Assembly: GCF_036785885.1 (NCBI RefSeq)
Contig: NC_092317.1
Coordinates: forward strand, 8,186,501-8,250,500
Reading direction: 5' to 3'
DNA: 64,000 nucleotides
Origin: Coffea arabica
Lineage: Eukaryota > Streptophyta > Magnoliopsida > Gentianales > Rubiaceae
This document shows positions 1 through 64,000 of the stretch, one piece after another. The number at the start of each line of letters is the position of its first letter. Within the stretch, counting starts at the first letter, position 1. The translations under genes and the position numbers were made by a program. The notes beneath the pieces were generated by a model that saw nothing but the letters and a program-made list of their open reading frames with translations, was not told where the DNA came from and searched no databases.

Positions 1-841
1 AAAAAAAAAAAAAAAGAATGTGCGAGTTTAAGCGTACTCCTTGTTTCTATCATAATATATTTTTACCGACCTTTCTTGTGCTCCCATTTCTTGATGTCTC
101 CGTATACTTGATTTAACTCAGACCTTCCATCCCCAAGAAATAAAAGCATAGGAGGTTGTCGAACTGAAATGTGGACACCAGGATTTAAAGCAAGCTTTCC
201 AAATTTCACATCTTTTCTTCTGTTCAAATAGTTTGGAACTTTGGATGCTCAAGAATGCTCGTAATTACACAGTTTGGTGCTTGTCATCACCTAAAACAGT
301 CCCCCAATTACTGCATGAATTATGGCAGCACGCAGCTGTTGCTGTTTGAATGAGTACTGGAGGGAGTATGACTTGCGGACTGATCACCACATCTTTGCAA
401 GACAAGATTACGTCTTGCACCCTTAGCCTATTGCATGAAAGAAAAGCGAGCCATGCTCCTTGCCTTTTTATAGTGCTAGTTCTATGAAGTGAGAAGGCAC
501 GAGGTATTCGAAATTTCGAATGTCCAATAAGAATTTCTTGAAGCTGCTTAGTCAAACCGAGAATACGCAAGTAATTAGCTCGCCAACAACCAGAAAATGT
601 AATTAATAACTTTCACGATTTAAACCAACTGCAAACAGGAGTAAACTCAAATACAGTAAGCAAAGAACTGAAAAGGTATTAAAGTTAAATAATCGGCATT
701 TACTGGTCAAAAGTAGCAGCATATGCTATGAACAATATCCTGCTGCTTACAAGGAGGATTAGAAAACAGAACTGACAGAAATTTTTCTTTAATAAAGGGA
801 AAGCACCATCCTCCAATACCATTAAGATGCCAATCTAATCT
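1..841. other. region 3' of TIM8 with a possible exon of an unidentified minus-strand gene
   Basis: The window opens with a run of about 15 A. On the minus strand, bases about 221 to 63 read as an open frame of some 50 codons ending in TAA, with a coding-like composition (contains LNPGVHISV and MLLFLGDGRSELNQ). A second open frame on the same strand covers about 600-268 (contains GHSKFRIPRAF). The two could be joined by splicing, but the only frame-compatible intron I found is about 49 bp, which is too short to trust. I do not recognise the protein and the other end would lie off or across the window edge. What is seen is only codon-like sequence; that it is a real gene is inference. Confidence 0.3.
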
Positions 842-3292
842 TTAGTGCATGGATTGGAAGCGCTTCATTATTATCATGCTCATATCCATGTAGCGCTGAG
901 CACAGTTTGTGAGACAAGTGGTTTCGCTAGAGCTAAACTTGCTTCCAGGAGTACTGGTAATGCATTTGTCCCAGCATATGTGAGTAAGCTTTGCAACTAT
1001 TTCATTAGCCATGGCTTTTTCCTTCTCTTTCTGCAGTATTACATGATTAACATTAAATATCTATAGAAACAAAAAGATCTGACATTAATATTTCAATCAG
1101 GTTATGCTCACTAAAGAATAAGGAAAATTCAAGGTATATCACATAGCTCAGCAGGAAAACTTGTACAGACATAAAACCTGACACTAGTTCACCAAAAGCA
1201 CAGATTCGTACATTTTTCTGTCCCTTGTGTAACTTCAGTTTTGACAGGTATGTACAAGGACATAATCATGTGTTTTGCCAGATGACGACCATCTCATTAA
1301 CAACTTATAGCTGCAACGGGTTTCTTCATATAGATCCATTCCATGGATTTGTCAAGGGATCCATAATTATCATTCAATCCTGAGGCAAATTTCCCCTATC
1401 ATCCTGATCCTACTGCACTCCGTCCGAGGATGGTTAAGAGAATAAATACCTACCCATCTAGTTACATTTCTCCAACCATTCCTCAATAAGATACCTCCAG
1501 GACAAGCTCTTGTATCTTTGTCATCTCAAAACCATCTTCATCCCAATAATTGCAAACTAGAACCGTTTCCAAAAGACAATAGTTCAGAATAGAGACACAT
1601 CATAATCAAGAAATATCTAACCCACTCTTTGGAACTTAAACCAAGTACAGAAAAAAGAGAGTTCTAGTAGGAAAGTAAACAAAACAAAAGAACAGCCCAT
1701 TAATTTTGGTTGGGGATTTAGAAAGAATAAAACTTGCTTTCTTACTTCATAAACTTCTGCAATTTTATGTGTTGTATATCCCTTCTGTTCTGTTAGGACA
1801 GTTGAACTGATTAATAAGATTTTAGCTATTATATGCTTTCATCAACTAAAATTTCTTCTTTTTTTTTTTTTTCCCATTTCTTTCCACAAGGGCAGAAAAA
1901 ATAAAAGCCTACTCTGTTCACTATTTTGCTTTTCCTTTTGCAATTCCCAAACAAGAAAAAAGCTTCCTTTCAAACGCTTTTCTTTTCTATATAATTTCTC
2001 TCTCCCAAACACAAAGGGCCCAGAAAAAGTATTCAAGCTATTCCTCGCTCCTTTGGGGTAGTCCTCCAAGTATTCATCTAACTTTGCATCTAACTGCATA
2101 TACAAGTACAGTAAAAAAAAGCACCAATTGCTGAGAATTATACTCCTTTAGGCAGAAAAACTACTAGTAAGTTTCCAAACGAATATGTTTGCCACATTTT
2201 ACTTCAGACCAATAGCCATCTCTACCAGTTTCAAGATAAATTCTAACTCATCTCTATGACCAAGAATGAATAAAATGGAAAGAAATACTTGCGTTTTAAC
2301 TAGCCATTGCAGATCCTTTAGAATCTGAAGTTCAGCTTTGTACTTTAAAAAGGGCAACTTAAGCTTTATCTTGCATAACATATAGATTTTTCTTTTGCGT
2401 GCTTAAAACATGTTTACTCTGTTGGACATATTAGCCAATCAACCAATTATGGAGCCATTATAAGGAAAGCATCCAACCTTTGCAAGATCAATGATTTTTC
2501 CTTAAAAAGGTTTAAGGAAATCTAATTTCCAAAACCAATGTTTGAATTTAATAACTTGTTCAATGTACAGCATCACCTTTTCTGCCTCTTTTATCTCGTA
2601 ATAAAATTTAACAGAAACAAAAATTAAACTACCTTCTTCTTTAAAGTGGAATTAGCTCTCCAAGATCACCAGAAATCATAGTTCTTCAATGAAACCCCAC
2701 GAATTCCATCCCTGAATAGAATTTCCTATAATCCTACTACCTATGTAATAATCATCTTTGGCTACCAGTCTCATCACATAAATTAATGTAGCTATTATTT
2801 TTTTAATATAACAATATTGGCACCTATTATTTTTCTAAGGTAACAAGAAGCAAGTGAAAATATCAATGTAGCTATCCTCGCAACAAAAGTTAAAAAATAA
2901 AAAATCAAACCCATCTATCTTCATTGACATTCATGACCATCACACGATCAAAAATTTTATGCTAACCCACCACAAGCAAAATATTAAAAAAAAATGCTCA
3001 TTTAGGAAGATATTCAAATGTTCAAGAATCAACAGCAAAACAACAGAAAAACAAAACAACGCAAACTAAAACATTGACGATTAGAATTTCCATCTTTCAT
3101 GAGGAGAAAAAAATTCCGAAAAACCCATTTATTCAAACGCAAACTAGAAAACAAAAAGAACAAGCAAATTAGAGATCGAGAACAGAAGAATTTGAAAAAA
3201 AAAATGAATACACCAAGAAAAAGAGATCCTTATTGAGAACTTACACTCAGAAACTGCTCCAATTCAGTGGAGTTGACCCTTGAAGTATCCAT
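842..3292 (-). CDS. TIM8: mitochondrial import inner membrane translocase subunit TIM8
   Basis: Small TIM chaperone of the mitochondrial intermembrane space; in the known family TIM8 pairs with TIM13 to escort hydrophobic precursors toward TIM22/SAM. Two exons on the minus strand: 3292-3245 (16 codons, starting MDTSRVNSTELEQF) and 1030-842 (62 codons plus TAA), separated by a 2.2-kb intron with a gtaagt donor and a ctgcag acceptor. The 78-residue product matches the usual plant length of about 77. Exon 2 carries the diagnostic twin CX3C motifs, CWDKC and CLTNC, spaced as in small TIMs, and ends in MKRFQSMH. The exon 1/2 join falls before KEKEKAM, where plant TIM8 normally has QEKEKAM. Both halves are too short to stand out as simple ORFs. 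Site II (TGGGCY) motifs lie upstream. Confidence 0.94.
1031..3244 (-). other. TIM8 intron 1
   Basis: A 2.2-kb AT-rich intron separating the two short TIM8 exons. I see no gene, no clear inverted-repeat element and no RNA gene in it; the open frames on either strand are short and uninformative. Confidence 0.7.
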
Positions 3293-3495
3293 CAGCAAAA
3301 GAGAACTTGAACTCCGCTACTTGTGACTTTTCTTTTTCTTCTTTCAGCAACTGAGCTCAGGGATTTAGAAGTCTGAGATTGCCCTTCTTAGACCCCTTCT
3401 TAAACCCCAGACGAAGACAATTCTGAGTAACAGCCAACAGGCCGTCTAAACTAGCGATAGCTGTATTAGGCTACATGGGGGTACGGTCTGACTTT

Positions 3496-3513
3496 AGCCC
3501 ATTGACCTGGGCC
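3496..3513. promoter_or_regulatory. two site II (TGGGCY-type) elements upstream of TIM8
   Basis: About 200 bp upstream of the TIM8 start, agccca (3496-3501, TGGGCT on the minus strand) and tgggcc (3508-3513) lie close together. Paired site II elements are known TCP-binding motifs in promoters of plant nuclear genes for mitochondrial proteins, which fits TIM8. The motifs are seen; their function here is inference. Confidence 0.45.
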
Positions 3514-4834
3514 GACTAGCATATGCGGACCTTACCATTAGTAGTTCACTTAAGATAGATTAGTTAGACAAATATATTTGTGGTAAATCCTACTTCAAAT
3601 CCTTCGAACAAAAAAATCCCACTTTAAACAACATACAATCTGCACAACATATATAAATTAAATGACGACCATCTTCTTAATTTTAGAAATTTTACATTGA
3701 TATTTATTGTTTAGACATATCATAATTTTCAGTTGCTTTAAAGATGAACTCGTACATTTGCATTTTCTTCAATTTTGTGTACATTTTGTTGCGGAGAAAA
3801 TATACCTTAACCCCACCTTTTATTCGGGGGAGAGATGAGTTAGGTGATACAAAAAATGGAAGTGTAAGCGAGATTCCACCTTTTATTTTGGTGCTCTTAG
3901 GGTACAAAATACAAGATCCCCTCTTTTTAGGATAAATTAGTTGTTGCCAATATAACTGAACTCACAAGACATTAACCAAGTGAGATTTAGAAATTTGTTT
4001 GTGATGAACTTACATGATTTGTGTATAATGTGGAATCGTATATGATAAGGGTATGTGCTAGTAGAGGGATATTGCTCTTTGGTAAAAAGTAGGGTGCAAT
4101 TTTTACATATTGGAATTGATTGCGAATAGACAAAAATGTGCAACAAGATTAGAATTGACACAAGGTTAATAATGTAGGATTGGAGTTGACCTTATTTTAT
4201 ATGTAATTCATGTAATATTGAGGAAACTCACAAAGAATGGAATATAGCTCGGTATAAAACAAAGGTCTTGCTCTTTGGCATTCCCTATCATCCTTCACTT
4301 CTTGGCTTTTGCCTTTCTTGGTTGGCCAGTTTATTATTGACGATGAAGATTAGAGGGGGGAGAGAAGAAATAAAACCGGGACCGTGAAATTCAAAATTTG
4401 CACCTCACTCTGCTCAAGTATTTGTTTTTTTTTTTTAAGGACACAAGTATTTGTTTCAAGAACAAGTAAAAACGACTTTTTTGGTATTTTATAAACTGCC
4501 CTCAGTGTCAGAAATGTTTTTTGTTTATACTTCTACCAAAAACAAATTTTTTTTTTGGGTTTCTGTTCATAAAGTTTTAAACACATATAATATTTTTTTC
4601 TGAAAAAAACACATATAATATTGGAAAACATGAAACACAAACGTTATTAAATTAACAACCCCTAGTAAACTGGAAAGTTTGGGCCCTTTCTGTCACCTGT
4701 TGTGCTACAGTCAACCCAAGCTTTCAGGTCTGCACAAGCATTTCGATACGATTAGGCCAAGTCCACAAAACAACACTTTATGCTTCGTTTCCATCCAGCC
4801 TAAACAATTTATGCCGGGTAATGCCAATTACAAA

Positions 4835-5510
4835 GGCTCCATTTAGATTAGTTATTTTTAGACGCGTTTTTAAAATATTTTATTGTAATAATGTATATAA
4901 AAAATTTTTATTGTAAATATTTTTAGTGATATTTTTGAAAAATTTTTAAGATAATTTTTAAAATTTAACACTCCACCTGCTACCACTACCCACCATGGCC
5001 ACCGCCCTCTCTCTCTCCCTCCTCCTCTCTTCTTCCCGTCCCTCTTCCTCCTCCTCCCTCTCTCTCCTCCCATCCTTCCCTTTCCCTTCCCTTTCTCACC
5101 ACACCACACCCTGCCCCTCCCCTTTCTTCCCCTTCCCGATCTGGCCTCGTCGAGACCAGATCGCGGCCTTTGGTAGGCTAAAGGGGAGGAGGTGGGATGT
5201 GGTAGGGAAGGGGAGGGGAAGGGGAAGAAAAGAGAGGAGGAAGAAAGAGAGGGAGAAGGAAGAGGGAGGGAGAGGAAAGAGGAGAAAAGAGGAAGAGGAG
5301 GAAGATGATGGGTGGGGGTAATGGTGATGATGATAGATGGAAGAAAAAGATAGTGTAGATTTTATTTTTTAATTTTTTTTTGTATATTTGGAGTTATTTT
5401 TAATATATTGTATGAATATGATATTTTTGGAGTTGTTTTTGTTTGTATATTATTGTAACATTGTATATAAAAAACTTGTTTTTCAAAAAATGGAAAATAC
5501 AAACAAAGCC
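4835..5510. mobile_element. foldback element with polypyrimidine/polypurine core
   Basis: The ends form imperfect terminal inverted repeats: the left end starts ggctccattta and the right end reads the same way on the other strand (ggctttgtttg), with further matching T-rich sequence inside. The core is C/T-rich from about 4984 to 5140, then A/G-rich from about 5187 to 5320, so the arms are roughly complementary around a GC-rich hinge containing gatctgg and ccagatc. I could not define a clean target-site duplication. The element at 53295-54237 has the same architecture. Non-autonomous transposon is the likely explanation; the superfamily is uncertain. Confidence 0.55.
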
Positions 5511-6544
5511 AAAATTTGGTTTGTAAAAAGATTACTTAAGCAATAATGAGATTTTTGTTCGAATCTCAAATTCTTCTTTTTTTTTCATTTTTTATTATAT
5601 TTTTTTGAAACAATAATTTGATTATATTCATATCAAAAGATGTACAATTACGAGCAAAAACTTGAGTTGATTATACAGTTAGTGTACATGACACTGAAGA
5701 TTAGTATTTCCTCATCTTGTATAATGCCTAATGCATAAGAGCTTAGTATTTCGTTTTTATTATAAAGTTTAGAATTTTTTGAAAAAGTAAAAATTAATAT
5801 ATTTAACTCTTAAACCTCCCATTTTTCCCATTTTTTTCCTGCATGGTTTGAATTTCCCTTAAACCAAATAAAAATCCCTCCATAATGAACCTAGCATGCT
5901 AATTTTCTACGGCTGTTATATTCCAGTGGCTACTAGTTTTGGTTAATATCCGCTTAGCCAAACACAGAAGCTGCCTGTACATGTCATTCCTTCCGAAGGT
6001 GGAGCCTTGGAAAACTTTTTTTTTTTCTTTTCTTTGGACTAGTTGAACAAACATTGAGAATTTTTTATTTTTCAGTGGTTATTCCAAAATCACGAAATCT
6101 CTCAAAATAACTTCTAAAGAAGAAAATGCACGTTAGGGAATATCATAAATCTTTCAATATATGTGAGTTAGAAATTAACATAGTTCATGAATTAGGGTCA
6201 ATCAACCAAAACGGTCATCTACCAAGAAAAGCATCGTGAGGGGATTGGATGGTTGGGCAAAATACAAACAGTGTTATGTTGTTTTATTAATTAAAAATAA
6301 TTGTAATAATTCCTCATATTTTATCGAAAGACTTTGATTGATCCCGACATGATCTTTGTTGCTCTGCATTTTAGCAATTCCAAGTTGGTAATTTTTCCTA
6401 TATGCAGACCAAATTTCACAGCTCTGGATCTTTTGATCTTCTACTAAGAAAATGAGATCAAGCCCTCTAATTGCCTTCAATGGTAGGGAAAGAGGAGCAT
6501 TTAACTAAAGAAATTAATGCAAAGGGATTGCAAGAATGCATGCA

Positions 6545-6641
6545 GATTTTGCTGCTTTTCGTTCATGAGCTACCTTTATGACTTTACCACCATCTGTATA
6601 TGGAACAACAAAAGCAGCACCTTCTGAACGAAGGAAGGCAC
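6545..6641 (-). pseudogene. short coding-like relic, unidentified
   Basis: About 32 codons are open on the minus strand and look protein-like (contains SEGAAFVVPYTDGGKVIKV), but the neighbouring frame is broken by stops on the 5' side and no splice sites or partner exons are obvious. Probably a decayed gene fragment. I do not recognise the family. Confidence 0.3.
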
Positions 6642-8784
6642 CTATGCTATCCCATATGGGTCAATCGGCTTTGATCTTCAACCCTTATCTTTTCGAGGGC
6701 TTCACTTTTATGTGAAAGCAGATAGCTTTTTCCTACTTTCAAACCAAACTATGCATATTTTTTCAAAATCAGCTAAAAGAAAGACATCCGCTATTTCAAT
6801 CTTTTAAAATGTCACCTTATGATAGAGGTGGATCGACGACCTTTCTATGTCAGATATCCATATTTCAAAGCAAACAATTAATTTAGTTCAAAAGATTGTC
6901 AAAACCATATAATGCAAACATGTTAAACTATAATAAAGCTAACAGCAGAGTGCGGAGGGAAAAATAATGAAATCGTAGGAGGCCAACTTCGGTGAAATTT
7001 TGAAGGGTCTGTCCAACGAATGTCTAATTGGCACTCGTTAAAACATATTTCGGGTGTAAATTTTTGAAAAGGTAAAGTTAGTTAGGAAAAGGGTATAAAT
7101 GCGAGGGAGGATAATATATAATTGTACTTAGAAAAAATATATAAATACAAGCGATGATAATTATTGTTATTATGTGTATTTAAACGGTAGGTTAGATGTC
7201 ACGTAGATGTGCTGACAAGTACACATTGAGCGCTTGTTAAAAAAAAACCCAAATTTTAAATGCTAGTTGAAATTTTCTAATTTAGCTGTAGAGTTGAAAA
7301 TGGTTTTATCCAGCATATTTATCCTGTTTCTTTGTTCTAAAATGTTACTAGAAGAAAATTTTTTTGGCTGCTAATTCAGTCATGGAACAAAAGATAATGG
7401 ATTGGATTATCAATTATGAACACGATGCAAACAAAATGATTATGTGAGGAATATAATGATTCACTGCCAGTTGTTTTACTTATGCACGGGGAAGTGGGAA
7501 TCTATTTCATCACGTTTCTCTTTTTTCTTCGTTCTCTAGAAATGGAATCATTTGTAGATTTTTTATTTTCTCCAAAGGAATCAGTGAAGTTTACCGCCTA
7601 AGAAAATTGAAAGCATTTTTGCTCTCTTTTCCAGTTGCCAATCATCGTCTGTATATCTTTGTTGTCTTCAGCCAAAGTAGAAAATATATTATCTTGTCTA
7701 CGATATTACTCCGTAACAGGATAAAGTTTCTTTCTTTGCTACGTAATTCTTTGCTCATGATGACAATTACCACTTTGGAACTCTGACTGATATAAGAATA
7801 CGAAAGAGAATCGGACGAAATAGAAAAATATGGAGTCTATTGTCAGTTTAAATCTCTTCCTCGTAGAAAACCAAAAAGGGCCAAAAAAAAAAAAAAGAAA
7901 AGAAAACACACAAATCTTCTTCTTCTACGTAAGTTTGATTTTACAATATGGTAAATGTTACTAGAACTCCATAATGAGTTAATGACACTCCTGACTATCA
8001 AAATAGCTCATATTTTTTTTATTTTTTTTTATAATTTTATATAAAAAGGAGTGGTCATAAATTCAATTACGAATAGGGATATTTTTATCCAAGTCACATG
8101 CTGAAAAGTTAAAAAAAAAAAAAAAAAAAAAGTATCAACAGAAAATGAAGAAGTCCTTTGCTCTCACAAATAATTTAAACATTAAAGAAAAATCAATAGG
8201 CATTTAAAATTATTCACGTATAATTTTAATTTTACGATGCAACAAAACAACTTATTTTCTAGATCCAAGCCTCTATGGATCCATTTAAGTCACTACTGAC
8301 ATGACAGTATGGATATTATCATTTAAAATCTCTACATAATATTACGTCATATTGACTCATGTTCATATGCACAAGGGGTAATTAAAATCTTGCTAATAGT
8401 TGCTCATTTTTTTGGTTTTAGATTGAAATTAATTAGATTGATGTTACGGATTAATTTTATATATGTTAATAATATATATATTTTTACTCTTGAATTCATG
8501 ACACGTAATTTTAATTTGAAAGTTGTTCACAATCATAAATTATAGTAAGAAACACAACCATGTTAGCTGACCTTTCTATCTTTCTTTACCAGTAGTAGTA
8601 GTATTTTATTAAACTCCTAGTCAGCTTTGTTCGTGGAGGGAAAAAAAGGGTAAGCAACCAAGCATTTTGATCTTCATGGACCATTAGACAGTAGAAAAGA
8701 AAAAGGATTATACGATCCTTCTTTCTTAAATTTGAAGCTTCCCAAGTATCCATACCATCACCTTTATGTCCTAGTCCATTGCAC

Positions 8785-8790
8785 TATAAA
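8785..8790 (+). promoter_or_regulatory. TATA box of the NAC gene
   Basis: TATAAA lies 114-119 bp before the ATG at 8904. Transcription would be expected to begin around 8815-8820, so the in-frame ATG at 8796 would sit upstream of the transcript start. This decides the choice of start codon. Confidence 0.6.
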
Positions 8791-8903
8791 GAGCCATGAC
8801 TTTTAACCTATCAAGCACAGCCTCCTCATCATCAACATCTTCCCAGAGCTCTCTTCCTTTGTGTCTCTGTCTCTGTCTCAGTACTCTGGGATTAATTGAG
8901 GAT

Positions 8904-10589
8904 ATGGGCTGTCTGAATTTTGTCAAGGATGGAGTAATCAGGCTGCCTCCTGGTTTTCGATTTCAACCAACCGATGAAGAGATTGTCTTCCAATATTTGC
9001 TGCGTAAAACATTTTCTTGTCCTTTGCCTGCTTCAATCATTCCTGAGATCAATGTCTGCAAGCATGATCCCTGGGATTTGCCGGGTAATTACCTCGAGAA
9101 CTCAGTGCTCACTTTGAACTCTTACCATAACCTTTTCAATTTTCTTGTTTACCATGATTAAGCTGATTTGAAATACAACCTCATCTTAAATTATGGAAAA
9201 ACAAATGGACTGTCAAGAATGTCAGTCGAACGTGGGCACAAAGTCTTGCCCTTACTAGTGCTACAAAATGTATTAAGCTGCCCGGCTTATAGATGGGAAA
9301 TGGTATTTGTCATAATTCACATTTTAATGCTGCAGCAATTCTCGTAAAAACGATAATACTATCTATCCAAGTCAAAGTAGTAGTATTATTTGATTTAACT
9401 TGGGAAGGGAAAGATTGGTATGGTATCAAAAACTTGCTGCGGGTATATAAATTTGCTGATTTTCTTGACCTGCATGATATTTGTATAGGTGATTTGGAGC
9501 AAGACAGATATTTCTTCAGCAACAAGGAAGCCAAGTACCCTAACGGTAACAGGACGAATAGAGCTACTGATACTGGCTACTGGAAGGCCACTGGTGTAGA
9601 CAAACAAATTGTGTCTTCCAGGAGAAAACCGCTGCTGGGGTTAAGGAAAACATTGGTATTCCACAAAGGGAAGTCTCCGCATGGCTCCAGAACGGATTGG
9701 ATCATGCATGAATATCGCCTTATCCTCACAGGAAAAACAGCCTGCTGCTCGCAACAAACTGCAAAATCTTCTCAGGTAAACTCTTAAAAGGATTATGGAT
9801 GAGATTGAATATAGATATATTCAAGTTCTGAGGACCACTTGAATGGAAAAGGAAAAAAGAAAAGAGAACCTCATAAGTAATATAGATATATTCTAGTTCT
9901 ACGTGCTTCTTTAGCATTGGAGCATAAAATAAAGTAAGAGGTCGGACAAGTTATGTCACAGATCATTAAGTATTGAATTATCAAAGTGAATCACTCTATG
10001 TTACGTACAAATGAGTATTATAAATAGACAACTCATCTCTTTTGGTATTGCAGATTATCTATTAAATAAGTCAACGTACATATACATATGTAAGTGTACA
10101 ACAGTTAATTAAACCAATTACTAGTATCAGTGGAACCCGAATATGATTCTCTATAGTGCCTTAGAGTCTCCACATGGCTTAGGAACTACTACACATTATG
10201 ATTTCACTCAATGCGTGGAATATGTTCTTTGCCAGATAATTGTGTTCTTGATCCGTTAATCATTTGTTTAATTTTTTTTTTGGTTACTTTTTAATGTTTT
10301 GCAGAGTTCTTCGGTCCAATTGGGCAATTGGGTTCTATGCCATATATTTTTGAAGAAAGGAAGCACCAAAGCTGTAGATGAAACTGTGCAGGTTTGCAAG
10401 AATTATAAGAATATAGCCGAGCAAAATGTGAGAATGGACCAGCATAGATTCGAAAATTTCACTATTGGCAACTTGAGTGAAGTAGCTTCAACCTCGTCCT
10501 CCAGTTCTTTCTTCTCTGATCCAAGTGTTCTAACTGAGGTCTCCTCTAGTCAGTGTGATTACGAAGAAACTAGTAGCCCCATTGTATAA
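8904..10589 (+). CDS. NAC domain transcription factor (NAC083/VNI2-like)
   Basis: DNA-binding plant transcription factor acting in the nucleus. Three exons, 8904-9084, 9489-9775 and 10305-10589, give 250 residues; junctions are [13 protein letters not shown] (split glycine codon) and KSSQ/SSSVQ. The NAC domain fills about residues 11-165 in the usual subdomain order: [15 protein letters not shown] (A), [18 protein letters not shown] (B), [20 protein letters not shown] and GYWKATG (C), [20 protein letters not shown] (D), and [11 protein letters not shown] (E). The C-terminal tail is short and Ser-rich, ending [10 protein letters not shown], as in Arabidopsis NAC083 (VNI2), a repressor in xylem-vessel differentiation and leaf ageing; the subgroup is inferred from remembered similarity. 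Subdomain E has CHIF where CRIF is usual, and exon 2 has [15 protein letters not shown] longer open frame starting at 8796 adds a Ser-rich leader but would begin before the predicted transcript start. Confidence 0.95.
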
Positions 10590-10991
10590 TTTCCTTTATT
10601 TATTGGCTTCATCTCACTTTGAATCTAGTTCCTCTTCATCTTGTGTTGATCTTTAGCCTTTCTTTTGGGTTCTTTTGTATGTTTTTTGACAATGGAAAAG
10701 TGAAAGTTGAACGTCTTTAATTAGGCAGCCGCAAATCCAAAAAGAATGAGAAAATTGGCGTACTAACACAGGCTTTTAGGACGTACGCCTCTTAGGAAAG
10801 AAACTGAAAGTGCTCAAAAACACGTGCAAACTGCAGCAGTTTCCTCCTAATAGAAATCAAGAGGACCAAAATTTTGGCTCAAGAAGTCATTGCAGCTGCA
10901 AATTTGCTCATGGTTCAAAAAGGGAAAAATAGCTTGGAAGAAAATGTTTTCCGACATAAAGATCAGACTTTATTGATTGTTCCCTTCTACC

Positions 10992-10994
10992 TTT

Positions 10995-11025
<31 letters not shown>

Positions 11026-11027
11026 GG
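10992..11027 (+). repeat. T13-G23 homopolymer junction
   Basis: A run of 13 T is followed at once by 23 G and then by ATGGGG. The G run could form a G-quadruplex. Homopolymers this long are also prone to assembly error, so the exact count is uncertain. Confidence 0.85.
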
Positions 11028-12508
11028 ATGGGGCTCACAAGTTCCATTTCAAACCAGTTCGTCCCTATAGACTAAACAAGTTGGAGAAGGATGTAAAAAA
11101 TTTAGTTAAGATGTAAACAAATTGGAGTAAAATGTAAATAAATTGGAGTAAGGAGTAAAAGAATTTGAAATGACATGTTTGGATAAAGTACTATTTAAAT
11201 ATTATTTAAAATAATTACGGAGTATAATATTTTTTATTATTTAATATATCGAAGATAAAAATGTGGTTGAGAATATAAAATATTAGTGTAAAACGTGTTT
11301 ATGATGTAAGCAAAATAATATAGTTGAAAAATCTTTTGTGTCTGAAGACACATTTTACCCTAAAAGGGACCGGTGAGACCCCAGATCCGATGTCTTTGTA
11401 CCATGAGGCTACTTCAATTTTTTTTAAAAAAAAAAATCCAAGTTTCCTGCTGTATACATATATATATATATATATATATTTGTTAAAAATCTTCCAGGAA
11501 GTATCCCAAAAGAAAGTACAACAGCTATATAATAATTAATCTTCAGATTTGTTGCCAAAAAAGAGGCTGCTAGATCTTGAAAGTCAACTGAGACAGTAGG
11601 TTTATTGTAAGTGATCAGGACTAAGAGGCATTCGAATCTTAAGCTTTCGTATAGAAAATTAAAGCAGCATGTTACATAGAATTAGATTACGATAATGAAA
11701 GAGAGGTTGGGGAAGAAGCAAGCAAAGCATATACTTATCACCTTTTCTGAAGAATCTGATGTAAAGAAGGGGCTTAAAACCAGGATTCCACATGCTTCCC
11801 ATTCAACTTGTTTTTAATACAAAATTGCTCTTAGAATTCCTTTGTCTGCCCAGTTCGCAGGGTTGCTTTCGCTGCCACTATGTACTATTTAAGGAGGAGA
11901 ACAAATTAGTGCTTGTCTGTTGTGAAATTTGAGGGACCAATGGGCAAGTGCAAATTCTTCTACCCTGTTTCATTTCATGTGAAAAGCAGCACATCTCCTC
12001 TATGGAGAAGAATGTTCTACCTGGAATTAGAAATCACACATCAAAAAAAAGAAATAGGCATTAATGTATTAGATTTACTGGTGATGGAGGCAAAAGAATA
12101 ATTTTGTCATACTCAATGTGCATACAGTAGATAACATTCACAAAATAAACATTACTTTTTTAGAATACATTAATTTGAGCTCTCTCTTTTTTTTTTTTTT
12201 TTTTTTTGAGATATCAATCTTTATTTTATCACGGCCTCATTCTTGAGGTATCAGGTATGTGCTCAAACTTTCTTGCAACTGAGCTCGCTAGCTCTCCAAA
12301 TTAACATATGGTCACAAAATGTGGCGTTGACAAGCCAACTACTCTATTAGCTTTTGCAGAAGTCAAAATTGGACCAACAACCTGAATTTCAACGATTCAC
12401 ACCAATGTCTCATTAAACTATCAAACCAAAGAAGTCAGTACTGTGTTGGATTTTAACCAGTGTGGGGCCTGACAAGTTCCGTTTCAGTAATGGTAGCCGG
12501 ATTTCACA

Positions 12509-12615
12509 AAGGGATCATTTCAGAAACCTCTCTTGAGGTTTCTAACAATTTCACTTGAATATTTTGAACCGTTAGAAACGTCACGTGATAATTAACAAAA
12601 TCTCAGGGGAGTACA
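12509..12615. mobile_element. single-ended MULE-like remnant
   Basis: The sequence starting gggatcatttcagaaacctc closely follows the terminal repeat of the complete element at 17376-18644 (gggttaatttcagaaacc), including the downstream gaggttt and caatttcact blocks. No matching inverted end was found before the strictosidine-synthase-like exons at 12936, so this is a truncated or internally deleted copy. Confidence 0.5.
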
Positions 12616-12935
12616 AAGTAATTCGGCTATTTTTCTTTTCTCCACATTTCCCCTTCTCATTATTGTCATTCTTCTTTCTTTTCTGTTCCTCCAATTGCTA
12701 TCGCTTGATAGCCTTCTCATTTTAGCTAGATCTCTCATTACGGCTGTTGCCTCTCCTCGTTTGGTCCAAAATTTTTCCATTGCCAAAATTAAATGTAAAA
12801 TTAGTAACAGAATTGATCATGTAATGAATGGTTATTTTTCTTCAAAACAATTGAAAATCTTCCTTTTTCTTTGACGGGTTTCTACCTAATTCACCAGACA
12901 AGAATGTGTTTTCCTTAAAATTTTCTTCTAATTAG

Positions 12936-13785
12936 GATTCAGGACCAAGCAACTATGTGATGGTGCCAATAGCTCAGCTGCATCAACATGTGGAAGGCCA
13001 CTGGGCCTCGGTTTTAGCTTCAAAACCGGTGAATTATATGTTCTTGACTTCAAATTCGGCTTCCTAGTGGTTTCGCCTGGTGGAGGGCTTGCAACTCCGC
13101 TAGCAACTGGATTCAATGGCACCACTTTTGTATTTCCAAATGCATTAGACATCGACCAAGCTAATCAAATCGTTTACTTCACAGATGCTGGCGCAATATT
13201 TTTGTCCAGGTTCGTTGAAAATTCCAATATCATCAAATTATTTAAGCGTTCTTGGAGATTGACATGCCTAATAAGACTGGGCAAAATTGATTATTTTGCA
13301 GGAATCTTTCCACGATCATCCAGAGCAATGACACTTCAGGAAAGTTATACAAATATGATGTAAGGACTAAAACGTTGTCATTGTTGCTAAATGGACTGTC
13401 TGGACCACTTGGAGTTGCTGTAAGCAAGTGTGGTGCATACGTTCTGATTGACGAATATATTGCATCGAGAGTTCGAAGATACTGGGTGAGAGGTCCAAAG
13501 GCTGGCTCCTCAGAAATATTGGTCAATCTTCCAGGGAGCCCAGATAACATTAAAAGAACCATTTCAGGGGATTTTTTTGCAGCTGTGACCATTTTAAATC
13601 GGCACACTTTTCAGACAACTTCGTCTGTTGGGCAAAGGATCAATGGCGACTTGGGCATTGTTGAGGCAACAGTGAACTTGACCGCACAGTATACAAATAA
13701 CTTGATTAGCGAAGTACAAGAATTCTTGGGGAAGTTATACATAGGATCCTCGACCGCTAGTTTTGTAGGTGTATATGGTCCTTGA
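12936..13785 (+). CDS. strictosidine-synthase-like protein, 5' part missing (probable pseudogene)
   Basis: Two exons (12936-13209 and 13302-13785) encode about 252 residues of the C-terminal part of a plant strictosidine-synthase-like six-bladed beta-propeller. Visible landmarks in order: FRTKQLCDGA, CGRPLGLGF, TGELYVLDFKFGFLVVSP, NALDIDQANQIVYFTDA, then NLSTIIQSND, LSGPLGVAVS, PGSPDNIKRTISGDFFAAV, TSVGQRINGD and a natural C-terminus SFVGVYGP. An acceptor (aattag) precedes the first exon, but the family's N-terminal exon (GPES...GPYTGVSDGR region) is not found in the 1.5 kb upstream. Both exons are free of stops and frameshifts. SGDFFAAV replaces the usual SGDFWVAV. Most members of this family are not true strictosidine synthases (EC 4.3.3.2), so no alkaloid role should be assumed. 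Either the 5' exon lies beyond inserted transposon DNA, or the copy is truncated and recent. Confidence 0.8.
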
Positions 13786-14099
13786 AGGATTAATTGGTCA
13801 CAATTATATAACGAAATTTATATCTTATCTTACTATAATAAAAGCATCCTTGCGTATGGCATCTTGACCATTCATCTAAGCTGTTTGTTTGTTTAATGGT
13901 TTATCAGCACATTAATTCATTTGGTGGGATAAAAAAAAAAAAAATTGCCACCGATTCCTCTCCTTTTTTTTTTTCGGGCAATGATAACATTTGCATAATC
14001 TAATATATCATATTCTATAAGAACGGGAGCCTAAAGAAGCTGTGAAAGGGATTGACAGATATATAGACCTAACTAAACCAAAAAGAGTGCTTTAACACC

Positions 14100-14188
14100 T
14101 TTTTTGAATTTTTTTCACTGTAAGTGGGGTTCAAACCCCCAACCTATAATCCAAAGAGAGTAGGGACTTAGTCCCTCTCACCACTTCC
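14100..14188 (-). mobile_element. SINE-like relic
   Basis: Read on the minus strand it has a tRNA-like pattern: a GGTGAGAGGGACTAAG box A-like region, then GGTTTGAACCCC, close to the RNA polymerase III box B, then an A-rich 3' tail. The arrangement resembles the better-supported SINE at 57195-57276. No clear target duplication was found. Confidence 0.35.
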
Positions 14189-15077
14189 TCTCCTGCTGCC
14201 TCCTCTTCTTCCTCTCTTCGTTGCTGTCGATCCCAATTGCTGCACAAATTGGCTTCTTACCCTTTTACATTCGGTTGAATTGAAGGAAAGCCAGAGCAAT
14301 ATGCAATTTGGCGTAACATTTATCCTCCATTGTGGCTGCGCAAAGTGTTGGTGTTTGGCGTTCGGAGGTAAATGTAATAATTTTTCTTTGTTCCTTGGTG
14401 CTTTCGCTCCATCTCTGTATGTTAAATAACATATATAGTTAGATGATATATGATGGGAGCTAAAAGATTGAAAAAGACTTGGATAGTAACTATAGAAGCA
14501 TGCAGAAGAGTCATCATATGACTAAGCAGCACGCGCATTTGAATCTTCCAAGTTCTTGAAATTTTAGTCCAATTACTAACAAAATTCAGCGGCAACCATG
14601 AGTGGAAGTGTAATGACCTGAACTGTATGTTATTTAAGATGCTTGGTGTTATTCTAAAACTCGAATTCTGACATTACAGTAGCTTTTTTTGAACAAGCTA
14701 ATGACTTTTGAGCTTCGATAGAATGTGATATTATCAATTACTAATTTTGTGGAACTCGTCCAAGTTCCAACCATTATTTTGCCAAAACTGTTCCTGAATT
14801 ATTGGTTGAATGAGTTTTGGCTTATGTACAATGTATCTGTAGGACAACTTTTCTTGCAGTAACAAGCGAACCTCTAGTTTTGGCCACTTGTACATTATGA
14901 TTATGCATTAAAATCTACAGCTACTTCTCTGATACATATAACACAAATCCAATGGTTTTCTTCCCTTTGTAATGTGCTCGCTCTTTCGTTGGAGCAGCAC
15001 AGCAACTCGTACGTAGGTCTGTTTGGATAGTTTAACTTGAGAAAAAAATTTGGCAAACATTATCCTACTTGCATTTT

Positions 15078-15513
15078 GGGCAAATTATACTTTACCCCCC
15101 TCTGGTTTAGTATTTTTTATGTAGCCTCCTAAGGTTTCAAAAGTTATACATAACCCTCTCATGGTTTGGATGTCAAAGTGACGGAAATAATCATTCGTAA
15201 TGTAACTTTTAAAAATGTCGAAATTACCCTTATAAATACATGACACACTAACCCCGTATGATTTTTATGTTTTACCATATAACCGCTTATGGTTTAATAT
15301 TTTACCATATAACTTCCTTATGATTTTCAAAATATACACATAACCCCACTTGGTTAATAAATAATTTTCAACCTTACATAAGATTATTTTTGACATTTTA
15401 GGTGACTCCGTTACGAATGATCATTTCTGTCACTTTGACACTCTAATCCAAATCATGAGGGGGGGTTATGTAAAAAAATACTAAATCATAGGAGGGTAAA
15501 GTATAACTTGCCC
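15078..15513. mobile_element. non-autonomous MULE-like MITE with 9-bp TSD
   Basis: A 436-bp element with long terminal inverted repeats: the left end begins gggcaaattatactttaccc and the right end reads gggcaagttatactttaccc on the other strand, with similarity continuing well beyond 70 bp. It is flanked by perfect 9-bp direct repeats, ttgcatttt at 15069-15077 and 15514-15522. Nine-bp duplications and long inverted repeats are the signature of the Mutator superfamily. It has no coding capacity. Confidence 0.88.
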
Positions 15514-16009
15514 TTGCATTTTAAATTCTAATTATTTTTTTATCTCACATGTATCATATCACAAAAGTGCTATAGTATCATTCCTAATAATTTTTTCCAG
15601 ATAATCTTATATCCAAACACTCATTTGATTTTATGGGTTTGCTCTTGCTTTCCTTTATACTAATTGAATCGGTTGGTTACAAGATGTGATTTTTCTTTAG
15701 TCCACTTGTTATTCGTTGCCTCAAGTGGTAAAGTTTTTACTCTATCTTGATTGTTGAGGAGAGTCAAAAGGTTTTGATTGGTTGCATATGGTTATTAGTT
15801 ACTGTTTTGATTGGTAAAGTGATTTTATTGTTCTGGTGGATATAAGATATAGTTTTTTATTTGGTAAGGGATATTTGGAGCTTATTCGTTTTCATGGTAT
15901 AGTTTTGAGTAATAAAACACAGCTTATTGCTTAAAATTTAGTTCATCTTTACCTTTGAGAATTGAATCTATTGCAATTCAAGTGCAAAACAAATAACTAT
16001 TGAGATATT

Positions 16010-16540
16010 AAGTACACAATAATTTAATATCAACCAAATCACAAGCATTAAAAACAAACGACACACAAGATTTAACGTGATTCGCCTCTATCACTAAATC
16101 TACATCAATGGAGAGAAAATATGTTCTTTAATTTTTATTATGAGAGAATAAAACCCATACAAGAGTGTAACTTGAACCCAAATTCAATTTTTCTATAATT
16201 TCTCTCACCTCTCAAGAACCCTTTCTCACCCCTTGTATGTATAATGCAACATGTATTCCCTTGTTTGTCCCCTTGTAGTATACTGACACCCACTTATTTA
16301 TATGTAACCTTATTTGACCAACACCTAAGTAATAATAGGAAAAAAATTTATGGCTAATTACTAAACTTATACAGAATAAGAAATAATTTCTAATTTCTAA
16401 ATTGATAGAAATAGAAAATTCTTTAGCTACTATTTTAAGTATCTAAATAATTAAGAAACTAATTATTTCTATACAAAACAAGAAACTTGTATACAAGAAA
16501 TTAAGCCAATTTTCTAAGAAAATCACCTAAGCAACTTAGC
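16010..16540. repeat. probable retroelement-derived dispersed repeat
   Basis: The stretch contains acaagatttaacgtgattcg followed by aaatctacatcaatggagag, a pattern I associate with LTR-type repeats seen in many dicot genomes. No paired LTR, primer-binding site or coding remnant is visible here, so this is a weak call from remembered pattern. Confidence 0.25.
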
Positions 16541-16606
16541 GTGTTATATTTGAATAGAAAAGCAAATTAATTCTTTTGAGAGCACAACATCGACTCATAG
16601 TTTTCT

Positions 16607-16690
16607 TTTTTTTTTTTTAAGTGGAAGAATTTAAATTTAAAACTTTTTATTTACAACCTCTCTCATTTCACCATCTAATTCAACCCCTTC
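16607..16690 (-). mobile_element. SINE-like relic
   Basis: A T run is followed by sequence with the same order of blocks as the SINE-like copies at 14100 and 57195 (T run, aagtggaagaattt, then cctctctcatttcacc and ttcaacccc). It is strongly diverged and no target duplication is evident. Confidence 0.25.
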
Positions 16691-17375
16691 CTCATCGAAT
16701 AGGTTTGTCTATCTCTATCTCAATAATATAAATAAAGTGAAAGCACTCCGTGGTATAATTTTGTTGAAGGTAACATGAGTTAAACTTTAGAAATTAGTCC
16801 GTGCATGATTTATACACCAGTCCCTTTTGGAGATTTATTTTTTTCCATAAATGTGAATACTAATAGATAAAAAGTACATTAAATAAGGGCATTTTAGAGA
16901 ATTTAAAAACTAACTTTATTATTTAATTAGAAAGTGGACTATAATTTGAGATGAATGAAAAAAAAATACTATATGGAGAAAATACAATAATAATACTCTC
17001 ATGTCATGTTCATTTGATAGTTGAGATCATAGTTCATTTGATAAAAGGTGGTGCCAGGGAACTTCAACAGATTGAAGTTTTAACGATTCAACTGCAGATT
17101 GAACAGAAAAGGTACCAGTCTTACTAGCCAACCACCTTACTGAGTCTTGGATGTCAGCATTCAAGGATTGTCTAAATGGGAGGAGTTGTACAAAATTCTC
17201 AATATGGAATCATCCAATCACCATTTTCTATAATAGTTGAGACTCTAGCCTGCAGCTCGCTTCCAAACTGTCTTGCTATTTCAGAACCATAGGCTGTTAA
17301 CAAAGGTCCTCTAGGGTGCCAATTATCATACCAGAGAAAGATGTTCTCACCATTCTTGATCTATGAAATAATAAA

Positions 17376-18644
17376 GGGTTAATTTCAGAAACCCCCCTTG
17401 AGGTTTTTGACAATTTCACTCAGCTCCCTCCAGGTTTAGAAAATTACATTGACCTCCTTTGGAGCAGTAAAATGACTACAATGTCCTTGGTTTGACAGGT
17501 AATTCACACCATATAAAAAACAAATCCTAACGAAAAGGAAAAATTGCCGCTACAAACCTACAACACTTCTTCCTCTTTGTTCATGACTCAACCACCAATC
17601 CCTATTTCCTTATTTCTTTTTCTCTCCTGTTCTCTTCTATCTCTTATCACATTTTTCCCATAATTCCACACTACCAGTCACCATTGCTTCCCTGCCACCA
17701 ACTACACCACCATGCAAACCTAACAGAACAGTGTTTATTTCCAATCTTATTTTCTCTTTTTTTTATTATACTATTAGCCCCATTAGTTTTTTCAATTCTT
17801 ATTATCCTTCACTCATAATAGAGAACTGAAATTGCCAAATTCACAAATTGAGCAAGCGGATTTCCTTTTTTAAGCAAGATGTAGATGAAGAAGATGATAG
17901 TGATAAAGAAAAAAAATTTTGAAGTTGATTGCTGGAAGGATGGATGATGGTATGTTATTATGTTTACTGTGCACAAAAATATTAACGTCTCCATGTAGGT
18001 GTTTTTTTTATTTGCAATTTTTAGCTGTTGGTTTGCCTACAGACTGGTGGCTCTCTATTTCTAGGCATGGTTGGAGGTTAGGGTTGCTCTTAGTGTTGGT
18101 ATAAGTAGTTGAGGTCTAGCTTTTTTTTTTTTATTAGGTAGGTTATACGCATTTGGTTCATAGTTTGGAGTGCAAAATTCACGAATACAGGATTGGTTGT
18201 AGAATTGAGGTGATATGAGGTTGTAAGTAAGCTTTTAGAAGCATATAAGGTGGTGGTATCTTGGTTTATAGTTGATTTGTGGTGAAAGAGGCAAAAATTA
18301 GGGATTTTGGGGCTGCAAAAATTGGTGGAATTTAGGAATCAAAATTAGGACTACCAAAGTTGATCAAGTTTGCTTCATCAGTTTGGTAACGTCATGATCA
18401 ATTTGGTAAGATTCTAGTTTTCACGCAAGGTGAAGAACTGATGAGTAAAAATTTTTGCTTTCCCTTTTCTGTATAGACTATATAATTTTGCGGTATATTA
18501 GGATATTTGAAGATAGTTTTGGTCTATTGGGTCTGGATTGTGTTACTAAATTAGTAAAAGGAAGGGAGGTTAATGTAATTTTCTAAAATTAAGGAGGCTG
18601 AGTGAAATTGTCAAAACCTCAGGGGAGGTTTCTGAAATTATCCC
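17376..18644. mobile_element. non-autonomous MULE with long TIRs and 9-bp TSD
   Basis: A 1,269-bp element. The left end begins gggttaatttcagaaacc and the right end, on the other strand, gggataatttcagaaacc; the repeats extend about 80 bp (through ttgacaatttcactcagc and tagaaaattacatt). Perfect 9-bp target duplications, aataataaa, occur at 17367-17375 and 18645-18653. The interior holds only short frames; part of it (17560-17720) is C/T-rich and could be captured host sequence, but nothing was recognised. A single end of the same family lies at 12509. Confidence 0.9.
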
Positions 18645-19450
18645 AATAATAAAAGGATGCACTAGTGGCCTAAATTGAAGTAATTCAATTTTGGCCAAAA
18701 CCAAAAACATGACTGAGGAATAGGAGTAGCCCATAAACATTTGCATCATTTTTATTTGCATGAACACATTTCTAGCACCTTAGAGCGTAAGCGCTAAGTT
18801 TACGTGATTTGAGGAGAAACGATAATTAAAAGACGTATCTAGCACCTTCCAAGTGCTTTAAAATTATTTTAATTCAACTTATGTTTGTCACCTTCGTTTA
18901 TAGTATTTTACTTATTGATTTATTATATTTTTATGTTAGAACTTAAATTGCAGACGTTGACATAATTTCCTTCTTTTTATCCTCACCTTCAAATATATTT
19001 TCTTGATAACCACAAAGAGTCTTTTCTTCTTAACGTAGAGATAGCGAGATTAATTTACCCTTGAAACAAGATGGGATTCCTGCTCTTTCTTAACCTCCCA
19101 AGTGTAAAAAAGCAAGTGAATTTAAATTACAAGTATATCCATAAGGACAGCTAATAATATAATCCATTATAACTGCAATATAAGAGGCGACGATTCAATC
19201 TTCAAGTAGAGGCTGCTTCGTCTTTGGGAATTCTCACCATTTCCCATCCCAAGATTTAGCAACTAAAATTTTCATCCTTAAAAGGCGCAGGGCCTCTAAA
19301 CTTAAGGTTTATTTCCAAGTAAAAACTATTGGATCCCTTCTCTCATTTCTCTCATTACACATTTTTTGTCTTCTATACATCCATCTTCCTTAGTTTTTTG
19401 CCCTTCATTTTGGCTCCTATGATCCCCTATAAGACACCTAAAACAAAATA

Positions 19451-20837
19451 ATGGGCTGTGGTGCTTCAACATTGGGTGACAATGGCGCTGTTACGCCGGT
19501 TAAGGCACGGCCTCTCTTCCTCCACCGGTTTGAGGAATTCAAGAAACGAAGACATTCCCAGGCATTTAAAGGCACCACGCCTTCGAAGAAAGAATTGCTA
19601 TTGGCAGATAAGGAAGAAGATCAAAGTGGTTCAACAAAACAGGATTTATGTAACAAGACCGGGAAAGACTCATTTTTACATGATGAAACCGGTAGCTGTG
19701 TCACGTCTGAGGGCTCAAAAGGGGGATCACCAGACAGACTGACGAAAGAAGACTCCGAAAAAGAGGACGCCGGCAAGAAAGATGTATGTTCTGAGGAGGA
19801 TATCTCAAGAGAAAAGGGTAATTTGGAAGAAAATGAAGGAAGATCAATTGAACCATTGGCCAAAGATGAGGCCAAGGTTGAACGTGTCATGGATGGAGAT
19901 GTTAAAAAAGTGGAAGAGGTCGAAGATCATGAGGATGATGATCACGACGACGACGACGACGTTGATGATGATGGAAGAATGATCAGAAATCATGAGGATG
20001 ATCTCTTCTTTCCAGGCTCACCAAGTTTCAGAGTGTACTTTGTAGATAAAACAAAAGACAACAAAGATGAAGGTTAGCCATGAATACATTTGTCTTGCGA
20101 ATTCTGATCATTCCGTTTTGATATTTCAAAATAGTCTGTAAAATTAGAGTAACTAGAAAACGTGCAATGCAGGAGTGGATGATCATTTAACAGATGTGGC
20201 TCCAACCGATGATGATTCCGTCCCGTCGAAGGTATTCTTCATATTGGCATGTAGCCATGCAGCTTATGAAGATTTTTTTCCTTCCTTGTGACTTGAGATC
20301 AATTATAATAAATTCTTTGTATTTATGACTATGAATTCTTTAACAATGTATTGCCATTTAGATGAATAATTCGAAACTTACAATGTTAACTCCTCTGAGT
20401 CTCATAGATTTTCATTGATTCCCATTATCAAAGAACAATCAATTGTCAATGTGAAATAGGATCAGAATTTGATAAGGTGTTGATAACTCTTATCGGTACA
20501 TGTACTCTTGTCTGAAAATTAATTAAATTGCTTTACATGTAGATCATGAAACTATATTTTGGTATAAGCACGCATCAAAACTAATTTCTTTCTTCTTTGC
20601 TAAAACAAAACATATATTTTTTAGTCAATACAATTGTATATGTTTTTCATTTCTCCCGTTGTCCTACAGCAACTGCCCGTGGCTGAGGAATCGAAGAAAG
20701 GGAAGAAAAGGAGGAGTTTCAAGAAGGTTTTACCAACTGGTAAACAAGCAAAGAATATGTTCAATGTCCGAGCATGCATGTCATCCAACTCCCATCACGA
20801 CCGAACCCACTTGCTCCCTGCAAAAGCTCAAGCATGA
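19451..20837 (+). CDS. acidic protein with predicted N-myristoylation signal
   Basis: Three exons (19451-20072, 20173-20231, 20670-20837) give 282 residues. The protein begins MGCGAST: Gly2 followed by Cys3 and Ser6 is a typical dual acylation signal, so attachment to the plasma membrane is predicted. A basic patch (RFEEFKKRRHSQAFKG, about residues 26-41) follows and could help binding to acidic lipids. The middle is Lys/Glu/Asp-rich and largely disordered, with an Asp/His-rich run at about residues 158-174 (HEDDDHDDDDDVDDDG). FPGSPSFRVYFVD (about 190-202) is the one ordered-looking motif. The last exon is strongly basic, with KKGKKRRSFKKVLPTGKQAK. I recognise the general type (small acylated acidic plant proteins of unknown function) but not a named family. 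The gttagc and gtattc donors and the cag acceptors keep the frame open throughout. Confidence 0.85.
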
Positions 20838-20859
20838 TTTTTCTAACTGGGAAAAGATT

Positions 20860-21201
20860 GGTAAATTACACTAACCTCTTCTTGGAATTATCTTGACAGC
20901 ACAAACCTCCTTTCTTAATTTTATCGAATTACATTAACTCTCGTTTGATATTTTTTTTGGTCAGAAAATGGCTCTTCTTTTACTATTTTGTAAATATGTT
21001 TTCTCCATTACTCTTAACAAAGTAGTTCGAAAATTCATATAAACTTTTGACAATATTCCTGACTATGAAAAGTTTTTTTAACTTGACATACAACTTTAAA
21101 CGAGAGAATTTAATGTAGTTGCAACATAAATAAATTTTAGAGTACAAGTCCTCTGTAATTATCTTGATAATTCTCAAGGGAGGTTAGTGCTATTTACTCC
21201 A
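20860..21201. mobile_element. MULE-like foldback MITE
   Basis: The left end reads taaattacactaacctcttc and the right end, on the other strand, taaatagcactaacctccct; both continue with an attatc-containing block and an aattacattaa/actacattaaa block, so the inverted repeats are about 100 bp long. It starts only about 20 bp after the upstream stop codon. No perfect target duplication was identified, so boundaries are approximate and the superfamily is inferred from resemblance to the other elements. Confidence 0.6.
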
Positions 21202-21714
21202 ACAAGAATATGAAGAGCCTTGGCGTTTGATTTATTAAGTTTTCTTCTCTAGCTCTAGCGAGAAAGTGGGGAGGTCAATTTTTGAGCCGGAGCAGCACCT
21301 CCATCAGCCAGAAATATTGTACTAGTGTGTTTATATATCACTTTTATTTTTTTCTTTGAGTAATTTTTCCCTAAAATATCCACTTAAATGCAGTGGCTAT
21401 TACCTTCTCTCTATTTTTTTTTTTGTGGCTATGACCTTCTTATTTATACACGAAAAGAAAAAAAAAGTATGTATGTAATTTTATTGCTTGATATTTTGTA
21501 GACGTGCACAGGCTTCCACTTTTGTTTTTGGTGGAATTGAGGATTTGTATTAATAGGATTTGACATGTTTTACATTATTCTAAAAGCTCAGAGGACTGAT
21601 ATTGATATAAATGAAGGGTGTCTCTTCTTTTCTTTTTCTTAATTCTCCTAATGAGTGTCAACGAGGGTTTTTTTTCCCCCATTTTTTTTAGGAGTTTAGA
21701 TGTAAATGGTGGTG

Positions 21715-21842
21715 ACCATGAGACTTTAATTTAGTGGCTAAAATTGTGATTCTAGGAATTAGAGATTTTCGATTCTAATCTTCCTGTACTCTCCCCATTT
21801 CTTTAAAAGCATCCCTACCCTGCTAAAAAAAAAAAAAAAGAG
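21715..21842 (+). mobile_element. SINE with 13-bp target-site duplication
   Basis: A 128-bp insertion flanked by perfect direct repeats gtaaatggtggtg at 21702-21714 and 21843-21855. It contains a tRNA-like promoter pattern, tagtggctaaaattg (box A-like) and gattttcgattctaat (box B-like), and ends in a 15-A tail. Variable-length duplications, internal polymerase III boxes and a poly(A) end are the hallmarks of a SINE moved by LINE machinery. Confidence 0.8.
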
Positions 21843-22995
21843 GTAAATGGTGGTGGATTTGTGGCAAAGGGTGGCTTAATTACGTGATCTTTTGTGGATT
21901 TTTTCATTCTTTTTGACTACTAAACAAAGAAAAAAAAAACTTGGCCTATTGAAATTTGAAAGCAATTGCCAGTTACCAATTAAAGTCATGGGCAACAATT
22001 CTTTGGATGCTTGGGATGAGAGTTTTACATATTTTGGTGTAAGGATCCCAAGAGTTCGGCTATTTCTGGAAATCATCATCATTTCAAGGGGCAAACTTGG
22101 TTAAATTCATATTTAGGATGAAACAGAATTGACCCACCCTGAATAAAAACAACAGCAACTCAAAACTACCATCCTATTAGAAACGAAATATACCGAAAGG
22201 ACTTGATTTCATGTGCGAGTGTTGCAAACTAATAGGCTTAAGATTTCCAGTGAGTAGCCATGCATCCTTGACAATATATTGATCATGAACGAAAAATGCT
22301 TCAACAATTTTCTAAACCAGAACAGCATAGTTTTCAGGTTGCTTTTCACTTATAAACCTATCATATATAGCAGTATGAAAATAAAGATGATTAATAACAT
22401 GGATAATATAGGGAGTTGCCAACAGTCCCTTGCATATCAATCCAGGGCCATATCAGAAGTCAAGACCTTGAAGTGATTGTACCTGTAAAAAAGAGGCCGT
22501 AGGAAAGACAATCAACAAATCATTTAAAAGAAAGACGGTCTCAGGAAATATATTTATCATTCATTGAAATCTATTCCTATGAACAATGTAGAAGGAAACA
22601 AAAAGAATTCACGATCTGATTTTTTGAAAACTGATCCCCAATGTTCAAACATACATGGTGATCTCTCCAACAAGACATTTATACAAGTACAAATCAGGTG
22701 TTTCTCAGTCATGTAGCAGTGGTTTTAGTTGAATTCCCATTAAGGAAAAAGATGGGAAGGTAAAATTCATAAAATTCACTTGTTTCCTCTTTTTGTTTGT
22801 GACAGGCCATAGGCTTCATAGATTCCAAAGAGCAAATTTTTTTTTTTTTGGGGGCGGGGGGTAGATGGGAACTGGGAGAGGAATTCAGATAATGCAACAG
22901 GAGTTTCACATTGATACAAGAATATATCAGCTTGAACACTTTGGTTAGTTAAGGAAATAAAAACCTTGGAACTAGTACAGAGGTTCAAACTTTAC

Positions 22996-25900
22996 CTAGT
23001 GACGTGAAAAAGCAGATGAGAGGAACTCTTCGTCCTCCAAGAATATCTCCAAGTTCTTGGTCTTCATCAAGAAATCAATGGCTGCCTCATCAAACTCCAT
23101 CATGAAACCTAACTTGATCAATTCTGCCAGCTGATAGATATGATCTTCTTTTTCCCAAAATCCCTGAAAAATTCCCTCAGAAAGAACTTCAGCAAAATGT
23201 GTAGCGTACTCGAGCATCTTTCTGCGACTGCCTGATTTGTCAAACTTTTGCAGAAAGAACTTTGAATCTTCTCTCTCCCAGCGTATCATTCGGCTTGCTT
23301 CCACATACAGGAACTCCCCAGAAGAAAGCAATAACTTGTAACCCACATTGATAGGCTCAGGTGTCACAAGAACAGTGATATTCAAGAGGCATTTAAGAGC
23401 TTCATGCCTTTTCTCTGCTTCGAGTCCAAGTGAAGGACTAGCAAGAAAGCCAAGGATTAGTTTGGAGAGTCCTCTGCCAATAAAGATTTCCTTGGGATTG
23501 ACTTGCTTGAAATGAAATCCATGCAATGAAAGCAACTTCTTTTCAACAGATTCAGAGAGAGTGCGCACACCAATTTGGGCATATATCTCGAGCAACTTTC
23601 CCCTGGGCAAATATTGCAAGCTTGGCTGAGGAAACCAGACAAATAGAGGACAAGAAGATAGCTGCCCAAAATGATCTTTCAGAAACAGATCATCTGCAAT
23701 AAAAACTTCGTGTTTGTCAAACAATAAAGTACTATCAGAACCTGTGAAAACAGGGATTTTGGACAACTCTTCTGACAGAAGTTCCTTAGTCCGTGAATTC
23801 CAGTGCTTTATAACAAAGCCCCAAAAAGCACAACAATCAGCATTTGATAATTCGCGGTTGCTGTCTACCCATATCTTCCACAACTTGCAGTAATCATCAA
23901 GGGAAGGATTAGCTTTAACTCCAAAAGCACTGCTGAAAAAGCTCAGAATATCCTTTTGATAGTGCTTCTCCAAGACATACAACTGAGAACCAAAGAGGCC
24001 TAGTGTGTCGTGAAGAACACACTTTTCAGGGCTCACCCATTCTCCAGTGCTATTGTCACTAGGAATCCATATCCTCTTGCTTCCTTCATCGCTTGGCTTC
24101 CAGTCGAATCTGTACAGGTATTCATAGATTCGAGTGATGGCCTTAAACTCTGTATGAAAATCAAGAAAATTGGCCATCAATGGGCACCCACTGTTGATAT
24201 CAGTAATAACACCCAATGCACAGAGCTGCTTTTTGTAAGACGCAATATTGGAGCCATAGAAGTTTTCATCAATGAATGGGCCATCTTCCTGCTGTAAGAT
24301 AGATTTCCATTTAGAACCAAACAACAAGCACTCCTTTGAATATCTGTAGCCTGCAGTTGTCTTTAACCATCTTTCGTCAACTTTACATGCAAAGGCATCA
24401 AGTACACGCTCATTCGGCTCTCTCTGTAAATTCTTTAGGCACTCCAACAATGAATATGCAGCTGCAGGTGTTATGCTGCTTGGATCATCAGGTAATCGAA
24501 GCCCAGCAGTTACAAATTTTGCACCATTCCTCAGTTCAACCACCACTCCTAGTTCTTGGAGCTCAAATTTATACTTATGAATGGCCTTTCTGGAGTGATA
24601 ACCGAGGTCATCAATAAAAGGCAAAACAGCAATTTCAGAAATTGGTTCCCAGTCTGTTCCATATAGGATACAATCTTTTGGGGATCTATAATCACCGTGT
24701 TTAGTCCTCAACCATTTTTCTTCATTGAAGCATTTCTTCACATCAGAAGGAAACAGGACACCAGGTGCATTTAGTTTTCTATAGCACGATAAAAGGGAAA
24801 GCACAGTATCCTTGCTTATCGAGCGCAGTGATGCCTGCTGCTTAAAGAACTTCGCAAATGCCCCAGCTGCTTCTTCAAATTGAACGTGCACCCCTATCAT
24901 GTTTAACTCCATTTTGAAAGACGAGATTCTGCTCCTGTAGAAAGTTTCATCGATAATAGGAAAACTATTAAAAACCTGCAGAAGAAAACCCCATTGAGGA
25001 TCAAACAAGTAACATTCAGCTGGAGATTTGAATCCCATGTTTGTCTTCAAACATTTGTTATGCTTAAGTGCCGCCACAAGTTTTTCAGACGAATTCCACA
25101 TTCCTAAACATTCGAGAATGAAAAGAAAAGCTTCAGCAGAAAGTGAGTTCCAGGCTGCTGGAGCCTTGAAGTTGTCAATGTATACATCCATGTAACATTT
25201 ATTGAAGCAACAAACCACACCAAGTAGCTTCAGTTCTGGTTTGAAAGAAAGAATCTCCTTCCCGTAGAAATCCTGATCAAGGAATGGAATGTTACTGGTC
25301 TTCGATGCAGCTTTCCAGTCCTCATTGAAGAGGACAGACTCTTCAGGCTTCTTGTAGCCTTGGGAAGTCCGCAGCCATCTTTTTCCTTTAATACTGGCAA
25401 AGAAATTGTCAACAGGAAGCATTCTATCACCCAAAAACTCGATGAACTTTAGTATTGAAAGAACCTCGGCTCTGGTTAAATTTGATGCAGCTACTCGGGA
25501 CATAAGATGGTTGCCAATATATTGACAGGCTTCTTGAAATTCAAACTTGACACCGAGTATCCTCAACTCTCCCACATAGTTATTAATCCTATCACCATAG
25601 AATTTCTGATCAATTATTGGAATATCAACTAAGATTGGTGCATTTTGCAGATTACTCGCTGATGATGCCGAAAGCAAGAATGATTGTGATGGAGGTCCAC
25701 ATCCAGCACTGCCACCCAAAGAAACTCTTACCCAATTACCCTCCTTCATGCTTGTCAAGAACTCAGCTGGGATGTTAATCTGCTTCCTTTGCAAAGTATG
25801 AACCCAATCCAGTAGCAAGAATGCATTTTGCTTGGTAAGCATGGAATAAACACTAGGAATTGCAGCATCTGGAGGAGGTATATCAGGTATATCTGATGCT

Positions 25901-28900
25901 CCAAGATGAACATTAAGAAATTCTGCAAACTCCTTTTCAGAGCTGTAAAGACCAGCATGATAGCCTGGATGCAAATATTCCTCTCCTAGCTCAATGTAGC
26001 CTTCTTTTCTCCATGGATTTGAACCAATCAGTTGTAACCATCTGCTTCCCTTTGCTGGGACAAGAATGCTTCCAATGCCAGTGGTCACTTGCCCATAATT
26101 ATCAACTAGTGGCATCGAAAAACAAAGTCGATCAACTTCTCCTTTCGATAAAAAATTTCTTGCCAAAGAGTGGTAAAGGAAGTGGGCATAGATGACAACA
26201 GAGTTTGGGTTTCCATTAAGTGACTTACTGAGGAGACTTGCATAGTCGTTCACATTTACAGAACCAACTTTGACTTGATTTACAAGCCAATCTAATATTG
26301 TTTTCCCCATACAATAGGACCAAATTAAATCTTGCATGGATTTCGGCAAGAAAAATTGATTTCCTGCACATCGGAATTCCTTGCTCCAATCAATCAGCCA
26401 AGAGATATGACGGGACTCACTAGACAGTAGCAACATGGAAGGATGGCCTAATGAGTAATTGATGCTGCACAAGCACACAACTCCATCACCACGAACATAC
26501 TTGAGAAGTGGAATATTCGTGAAACTTGTACTTGCAAAGGAGCCCCAATTCTCAGCAAGGAACAAGAGAAAATCCAAGTAAAGATTCTCTGACACTCCCG
26601 ATACAAAATTAGAACTTCCTATACATTTAGCATACCATTCATCATCTACATATTTCAATCCCAGAAAAGTTAATACTTCATCGTACTTCTTTTCATCAAA
26701 TGAAGAACATAAAATGTGTCTTCCATGAGTTGAAATATTGGACAAGCTCACTCCTTGCTTCTTTCCCTTTCTTAACAATTCCCAGAAAGCAGGCATAAGC
26801 CTGCTCACTTCACCTGGTTTCTGGAAAATCTTCTGTTCTGAGTACAACTCGCATGGGATAATATTTTCATCCATCAACTTCTTTTGAATACTGGCTCTCA
26901 CGGAATTAAGATTCGTAAATGGAGAAGCATTTACGGGTAAAAATCTGAACATAGGAGGCAAACTAGAAACTGGGGCATTTTCACTTGATTTTACAAGAGA
27001 AGTGAATGCATTAACAAAAGCTGAAGGCACACAGTTAAGAATCCCTTGGTTCCAAGCATTATCCAAACGGATGCTTTCCCTGGAAGATGATAGAACAAAA
27101 TCCGCCTGTATTATGAATGGGAAATTTGTGACCATCTCTGTAGGAAGGAAAGCATAGATCCCCGGAGAGCTAGTTCCTCTGTGAATACGCTCGCCAATCG
27201 GTAAAGCCAACATAATAACCAAATCATCTACATCCATTCTTCTTTCTACTCTACACTCCTCTATGACAGGAAACCTCTGCTTCCATATATAGTAACTACA
27301 TTCTGCAACAGCATCACCTTTCTCAGCTGCAGAAAGGTGGAGCATATAAGATTGGGCATCAATGTTCTTCCTTGTGACAAAATCGGTTTCACTTGAAATA
27401 GAAATGGCACTGACAGTATTGCGCGTCGGATCCTTGTTGTCTTCCCTGACAGACAGCTTCTTTATCTTTGAAAGAAACAGAAGAACTTCTGGATGAATGC
27501 TTGAAAGCTGCCGCTTTACAGGTTCCACCTTGTCAGGCTTAAGAGGCAGCACAATCACTGTCGTTGGGAGATTAGTTGGAGAGCCATATATTTGTCGTAG
27601 GACAGGAAGAGAAGGATTTTCGTCAACCCATTCTGGGACAACATAGCCAACATTACAGTGCACGCAAGGGTCTTCACTAAATCGTATTTGGTAACCGTTG
27701 CTGAATATGTAGGGTTGTGCGGTGATCAGAAATACACTCTTGAAGCCAATCCCTGACAGAAGTTTTAAACCATACTACTTCAGTGACAACAAATACATAT
27801 ATAAAATAAAATAAAATAAAAAGATAATGCCAATCAAACAACTTAAGAATTATGATAGAAGAATTTCTACAATATTTACAGTATTTTTATCTGCAGCCAG
27901 ATTTACAAGGGCGTCAAGCCTAAAGACTTGGATTAAAGTTCATGGAACTAAATTAAGCGACTTCCCCTAAAGTAAAATCTGAATGTGAACTATGCGAAAA
28001 AGAAGGATATCAAGATAACGTTAGAAAAATATTTGGAAACAGGCTCGAATTTCAAATTGATCATGACCTAGTCTGTATATTCCTTAGATTAATTTTCATC
28101 AATTGGATGGTAAACGAACCAGAGAGCTTTCATGATTGATCAAAATTATCTATTTGCTTTGAACTATCTAAGTACTTGATCTCTGAGCCTAGTAATTTTC
28201 TCTTATCCAGATTGCCTAATGGTCAAGGATAATATAATCGTTCTTGGAAATCTAGTGAAACTTAACATTAACACAAATCAATTTGACTGAAATAATCACG
28301 TTGCCAGTCTTCATGACAAACATTAGCTGAAGTGAAATAAACAACACAACTGTAACAGCAAACTAGTAAACAATTTGAATCAATTGAATTCTACAGATGT
28401 CAGCATGAAACTACTGAAGTTAAGTTTACCTTTCTCGCCAATGTAACCACTTTTACGGTTCCCTTTCTTGGTGGAGCGGCCAACACTACAAATTGATTCA
28501 ATGTTCTTTGGGGAAAAACCTTTCTCATTGTTGAATATCAAGAGTGTAGCTGATGCTCCAGTAGCTGTTATGTCCTTCGAGGTTATAACAAACTCCAGGG
28601 ATGGCTCTACTCCTTCTTCATACACATTATCCTCTGCATTCTGCAAATTCAACTTATTGCTCTATCATCCGTTCAATTTATCTCTACCATTTAAAGCAAT
28701 TTGAATTATGTGTCCAACCAATTAATGGTTGAATGTATTTTCTGTTTCCAAAAAACAAGAAGTAAACTTGTCTACAAGTTTACAAGTGGGTCGTCTATAT
28801 TGTTTTGCAATTAGGACAAATTTACATTCAATTCTTTAATCTTTGTGGTACAAACATATTATAAGAATCCATTTGAAAACAAAAGAAGAAATGAAAAAAA

Positions 28901-29097
28901 AAGCTGTATCGAAGTCAAAGTTAGTCAAAAACCTGAATGAGTTCCATGAGAAAATGAATATCTTTGGCATAAAGCTCAGCAGACAGATTCTTTACAGCCT
29001 GATGAAGATCCTCAGTGAGTGGGTTGGGTTCTCCTCCAATAGAAAACTTTGTCCTCCGTATCTCTTCTATGTGCTCCCTTGGTGTCCTACTAGCCAT
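22996..29097 (-). CDS. NO VEIN-like / sacsin-like GHKL ATPase-domain protein
   Basis: A 1,710-residue protein from three minus-strand exons: 29097-28933, 28640-28430 and 27752-22996. The N-terminus carries a GHKL (HSP90/histidine-kinase/MutL type) ATP-binding fold: N-box LMELIQNAEDN (about 50-60, spliced exactly inside the box), FNNEKGF (91-97) in the G1 position, and GRSTKKGNRKSGYIGEKG (109-126) for the lid and G2 region, then IGFKSVFLIT. The long last exon holds repeated blocks (DFYGKE..., FYRSRI..., FYGSNI...) with LGV motifs, typical of plant NO VEIN and its relatives (Arabidopsis At4g13750, At3g48770, At1g08300 by memory). NO VEIN itself is a nuclear factor in leaf vascular development and auxin transport; the function of the -like members is unclear. 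The first Met at 29097 gives the conserved MASRTPREHIEEIRRTKFS start. A broken copy of exon 1 lies at 30284-30449. Confidence 0.94.
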
Positions 29098-29364
29098 TTT
29101 TACAGTCGATCGACAATCACCTGAAAAGCTAAAACAACGAGCAAATTATGTAGTTGAATTATGATTGGAAGAGACATGCATGAGCTTTTGTATTAGAAGT
29201 CTTTACTAACAACTCCAACAAAAACCCAGAAAATTTTTTGACCTTCAAACCCGCCTTTTTTTCTCTCCTTTTCTTCCTACTTCACCACCGTCTTCTCCGC
29301 CAGTAGTAGCGCGGAAAATCTTCGCTTTTTCTTCTACTCTCTCGGACTGCAATATTACCTCTTC

Positions 29365-29668
29365 GTTTTTGGAGTTAGAAAAGAAAAAGAAAGTGAAGAG
29401 TCTATTAAGAGTCAGTCCTTAACTCTTAAGTCTTAGGTCTGTATTCATGTCTTCTTTAAATAATAGTACGTCTTCCTTTTTGGAGTGAGAAAAGAAGAAG
29501 AAAGTGGAGAGTCTACGAAGAGTCCGTCCTTTGACTCTTCAAGTCTTTAGCTCTCTATTCACGTTCATGTTTTCAAAAAGACATGTGGTACATGGTCGGA
29601 AAAGAAGAAGAAAGCGGACGGTCTTACGAGTCAATCAACTCTTTCTAAGTCTTTGCTCTCCGTTGTCA
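29365..29668. repeat. three imperfect tandem copies of about 100 bp
   Basis: A unit containing gaaaagaagaagaaagtgga, then gagtct-like, gtcctt-like, ctcttaagtctt-like and tctctattcatg-like blocks, occurs three times with decreasing similarity, 270-570 bp upstream of the NO VEIN-like start codon. It may lie in that gene's promoter. Confidence 0.6.
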
Positions 29669-29792
29669 TTTGGATTGTTATTTTTAAGAATTTGAATAGA
29701 AAAAATGTAATATAGCGATTTAGTAAATGTTAGATAAAAAGATAATTATAAAAAATGTAACAATTTTTTGTGAAAATCACAATCCAAGCAAG
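29669..29792. mobile_element. small MITE with TTTGGATTG-type ends
   Basis: The left end reads tttggattgttattttt and the right end, on the other strand, cttggattgtgattttc; the element is about 125 bp. Related copies are at 47891-48015 and 51820-51917. Superfamily not determined. Confidence 0.5.
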
Positions 29793-30283
29793 ATTATTTG
29801 TGCAAGAAAAACCTTCTTGTTAATAAAGCTTTGGCCTTAAATTACAAGTGTATGCTTATATATCGTGTATATGCTGTCAAATTTGGATGCGTCATAATTA
29901 ATTTAAATTAAACTTTAAAATTTAATTTTTTTAGAGGTGTCATACATCTAATCATGATAAGTTTTTACAGAGATAATGTATATACTATCAACTAAAAGTG
30001 TATGCATATATATATATATATATCATGTATGTACTGTCAAATTTGGATGCATCAAAATTGAATCAAATTAAATTTTAAATTTTAAATTTTCTATTTGCGA
30101 GAGTTCAGTAGAATTTGTGTTCATCTCATTCACCTTGAACCAAAAACCGTAATGACTGAACTATTTAAGCACAGAACTCTAGAACTCTTCTCTTATCCCG
30201 GATAATATAATCGTTCTTGGTGATTTAGCATGTTTGTACTAGGATGAAACAAGGCGGTACCAAAGTGAAAGTTAGTCAAAAAC

Positions 30284-30449
30284 ATGAATAAATTCCATGA
30301 GAAAATGAATGTCATTGGCATAGAGCTCAGCGGACAGATTCTTGACGGCCTGATGAAGATCCTCGGTCAGTGGGTTGGGTTCTCCTCCAATAAAGAAACT
30401 TTGCCCTCCGTATCTCTGCTACGTGCTCCCTTGGTGTCCTACTTGCCAT
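30284..30449 (-). pseudogene. frameshifted duplicate of the NO VEIN-like gene's first exon
   Basis: This 166-bp stretch aligns over its full length with exon 1 of the neighbouring NO VEIN-like gene (28933-29097, 165 bp), including the ATG context and a gt donor, with scattered substitutions and one extra base (aataaagaaac here, aatagaaaac in the gene) that breaks the frame. Similarity continues past the start codon into the 5' flank up to the hAT-like insertion at 30600. On the 3' side a gataatataatcgttcttgg block matches the gene's second intron (about 28231-28250), so the copy lacks exon 2. It is a partial, deleted segmental duplicate. Confidence 0.88.
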
Positions 30450-30774
30450 TTTTGTGGATCAACTGAAAAGCAAAAACAATGAGCAATATATGTAGTTGAA
30501 AAGCTTTTAGTTAAGAGCCAAGAAAAGAACTGAAAGAACTTCCAGAACATATTCAACATAGGAGTGCATGAGGTTTTGTTAGAAGTCTTCACTAATAACC
30601 AATGTTTTTGAAAATCGGACCGGACCGGTCGGTTGAACCGCGAACCGGTCATGCCTCCGGTCCGATTCAATTAAAAACCTCCAAAATTAATTAAATCGGT
30701 CAAAAATCGGTTGAACCGGTAAAAATCGGGAGGTTCAACCGATTTTTATTAAGTATTAATTTTCTAAAATAAAT

Positions 30775-32371
30775 GGGTCCGTTTGGATTCTTGTTTTTGG
30801 GACTGTTTTTGAAAAACTGTTTTTCACATTCCAAATGCTACAGTAAATGTGTATTTCAAAAACAATTTCAAAAACACATATCCAAACAATATATCAAAAA
30901 CAACTCCAAATACATATTTAATATGTTTATTTCAATTAAATATAGGATATATATATTATATTAATTTAAATATATTTATTCCAATTATGTATAATATTAT
31001 ATATTATATCAATTGAAATAAATATTATATTTTATATAAATACATTTATTTATATATATATAAATTTATAAATATATTTATGCAATTTTGTTTTATAATA
31101 GATATTAATATATATAATATGTATATTTCAATTATGTATATTATATATAAATTATATTAATATTAATTAATATTATATATTTATATATTTATTTATACAT
31201 TTTATAAATATTTTATTTTATATAAAATATATTTGTATACATTTATAATATATTTATATAAATATTATATATTATATAAATTATATATAATATAAATATG
31301 TAACTATACATTTATATAAATATTGTATATTATATATTATATATTTAATATATACATAATATATATTTTATATATTATACATTTATACATAATATATATA
31401 TGTATATTTATAAAATACATTATATTATGTATTATATATAATATAATACATTTATACATTTATAATAATATACATAATATTAATTATACATTTATACATA
31501 ATATTAATACATTTATATTAATTATATTCATACATTTATACATAATATTAATAAATATTTATAATATATTAATTTATACATTTATATAATATTCATTTAT
31601 AATTTATACACATTTATAATAATATACATTTATACATTTATTAATATATTTAAATTATCTATTATATATAATATAATACATTTATATATTTTTATATAAA
31701 TATATAAATATATTCATTTATAAATATTTATAAATGTATTATAAATGCATAAATGTATAAAAATATAAAAATATATAAATTATAAGTTATAAATTATACA
31801 TTTATATGATATTTATTATAATTTATAATTTATAATAATATACAGTTATACATTTATAAATATATTTATATTATGTATTATATATAATATAATACATTTA
31901 TATATTTATTTAAATATATAAATATATTTATTTATAAATATATTATAAATGCATAAATGTATATAAATATAAATATATAAAAATTTTAAATTTTAAATTA
32001 TAATAAACATTTATATAATATTCATTTATAATTTATACATTTATAAATATATTTATATTATGTATTATATATAATATAATGCATTTATATATTTTTATAT
32101 AAATATATTTATTTATAAGTATTTATAAATGTATTATAAATGCATAAATGTATATAAATATAAAAATAAAAAATTATAAAAATACTCAAAAATATGTTTT
32201 AAAAATACCTCTAAAAATAATCCAAAAAAATCTACAGTAAAAGTTTTTCATATAGTTTTTGAAAAACAACCCCAAAAACAACTAATCCAAACGGACTTGT
32301 ATTTGAAAAACGAAATGCTACAGTGCTGTTTTTGAAAAACAACCCCAAAAACAGCTAATCCAAACGGACCC
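30775..32371. mobile_element. nested foldback element with gggtccgtttgg ends
   Basis: The left end is gggtccgtttggattcttg and the right end, on the other strand, gggtccgtttggattagctg; matching sequence continues through the gtttttgaaaaac and aatgctacagt blocks. A second right-end-like copy (aatccaaacggact) sits at about 32282-32296, just inside the terminal one, so the right end is duplicated. The interior is almost pure A+T. The target duplication is unclear (possibly only aat). Confidence 0.7.
30920..32170. repeat. A/T-only tandem array
   Basis: About 1.25 kb with hardly any G or C. Three copies of a block beginning attatatataatataata start at 31661, 31877 and 32064 (spacings 216 and 187 bp), each followed by near-identical sequence of about 100 bp ending in the ataaatgcataaatgtat motif. 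The rest is irregular (TA)n-like sequence. All the open frames here are low-complexity artefacts. Confidence 0.8.
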
Positions 32372-32639
32372 AATATTTTTTGTACTCAAAATTCTTAATA
32401 CTAAAATGAATAAAAACATATTAAACCTTTGAACCGGATCGAACCGATTGAACCGTGAACCGAAAAGTTTTCCAGTTCACTTTCCGGCCCGAATTTAAAA
32501 ACATTGCTAATAACATATAAGGGACTAAAACTTAGGGGTAAATGTATACCGAAACTCTACATATATTCCTATTGCCCAGGTTTTATGTGTACTCGTGCTA
32601 AAGGCACCCGAGTGTGTGTGCAATTTAAGAATAAATTAA

Positions 32640-32935
32640 TTTTTATGAATTTTTTCTAATGAATTGATAGTTATCTTGGTAGTTATGTCAATTGATAGTT
32701 GTCTTATAAAAAGTTTGGATATTTAAACCTATTAGTAGTTGTAACAAAAATTATATATATGTTGGTTATATATAATTGGATAGTTAGGATAAAATTTAGT
32801 TTTTTGTGAGAATAAAAATGAAAGTTAAAAAGTGATAAAAGATATTTAATGGGTAATAGAGATAAGGGTTAGAAATAATAGTTAATTTGAAAACACACAA
32901 AGTTAACACCATGCATGTTAACTACCTGCAGAGAC
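32640..32935. repeat. dispersed repeat shared with 38.7-39.0 kb
   Basis: The end of this stretch (taatagagataagg followed by aatttgaaaacacacaaa and ttaacacca) recurs almost unchanged at about 38938-38985. The two copies share weaker similarity upstream (blocks of ttgatag/tagttg). No terminal repeats were identified. Confidence 0.45.
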
Positions 32936-33284
32936 GCAAAGATATTAGCATGTTAACAGATTCAAATTCTACGTATCCGTCTATGTTAGAATTTATTTCG
33001 ATATCGAATTTTGCACTGTGTATCATTATTCTACATACTACTGCTACTTCATTGGTTGATTTATGTCTACGAAAAGTCCATGAAAATTTTTAGTGGAAGC
33101 AGAAAGGATTCTTCATTCTTGACTGTTGGTTGTCATATAAACTTATACGGAAGTGAACATTCATCAAACTTTTCGTCACCTACTAACTTCACCTCCTAAT
33201 CTGATATGCATAGAGTAATTAACGAACTACTTCATGATGCATGAATCTGATAGATTCTAGGCCGGTGGCGACAGAATTTTTTTT

Positions 33285-34238
33285 GGGCTAAATGCAAAAA
33301 CCCCCCATGAACTATATACCTTATTGCAATTTACCCCATAAACTATTTTTATAGGCATTTTGTCCTCTTTCATGATATAGTTGGACAAATCTACCCCTCT
33401 TATCTTAAGCATTGTTATTTTTCTTTATTCCCTATCATTTTCTTTTTAGATTCTTCCTCTTTATTTTCTTTAAGCATTGTTTAAATCAATATACTAGATT
33501 ACTCAAAACTTGTTTATTTCTTAATTTCTCATGTCAAGACTTTATAAAAGAATTCTATGGTATAGAAGACTTTTTTTTTCCAAATGTTGAAGTCAATATC
33601 ATTTAAGAAATTGAACTATTCAAATATATAAGAACAAAATAGAGATATTGATTAATCAATTATTAATAGTATTAATAACAAATAAAAAATGAATTACTAT
33701 TGTTGTTTATTCTTATCTTTTTATTTCACTTCAAATAACAATTGTTAACTTTTCTTTCTTACGTGATATATAATAAGTTACTTTTGTTATAAATAGTTGA
33801 GTAATTGTAAACTCTAATTGGTTTATAGTTACTTAAATTGTTGAATTACTGGATTAATGCACTTTACGATATAAGCTACATATATTTTTTTAATAACAAA
33901 GAGTTTATGATGAATTATTAAGAATGAATTTAACAAATAAATGAATTAAAAAAGCAGTTCAAAAAATATTAAAAATTTTGATGTAAGTCTTTTAGCGTTG
34001 AAGGGAAACATTGGCTAGTTCCATGAGAGAAGTGGGGAAAAAGAAAATAAAAGGAAAAAGAAATGGGAGAAAAGGGAAAAAAAAGAATAAGAGAAAAAAG
34101 AAAAAATTTAAGATAATAAAGGTAGCGTTGTCCAAACATGTAATTCAAGGGAGCAAAATGCCTCTTATTATAGTGGAGGGGGTAAACTGCAACTAGGTAT
34201 ATAATTTGTGAGGGTTTTTTTTTTTTTACATTTAACCC
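33285..34238. mobile_element. non-autonomous MULE-like element
   Basis: A 954-bp element with inverted repeats of about 90 bp: the left end reads gggctaaatgcaaaaacccc and the right, on the other strand, gggttaaatgtaaaa, then matching tatatacct, gca(a/g)tttaccc and ggcattttg blocks. Flanks are atttttttt (33276-33284) and ttttttttt (34239-34247), 8 of 9 bases identical but in low-complexity sequence. The interior is AT-rich and has no recognisable gene. Confidence 0.72.
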
Positions 34239-35206
34239 TTTTTTTTTGGGACCAAGTCTTTGATCTTTCTCCCACCCCAGTTTCCCCAAACAAAGAGAAT
34301 TGGAAAAAATTATAATTGGACTAAACTCAAAAACTCATGGAACTTGAACCCTCTTGTGACACATCAACTTGAGCTTTTATCTAGCTATTGGTATGACGAA
34401 AATCTGGACTAGGATGTTTGATCAATAAGATGTTTCATGTTTGTTCTCCCGACTAATTAGGCCAAATATGTTACTGGCAAATTCTAAAGATTGGAAGATA
34501 TATGGTTAATGCACCATGATTTCTATGTACATGTTCCATTAGTTCATCCATTACTTAGTTGGAAATTAAGGTAATTCGGGTAATCTTGCTCGGTACCACC
34601 TCAAAACAGGCACCATGAATGAATTCCTCCAAAAAGGTACTGTGCAGATGTCTTCTTTCTGCATGTGTGAATCCAGTGTACGATGTAAAATTTTAGGCAT
34701 AAAGGGGGAATTTTATAGGTTTTTTGGATTGGGAATGTGGCAAATTCATCTGGTAGTTCAAAATTTTGCAACCAAGTTTAAAATTTTCGCTTGTTTAGGT
34801 TCAAAAGTACTAAGTACTTTTTATCAACATTGTTTGAAATTATAAATAAATTTTCATGTTTTGTTATACTGGTCAACTATGACCCCAACTGACTTCTGTT
34901 TGAATCTTTTCCCTGATCCTATATAAGCAAAGACGTTATCGAAAAGTCTCAATAAATTTAAAACAGAAACGTCTGAATAAATATGAGAGTCCTGAACACG
35001 GATAGTAAACAAAACAACAGAGCACAAACACAACAGCACCAGAAGGGGAAAAAAATGATAGAAGATAACAAATGTTAACAGTCAGCAAATTCATAGAATA
35101 AAATTTAATTTTCTCCAACCTTGCATAATGTTTGCACATATCCACATTAACAAATAGAAGAAACAGAAGAATGCTGAAGACAGAGTCTTTGATGGCAGAA
35201 TCAATG

Positions 35207-37732
35207 CTAAACACTGCCCTTGACCAGGTTATCTGGCTCATAATCATCGCCTTGACTGGTGACGCGCTCACCCTTAACATCTGTCTCATCAAAGTAGTCC
35301 TCCCGAGCATTGTCCGCTAGCATCAGGGAGACCAACCAGAAAAGAGCTGAATCAAGAGACAGAAAGGCTCCTCCACCAAGAAGACCAGTCTTGGCAGTGG
35401 GACAATCTGTTTGCAGATTGTGATGAACCTTATGGCTCAGGTGCAGTTGTTCTGTGATAGTTGGCCACAACAGCATTGCTAGAGCTAATCCAGTCAAGCC
35501 CCTTCATTCAACAAAGCCAGTTCAAAAGACAAAAAGAATTACAATTATAAAGTGAAAGGGTAACTGATATGACAAGAAGAGTTGGGGAGAAAAATTAAGC
35601 AAATGGGAGATAGAAACCTCTGCCGTTGTTCAAGTGACCGATATCAGCAAGTCCAATTGTCGATTCAATCTAAGATACTAAATTCATAAGTTTTCTTGTC
35701 CAACCTACCATGGCTTCATCAAGTATTTTTATCCCAGCTTTCACCAAGGGCTCTTACATATCAGTCCACAACCACCCCTGACCTGCCGTGGTCTCTCAGA
35801 ATTTAAACTCTTTGTCAAGTTTTCTACATTTTGAGCCATAATCCTAATAATGTTTTCTTCCCACATCAATCTTCAATTAATTATTCATTGAATAATGTCT
35901 CCTGGTGCTTTCCCTCTTTTTTTTTTTTTTTAATAAAAGTAAGCTTTTTACTTCCTTGGTCACAGGAACAATGTTAGAATGCAAATTAAACATTTTAAGT
36001 CATACATCAGTCACTGGTTTGATAAGCTACTTCATCAGTAAACAACTAATATTGCAGTAATAGTAACAGCATAAAATTTGCATCCACAGCATAAAATCAG
36101 CCAGGCAAGAGGCAGAGGAGCATGCGGCACCACTAGTTTAGAAGGGAGAAAAGTGTTGTTGAAGCAAAACTAAGAGAAAACAGCTTAGCAGTCTTTCAAC
36201 ATAAATCTAGAAAGAAATTCCACAGATGATAGAAGCAGAGAGAAATACTTACAAAGCAATATTGAAAAAGACAGAGAAGCCAGTGTTCCGGAACAAAGCA
36301 GCCTGGGGAACAGACTTGCCTCGGTAAGGATAAAACAAGGACAGGTATCCAGCCACACTAGCAGCGACCAGAAACACAATTGAACAAATGCCAAGGGCTA
36401 CGGTCGGATCTTTTGGATAATTGCAAATGACAATATCTTTCATCGTCACTGCAGTACCAGATGCTGGCTGCAATTTCCAACATGCCAAAAAAGTATATAA
36501 TCAGTAAAAGAGATCAGACATTAAGATGGAAATAAAAGGTTCAATTAAAAAGTATTAGGAGGATAGACACACAAGTAACAATATCAGTATATATGAATAA
36601 CAATGTCATTAGTGTGATTTCCATATCATAAAAAAGTAAAGGATAATAAGAAATTCACAACCTTTTACTACTTGCAATCTAATTTGCACATTGTCACATC
36701 ACACATTGTACAATGGACCACGTGTCAGCAGAAAGTCAGACAGTTAAAGGGATGAATCAGAAGAGCTAATCATGCATGTGCATGTATGTTTCAAAGATGC
36801 TCAAGACAACACTGGACATTAACTCATATAATAGCCTAATACCTAATGCTTACTTTTATATCAGTAATTATCTAAACATGTTTTCTCAAAATAACTGTTT
36901 GATCTTTTCCAATATTTCCCCAGTAACTTACAAATCACTTTCTGACTCTTTGATCTTCTAGTCTTTCTTAACCACTCATCCCTCCCCTTTTAACAGCCAT
37001 CACATTCCTCTCCCAATGCCGCTACTCTTCATGTTTCCACTTCTTTCATTAATTTCTTTCTTCTACCATTGTCCTTCTCTCCCACACACCTCAAAAATTC
37101 CACTTACTCTTCAATCAACGTCAATGCCCAACACCTAACTATGTCCCTTGTTAATTCCTCAACGGAAATGCTAGTGTCACAAAGACCAAGCATAGACAGG
37201 CCAATCAAGAATGGCAAAGAATAAATCAAAGTGAAGTTTTTTTTTTTATTATTCTTCTCTATAGTTGGCAAAACAAATGAAGTTCAGGACATAGAAGGCA
37301 GAACTCTTTATCAGTTTTCTAATTCACTGACTAGAAAGTGAGCCACTATAACTCTATAACCAATGAAAGAATCGTTGTCCCAAAGACCACTTATGGCCAT
37401 GAAGCAAGTAACCCCACTCAACCGCACCCAATGCCCAGAAAACAGAAAGGATCAAAATTCCAAAAAAAAAAAAAAAAGTATACAATCCGTTCTCGTTTGC
37501 GACAGACACCAATTACTCCAGTAAGACACTATAACCTTAAAACATAGGATCTTTATTACCTTAAAACATAATGCTATGCAAAACAGAATGCCAACAAAGA
37601 ATCGATTGAAGGGATCAACAAGAAGCTTCAATTTTTACAAACCTTCTTGTTTTCAGCAACCACCCCGAATATGAAGGACAACGCTCCCAGTGTTGCTATT
37701 ATCAGTGACATCTGTTTCATGGTCACTGCCAT
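35207..37732 (-). CDS. DUF1218 family membrane protein
   Basis: A 199-residue protein from three minus-strand exons, 37732-37643, 36467-36253 and 35501-35207. It starts MAVTMKQMSLIIATLGALSF, a first hydrophobic helix that can act as a signal anchor, followed by GVVAENKK. Exon 2 has ICNYPKDPTVALGICS, a second helix, and the family motif LFYPYRGKSVPQAALFR; exon 3 has a third helix ending LLWPTITEQLHL, the conserved CPTAKTGLLGGGAFLSLD block and a fourth helix with LMLADNAREDYFDE, then an acidic tail. Four membrane spans and the Cys residues match plant DUF1218 proteins, which include the MODIFYING WALL LIGNIN proteins; this copy's role is unknown. A 5'-UTR intron is likely (38061 to 37766, gtaagt..cag). 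Frames join exactly at all junctions. Confidence 0.93.
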
Positions 37733-37765
37733 CTTTTCTCAAAATTTCCAGGTTCCCTTCCCTGC

Positions 37766-38061
37766 CTGCAATAGTTTCAATACCATAGACAAACATAAAC
37801 ATCGTCAACCGAATTCTGGGGGAAAAAATCACAACCAAAATTCTACAAGAATTCTTCATATTCCATTTTTCCCTTTAAAACCCAAAATTCTGCAAGAAAT
37901 TAAACTTTATCCCCAGTTAAAACCCATAAATGGACATAACCCTTTTTCCAAACCAACTACAATTCGCACAAAACAATTAAAGGGAGCAAAAAAGAAAGCC
38001 CAGAAAGAAGATACCATGATTAGTTAATTTACAAAATAAAATTCGGGGGTACAAAACTTAC
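37766..38061 (-). other. predicted 5'-UTR intron of the DUF1218 gene
   Basis: On the minus strand a strong donor (gtctgtaagttttg) at 38061 and an attgcag acceptor ending at 37766 precede the start codon at 37732 by 33 bases. Introns in the 5' UTR of plant genes often raise expression. Predicted from the splice motifs only. Confidence 0.5.
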
Positions 38062-39710
38062 AGACACAAAAAAGATTGAGAGAAAAGATGGATACCTTTC
38101 TGCTTTCTGGGAGAAATCTTCAAGTACTGGAAAGTGGGGAGTATCTGTTCCGTGAACTGGATACAGAGTTATAGCAAGACTAGGCAATGGTTGACCAAGA
38201 ATCGGAATCTTAGTGTGATTCTTAATTTCTGTAAAATCCAACGGATATTAGTCGAATACCCAAATCCAACGGTTGGAAGACAAGATCCCTGGTAAAACAC
38301 CAAGAGTTAATATAAGTATTTTCTTTTTTTTTAACCATATTTTACAGCAGTAACTTTTACAGTGTTGTTAATTTTGTATTCAAAACTGTCCAGGTACAAT
38401 CATAATTGAGGAATAAAAGAAGTGCACTTGCAAATAAAAATGGCAAGACGAAATTAAGAATCTTGAATGTGTAACAAATTTATCGACCCTGTAGCTGAGA
38501 AGTAAGATTAAAAATAAAATACAACGGGAGTACATCAGGCGGAAAATTTTCAACTTGCTATCCACAGCATAACATGTACTAGTGTTTAAGGCACAACCTA
38601 ACGTATGTACAATTAACAAAAAAATATATTTATCACAATTATCTCTTTGAAATTTATTTTTTTATGGATTTCGTGGATCCAATTCCATTATAATGTAGAT
38701 AATCATACATGAAACGAAGATGATGGAAGTAGAGAAGAATATGTGGGGATTGGAAGTTAGTATGAGAAGGTTGTAGTTAGTTGATAACTATCTTTTGATT
38801 CCAATAACTATATGCAATTGAAACAAATTTGTCCTTATAATTAAGAGTATATTAGAAATTTTAAAGAATGATACTGTACGTTTACATTATATAGTGACAC
38901 TCTCCCTTTATATATTGTATAGATAAAGATTAATAGATAATAGAGATAAGGATAAATTTGAAAACACACAAAATTAACATCAAATTAACTATCTACACAG
39001 GCTTTGTTATTGTAAAGATAATATGGAACTCCTAATCTAAATTTCCAAATTGGTTTGTCTATTCCAAAAAGTAGTTCAAGTGCTTAATTTTTTGAAATGT
39101 AAGAATTTAATAGGGAAGTATTTAAATCAAGTATGAAATAATAAACATGAGCATGTTCGTAAGGTAATTTTACTACAAACTAAATGCACCTACGAGTGCC
39201 TACTGAGCATCCATTTTAAAAGGCTTTCACGAATTAGTTGTGTTTTGCTCTACTTTTCCAGTACTGCTGTTAGCATTCCAGCTACTCCTTCTGAATATGG
39301 TGGCGACTTCTGTTTTGCTGAATTTGATCCCAACTTCCAGTTCAATTTCACCATTCTTCCAATACCCTAATCAAGTTGCCATTTTAATGGTTCCTTTTAT
39401 CTTTTCTGTCATTACTTTCTTGTCCCATGAATCTTTCGAGGTTCCTCATAATGTCAAATACTCAAAGGAACACCTAAACAGATTTGATAAAAGTGGCTTC
39501 TACGTATGAAAGAAGTTTCGAACTTGGCAAATCTAAGAGGGGAAAAAAAAAAAAAAAACCTTATCTTATCCTTCGCTACCCCGCTAGGAAGCCTGCTTGG
39601 ATGGGATGTATCTTGCAACTCTTGCAGTCCTACCAAATGAGTCAGCGCCAACTATATAGCTCCATTTGGGTTCATGCATTCAAACCTGTAAATAATCGCG
39701 GAGCAGGTCA

Positions 39711-39790
39711 TGGTCTAGTGATTAATGTTTAAGATTTTCGACTTCAGATTTTCCTTTTTTTCTCATGATTTTTTAAATTTCATTTCTTTC
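39711..39790 (+). mobile_element. degenerate SINE-like sequence
   Basis: ggtctagtgattaatg followed by gattttcgacttcagat resembles the tRNA-like head (box A and box B) of the SINE at 21715, then grades into T-rich sequence. No target duplication was found. Confidence 0.3.
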
Positions 39791-40439
39791 CTATTTCTAA
39801 AAAAACTTGTACCTAAGCAACTTTCCACGGGCCAAGCTGGACTTTTTTTTTTTATTAGAAAGGAGATTATAATTTAAAAAGTGGATACTACACTAATCCA
39901 TCCCCTATAATATAGCAATATTTTCAATTGAAGTGTAACTGGGTCTGACATCCCAATTTGTGGATAATTTGATCTTATGTACCTCACATGATTCTCCACA
40001 ATGATTAGTAATTGACATGGATGTAAAAGTATGACTGAGATTATCCCTTGTTTACAGGGGATGTTTTAGCTAATTTGTCAAGTGGTATTCCCTACATAGC
40101 AGGAAGGTATAAACTATAAACTATAAACTCATTAAGCCACATTCCTGTTTTGACCTTTTATCCCCAAAAAAAAAAAAAAAAAAATTCAACGAATTCTCAT
40201 GGGTAAAATAAAGGATTTTGTACTTTAAAGCATCGAGGAATTCTTGCTTCTTGATTCATTTGAAAACATCAACCTAGTGGAGGTTTTAGTTTCATTTGTA
40301 AGATGGGAGAATTGCGTTCTTGTTTGGGTTTGGTGGCTTGTAATTAGGCTTTTGGTAGATGAAAATCGAGAAGGGGGAGAAAGAGTGTTTAGATTTGGTG
40401 GCCATTTTTTTTTAAAACAAAGGGAATGAAGTGTGTCCA

Positions 40440-40640
40440 TTTTTGCCCTAAAAATTATGGGCACGTGACAGGACATGTGGTTTTTAACCGAATAAGTGAG
40501 TGGAGATGAGATTTAGGACTAATCAGGCAGATAATTTATATGTTAAGGACTAATGTGGCTGATTTTTAATGTAAGGGGCCAAAATTCTTTTTTTTTTTTT
40601 TTTTTAAAATGCGAGGAACCAATTTGACAATTTTCCCAAG
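40440..40640. mobile_element. probable decayed MULE terminal repeat
   Basis: The right edge (ggaaccaatttgacaatttt) and internal phrases (gtggctgatttttaatgtaa) follow the same pattern as the Pack-MULE terminal repeat (ggaaccaatttggcaaattt; tggctgattttatatgtaaa). A matching left end was not located. Confidence 0.35.
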
Positions 40641-41203
40641 TATGTAAATGAAGAAGCCAACTTGTCATCTTCTAGTTGGAGAATAACCCGCCAACAATTG
40701 AAACCACCTAATTGCTTGTTTGACAACCAAAAAAATTGATTCAGATGTTTTCTTATCACTTCTAGCATTGGGACAATGAGTTTGTCGCTCAAATCTTTGA
40801 CAAATTCATTTATGAAAAATCATGTCACGTCTAGATTACTTTGCTTTTTTTTTTTTTTTTGAACCCTTTCGTCCCTCCTTACACCCTTCTCACTTCTAAT
40901 TGTCAAGTATAGATTCGAATCAAGAATCCTTCTTCAAATCAAGAAAAATTCTAAAAACCCTCCTCTGACCATTGGGCTGATCCCAATGGTTAGATTACTT
41001 CATATATTTATTTCTTTGGATATATCAATTACTAATTTTTTTTAATATTCGGTCACTTCATAAAGTCACGTGAGGTGCATATGACCGAATCAGTCACAAA
41101 TTAGGTTTTCCGAACCAATTACATCTAATTGAAATTATTGTGATGTCATAGAAGGTGCGTATTGTGATGTCATAGAAGCTGCATTAGTTTTTAGAATTTT
41201 GCT

Positions 41204-41328
41204 CATGACAGTGTATACACTATCACCGTTTGATTCATGACATGTGTGTAAAAGTTGAATTTCAAGTTCAAATTTTGTATAATTATCATTTGTCCAACAC
41301 TGATAGTATATACACTGTCAGTGTAGGA
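41204..41328. mobile_element. small MITE with gacagtgtata-type inverted repeats
   Basis: The left end reads gacagtgtatacactatca and the right end, on the other strand, gacagtgtatatactatca; the element is about 125 bp with no coding capacity. Weak relatives may lie at about 29848-30090 and 56870-56990. Confidence 0.6.
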
Positions 41329-41770
41329 AAGATTAATTTAAGTTTAAAAATACTTGTGTTAAAAGTATTTCTTTATAAGTTATCGTAACCTCAAATTGGA
41401 TCATTGCCATGCAACTTAACTGATATAAACATTAATCAGCTGAATGTGAAATTTTTTATTTAACTCATAAATTTTTCCCTTTTCCACTTCTCATCTTATA
41501 CGATTTAGAGTTTCACTTGAACTAAAAAAAGATGATGGAAGTGTTCGCGAAAAATAGTTGTTTGCATCTGTAATGGGAACAGAGCCATGAGCATATCTTA
41601 AGTTTGGAATATCCATTAAAGATGGGGCTTCTCATCAACAAAAGACAACTGTGGCAAGTCTACCCACCTTTTTTTTTTTTTTGGTTGGTCGGTCTGTTGT
41701 ACATTATTCTAGGTATCTTAGTCAGTGTGGATATCCTTTTAACTCAAACAAAGATAGATATATATATATA

Positions 41771-42935
41771 GGGAAATTTGCCAAATTGGTCCCTAACATT
41801 TACCAAAAACACTTTTTTAGTCCTTTACATATAAAATCAGCCAAAATGGTCCTTCACATTTAAATTGTGAGCCAATGTGGTCCTATTGCTCGTTTTTGCT
41901 CATTTCTCCGACTAAAAATAACACGCCTCTCTCACGTGATCATATTTTTAGGGGCAAAACCGGAAACACATTTCATTACCTGTTAAAAGTAAAAGGTGTG
42001 GACAACCACCAAAATACACATTTCACCTTTGGCCCTCAAAGTTTCAAGAAACCCTAAATTGCATCCCACCGCCACGCCCTCAACTGACTCAGCCACCTCC
42101 TCCTTCACTATCCCTTCTCCTCTCTCCACTGTCCGTCCTCCCCTTCCCCCTCCTCATCGCCAGCATTTCTCCAACCTCCGGCGAGTTATCTTCTTCGACG
42201 ATGATATTGATGCGAGGGACTCGCAAGACGAGGGAAAGGATGAGGAAGAGCACCAGGAGAACGAGAAGGAGCTTCTCGAGCTGGAGCCCCGAATCGGATC
42301 TTGCCAGGTCCAGGAAGCTGCCGATGAGTTGTCTGTGGGAGGTGTTGAGGAGGCTCCCGCCTCCAACACTGTTGTCGGTGGCCAGGGTTTGCAAAGGATG
42401 GAGGGACACTAGTAAGCGGCTTTGGCGGGCGGCGGAGGAGCTGAGGCTTAGGGTTCCAGCTAAGGCCCAAATTGGATTCGTGGGATCGATGTTGCACAAA
42501 TGTCCTGGACTTGTTAGACTCTCACTCAGAATGGAAAGGTTAGGACTTTCGGATATAAGTAAACAAGAACCAGATCTATGGATTCATCAAGCACATAACT
42601 TATACAGGAGAATTACAAAATAATTTTCGCCACCATTCGGGGATGCAATTCAGGTTTCTTGAAACTTTGAGGGCCAAAGGTGAAATGTGTATTTTGGTGG
42701 TTGTCCACACCTTTTACTTTTAACAGGTAATGAAATGTGTTTCCGGTTTTGCCCCTAAAAATATGATCACGTGAGAGAGGCGTGCTATTTTTAGTCGGAG
42801 AAATGAGCAAAAACGAGCAATAGGACCACATTGGCTCACAATTTAAATGTGAAGGACCATTTTGGCTGATTTTATATGTAAATGACTAAAAAAGTGTTTT
42901 TGGTAAATGTTAGGAACCAATTTGGCAAATTTTTC
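41771..42935. mobile_element. Pack-MULE carrying an F-box gene fragment
   Basis: A 1,165-bp element with terminal inverted repeats of about 295 bp (41771-42066 and 42637-42935) that differ at only a handful of positions, so insertion or repeat homogenisation is recent. Ends read aaatttgccaaattggt on both strands. The 570-bp interior is markedly more GC-rich than the surroundings and contains part of an F-box gene. Flanks are atatatata and tatatatat; they fit a 9-bp duplication but lie inside a TA microsatellite, so this is not decisive. No transposase is present. Capture of host exons between MULE ends defines a Pack-MULE. Confidence 0.9.
42201..42538 (+). pseudogene. captured first exon of an F-box protein gene
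   Basis: Starting at the ATG at 42201, the frame encodes a basic Arg/Ser-rich leader, then an F-box core: LPMSCLWEVLRRLPPPTLLS, VARVCKGWRDTSKRLWRAA, and LRLRVPAKAQIGFVGSMLHK continuing CPGLVRLSLRMER. F-box proteins bind SKP1 in SCF ubiquitin ligases; the sequence after the F-box suggests the start of a leucine-rich-repeat-like region. Similarity stops at 42538, exactly where a gttagg donor follows; the next 28 codons to the stop at 42623 look like intron. The fragment therefore appears to be exon 1 plus the start of intron 1, lacking all substrate-binding repeats. A longer open frame in another phase (41996-42412) is a shadow. The parent gene is not in this window. Confidence 0.82.
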
Positions 42936-42970
<35 letters not shown>

Positions 42971-42978
42971 ATATATAT
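42936..42978. repeat. (TA)n-(TG)n-(TA)n microsatellite
   Basis: A compound dinucleotide repeat abuts the right end of the Pack-MULE; a shorter (TA)n abuts its left end (41756-41770). The element probably inserted into a pre-existing TA repeat. Confidence 0.8.
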
Positions 42979-43564
42979 CCTTATAAAATCTGCTTAATTC
43001 GATTAAAACCATTACATGACCAAGGTTGGCTCACGCGCTTAAAAAAGATTGGGCTTTAGACTGAAGATCATGATGGTTGCTTTTGCATTATCCCACTTTC
43101 CACAATAGGGAGATGATGATGTACTAAAAAGATCAAAATTGCAATTCCACTTGTAACTGAGGATAATAGTCTCTTCAGGACAAGAATATCAATAGATCAA
43201 TTGGTAGGTAAAACAGGGAAATCAATAGCAAACATGTTGGATAAAAAATGCCAATTCTGTACCGGATAGTGTAGCTAATAATAAGTAAAAAAAAAGAGAG
43301 TAAAATCCTTTAATAATTATATTGTTGGATAAAAGAGGAGCCCATTCCTTGAAAAAGTCTGTGTACAAGTTATTCATACTAATGGTAATTAAGTTGCCTT
43401 TTTCGGGTACAACAAAAGTTACAATGTAGACAGGGTTTTTTATACAGGGAAGAAGAAGATCTTGAAACACAGACAAAAGAAGATAATAAAGAAACCGAAA
43501 GTGTTACAGTGGGAAAAAAAAAAGAAAGAAAGAAAACAAGGCCGGCAGGAAATTCTCCTGTCCT

Positions 43565-44719
43565 TCAATAAGCTTCATGTTCACTCTGTCAAAAGCCCAT
43601 ATAAGTCAATTAGCAACTTTGGATTCAACAAAAGTTTGTTTACTATAGTGCTAAACCAAAATTATCCCCAAAAAAAAAGACTTTTTTTACATGCTATTTC
43701 AAAAATTTGATATGGTCTAGGACCACTAGATCAAAAAAAATTCGAAAAAAAAAGAGGTGAAACTTATAAATCTAAGCCCTTTTTAGTTTTTTTTTTTTTT
43801 GGAGGGTACTAGGTGGATCATGCTGCCTAGCTGCATAAATATGCCATTACCAATTTTTTAAAAAAAATGAAGAAGAGTTAAAAATTCTCACCTTTTTAGG
43901 AGTAATGAAATCCACAAACTTCTTTTTGCCTTTGCTTTTGCCATTTGGAGACTTGTCCTTGTGGACATGGTTGCTAATTGCCCCGTATTTCTTGATCACT
44001 CTCTCCCTCACAAGCTTCTCATATATGAAAGCAGCCCCTCTGAACTGAGGTAGCACCAACCATGCTACAATTGCAAGCTTCACGCTGTACCAAATTGGTA
44101 TCCTAACATAAAATCGTCAAACAATTAAAATAAAGCCCCCCCAAAAAAAACATGCTAATAGTTTTATTTTCTTGTATCCGAAAAAATGATTACCAAAAAA
44201 AAAAAAAAACAATTCAGTCACAAAAAAATTTTTTTTTTTTTGGTGGATACGTACCATTCTAGGATGGGTTGAAGAAGTATCTCAACCAATGTGATAAACG
44301 AATATAGGATCCAATATGCAAGCCATTGCTCGTCATCTAGTTTTGAAGGGCTTTCTATTGCCATTACAGAAGCATATCTGATATAATAAATCCACCATAA
44401 AATTCCCAGTTAGAAATAAATTAAGAAAATAATAATAATAAGAAAAAACATGTATAGAAATTGGAGACTAGTTAAAGAACTTGAAATAGAATCCACAATA
44501 AAAGTAAGGAACATGAAAGTTCACTTACAGAGGATAGAGCAACATCACTGTTGGCCTGCAAATTTAAAACCAGAAACCAGAAAAAATGAGAAAGACACGC
44601 AGATACAGGAAATATAGGCAAGAAGCAGAGGAAAGACGGAAGAGAAGAAGAAAATGGTTAATAAAAATCTACCCAGCTGCTGAATGAACATAGGTAAGGA
44701 AGGTCCAGAAACGACCCAT
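43565..44719 (-). CDS. HVA22: HVA22-like protein (TB2/DP1/REEP family)
   Basis: Membrane-curving protein of the endoplasmic reticulum, related to yeast Yop1 and animal REEPs; HVA22 genes are known for induction by abscisic acid and stress. Five minus-strand exons, 44719-44673, 44555-44529 (27 bp), 44377-44255, 44102-43892 and 43585-43565 (21 bp), give 142 residues. Landmarks: MGRFWTFLTYVHSAAGP, MLLYPLYASVMAIESPSKLD, DDEQWLAYWILYSFITLVE, LEWIPIWYSVKLAIVAWLVL and PQFRGAAFIYEKLVRE, with the family's hydrophobic hairpins, then a Lys-rich tail with KFVDFITPKK. The terminal micro-exon adds SEHEAY and stop, which agrees with the short acidic C-terminus of related proteins. If that intron were retained the protein would instead end at 43847. 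Closest by memory to Arabidopsis HVA22d/e. An ABRE-type motif lies upstream. Confidence 0.94.
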
Positions 44720-44920
44720 ATCTGCAACTTCTTCTTCTTCTTCAACAAGGACGCGATTTTAGAACAAGAAAATCAAACGGGCTCTGAATCTGATGAAATT
44801 TGCAAAAGCGGCAAATGAGAAAACGGTTTTGGTTGGCAGAGGATGAGAAGCAGGGGTCTGAGTATTTAACGTTAGATTTGATTCCTCAAACTGATGTGAC
44901 TTGAAAGGGAAGTTCTAAGA

Positions 44921-44928
44921 CACGTGGC
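44921..44928 (-). promoter_or_regulatory. ABRE-like element upstream of HVA22
   Basis: CACGTGGC, the core ABA-response element, sits about 200 bp before the HVA22 start codon; a TATA-like ttaaata (minus strand, 44863-44869) lies between. This fits ABA or drought induction reported for HVA22 genes, but is only a motif match. Confidence 0.5.
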
Positions 44929-47890
44929 CGAAATTAAATGCGCAATCGGCATCTGATTCTGCCTTAGTGCTGTGTAATTAAGCTTAGCACCGGCCAGATC
45001 AGGGTTGTCATATGAAGGATTATACTTCTTTATTGAGGTAATAGACAATTGGTGGGGCCCTTTATTTTCTTTATGAGCTTGACTATTTCAGTATTTTGGG
45101 CAATTTTAATTATTTTTTTTGTCCAAAAAAAAGGACCTGGTCCCATTTCAGGCCCCAACCTTTATTTGGATTGTTGGGTTATTTTTCATTTTTGTTACAA
45201 GGGTCGAACTCTGGTGGATGCTCTAACTAGAGATTACACCATCAGGTCTGCTACCTTGGAGGGACGGCAATTTTAATTATTGTGTTCATAAGATCTTAGG
45301 TAGGAGGATCAAGGGTGATTTTTCACTTGTTCGACTCGAACTCATAATTTGTGCATTATGGATAAAGTATTTTATCAATTAAGTTGCGCATTCATTTTAT
45401 TACGTTCATAGTTTACGTTAATGTGAAAAAAAAAATTAATTTTGTACATATCAAAAGATATTTAATGCCTTCAAATCGAGTTTAACTGATAAAAAAAAAA
45501 TCAGATATTGGACTCTCAAATCTTTTGCCCTTTTCTTTGTAAGAATTGAAATTCGCTCAAATCAAAAAGTTAACAAAGAAAAGATATTTAATGCTTTCTT
45601 TTATTACCCAAAAAAAAAAAACTGAGATTTCATTTCGTTGAATGAGAGAATCTTTACAGAGTAATGCTTGTATAAAGAGGTTGAAGCCTCTTTCTTCTGT
45701 CCTACAAAATCAGGTGTTCGTTTCCTACCGCACCAAGTAATGAGTTATGTAGGTGTTATTTGATAATTCAATTTAATACTTTAAATTAATGGATTCATAT
45801 TTTAATATAATTAAATGTGTTTGATAATGAAAAATAGAACATTTGAATTAATTAAGTAATACTAAATTTTTTTAAGCAAAGCTTGCTCCTAGAAATAAAT
45901 AATATGTTATTTACTTATTACTTAATGTGATATAATTTTTTTTTTTTTTTTTGTAAACACATCGTAATCCCAACTGAGGCCTCAATGTTGTTTATCATAT
46001 CAACTTTTGTGAAAACAACCAAATGTGCACACTCCATCGGTTAATTAGTGCTAGTTCACAACAAAATTAAGTGGGATTACCCTAAGTTTGAATATCTTCC
46101 TGCAGCCATAGATTTATACTGCACAATAATTTAAAAGAACAAGATAAAGTTACAAAATGAGATTACAGAGGCAAACTAGCAAGCCCTAAACAACACTCTA
46201 AATTCTCTGATCTGAAGGGAGGACCTGCTCCTCCCCTCGGATCCCAACTTCTTTCAAGAATTTTCCAGGTTTTGTAAACTCATTAGTGACATGAATGAAT
46301 GATTCTTTATCATACTGTTTATCTGTCACTTATCTGATTCTTTCTTTCACATCTTGTAATAAGCACTTTTGCTGCCACGCTTTCTGCTTGTCCCCAGGTA
46401 GAAGCCACGTGTTCATGATTTTTGATGAATAGGGTCGGTTACACGTGGAATCATGTTGCGAACCCAGATAAACAGATCTTGGGCCGGTGGCTTTATTTTT
46501 TTTTAAAAAAATTTCTATTATTTGTTTGCATTTTTTGTTGTACGAGTAGAAGTTTCTTTCATTGCAGTAGTTAATTTTCCCATCAATCACTTTATGCTTT
46601 TATTTGTTCTTTCTTTGTTTAGGCGTCTCGAGGCCAATCTAGTTGTAAATCAAGTTGAATAAAAGTTAGAGTATTATTTGAAATAATTACTATATTACTT
46701 TTATGATATGATGTATGTGAAATAAAAAAAAGTAATTAATAATATAAAAAGATTGATTGAAAAATGTATTTGCAGATGCAAGTAAAATATTATTTGTTTC
46801 TGGTTAAATGTGAATTAGACCCTACCTCGATGTAATTGCAAACCAAATTTTTTAATTTTGTTTTAAGTCTAAAGTGGTATGATCTGTCTGATCTTCTCAC
46901 ATTTTTAAATTTTGATCAGTTGACTAGCTTCAAAGGGGTTTATTAGTTGTCAATTTTAGCGATAGAGAGCCTGACATGGACAAACAATTCTACTTAGCTT
47001 TTGTTGGAGAGTGGAACCATCTCTTCACTTTACTTGGTCATAGATCTAATCCGACCCATTTATTTCTGGTTTTGTTGTCTTCATCAAAATTTTCCAACAA
47101 ATGCTGAGTGGTGAGTAAGTACAGGTTAAAAATTGAATTAAAAGTTCTTTAGGTTTAGGCTAAACAAATATGAGTCCGAAAACTCCTGAATATTAGTATA
47201 TTTAATCTCGAGTTCGAAGATATTTACTCAATTTCAAATTTAAACTCAAATTTCGACTCGAGATCGACTTGATTAAGCATCAAGTACCCTAGTGGCAATG
47301 AACATAGCTGCAAACTAGCAACTGAATTAATGCTTAATTTAGAACTTGAGTTTGGCTGAACTTCTAACCGTCCAACCGATCTCAAATGCTAAACTACTCA
47401 AATTTCATACTTAAGTTGTGCTTCAATTCTTGAACAACATTTGATCCTAAAACAAACGGAATCTAATTGTTTCTGTTTCTATAATGGTGATATTACCTGA
47501 ATTTCCGTTAGTTTTCGGATCAAATGTTGTTCAAGAAATGAAGCACAAACTCGAGCACGAGTTCGACTCAACTCAAGCTTGGCTTGCTTTCTCCTTCTCA
47601 ACAAAATAGGGTAGTCGGAAGACGATGTCTGAATCCTCTATGTTTTGCTTCTTTCATCCTAAAAATTCGGGACATAGGCCTGAGATAATCTTGTGCTTAA
47701 GATTTAGGTCCAAGAGAAATTGGACTGACCTTAGGCTAAGACAATGTCAGCCGAAATGGAAAAAACTAGCCCTTTTCTTGTTCTGCAAGGTGTAATTTTT
47801 TTTTTCTTTTCCCCTCAATAAGGGAGAGGTAAAATTTAAAAAGCGAAGATGTAATACTTGTTTATATGTATTGGGCGTGAAACACAGTTG

Positions 47891-48015
47891 TGTTTGAATT
47901 GTTATTTTTTGAAAATTTTATAGAAAAATGTATTGTAGCGACTTGATGTGTATTACGTAAAAAGTGATTTAAAAAAAATATAAAAATTTTTTAGCAGAAA
48001 ATTACAATACAAACA
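47891..48015. mobile_element. small MITE with TTTGAATTG-type ends
   Basis: The left end reads tgtttgaattgttattttt and the right end, on the other strand, tgtttgtattgtaatttt. The interior includes atgtattgtagcgac, matching atgtaatatagcgat in the copy at 29669. Confidence 0.5.
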
Positions 48016-49786
48016 ACTTCATCACGAACTTTATTTTGGCATTAGTTAAACAAATTTTACTTTATTTTAACATAGACTGAGCCAATTTGCTACAAAATTG
48101 CTTTATATATTGTGATACCTTTTTTTTTTAATATAAAATTTGTGGTGCTTTTCGAAGAGTGGAGAAAAGACCAAAAAAAAAAAAAAAAATCTCGAGTACC
48201 GCACAGCGTGATATCAGCATTGAGGCCCAGACTAGGCATAAACAATGTGGTATTAATTGATCCGAGCTTGAGTGATGTTGGCCTCTTTCTTTGGGCTGAT
48301 ATTGAGCTAAAGAAAGCCTTGCTCCAAAAGCTAAATTAACAAGGAAATGCAGAGCGTTGGTCCAAGAATAAAATCTTCGGTATGATTCTGGTGAAAAATT
48401 CGTACTGTGTAATTTCACTTTTTTTTTAAAATCTACATTTATCCAATATGGTTTCTTTGTGCGATTCATTCAGAATTAATAAATGGTCATTTAAGTGCGT
48501 TTCATGTTAAGCTTTTGTTTTCTAACAAAAAATAATGCCATCTATAATCATAAAGGTTAATCTGTGAGAATCATGGAAGAAATAATACTTAGTGCTATCT
48601 CCAAAAAAGCAGGAAAAAAAAAAGTAGTAAAACTTAGATCCTATTTGGGTTGGAGATTCTGGAAGTTATATATTGCACCAAAGTGTTTTATATGAGGTAA
48701 ATAGATAACTGGGAGTTGTATCAAGGGAATATTCCAAAAATTTCCTAGAAAGAAATTATGAGTTAACGACTTGTATGATAATTCACCCTATAATCATGCT
48801 AGACAACTTTGAAATTTATTGTATTTTTAGATTTATTTACAATTTTTTGAACCTATTGAATATGTTAAATTGCAGATATGTAATTTCTAGTGCATGTTTA
48901 ACCTGCCATTAGAGCAGTAATATAGATCAAATCACCGGATGATTTTTATTTTAGTAGTCAATTGTTTTGCTCTTTCTCGAGTAATGGTTTCTTTCGATTC
49001 CCTTAATTAGGATAATTCCATACCAGGATTATCGAATGCAAATAAAGAATTATCCTAGTGAAACATCATATCTTCAGGTAAAAAAAAAAATGAAGCCAAC
49101 TATTGGTTCAGTTTGAGAGGCTGTTGTAATCCTCTTTTATGTTCTTCATTTGAAGAGAGTACTTACTTTTTCAGTTTTTCAATGAGAAAGTGTTTTTTTT
49201 TTCCCTGCTTTTAGGCCATTTCCAAATTTCTTCTGTGACACACACATTTCCTTCTTGTTACGCATTTACTCTCAGACACAAACATGAGAAACAATGCCGA
49301 GGCTGTCCATGTTTCCAGCCAAAAAACCACACAAGAAATAAACTGAGATGGTAAATATATCCTCTATCCACTTATCTAAAATTCACCAAATCTGGTCGTA
49401 TAATGCAATTAGAAATAGACTATTCACCACGCAATATTGTAAACTAACTAAACCACACGTCTCATTCTATTTTTGCGTGCAAGTTGATGATGAAGAAGAA
49501 GTAGTTACTTTCTTCCCCACCCAACAATAAAAGTAGTTGAGCTACAAAATCCAGACCAATGCTCCATTAATTCAATTTGGTCAATCCCCTTTTAGTTTCA
49601 AGAAAGTTTTGATTCTTTCTACAAGTAGATATACCTAACAAATCTTAAAATATGTTGTCATTTCCAAGATACATAATTCGCCAGAAGCTGCATTAGCATT
49701 TGATAAACATTCTTTGGATTTTGTTCATTGCAAGTACAATATATTATTTCTCTAAACTTGGAATTAATGACAGCAAATTAGCTATC

Positions 49787-52318
49787 ATGGCCTTGATAAA
49801 ACATGCTTTTCTGAATTATCCTTGCCTGATCAAGCCAGAGGTGATCAAGAATCATGACAGTGTGGGCATCCCAGTAGCAAAATTCGTGGGCAATTCGAGG
49901 TCCGATGGTCGAAATCTTAGGCGCTTTTTGAGGGTGAATGCAACAACAGGCCCTCCAAGAAATGTTCAAACAATTAATGGAAACAAAGTAAATGGGATTT
50001 ATGTTGATGGGATACCATCTTTTGCACAAGAACAGTGTCCATCGGTGAAAGAAAATAGCAATGAGGAGCCAAATCATGAGTATCTTCTTGGAAGATTCGT
50101 TGAAGACAGGTTTGTGTATAGACAGTCGTTTATTATCAGGTCCTACGAAATTGGACCAGAGAAGACTGCGACCATGGAAACCATTATGAATCTTCTTCAG
50201 GTTGGTTCTTTATCTTTTCAACGTTTTCTTTAAACAATTTCAAGAAGATCGAATAAAAGACAATCTTCTTTGGTAAATCAAGTTTCTCCGAATCATCTGT
50301 ACATCACAAATTTTGATGAAAAAAAGAAAGTTTCCTCCATATGTAACAACATATTTGCTGATCCTTCCAAATAGAAGCTTGTTATATATTCTTGTGTTAT
50401 AACACGTAACTTGCATATCACCACCTCATTTTAGTTCCTAGCTTTCTTTATTTTTCGTTCGACCTTAATCCAATTTGTTTGGCATATATAGGTGCTAATT
50501 TCATGTCAAGGTCTTTAAAGGCATTTTCTGAAGTTGATTTTATAATTAATAGACTCGTGAGACACTAGTGCTTGTGAGTTAGAAACTAATCATGGATGGC
50601 AAATATGCAGGATTAGAAAACAAAGAAGTATTAGAATTTTCAAGAGGGTATGATCAACAAACTTTAAATTTCAGAGCGGATAATTTGTTTTCAACAATTT
50701 GCTATTCGTTAGCCAAGATAAAATGGCAGTGCAAAATGAACGCATTAGTCTCTTCCAAGTTCCAACAACAAATTTGGAGTACTTGAAAAGTTATCTTAAT
50801 TATATGGCTGTGTTGAAAAATGAATGTAGGAGACAGCTCTGAATCATGTAACAAGCTCTGGTGTGTCTGGAAATGGTTTTGGTGCAACTCGTGAGATGAG
50901 CCTCCGGAAACTCATTTGGGTGGTCACTCGCATTCATATCCAAGTCGAGAAATATAGCTCCTGGTAATTTTTTCACCATCTATCCACTGAAATCACTTTG
51001 CAATATGTGTGTGTGTGTGTGTGAAACCTTGTAATTAAGTCATTACCTCCCTTAGTGTTTGATTGTCATCTCAATTCCATACTAATCAAAATATTAATTG
51101 GGACAAGCAATAAAGTGATAAAACTGATTGAGAAGCATAATATTGTTGCAGGGGCGATGTTGTTGAGATTGATACTTGGGTAGCTGCAGCAGGTAAGAAT
51201 GGAATGCGTCGAGACTGGGTAATTCGAGACTACAACACCCAAAAGATTATAACAAGGGCAACAAGGTGATCAATCTTCAAGATTAATAATTGGTTCACCA
51301 TTTTTCCAATTATGTACTCTCTTTTTTCTTCTGGCACCTATAAATTGTCTGAATATTCGATTCATATCAATACTGCAGCACATGGGTGATAATGAACAGA
51401 GAAACAAGAAGGTTATGTAAAATCCCAGATGAAGTAAGAGAAGAAGTCCAGCCCTTTTACTTGAACAGAGTTTCAATATCCACAGAAGATACTGATAGCG
51501 AAAAGATCGAAAAATTGACTGATGAAACAGCAGAAAGAATCCGATCAGGTCTAGCTGTAAGTGTTGTTTAGGTACTCTGAGATGAGGATTGTCTTGCTCT
51601 TTTACTGTAGCTTACTGCTAAATTTTTGCCATGTTTTAATAAGTTTTCCTAATTTTCATGATCCAGCCTCGATGGAATGACATGGATGCTAACCAGCACG
51701 TCAATAATGTCAAATACATAGGATGGATTTTGGAGGTATGGTCAATCCTTAAAATTTCCCCACTTCATGTTCACTCAAGTTGCTCTTCAAATGTAAATAT
51801 TCTTAAAAACTTTAGCCCCTTCGGATTGCACTTTTTATGGACAAACAATATTGTAATATTTTTCTTTCTTGAAATGTGATTGGAAAAAATTTCCCGCGAA
51901 AATTACAATCCAAACAAGGCATTAGCCATTCATTTTCCACTTGGACATAGAATTTTGGAAGAGCTAAACCAGAAAGCTCAAACATGTATATATAACCAAC
52001 CAAGGTGATCGATTTTTAATGTTTCTTTCTTCCATTTTTTTGCTGCAGAGCGTGCCCATCAATATCTTAGAGGACTATAATCTCACAAGCATGACATTAG
52101 AATATAGACGTGAATGCACTCAATCCAATGTTCTCGAGTCCCTAACAAGTATGAAACCAGACGGAAAAGATGACCAAGAAGGCAGCTCAAAATTGGTAGT
52201 AAAGAATGATAAGAAAGGTTGGGAATGCACGCATTTGCTTCGCATGGAAGCTGATCAGGCAGAGATAGTCCGAGCAAGATCAGTATGGCAGTACAAACAA
52301 CATCGCCTTATCATTTGA
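49787..52318 (+). CDS. FATB: acyl-ACP thioesterase, FATB type, lacking the usual N-terminal hydrophobic segment
   Basis: Plastid enzyme that hydrolyses acyl-ACP to release free fatty acids and end de novo synthesis (EC 3.1.2.14 or 3.1.2.-). Six exons (49787-50200, 50830-50963, 51152-51265, 51379-51556, 51667-51735, 52049-52318) give 392 residues. The double hotdog fold is clear: RQSFIIRSYEIGPEKTATME, LIWVVTRIHIQVEKYSSW, WVAAAGKNGMRRDWVIRDY, STWVIMNRETRRL, then the active-site block PRWNDMDANQHVNNVKYIGW (Asn and His) and EYRRECTQ (Cys). GFGAT, ETALNHV and the GKNGMRRDW pattern favour FATB over FATA. The first 75 residues look like a transit peptide (LRVNAT near the likely cleavage site). The hydrophobic DWSMLLAAITTIFLAAEKQW-type stretch expected before the catalytic region is absent. 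An upstream in-frame start at 49700 is possible but less likely. Chain-length preference cannot be read from sequence. Confidence 0.94.
51007..51024 (+). repeat. (GT)n microsatellite in FATB intron 2
   Basis: A short uninterrupted GT/TG dinucleotide repeat in the intron between exons 2 and 3. Confidence 0.8.
51820..51917. mobile_element. small MITE in the last FATB intron
   Basis: The left end reads cggattgcactttttatgg and the right end, on the other strand, gtttggattgtaattttcg. It resembles the MITEs at 29669 and 47891 and lies wholly within the intron before the final exon, so it does not alter coding. Confidence 0.45.
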
Positions 52319-53294
52319 TTTTCAAGCCAAATCCATAGTATGGATCTACAACGATTGCTTTTGCTTTTCTTTATACCGTCTTAGGTTCCTTTTTTGTTTC
52401 TTCATTTTTCCCTTTTTGGTAGTGTCTTCCACTATTGGAACCCATACACAGGTCCTTTCTTGAAACGTATGTAAATTGTTGGATACATTATTTGTTTGTA
52501 CTTTTTGAGAATAATTGAGAGTTCTATGAAAAGGTATGAGGTGCTTTGAAAGTGTTCAAATGTACCAAACATAAGAAATTTACTTGCATTTATTCAATTT
52601 CGTGCAACATATCCTTGAACAGGAAAGAAAAACTGATCCATATAATAATACGGAGAATAAATTTGATCTTGACACTAGAGTCTTAAGATTTATAACTAAA
52701 AATTTTAGTTTCATTTTTTCTTTTGGTTTACTGATATATTTTTTTTTAAAAAAAAATATTAGGTAAGAATAAATTAAGAGGAGCAAAATTTCCACTGCAA
52801 TATGAAGGGGATTAAACGAATTCGTAATAATCTCCCAAAAAAAAAAAGTAGATTACAACGCAAGAAAAGGAACCAAAGACCCATATGCTCCAAATTGCAT
52901 GTCTTCAACTGTTACTCTTAGAACTTGAGTGAAGGGACAGATCGAAACAAGCTGCAAATGGAAGATATCTCATGAAAAAGTCGATAGAATTGTTTTCAGA
53001 AGGCAACGCAGTTGTATTTACTGTTTTTGTGCTTCTATCATTCATGGTACATTCAATTTTGGTCAAAAGAATAGAAATTGTTCCTATATACAAAAGTAAA
53101 TGCAATTACCTGTTTGATGAAGATTATTCTTGCCAAACAAACAAACTTACCGGGGTCATATTATAACTTAGGCAAAATTTAGGAGAGTTAAATGTAATTT
53201 ATGCAGAGACCATTTTTATCATTTCACTATTTTCCCAAAAATGACTAGTTGGGCACTTGAACTTAGATGTCATTACCTCTCCAGACCAATCTAC

Positions 53295-54237
53295 GGTCCC
53301 GTTTGGAAGGTGAGTTTTTTGGGTGTTTGTCTAAAACTTTACTGTAGATTACTGTAGAAGTTGTAAGAAAAATTTTTAGGATGAAAAACTTTTTTTCTTT
53401 CTTTCTCTTTTTCTTTTTTCTTTTCTTTCCTCTCTTCTTCTTCTCCCTTCCCCCTCCCCCTGCACCTCTGCCTCTGATGTAGAAGATCCAGCAACCATGT
53501 TTCCAATTTTTTTGTCCCTTTTTTGCCCTCTTCTCCCCCTCCCTGTCACCCTCCGATGCCAGAGAATTGCGGCCATGGATTTTTTTTTTTTTTGCCTTTT
53601 CTCTCCCCCTCTCCTCTCCCTTTCCCGTCACCCTCCCCTCCCCCTAGTTGCGATCTGGTCGCCCAGCAGCCATCTTGCAATTTTTTTCCTTTCTTTGCCC
53701 CTCTTCTCCCTCTCCTCTCCCCTCCCCCTCGCCCTCCGAGGCTAGAGCTTGCAACCATGGATTTTCTTTTTTTTTAGCTTTTTCTCTCCCCCTCTCCTCC
53801 CCTCCCCCTCCTCCCTCCCCCTTTGTGATCTGGTCGCGCAACCAAATCGTAGCTAGCGGGAGGGGGAGGGTGGCGAGGGAGGGAGAGAGACAGAGGGGAG
53901 GGGAGGAGAGGAGGAGAGGGGGTGAGGGGGTGAGGGAGAGGGAGAGAAAAAAAAAAAAAAAAAAGGAAGGCCGGCATAGGTGACCAGCTCCAAGAGTGGT
54001 GGTGGAGGTGGTGGTTGGCGACAGAGGACGTGGTGGGTTGGGTGAGGGAGGAAAAAGAAGAAAAGTTGAAGGGAAATTTTTTGTGTATTACAAAAGTTGA
54101 AGAAAAGTTGAAGGGAAAATTTTTTAAGTGTGTAGGTTAAAAACTTTGATAAGTTTTTTGGGGTTCCTGTAGTAAAAGTTGTTAAAAAACTAGAAGCATA
54201 CAAATTTATAAAAAACTTGGGGTTTCAAACAGGCCCT
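53295..54237. mobile_element. foldback element with polypyrimidine/polypurine core
   Basis: Imperfect ends (gtcccgtttgg at the left; gggcctgtttg on the other strand at the right) enclose C/T-rich sequence from about 53395 to 53825 and A/G-rich sequence from about 53858 to 53965. The pyrimidine arm contains about three degenerate tandem units, each with tctcctctcc-type runs and a gatctggtcg- or ccatggatttt-like block. The gatctggtcg motif is shared with the element at 4835-5510. Flanks ccaatctac/acaatttag match at 6 of 9 positions. Several predicted frames here are composition artefacts. Confidence 0.55.
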
Positions 54238-54644
54238 ACAATTTAGACAAAACTTAGGGGATTGTAAAGAAATTATAGCGACTGAGTGGAGGAAACACCT
54301 GTTGGATGCTTGGATTGGCCCATACTTAGCCCAGCATGCATACAAAGTTTTTGAATCCAAAGTGTCCCCCACTTTTGTTGCCAACTTCATGGTCCAAAAT
54401 TCTGTAATGGACATCCTACTTTCTTCATTTTTTTTTATCGAGCAGTAATAATCTACACTACTTCTACGCTATATATACATACATATATATATATATATAT
54501 ACACACACATTGAACTGGACTTGTATGAGATTGGGGTGAGCCTCCAAACCAAACAAGTGCACGAGAGAGATTTAAAAGACTTTTCCTGATCATCGGACTA
54601 AAGTCCAATGTTTCTATTTTCTTCTTGATCGTGGTAAACATCTA

Positions 54645-54825
54645 CCACTTCCCCTCAAATCCTTGTAAGGGAATGAAGCTCGTGAGAAATAAAAAAATTC
54701 ACGGTTATTTAATTAATGTCCTTATCAACCAAAGCCACTTCCCCTCAAATCCTTGCAAGGGAATGAAGCTCGTGAAAAATAAAAAAAAATTCACGGTTAT
54801 TTAATTAATGTCCTTATCAACCAAA
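54645..54825. repeat. 90-bp tandem duplication
   Basis: Two adjacent copies of about 90 bp (54645-54734 and 54735-54825), each starting ccacttcccctcaaatcctt and ending ccttatcaaccaaa, differ at only a few positions and in an A-run length. No coding content. Confidence 0.9.
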
Positions 54826-57090
54826 CCCTTCTTTATGTTGGATGTTAACTTATGCTATTAAATCGAAGACCAATTTCTTTGTTTTGGAGATTCAACTCAA
54901 TTGATAAAAACACTAACAACATACTCAAGAGATCCATGTTTTGATTTTTAGGGCCTCCTCTTTGTCTATCCCTGTTGATAAGGTGTAGAATCTCCATAGA
55001 ATTGAAAAAAGGTGACCAATTACTTCCAAAATTATCAAAACTTGCCCAACATTTGTTTAGCATGCACTCAAACCTAACCCATTTAATTTACGAATTCTTA
55101 TGAATAGTTGCCTAAATTACTTAACAAGCAATCACCTTATATGCATTCCCCAGAGTATGCCCGACACTAAAAGTCGAATATGAGTATGTCCAGATACAAC
55201 TTTTGATCCTTTGAACCACCTTTTATTTCTTGATACTAGCGGTTTTTTGGAGGCCTATAATTCACAGGTGCCCACAAAGCATTTCCCACCATACCACATC
55301 GTACCTAACTGTTGGTTGCTTTATGGACACCCTAATATCATGCATGTATGTCACGTCCCTCTAAGTCCTCCTTGTGATCGAGTACTTTACATACAATAAA
55401 CAAAACCTCCTTGGTACAACTATTGTAAAGATGATGAATAGTTAATTAGTTAAATTTTTGTCATCATGCACTGGCCTCGTCGAGATCTTGATGACTTTTT
55501 GGTGAATTAGTGCCTCCTAGTGCAACTTTTGATCAATTGGCTCCACTAGCATGTATCATCATCACATGCTTGTCTACGCATATAATTTTACCATGATATG
55601 TCTAGCTTTTTTATAACAAAAATTGATGTTTATACCTCCTCCTCTTCTAGGTTATCTTTTCTGTTTTCTACTTTTTTTTTCTGGGTTAACTCTGAATCTA
55701 AAATTGAGAAATTATCCTTCCAAAGAAAGAAAAGGAAAGAAAAAATTAATTTGCCCGTCAATGGAAATTCAAATATGAGTTTTTGACATTTTATGGACTG
55801 ACTGATCGATGATGAATGCCTAAACTGGATAAGAATATGAGAAAGAAAGCATATTAAAAATCCATAATGGTTTTTGGGGGCTTTGGGCAATTCTGGTGAT
55901 TTTAATCGAAATTTGGAATCTATCATAAGTCTTATCTTGGAAAAGATTCTCCCACAATATCTACAAGTTTTCAGGTTCCTTAATAAGCTTATGGACTCTA
56001 ATGACATCTCATTTTATTTGGTGACATTTCAGTCGCGGCTTCAAACTTAAATATTTCATATGGCATATCATTTTGTTCTATACGATGTCATTAGAAAAAT
56101 GAAGAGGAAACAAATCTTAAAGATTTTCCACATGACTTAGAAGAAATTATTGGTATGACATAGGAGGTTATAGTCATCCAGCTAAAAATGTTAAGTGCTG
56201 ATAATGGCATGAAAATAAATCCCTTTGAACTGGCCAAGAAGGGATTTTCAATTTCCAAGAAAAAAAAAATTGACCGTAGGATACTTTTAAAGAGGAATAT
56301 CATTTATTCCAAAAGAATTCAATGGGACAAAATTTATTTTCCAGTAGAACCTTTATTTTGTTATTGTAGAAAGGTGTTGTCCGCTCCTCAGAAATTCCCC
56401 TTGCTTCAAATTCCTTATGGATGTTTATGCTAATAATATCAATGTAAACATAATACCAAATATTATGAGAAAGAATGGTACAAAATACGTAGATACAAAG
56501 GTAGCAAAAGCAGAAGAACTAAAGTCAGTTCTATTTTTGTTTTTCAGTTGAACAAGGTATGGTGTACATAAATGAAATTAGTTGTGTATTTTAGTCTCTG
56601 TTGACATTTTGTTGTTCAAGAATGTGATATGTTCAATGTTTATAGCTGCATCGATCGTTTGACATGATACTGACAAATGTCACTACTTGACTACTACCTA
56701 AACTACCATGAGGGATGTGCCGGACCATATGGAGTGAACATGTGCAAGGATTCGATAAATGATTAAGGATGATTAGAAAACGTGTTTATGAAAAATGTAA
56801 AAATTTTTTTAAAAAATATCAATCCAAATAATTATAGTTAGGGGTTAATCTTCTAGATAGCGAGAATACATATACTAGCAGAGTTAGATGTACGGCATAA
56901 ATGTAAGATTTTAGTTTCAAATTTAAATTATGACCAATTGTCATGCATTTAAACAAAAAAGTATATATATTATTAGTGTATAGAAGATTAGCTCTATATT
57001 TAACCCATTAAAGAATATATTATTGAAAATAATTTAATTTGTAGTCAAGGGTATAGAAATTTTTTCGAATTTTTGATAAATTATTAACCA

Positions 57091-57420
57091 AGAAATAACT
57101 CTATAACTGCACACTACAAAAAAAAATAAATAAATAAAAATGGTATGCATATTGTAAACTTACCAATCTACTAGAAGAGTACAACTTTAAATCCTTTTTT
57201 TTTTGGGATAAGGTTTTGAACCAAGACTTCCTACTCACAATCCCTCTCACCTTACTATTCAACCCAAACCTCCTCCAACTTTAAATCCATGTATATTATC
57301 TAAAATTTCCAAATCTGCTAGAAACACCTCTATAACTGCACGCTATAAAAAAAGGTTGGTATGCATATTCTAAAATTTCCAAATCTGCTAAAAGGGTAAA
57401 TCTTTAAATCCATGTACATT
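57091..57420. repeat. partial duplication interrupted by a SINE-like insertion
   Basis: Blocks ctctataactgcac, ggtatgcatatt and ctttaaatccatgta occur in the same order at about 57091-57194 and about 57329-57412. The left copy is split by an 82-bp insertion at 57195, so the duplication may predate the insertion. Confidence 0.65.
57195..57276 (-). mobile_element. SINE-like insertion with 12-bp TSD
   Basis: An 82-bp insert flanked by perfect direct repeats aactttaaatcc (57183-57194 and 57277-57288). On the minus strand it has an AAGGTGAGAGGGATTG region (box A-like), CTTGGTTCAAAACC (box B-like) and a 3' run of 10 A. This is what a short or 5'-truncated SINE looks like. Confidence 0.75.
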
Positions 57421-59614
57421 ATCTAGCTTTTTGAACTTTATTAGACCTTTTGTTCTTAGACATTATAATGGGGAATAGTATCACAAATTCCCCTTGAGAT
57501 ATCTGAGAATTTGGCAAGAAAGAATTTTGTATTTAACTCATTATATTAACTACTAAAAAAGACTCTTCTAGCATAAAGATTCTTTCGCTTGCAAAACTTG
57601 ATGTCTGATATATCCACTAAATAATTGCTGGTCTTTGTTTCCCCAAATATGAACAAAGACACCCACCACAAATGCAATTCACCACCCTCTTTGACTTCTT
57701 TTTCTCCCCCTCTTTTTCTCTTTTCATTTTCTTCAAAAAGTTGTAGGACCTCAAATATGCATCGAGTTCATCTCCCACTGGTGAACAATTGCTAACCTTA
57801 ACGAATTAAGCCGCATAAATACATTGGTTGGTAGCGGTGCTTAAACAGAACCATATGCTTTTAGCCGCGTGTGTGATGATTCCATGTGGTGTTTTCAAGT
57901 GATTTTAGAACAATACAATCTTAAAGGTTTGGAACATGTTACCTTGTTATGCAGTTGTAGTTCAAGAGCGAGCATCAAACAAATGTCGAGTCAGGTTTTT
58001 GCATGGAATGTTGCATGGGACAAGATATTGGTTAGTGGGTTCCATTGTATCTGTATACCACATGTCATTCCACTGAAGCAGAAATCCAATGGCATGTAGC
58101 AGATGTGGCATCTTCACACGAGAGAATTATTGAATTAAGCAGATTTGTTTAGATGTGATTGGCGGTATATTGGATCAGAATTCTCGAGAATGTAATGGAG
58201 GCTGCTGATCATCATGATTAAGGACCAAGAACAAAAGTTAGCCTCCAAAACTCTACATTTTATGAAGCATCGATTAGACAAACCACATGGAGAGTAAAGG
58301 GAATCGATCAAGGGATCGACATTGTTTACAACTTCATCGAATGAGGTAGAAAGAACAGTGAAATTGTCAAGAGAATCGCTAACTTAAATACATAAGGTTG
58401 AAGAGCAGTTCGTACCTGTGCAATATCACATTCGATTCTAACAGCTTCACACCCTATATTTCAATGGATTTGTCGAAAGAGTGTAAATTGTGAAATAGGT
58501 TTATGGTGCAAAATATCAAGATTTTCATACTTCAGGAGTACAATCGACTATTTGTCCTTAAATCAGTTTTATAGAATCCAAGAAAAGTTACAAGCTCAGA
58601 CTTTATTAATAGAGGTAGCAAACAGTTATGTGCCCAAATGTTGTCGAACAAAATTATCAGCTCAGACGCAAAATCTTAATGAACTGTTTGGTTTTCTTAG
58701 CAGTCGCATTCCTAAGAAGTTGACATAATCTTTTTATCAGGTGACAAAGTTGGCATTTGTAACCTAATCTTTATCTTGTTGAATAATGGTTCACCGTGGA
58801 CCATAGTTAGATCATTTCGATGAATTTGTCTGACTGTTGCCTCGAGCACTCGTTTATTCGGACACACATATAATTTCATTAAAAACGTGAAATTTGATCT
58901 GAAATTTAATTACATTCAAAGGTTGGTGTATATGTGATTATCTTGTTTATACGTTGAGTTATGTGCATTAATTAGTGCTATCTCTAAGATATTCATAAAG
59001 TGCTTGAGTACATGATGGACTTAAGTTGGCCAATTTATAGCTTGGTTTTTCTTTAGAAATAATAAGATGCCTTATCCTCCAACTATGATGCTTGATTGGA
59101 TTGAATTTATGCACGAATATCATATCAAAAAGGACATCTTACGTAGTACATCTTTATCTTTTACTGGCTTGATGTAAGAGATTAAAAGATTCCTAGTTGA
59201 TTCAAAACTATTCCAAAATCGTTTGATGAATCTTTTGCCTTTTAGTAATCCAGTCACATTACATCGCATTTGGCTTCCTCAATTATTCATATATTATAAT
59301 AGTGTAACATGGTCCCAACATTAGATCTTCACTATAATATGAAAGAGATCATGCAATTCTAAAAAGAAAAGAAAAAAGAAGATTGTCTCGTTCTTGATGA
59401 AAAGTTTTATTCCTATAGGTGGTAAGCATATTTTTCAATTTTCAAGAAGTGAGAAAGGGCACATCAAATTTTTGTGCTCATTTTGTTGCCTTCTAAAGGG
59501 CATTATAGTCATTAAATGGTCATTATCTTACCTCAAAAGTATTATTTTATAAGAAATAAAAGACAAATCAATCTTTTCCTTCCTTAAAATCAAATTTGCA
59601 ATCAGTATAAAAAA

Positions 59615-60089
59615 TGATAAATTACATTTCATCCTCCCATAGTTTAACGCTTCTCCATATAACTCTTACACAATTTCAAAACGTATACTTTACCCCTCAC
59701 AATTTAAATTAAAGTATCAAAGTGATGAAACTTATTTTTGTAATGAAGGTTACTAAAATGTCACATGTACCGTCAAAATGAAAGTTATTTGGTTACTACA
59801 AGGTGGTAATGTACAGTTTTTAAAAATCATAGAAGGGCTATCTAAAATAAGCTAAATTATAAGAGATTAAACTGTAATTTGTATCACATTTGTATCTATT
59901 GGCAACTTCAGTCATTTTAGTTTCTAAACAAAGATAAACTTGATATTTCAATTGAATCTATAAAGAGGATAGTTTTCTTCACCTTGATACTTCATTCTAG
60001 ACCATGATATGTCAGTATATAACTTTTGAAATTATAGGAGAATTATGTGAAAAGCGCTAAATCATAATAGAATTAAATGTAATTTACCC
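59615..60089. mobile_element. non-autonomous MULE-like MITE with 9-bp TSD
   Basis: A 475-bp element with inverted ends (tgataaattacatttcatcc at the left; gggtaaattacatttaattc on the other strand at the right) that stay similar for about 65 bp. Perfect 9-bp target duplications tataaaaaa lie at 59606-59614 and 60090-60098. No coding sequence. Confidence 0.85.
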
Positions 60090-62196
60090 TATAAAAAAAT
60101 TTGGCCGCGTGAGAATTAACATGTCAGTTAGAGAGTTAATACAGCGCAATCAGGGTCACACTAAGCAGTGAGATTTAAAGGAAGGATATGGATATGGAAA
60201 GGCATCCAATAAAATAATTAATCAACTTATGTGAAATGCTTTAGCAAGTCATTTCGCCAAAGCACCCTCTTTTATCTTCACTTATCGCTTACGACCCATC
60301 AACGTCTCATCTATGAGACTCGGCGAACCCACATCCACAATAGCTTATTGGTAGGCAATCAACTCTTTCTTGAAACCTTCACCTCCAATCAATTTTTCAG
60401 AGGTTTTTTCTTTTGTCAAGTTGATGAAGAAGAGTCTTAATGGGTTTTTATTTTATGTTGAAAGCTCTCTTCGCCTTTTCAATAATGCGGCATCCATGAG
60501 TTGAGAGAATAGTGTTTTGATAAAAAAAAAAAAAAATGCGTTGAGAGAATAGTGGAGAAATTGTAGATGACAAGATGTTATTTCAAAACATACATGTTTT
60601 CTGACGTCCAAGTGCAAAACTACAACATCTTTTGTCCAAAATAAGATATGGGAAGTACCAATAATTCAGAGAACAATAATGTAGTTGTGGTTCTGAGTTT
60701 CTGACTTCTATCTTTCCTTCACAATTATTTTGAAATAAAGGAGTACTATTTCAATCAAAAAGAAATATATTAGTAGCATAAAAGTATGCAATCTTATGCT
60801 ATCATTTTTGGGTCATAAACGAGGCATAAGGCCACTGTATCGTCATATTCCAACAACAGTTCCAATGAAAACAAAGAAAATAAACAACTTTTTCCTCAAG
60901 AATTTAAAATGTACATTCAAGTTTCGCTAAGTATAAATTCAATCAAACTATTTGTCATGTTGTTTCTTTTAAAGGGTTTTAAGCTATTAGCTGTCTCGTA
61001 AACAATCTGTACAGACACTAGTAAGATATGGACATAGAAAGTCCCAGTCGACTGCTATATCCCAATTCTTTTTTTTTACCTTCGAACTCCCTTCCACGAC
61101 GGAGTTACCTATTGCGCTTCCTGAATCACTGACTCCACCATATACAGAGGGAACTGAAGCAAAATATCTTGGTAAATAACTTTCATTTCTGCATCTCCAT
61201 ATCTTATACACAGTCACTGCTGCAGTTAATTGCAATGGCGATCAGTTTGTATTGATCCCACAATCATTCTGGATTAAATGTAACGAACTAGTCCAGAAAT
61301 TACACTCAAATTACAATCCAAAATTAATGTTTAAGTCGCGTTAGCGATGCATCCATCAATTTCTGTGTAGATGAATTAATACTTATGACATGCTTAAAAC
61401 TTGTAGGAACCCGACGGTGAGTAACAAAAACACCAATTTGCAACCGATTCTTGGCAATGCCTTGAAAGTTTGATTTCGTAAGTAAATTGAGTTTTTCATT
61501 TCAAATATTTACAACTATTTCTTTTTTGGTAATCCTAAAGTTTATAACTATTTCTTTTTGGGTATAGACCGTAAAATTCGGGTGAAAGTTAAGCAGCCTG
61601 CCATATTTGTTCTTGGCGTGAATAGGACCACAGTAGAGAAGGTTAATTGCCCAACTATTTTGTGGCACGGAAACAGAAACACTGGTGAACGGAGGATGAG
61701 TAGTTGCTTTCTGCTGAGTTATGCATGGCCCAAGCTTTGATTCCCTCCATTCATGGCAATTTGCTTTTGTCATATGCACAAGCAACGTTAAATTTTGAGC
61801 ACATTGAGTAAAGAATCTTTCTTGTTACCAATGGTTATTGAAATCATTTTTTAGCCACGACTTAGAAAGGATAAACGTCTTGCATTTTTGCGGGCAAAAA
61901 CACTAGAAACGAGTAATTCAAGTATATACAACGCACCGTGGTAACCAACTCAGCCGGCTGAATTGAATTGGCTACTATGGAGGGACTTTGGATGGAAGTT
62001 GAGGAATTAAATTTTCTGACTTGTATTTTTATTCAAGTTTTTTCTTTTTTAAGTTTTGCCAAAGGATGCACAAGACATCCATCTGATCTGGTGGCAGTTA
62101 AATTCCTTCTGAGTTCTTGTTATCCTTTTTGGGTCCATCCCTTTTCTTCAGCATAGAGAAAAATAGGGATAGAATAAAAATTATCGTATCCGAGAA

Positions 62197-62313
62197 AGAA
62201 GTACAATGAACAGTGGCAACTGCACCAGAAGTGGATCAGTATTTGCCGACCAAAACAAAAAGAAGTACGATGGACTGTGGCAACTGCACGAGAAGTTGAT
62301 CAATATTTGCCGT
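62197..62313. repeat. imperfect direct duplication, 64-bp period
   Basis: agaagtac, then gtggcaactgcac, agaagt, gatca and tatttgccg recur in order at 62197 and 62261, about 53 bp each with several substitutions. No function suggested. Confidence 0.75.
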
Positions 62314-64000
62314 GCTACTATTTGAGAATAGACAATGTATGAACGTACAATCAAGAACGTAAGCCAAGAGGAAATATAATCAAGGCGTTTTGAGAATATG
62401 AAACAGGATATAACTATGGAGGCAAATACGAACACTTGGAAAAAGCAAATTAGGAAGTCACCAACATGATTAGAAAATACCTATAGAGTACCTAGAGTTT
62501 AGATCAATTGAAGTGTTTAAAACGGAGTTATTCAAATTACTTTACAGCGATGGTTTCTAATTCCTGTCATTTTTTTGTCATGAGATTCTATTAGCTATAT
62601 ATTCTTTCATAAGCGAAGTTATGAAAATGTCATCTCACCAATGAATACTGAGGATATAGATTAATTTGCGGAGCTAAATACGTACCTCATGAAGTCTAAA
62701 CCCTGTACAGGTCGCTATGTTTATAGACAAGTACAGAAGATATGTTAACTCATTCCTATCAGTGAAAAATTATTTTCCGGAATTTGTTCTCGAAAGGGCT
62801 CCAAATATTCTGCCATCGACTAAAATTTCCTATAAGACTGTTATTGCACTTGATCTTAGCTTTGCATACCACTATGGTTAAATTTCTTCTATTTCCACTG
62901 AAAACCCTTGTTAAATAAGTTCTAGAAAACGAAAATTTATTTGGTAAATGCACTAGAATTGAGGGTGAGATTCACAATTGAGTTCGCATTCAGTCTCTAT
63001 GATGCGTTTCGTTTATGTAACATCATCATCTCCGCTCGCATCATATCTTCGCTGTTTTAACATCAACGTATGGCTTTTTGCTTTCTATATTCGGATGATG
63101 ATATCTGCGGAACCACCGATTTCATGCTTTGCAAGTTCAATCTAGACTAGAGACTAGATGCTCATCTCTTGCTTGTTTGTGTCCGTCAATTTACCGTTTT
63201 TAGAGTAGACACAAGAAAGTCGTATCATCAAATTATGGGTATTAATGTCATACGTGAAGTAGTTAACCTTGATAGTCTTAGCTAATCAAGACGAGCACAT
63301 CTCCAACCACTGCATCTATTGCTTTTGCCATATTGAAACTCAAAAACTTCAAAATTTTTGGCCTTCCTACCATGCACAAGTATATGGTCTTTCTTCGATA
63401 AGTTAATAAGCTCCGAAAATTAATTTTTGGCGTTCTGAACTCTAGAGATAGATGTCCTGTATTCAAATCTCACTTTTCCTCCCCGTTTCTTAAATTTTAT
63501 AATTCTCTGGCTAATTTTTTTAAGAAAAACTTAATATTTTTTTGGATAAAGTTGGGCACAATGCCGAAATAAATCACCTTCGTTATAACGTTCCAAAACT
63601 TACACATGATAGGGACAATGGTGGACAATCCCAGAACAGATGAAACTGAAGGTTGAAAATTGAGAATGAAACGGACGTACAATATTAATGATAAGCTTCA
63701 AACTCACGAGCCATTGACTAAGATATATTCATGCGAAAGGAAGCAGTTACGTCTCCATAAATGATACGAAACTGCAGGAAAATTTTAATTCAACTTTCGT
63801 CCAATATCATATCAGCCTGGTGGTCCATGTCTCCATGCATCAGCTAGCCTGATTGAAATCCTCCAATTTGAGCTTTAATATGCCAAACATGTCGAGGATA
63901 AATGTGTGTATGATGGACCAGCTCAGAGTACAAGCAATAATGTTCTTCTAATGGACCACCTCAAAATCTCTTATGCCCTGCATTTACTTCTATAACATGT

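Follow-up and report, generated by a model that had tools for sequence, protein, structure and literature searches.

The segment between positions 41771 and 42935 of the window (the 64,000-nucleotide stretch of Coffea arabica DNA analysed here) is very probably one copy of a multicopy Pack-MULE that carries a captured fragment of a host F-box/LRR gene as a neutral passenger. Its parts and immediate flanks are the following (positions are those of the window):

41754..41770, no strand: (TA)n flank on the left side of the insertion site, matching the other side over 8 or 10 bp; the C7 site is empty.
41771-42935: Pack-MULE copy of 1165 bp, a non-autonomous Mutator-like element.
41771..42066, plus strand: left terminal inverted repeat (TIR), beginning GGGAAATTTGCC; both arms are also present in 25 sister copies.
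42067..42538, plus strand: captured 3' part of parent exon 1, with the acidic leader, a complete F-box, the start of the LRR and one extra C.
42201..42623, plus strand: 140-aa frame opened by the insert's first ATG, comprising a wrong-frame basic leader, the F-box and read-through intron.
42287..42290, plus strand: CCCC run with the one-base insertion (CCC in both parents).
42315..42428, plus strand: F-box domain according to Pfam, residues 39-76 of the 140-aa frame.
42539..42627, plus strand: first 89 bp of intron 1 of the parent, included in the capture and starting GTTAGG; the parent match extends to insert position 561.
42628..42639, plus strand: MULE subterminal sequence adjoining the right TIR, within the 42623-42650 match to the family element L076.
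42640..42935, minus strand: right TIR, with GAA as its outer end in the window copy.
42936..42953, no strand: (TA)n flank on the right side of the insertion site, matching the left side over 8 or 10 bp; the C7 site is empty.

The two arms, of 296 bp each, are 98.3% identical as an inverted repeat over 294 positions, far above chance, which bears out the near-identical repeats of about 295 bp in the original prediction and provides the long TIRs of a Pack-MULE (typically 100-500 bp according to an excerpt of PMC3310237). The outer end of the right arm is GGG in 24 of the 25 sister copies and GGA in L027, as against GAA in the window. The insert is GC-rich, as had also been described, with values of 0.535-0.585 in 200-bp windows over 42000-42499 and 0.485 at 42400-42599, the whole window standing at 0.344. 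TIRs (592 bp), capture (561 bp) and subterminal sequence (12 bp) account for all 1165 bp and leave no room for a transposase; the element can only be mobilised in trans. Since its flanks are a (TA)n microsatellite, matching over 8 or 10 bp with 9 bp out of register, the target duplication of the window copy is unreadable.

Other repeat structures occur in the window. At 40421-40637 (minus strand) there is a lone degenerate arm with some 69% identity to the TIR of the element, and a repeat search of 39700-41600 found no second arm for it. A near-palindrome at 41206-41337, whose two 57-nt arms lie 1 nt apart and are 74% complementary, recurs at many genomic sites and is probably a MITE. The stretches 4870-5361 and 53263-54224 are CT/GA-rich; long frames are open on both of their strands, and the only inverted repeats inside are short and imperfect.

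The insert was searched against the genome to which the window belongs (1.198 Gb, 131 contigs), and the resulting copy count may be a lower bound. At least 28 matches were scored, all 28 at 95-100% identity, and the 27 loci besides the window were fetched. Both TIRs are present in 25 of them, giving 26 complete elements with the window copy, and the other two are TIR-less. This search, proposed in the original prediction, therefore returned the parent gene plus at least 25 sister copies; an insert lacking any homologue outside transposable elements, which was to count against a Pack-MULE, is not what was found, since the two TIR-less loci match it. Target duplications of 9 bp, within the 9-11 bp of Pack-MULEs, are exact in 24 of the 25 sister copies. 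L009 has none: it is a full element copy with unlike 9-mers at its two ends, and for this reason one of its sides may have been rearranged after insertion. A comparison of 700-bp flanks between copies revealed no relationship apart from two pairs, whose matches lie in shared repeats.

The 23-base end of the TIR, with one mismatch at most, occurs at 364 places in the genome, and its reversed control at none. Among the approximately 100 places listed, eight facing pairs were fetched. One of these elements, L072, is 5.8 kb long, has TIRs 90-93% identical to those of the window copy and contains MULE, DBD_Tnp_Mut and SWIM domains (a MuDR-type transposase) in two separate frames, so that it appears to be a transposase-bearing relative and a putative full-length MULE. 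The seven smaller family elements have a central GC content of 0.477-0.648 in six cases and 0.377 in one. Six of these inserts were scanned with Pfam (L078 was left out), and host domains above the cut-off were found in one of the six, L076, while L073 gave one match below the cut-off and four gave none. L076 carries a subtilase fragment at L076:71-1177 (Inhibitor_I9 3e-14, Peptidase_S8 6.7e-13), indicating that this TIR family has taken more than one gene.

An intact F-box gene merely sitting between unrelated inverted repeats could also present an open frame and a Pfam F-box. However, the same repeats enclose the insert in 26 copies at different sites, the parent lies elsewhere and empty sites exist, so this reading is refuted and its probability is practically nil. 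The TA repeats around the window copy might, in turn, suggest a TA-duplicating DNA transposon of the Tc1/mariner type, but the 9-bp duplications of 24 out of 25 sisters and the MuDR-type domains of the element with related TIRs rule it out, leaving it a negligible chance. In contrast, the assignment to Pack-MULEs is supported by the parent gene, the 25 sister copies, the 9-bp duplications, the transposase-bearing relative and the empty sites.

The two TIR-less loci, C2:53088835- and C1:58629178-, match insert positions 1-561 only, at 95.5% and 94.7% identity, respectively. They are the parent F-box/LRR gene, kept in place on two similar chromosomes. The surrounding 29.7-kb stretches of C1 and C2 align piecewise, the four longest pieces at 95.5-97% and shorter ones at 86-93%, with parts that cannot be aligned; repeat-like matches of 74-88% were left out of this comparison. 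Nine exons of the C2 locus, joined by eye at GT/AG, are in frame and encode an F-box protein with LRR, in which the F-box is above the Pfam cut-off and LRR_4, at 28 bits, slightly exceeds its own cut-off of 27. Given an open exon 1 at both loci and a continuous frame across the C2 exons, the parent does not seem to have been abandoned.

The parent gene is putatively FBL17-like. Beyond the elements, the only close F-box matches are the two parent loci, three more having E values of 0.5-0.83. A PDB sequence search placed the F-box of the insert weakly (SKP2, E 0.012). With the joined parent protein it returned three distinct sequences: two chains of F-box/LRR-repeat protein 17 (E 2e-7 and 2.7e-7) and a dynein regulatory complex subunit (6.5e-4). 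The two former matches were set aside as evidence for FBL17, as the "17" presumably follows animal naming and its coincidence with plant FBL17 is taken to be fortuitous. Arabidopsis FBL17 is described, in PMC2651519, as an LRR-type F-box protein without a close paralogue. In our literature search, Pack-MULEs and FBL17 occurred together in a single paper, where the gene is confined to the reference list, and Pack-MULEs and F-box in ten; no paper combined transduplication, F-box and Mutator-like elements.

The capture comprises the extra C and 560 bp of the parent gene: exon 1 contributes 471 bp, starting at the end of codon 63, and intron 1 a further 89 bp. The first 188 nt of coding exon 1, with the start codon and an N-terminus containing a CGRCGLPKKGHSC motif, were left behind at the parent, where the next exon past intron 1 starts TGATGTGG. 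Thus, of the F-box first exon that was thought to have been captured, the 3' part is indeed there; the 5' 188 nt are missing and intron 1 is included. Nor does the capture end exactly at the GTTAGG donor (42538/42539), as proposed, since similarity to the parent continues for 89 bp more, to about 42627. Positions 42623-42650 are identical (28/28) in L076, so the last 12 bp before the right TIR are element sequence, and the ATTTT at 42623-42627 is also found in the parent intron. By inspection, the sequence common to parent and MULE is this ATTTT at the right breakpoint; at the left one it is TCCC (42064-42067). These shared bases fit a capture by template switching during repair, which would have taken place at the 4- and 5-bp shared sequences; this is a model discussed for Pack-TIRs in PMC8277862.

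Pfam recognizes a complete F-box in the insert, as predicted (F-box-like PF12937, E 3.6e-8; F-box PF00646, E 9.4e-8). The "basic leader" reported in front of it is a different matter. In both parents an acidic leader (SFDDDIDARDSQDEGEDEEE... on C2) reads into the F-box, and the first ATG of the insert opens only 41 aa without F-box. The extra C, present in 26 of 26 element copies and in neither of the two parents, puts the F-box frame into another frame of the leader, and hence the arginine-rich appearance of the latter. The alignment with both parents leads us to reject the basic leader as a captured parental coding feature: it is the acidic leader of the parent in another frame. Being common to all 26 copies, the extra C is most simply older than their spread. 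The first ATG reads through the whole F-box in 22 of the 26 copies; of the remainder, L017 has a stop within the domain and L031-L033 are broken by a 4-bp insertion. This linkage of ATG and F-box is no evidence of selection, since a random indel in the right phase would not be improbable.

With respect to mobility, the site on the matching chromosome is empty in all three informative cases: the window copy on C7 (flank identity 96%), L014 on C8 (97%) and L010 on C12 (92%), the sites of L014 and L010 each being a single uninterrupted target. The fourth flank, that of L013, is repetitive and uninformative in this respect; its copy at C8:46107358 (L013:200-1095) sits in a high-copy repeat with 40 scored matches at 81-100%. 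A separate insertion of 1180 bp with 136-bp inverted repeats (87%) is present at the matching C7 site (L080:225-1404) and absent from the window chromosome. Since the C7 site is empty of the element, the window insertion is later than the separation of the two chromosomes or was cleanly lost from one of them, the latter being less likely.

In an unrooted tree of the inserts the 26 copies split from the two parents with support 100/100, in a bootstrap that had not settled. The longest end branch is that of the window copy (0.028 vs. a median of 0.0054), which is also the most diverged of the 26: counted over the whole element, it shows 26 differences relative to the majority, 16 of them private (mean private 4.6). 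The absence of the element from the matching chromosome agrees with its having been considered young, yet within the family this copy is not a young one. TIR divergence, whose measurement had been suggested, amounts to 7/285 in the window copy and 2-14/285 across copies, differences that may be partly inherited and are therefore unfit as a sole clock.

The main steps of the spread can be read in this genome, and the mechanism of capture is what we infer. The extra C would have been gained before the spread. The element now occupies at least 26 sites and has generated 9-bp target duplications, the transposase probably having been supplied by full-length relatives such as L072.

No coding constraint on the F-box frame was detected by a comparison of nonsynonymous (N) and synonymous (S) changes over the 26 copies. 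The 140-aa frame shows 58 distinct substitutions (36 N, 18 S and 4 nonsense), and given the N fraction of 0.677 expected from the observed spectrum, the ratio is about 0.96 of neutral (p = 0.88). The four distinct nonsense changes compare with 4.25 expected, and one of them lies in L031-L033, where the frame was already shifted. The F-box part alone gives an N:S of 21:12 (ratio 0.84, p = 0.71). These figures do not support a functional F-box gene with a selected frame. Of the private changes over whole elements, 81/120 are C>T or G>A, an excess such as would be expected of methylated DNA. The best reading is that the fragment is a neutral passenger, although 22 of the 26 copies still read through the whole F-box, which the extra C makes possible, and the small number of changes per copy leaves room for weak selection.

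Two effects on the host have to be weighed against this neutral reading. In the first, siRNA or antisense RNA produced by the dispersed elements could silence the parent F-box/LRR gene, which, were it FBL17, would be a key cell-cycle gene. The 26 copies would suit such a role, as would the 218 of 540 possible 21-mers that the window copy shares with the parents (218-366 over the copies), and a review describes Helitrons, Pack-MULEs and Sireviruses with captured sequences as siRNA reservoirs in maize (PMC13317346, from an excerpt). However, exon 1 of the parent is open at both loci and the C2 exons are in frame, and we regard silencing as unlikely. The 140-aa frame could, on the other hand, be translated into a putative repeat-less F-box peptide competing for SKP1/ASK proteins. 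The insert has its first ATG at 42201, with an A at -3, the F-box is read through in 22 of the 26 copies, and the TIRs of Mutator elements hold promoters according to part of PMC3310237. Against this stand the neutral N:S, the three copies re-broken by the 4-bp insertion and the one stopped inside the F-box, and two upstream ATGs in other frames; a competitor peptide is accordingly a highly improbable reading. The fuller scenario is that a start-less exon was turned by a one-base insertion into a frame of 140 aa with an overprinted leader and an F-box, present in at least 26 copies and acting on an FBL17-like cell-cycle regulator either as a dominant-negative peptide or, in combination with siRNA, as a layer of silencing; it must be considered very improbable. 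If the passenger fragment influences the host at all, it would do so mainly through siRNA or antisense RNA directed at the parent rather than through a protein.

The window element is a well-documented Pack-MULE, a clear but ordinary case of this known kind. Like the Pack-MULEs of rice, maize and tomato (excerpts of PMC3310237 and PMC8277862), it is non-autonomous, with long TIRs, a 9-bp duplication, a GC-rich host fragment and multiple copies through transposition, and its 1165 bp lie within the commonest size class in tomato, 1000-1200 bp (PMC3310237, same excerpt). It differs from them in host and parent, and because here the copies share a one-base insertion that links the captured domain to a new ATG. 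The tomato PM-ZIBP family, which that excerpt describes with 14 copies of one gene fragment, likewise has an identified parental gene, but 13 of its 14 copies have tandem TIRs, while single TIRs, at least 26 copies and another gene are found here. With the autonomous MULEs of the MuDR/MURA type there is kinship through L072, of the same TIR family and with MULE, DBD_Tnp_Mut and SWIM domains, from which the window element is set apart by its lack of room for a transposase and its mobilisation in trans only.

One genome thus yields the parent, a transposase-bearing relative, 26 copies, empty sites and breakpoints, which makes this an unusually complete Pack-MULE case. It also illustrates that a frame shift common to the copies can give a passenger the look of a new protein made by design. 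Should the parent prove to be FBL17, the copies would concern a key cell-cycle gene, and the siRNA question could be put directly to the test.
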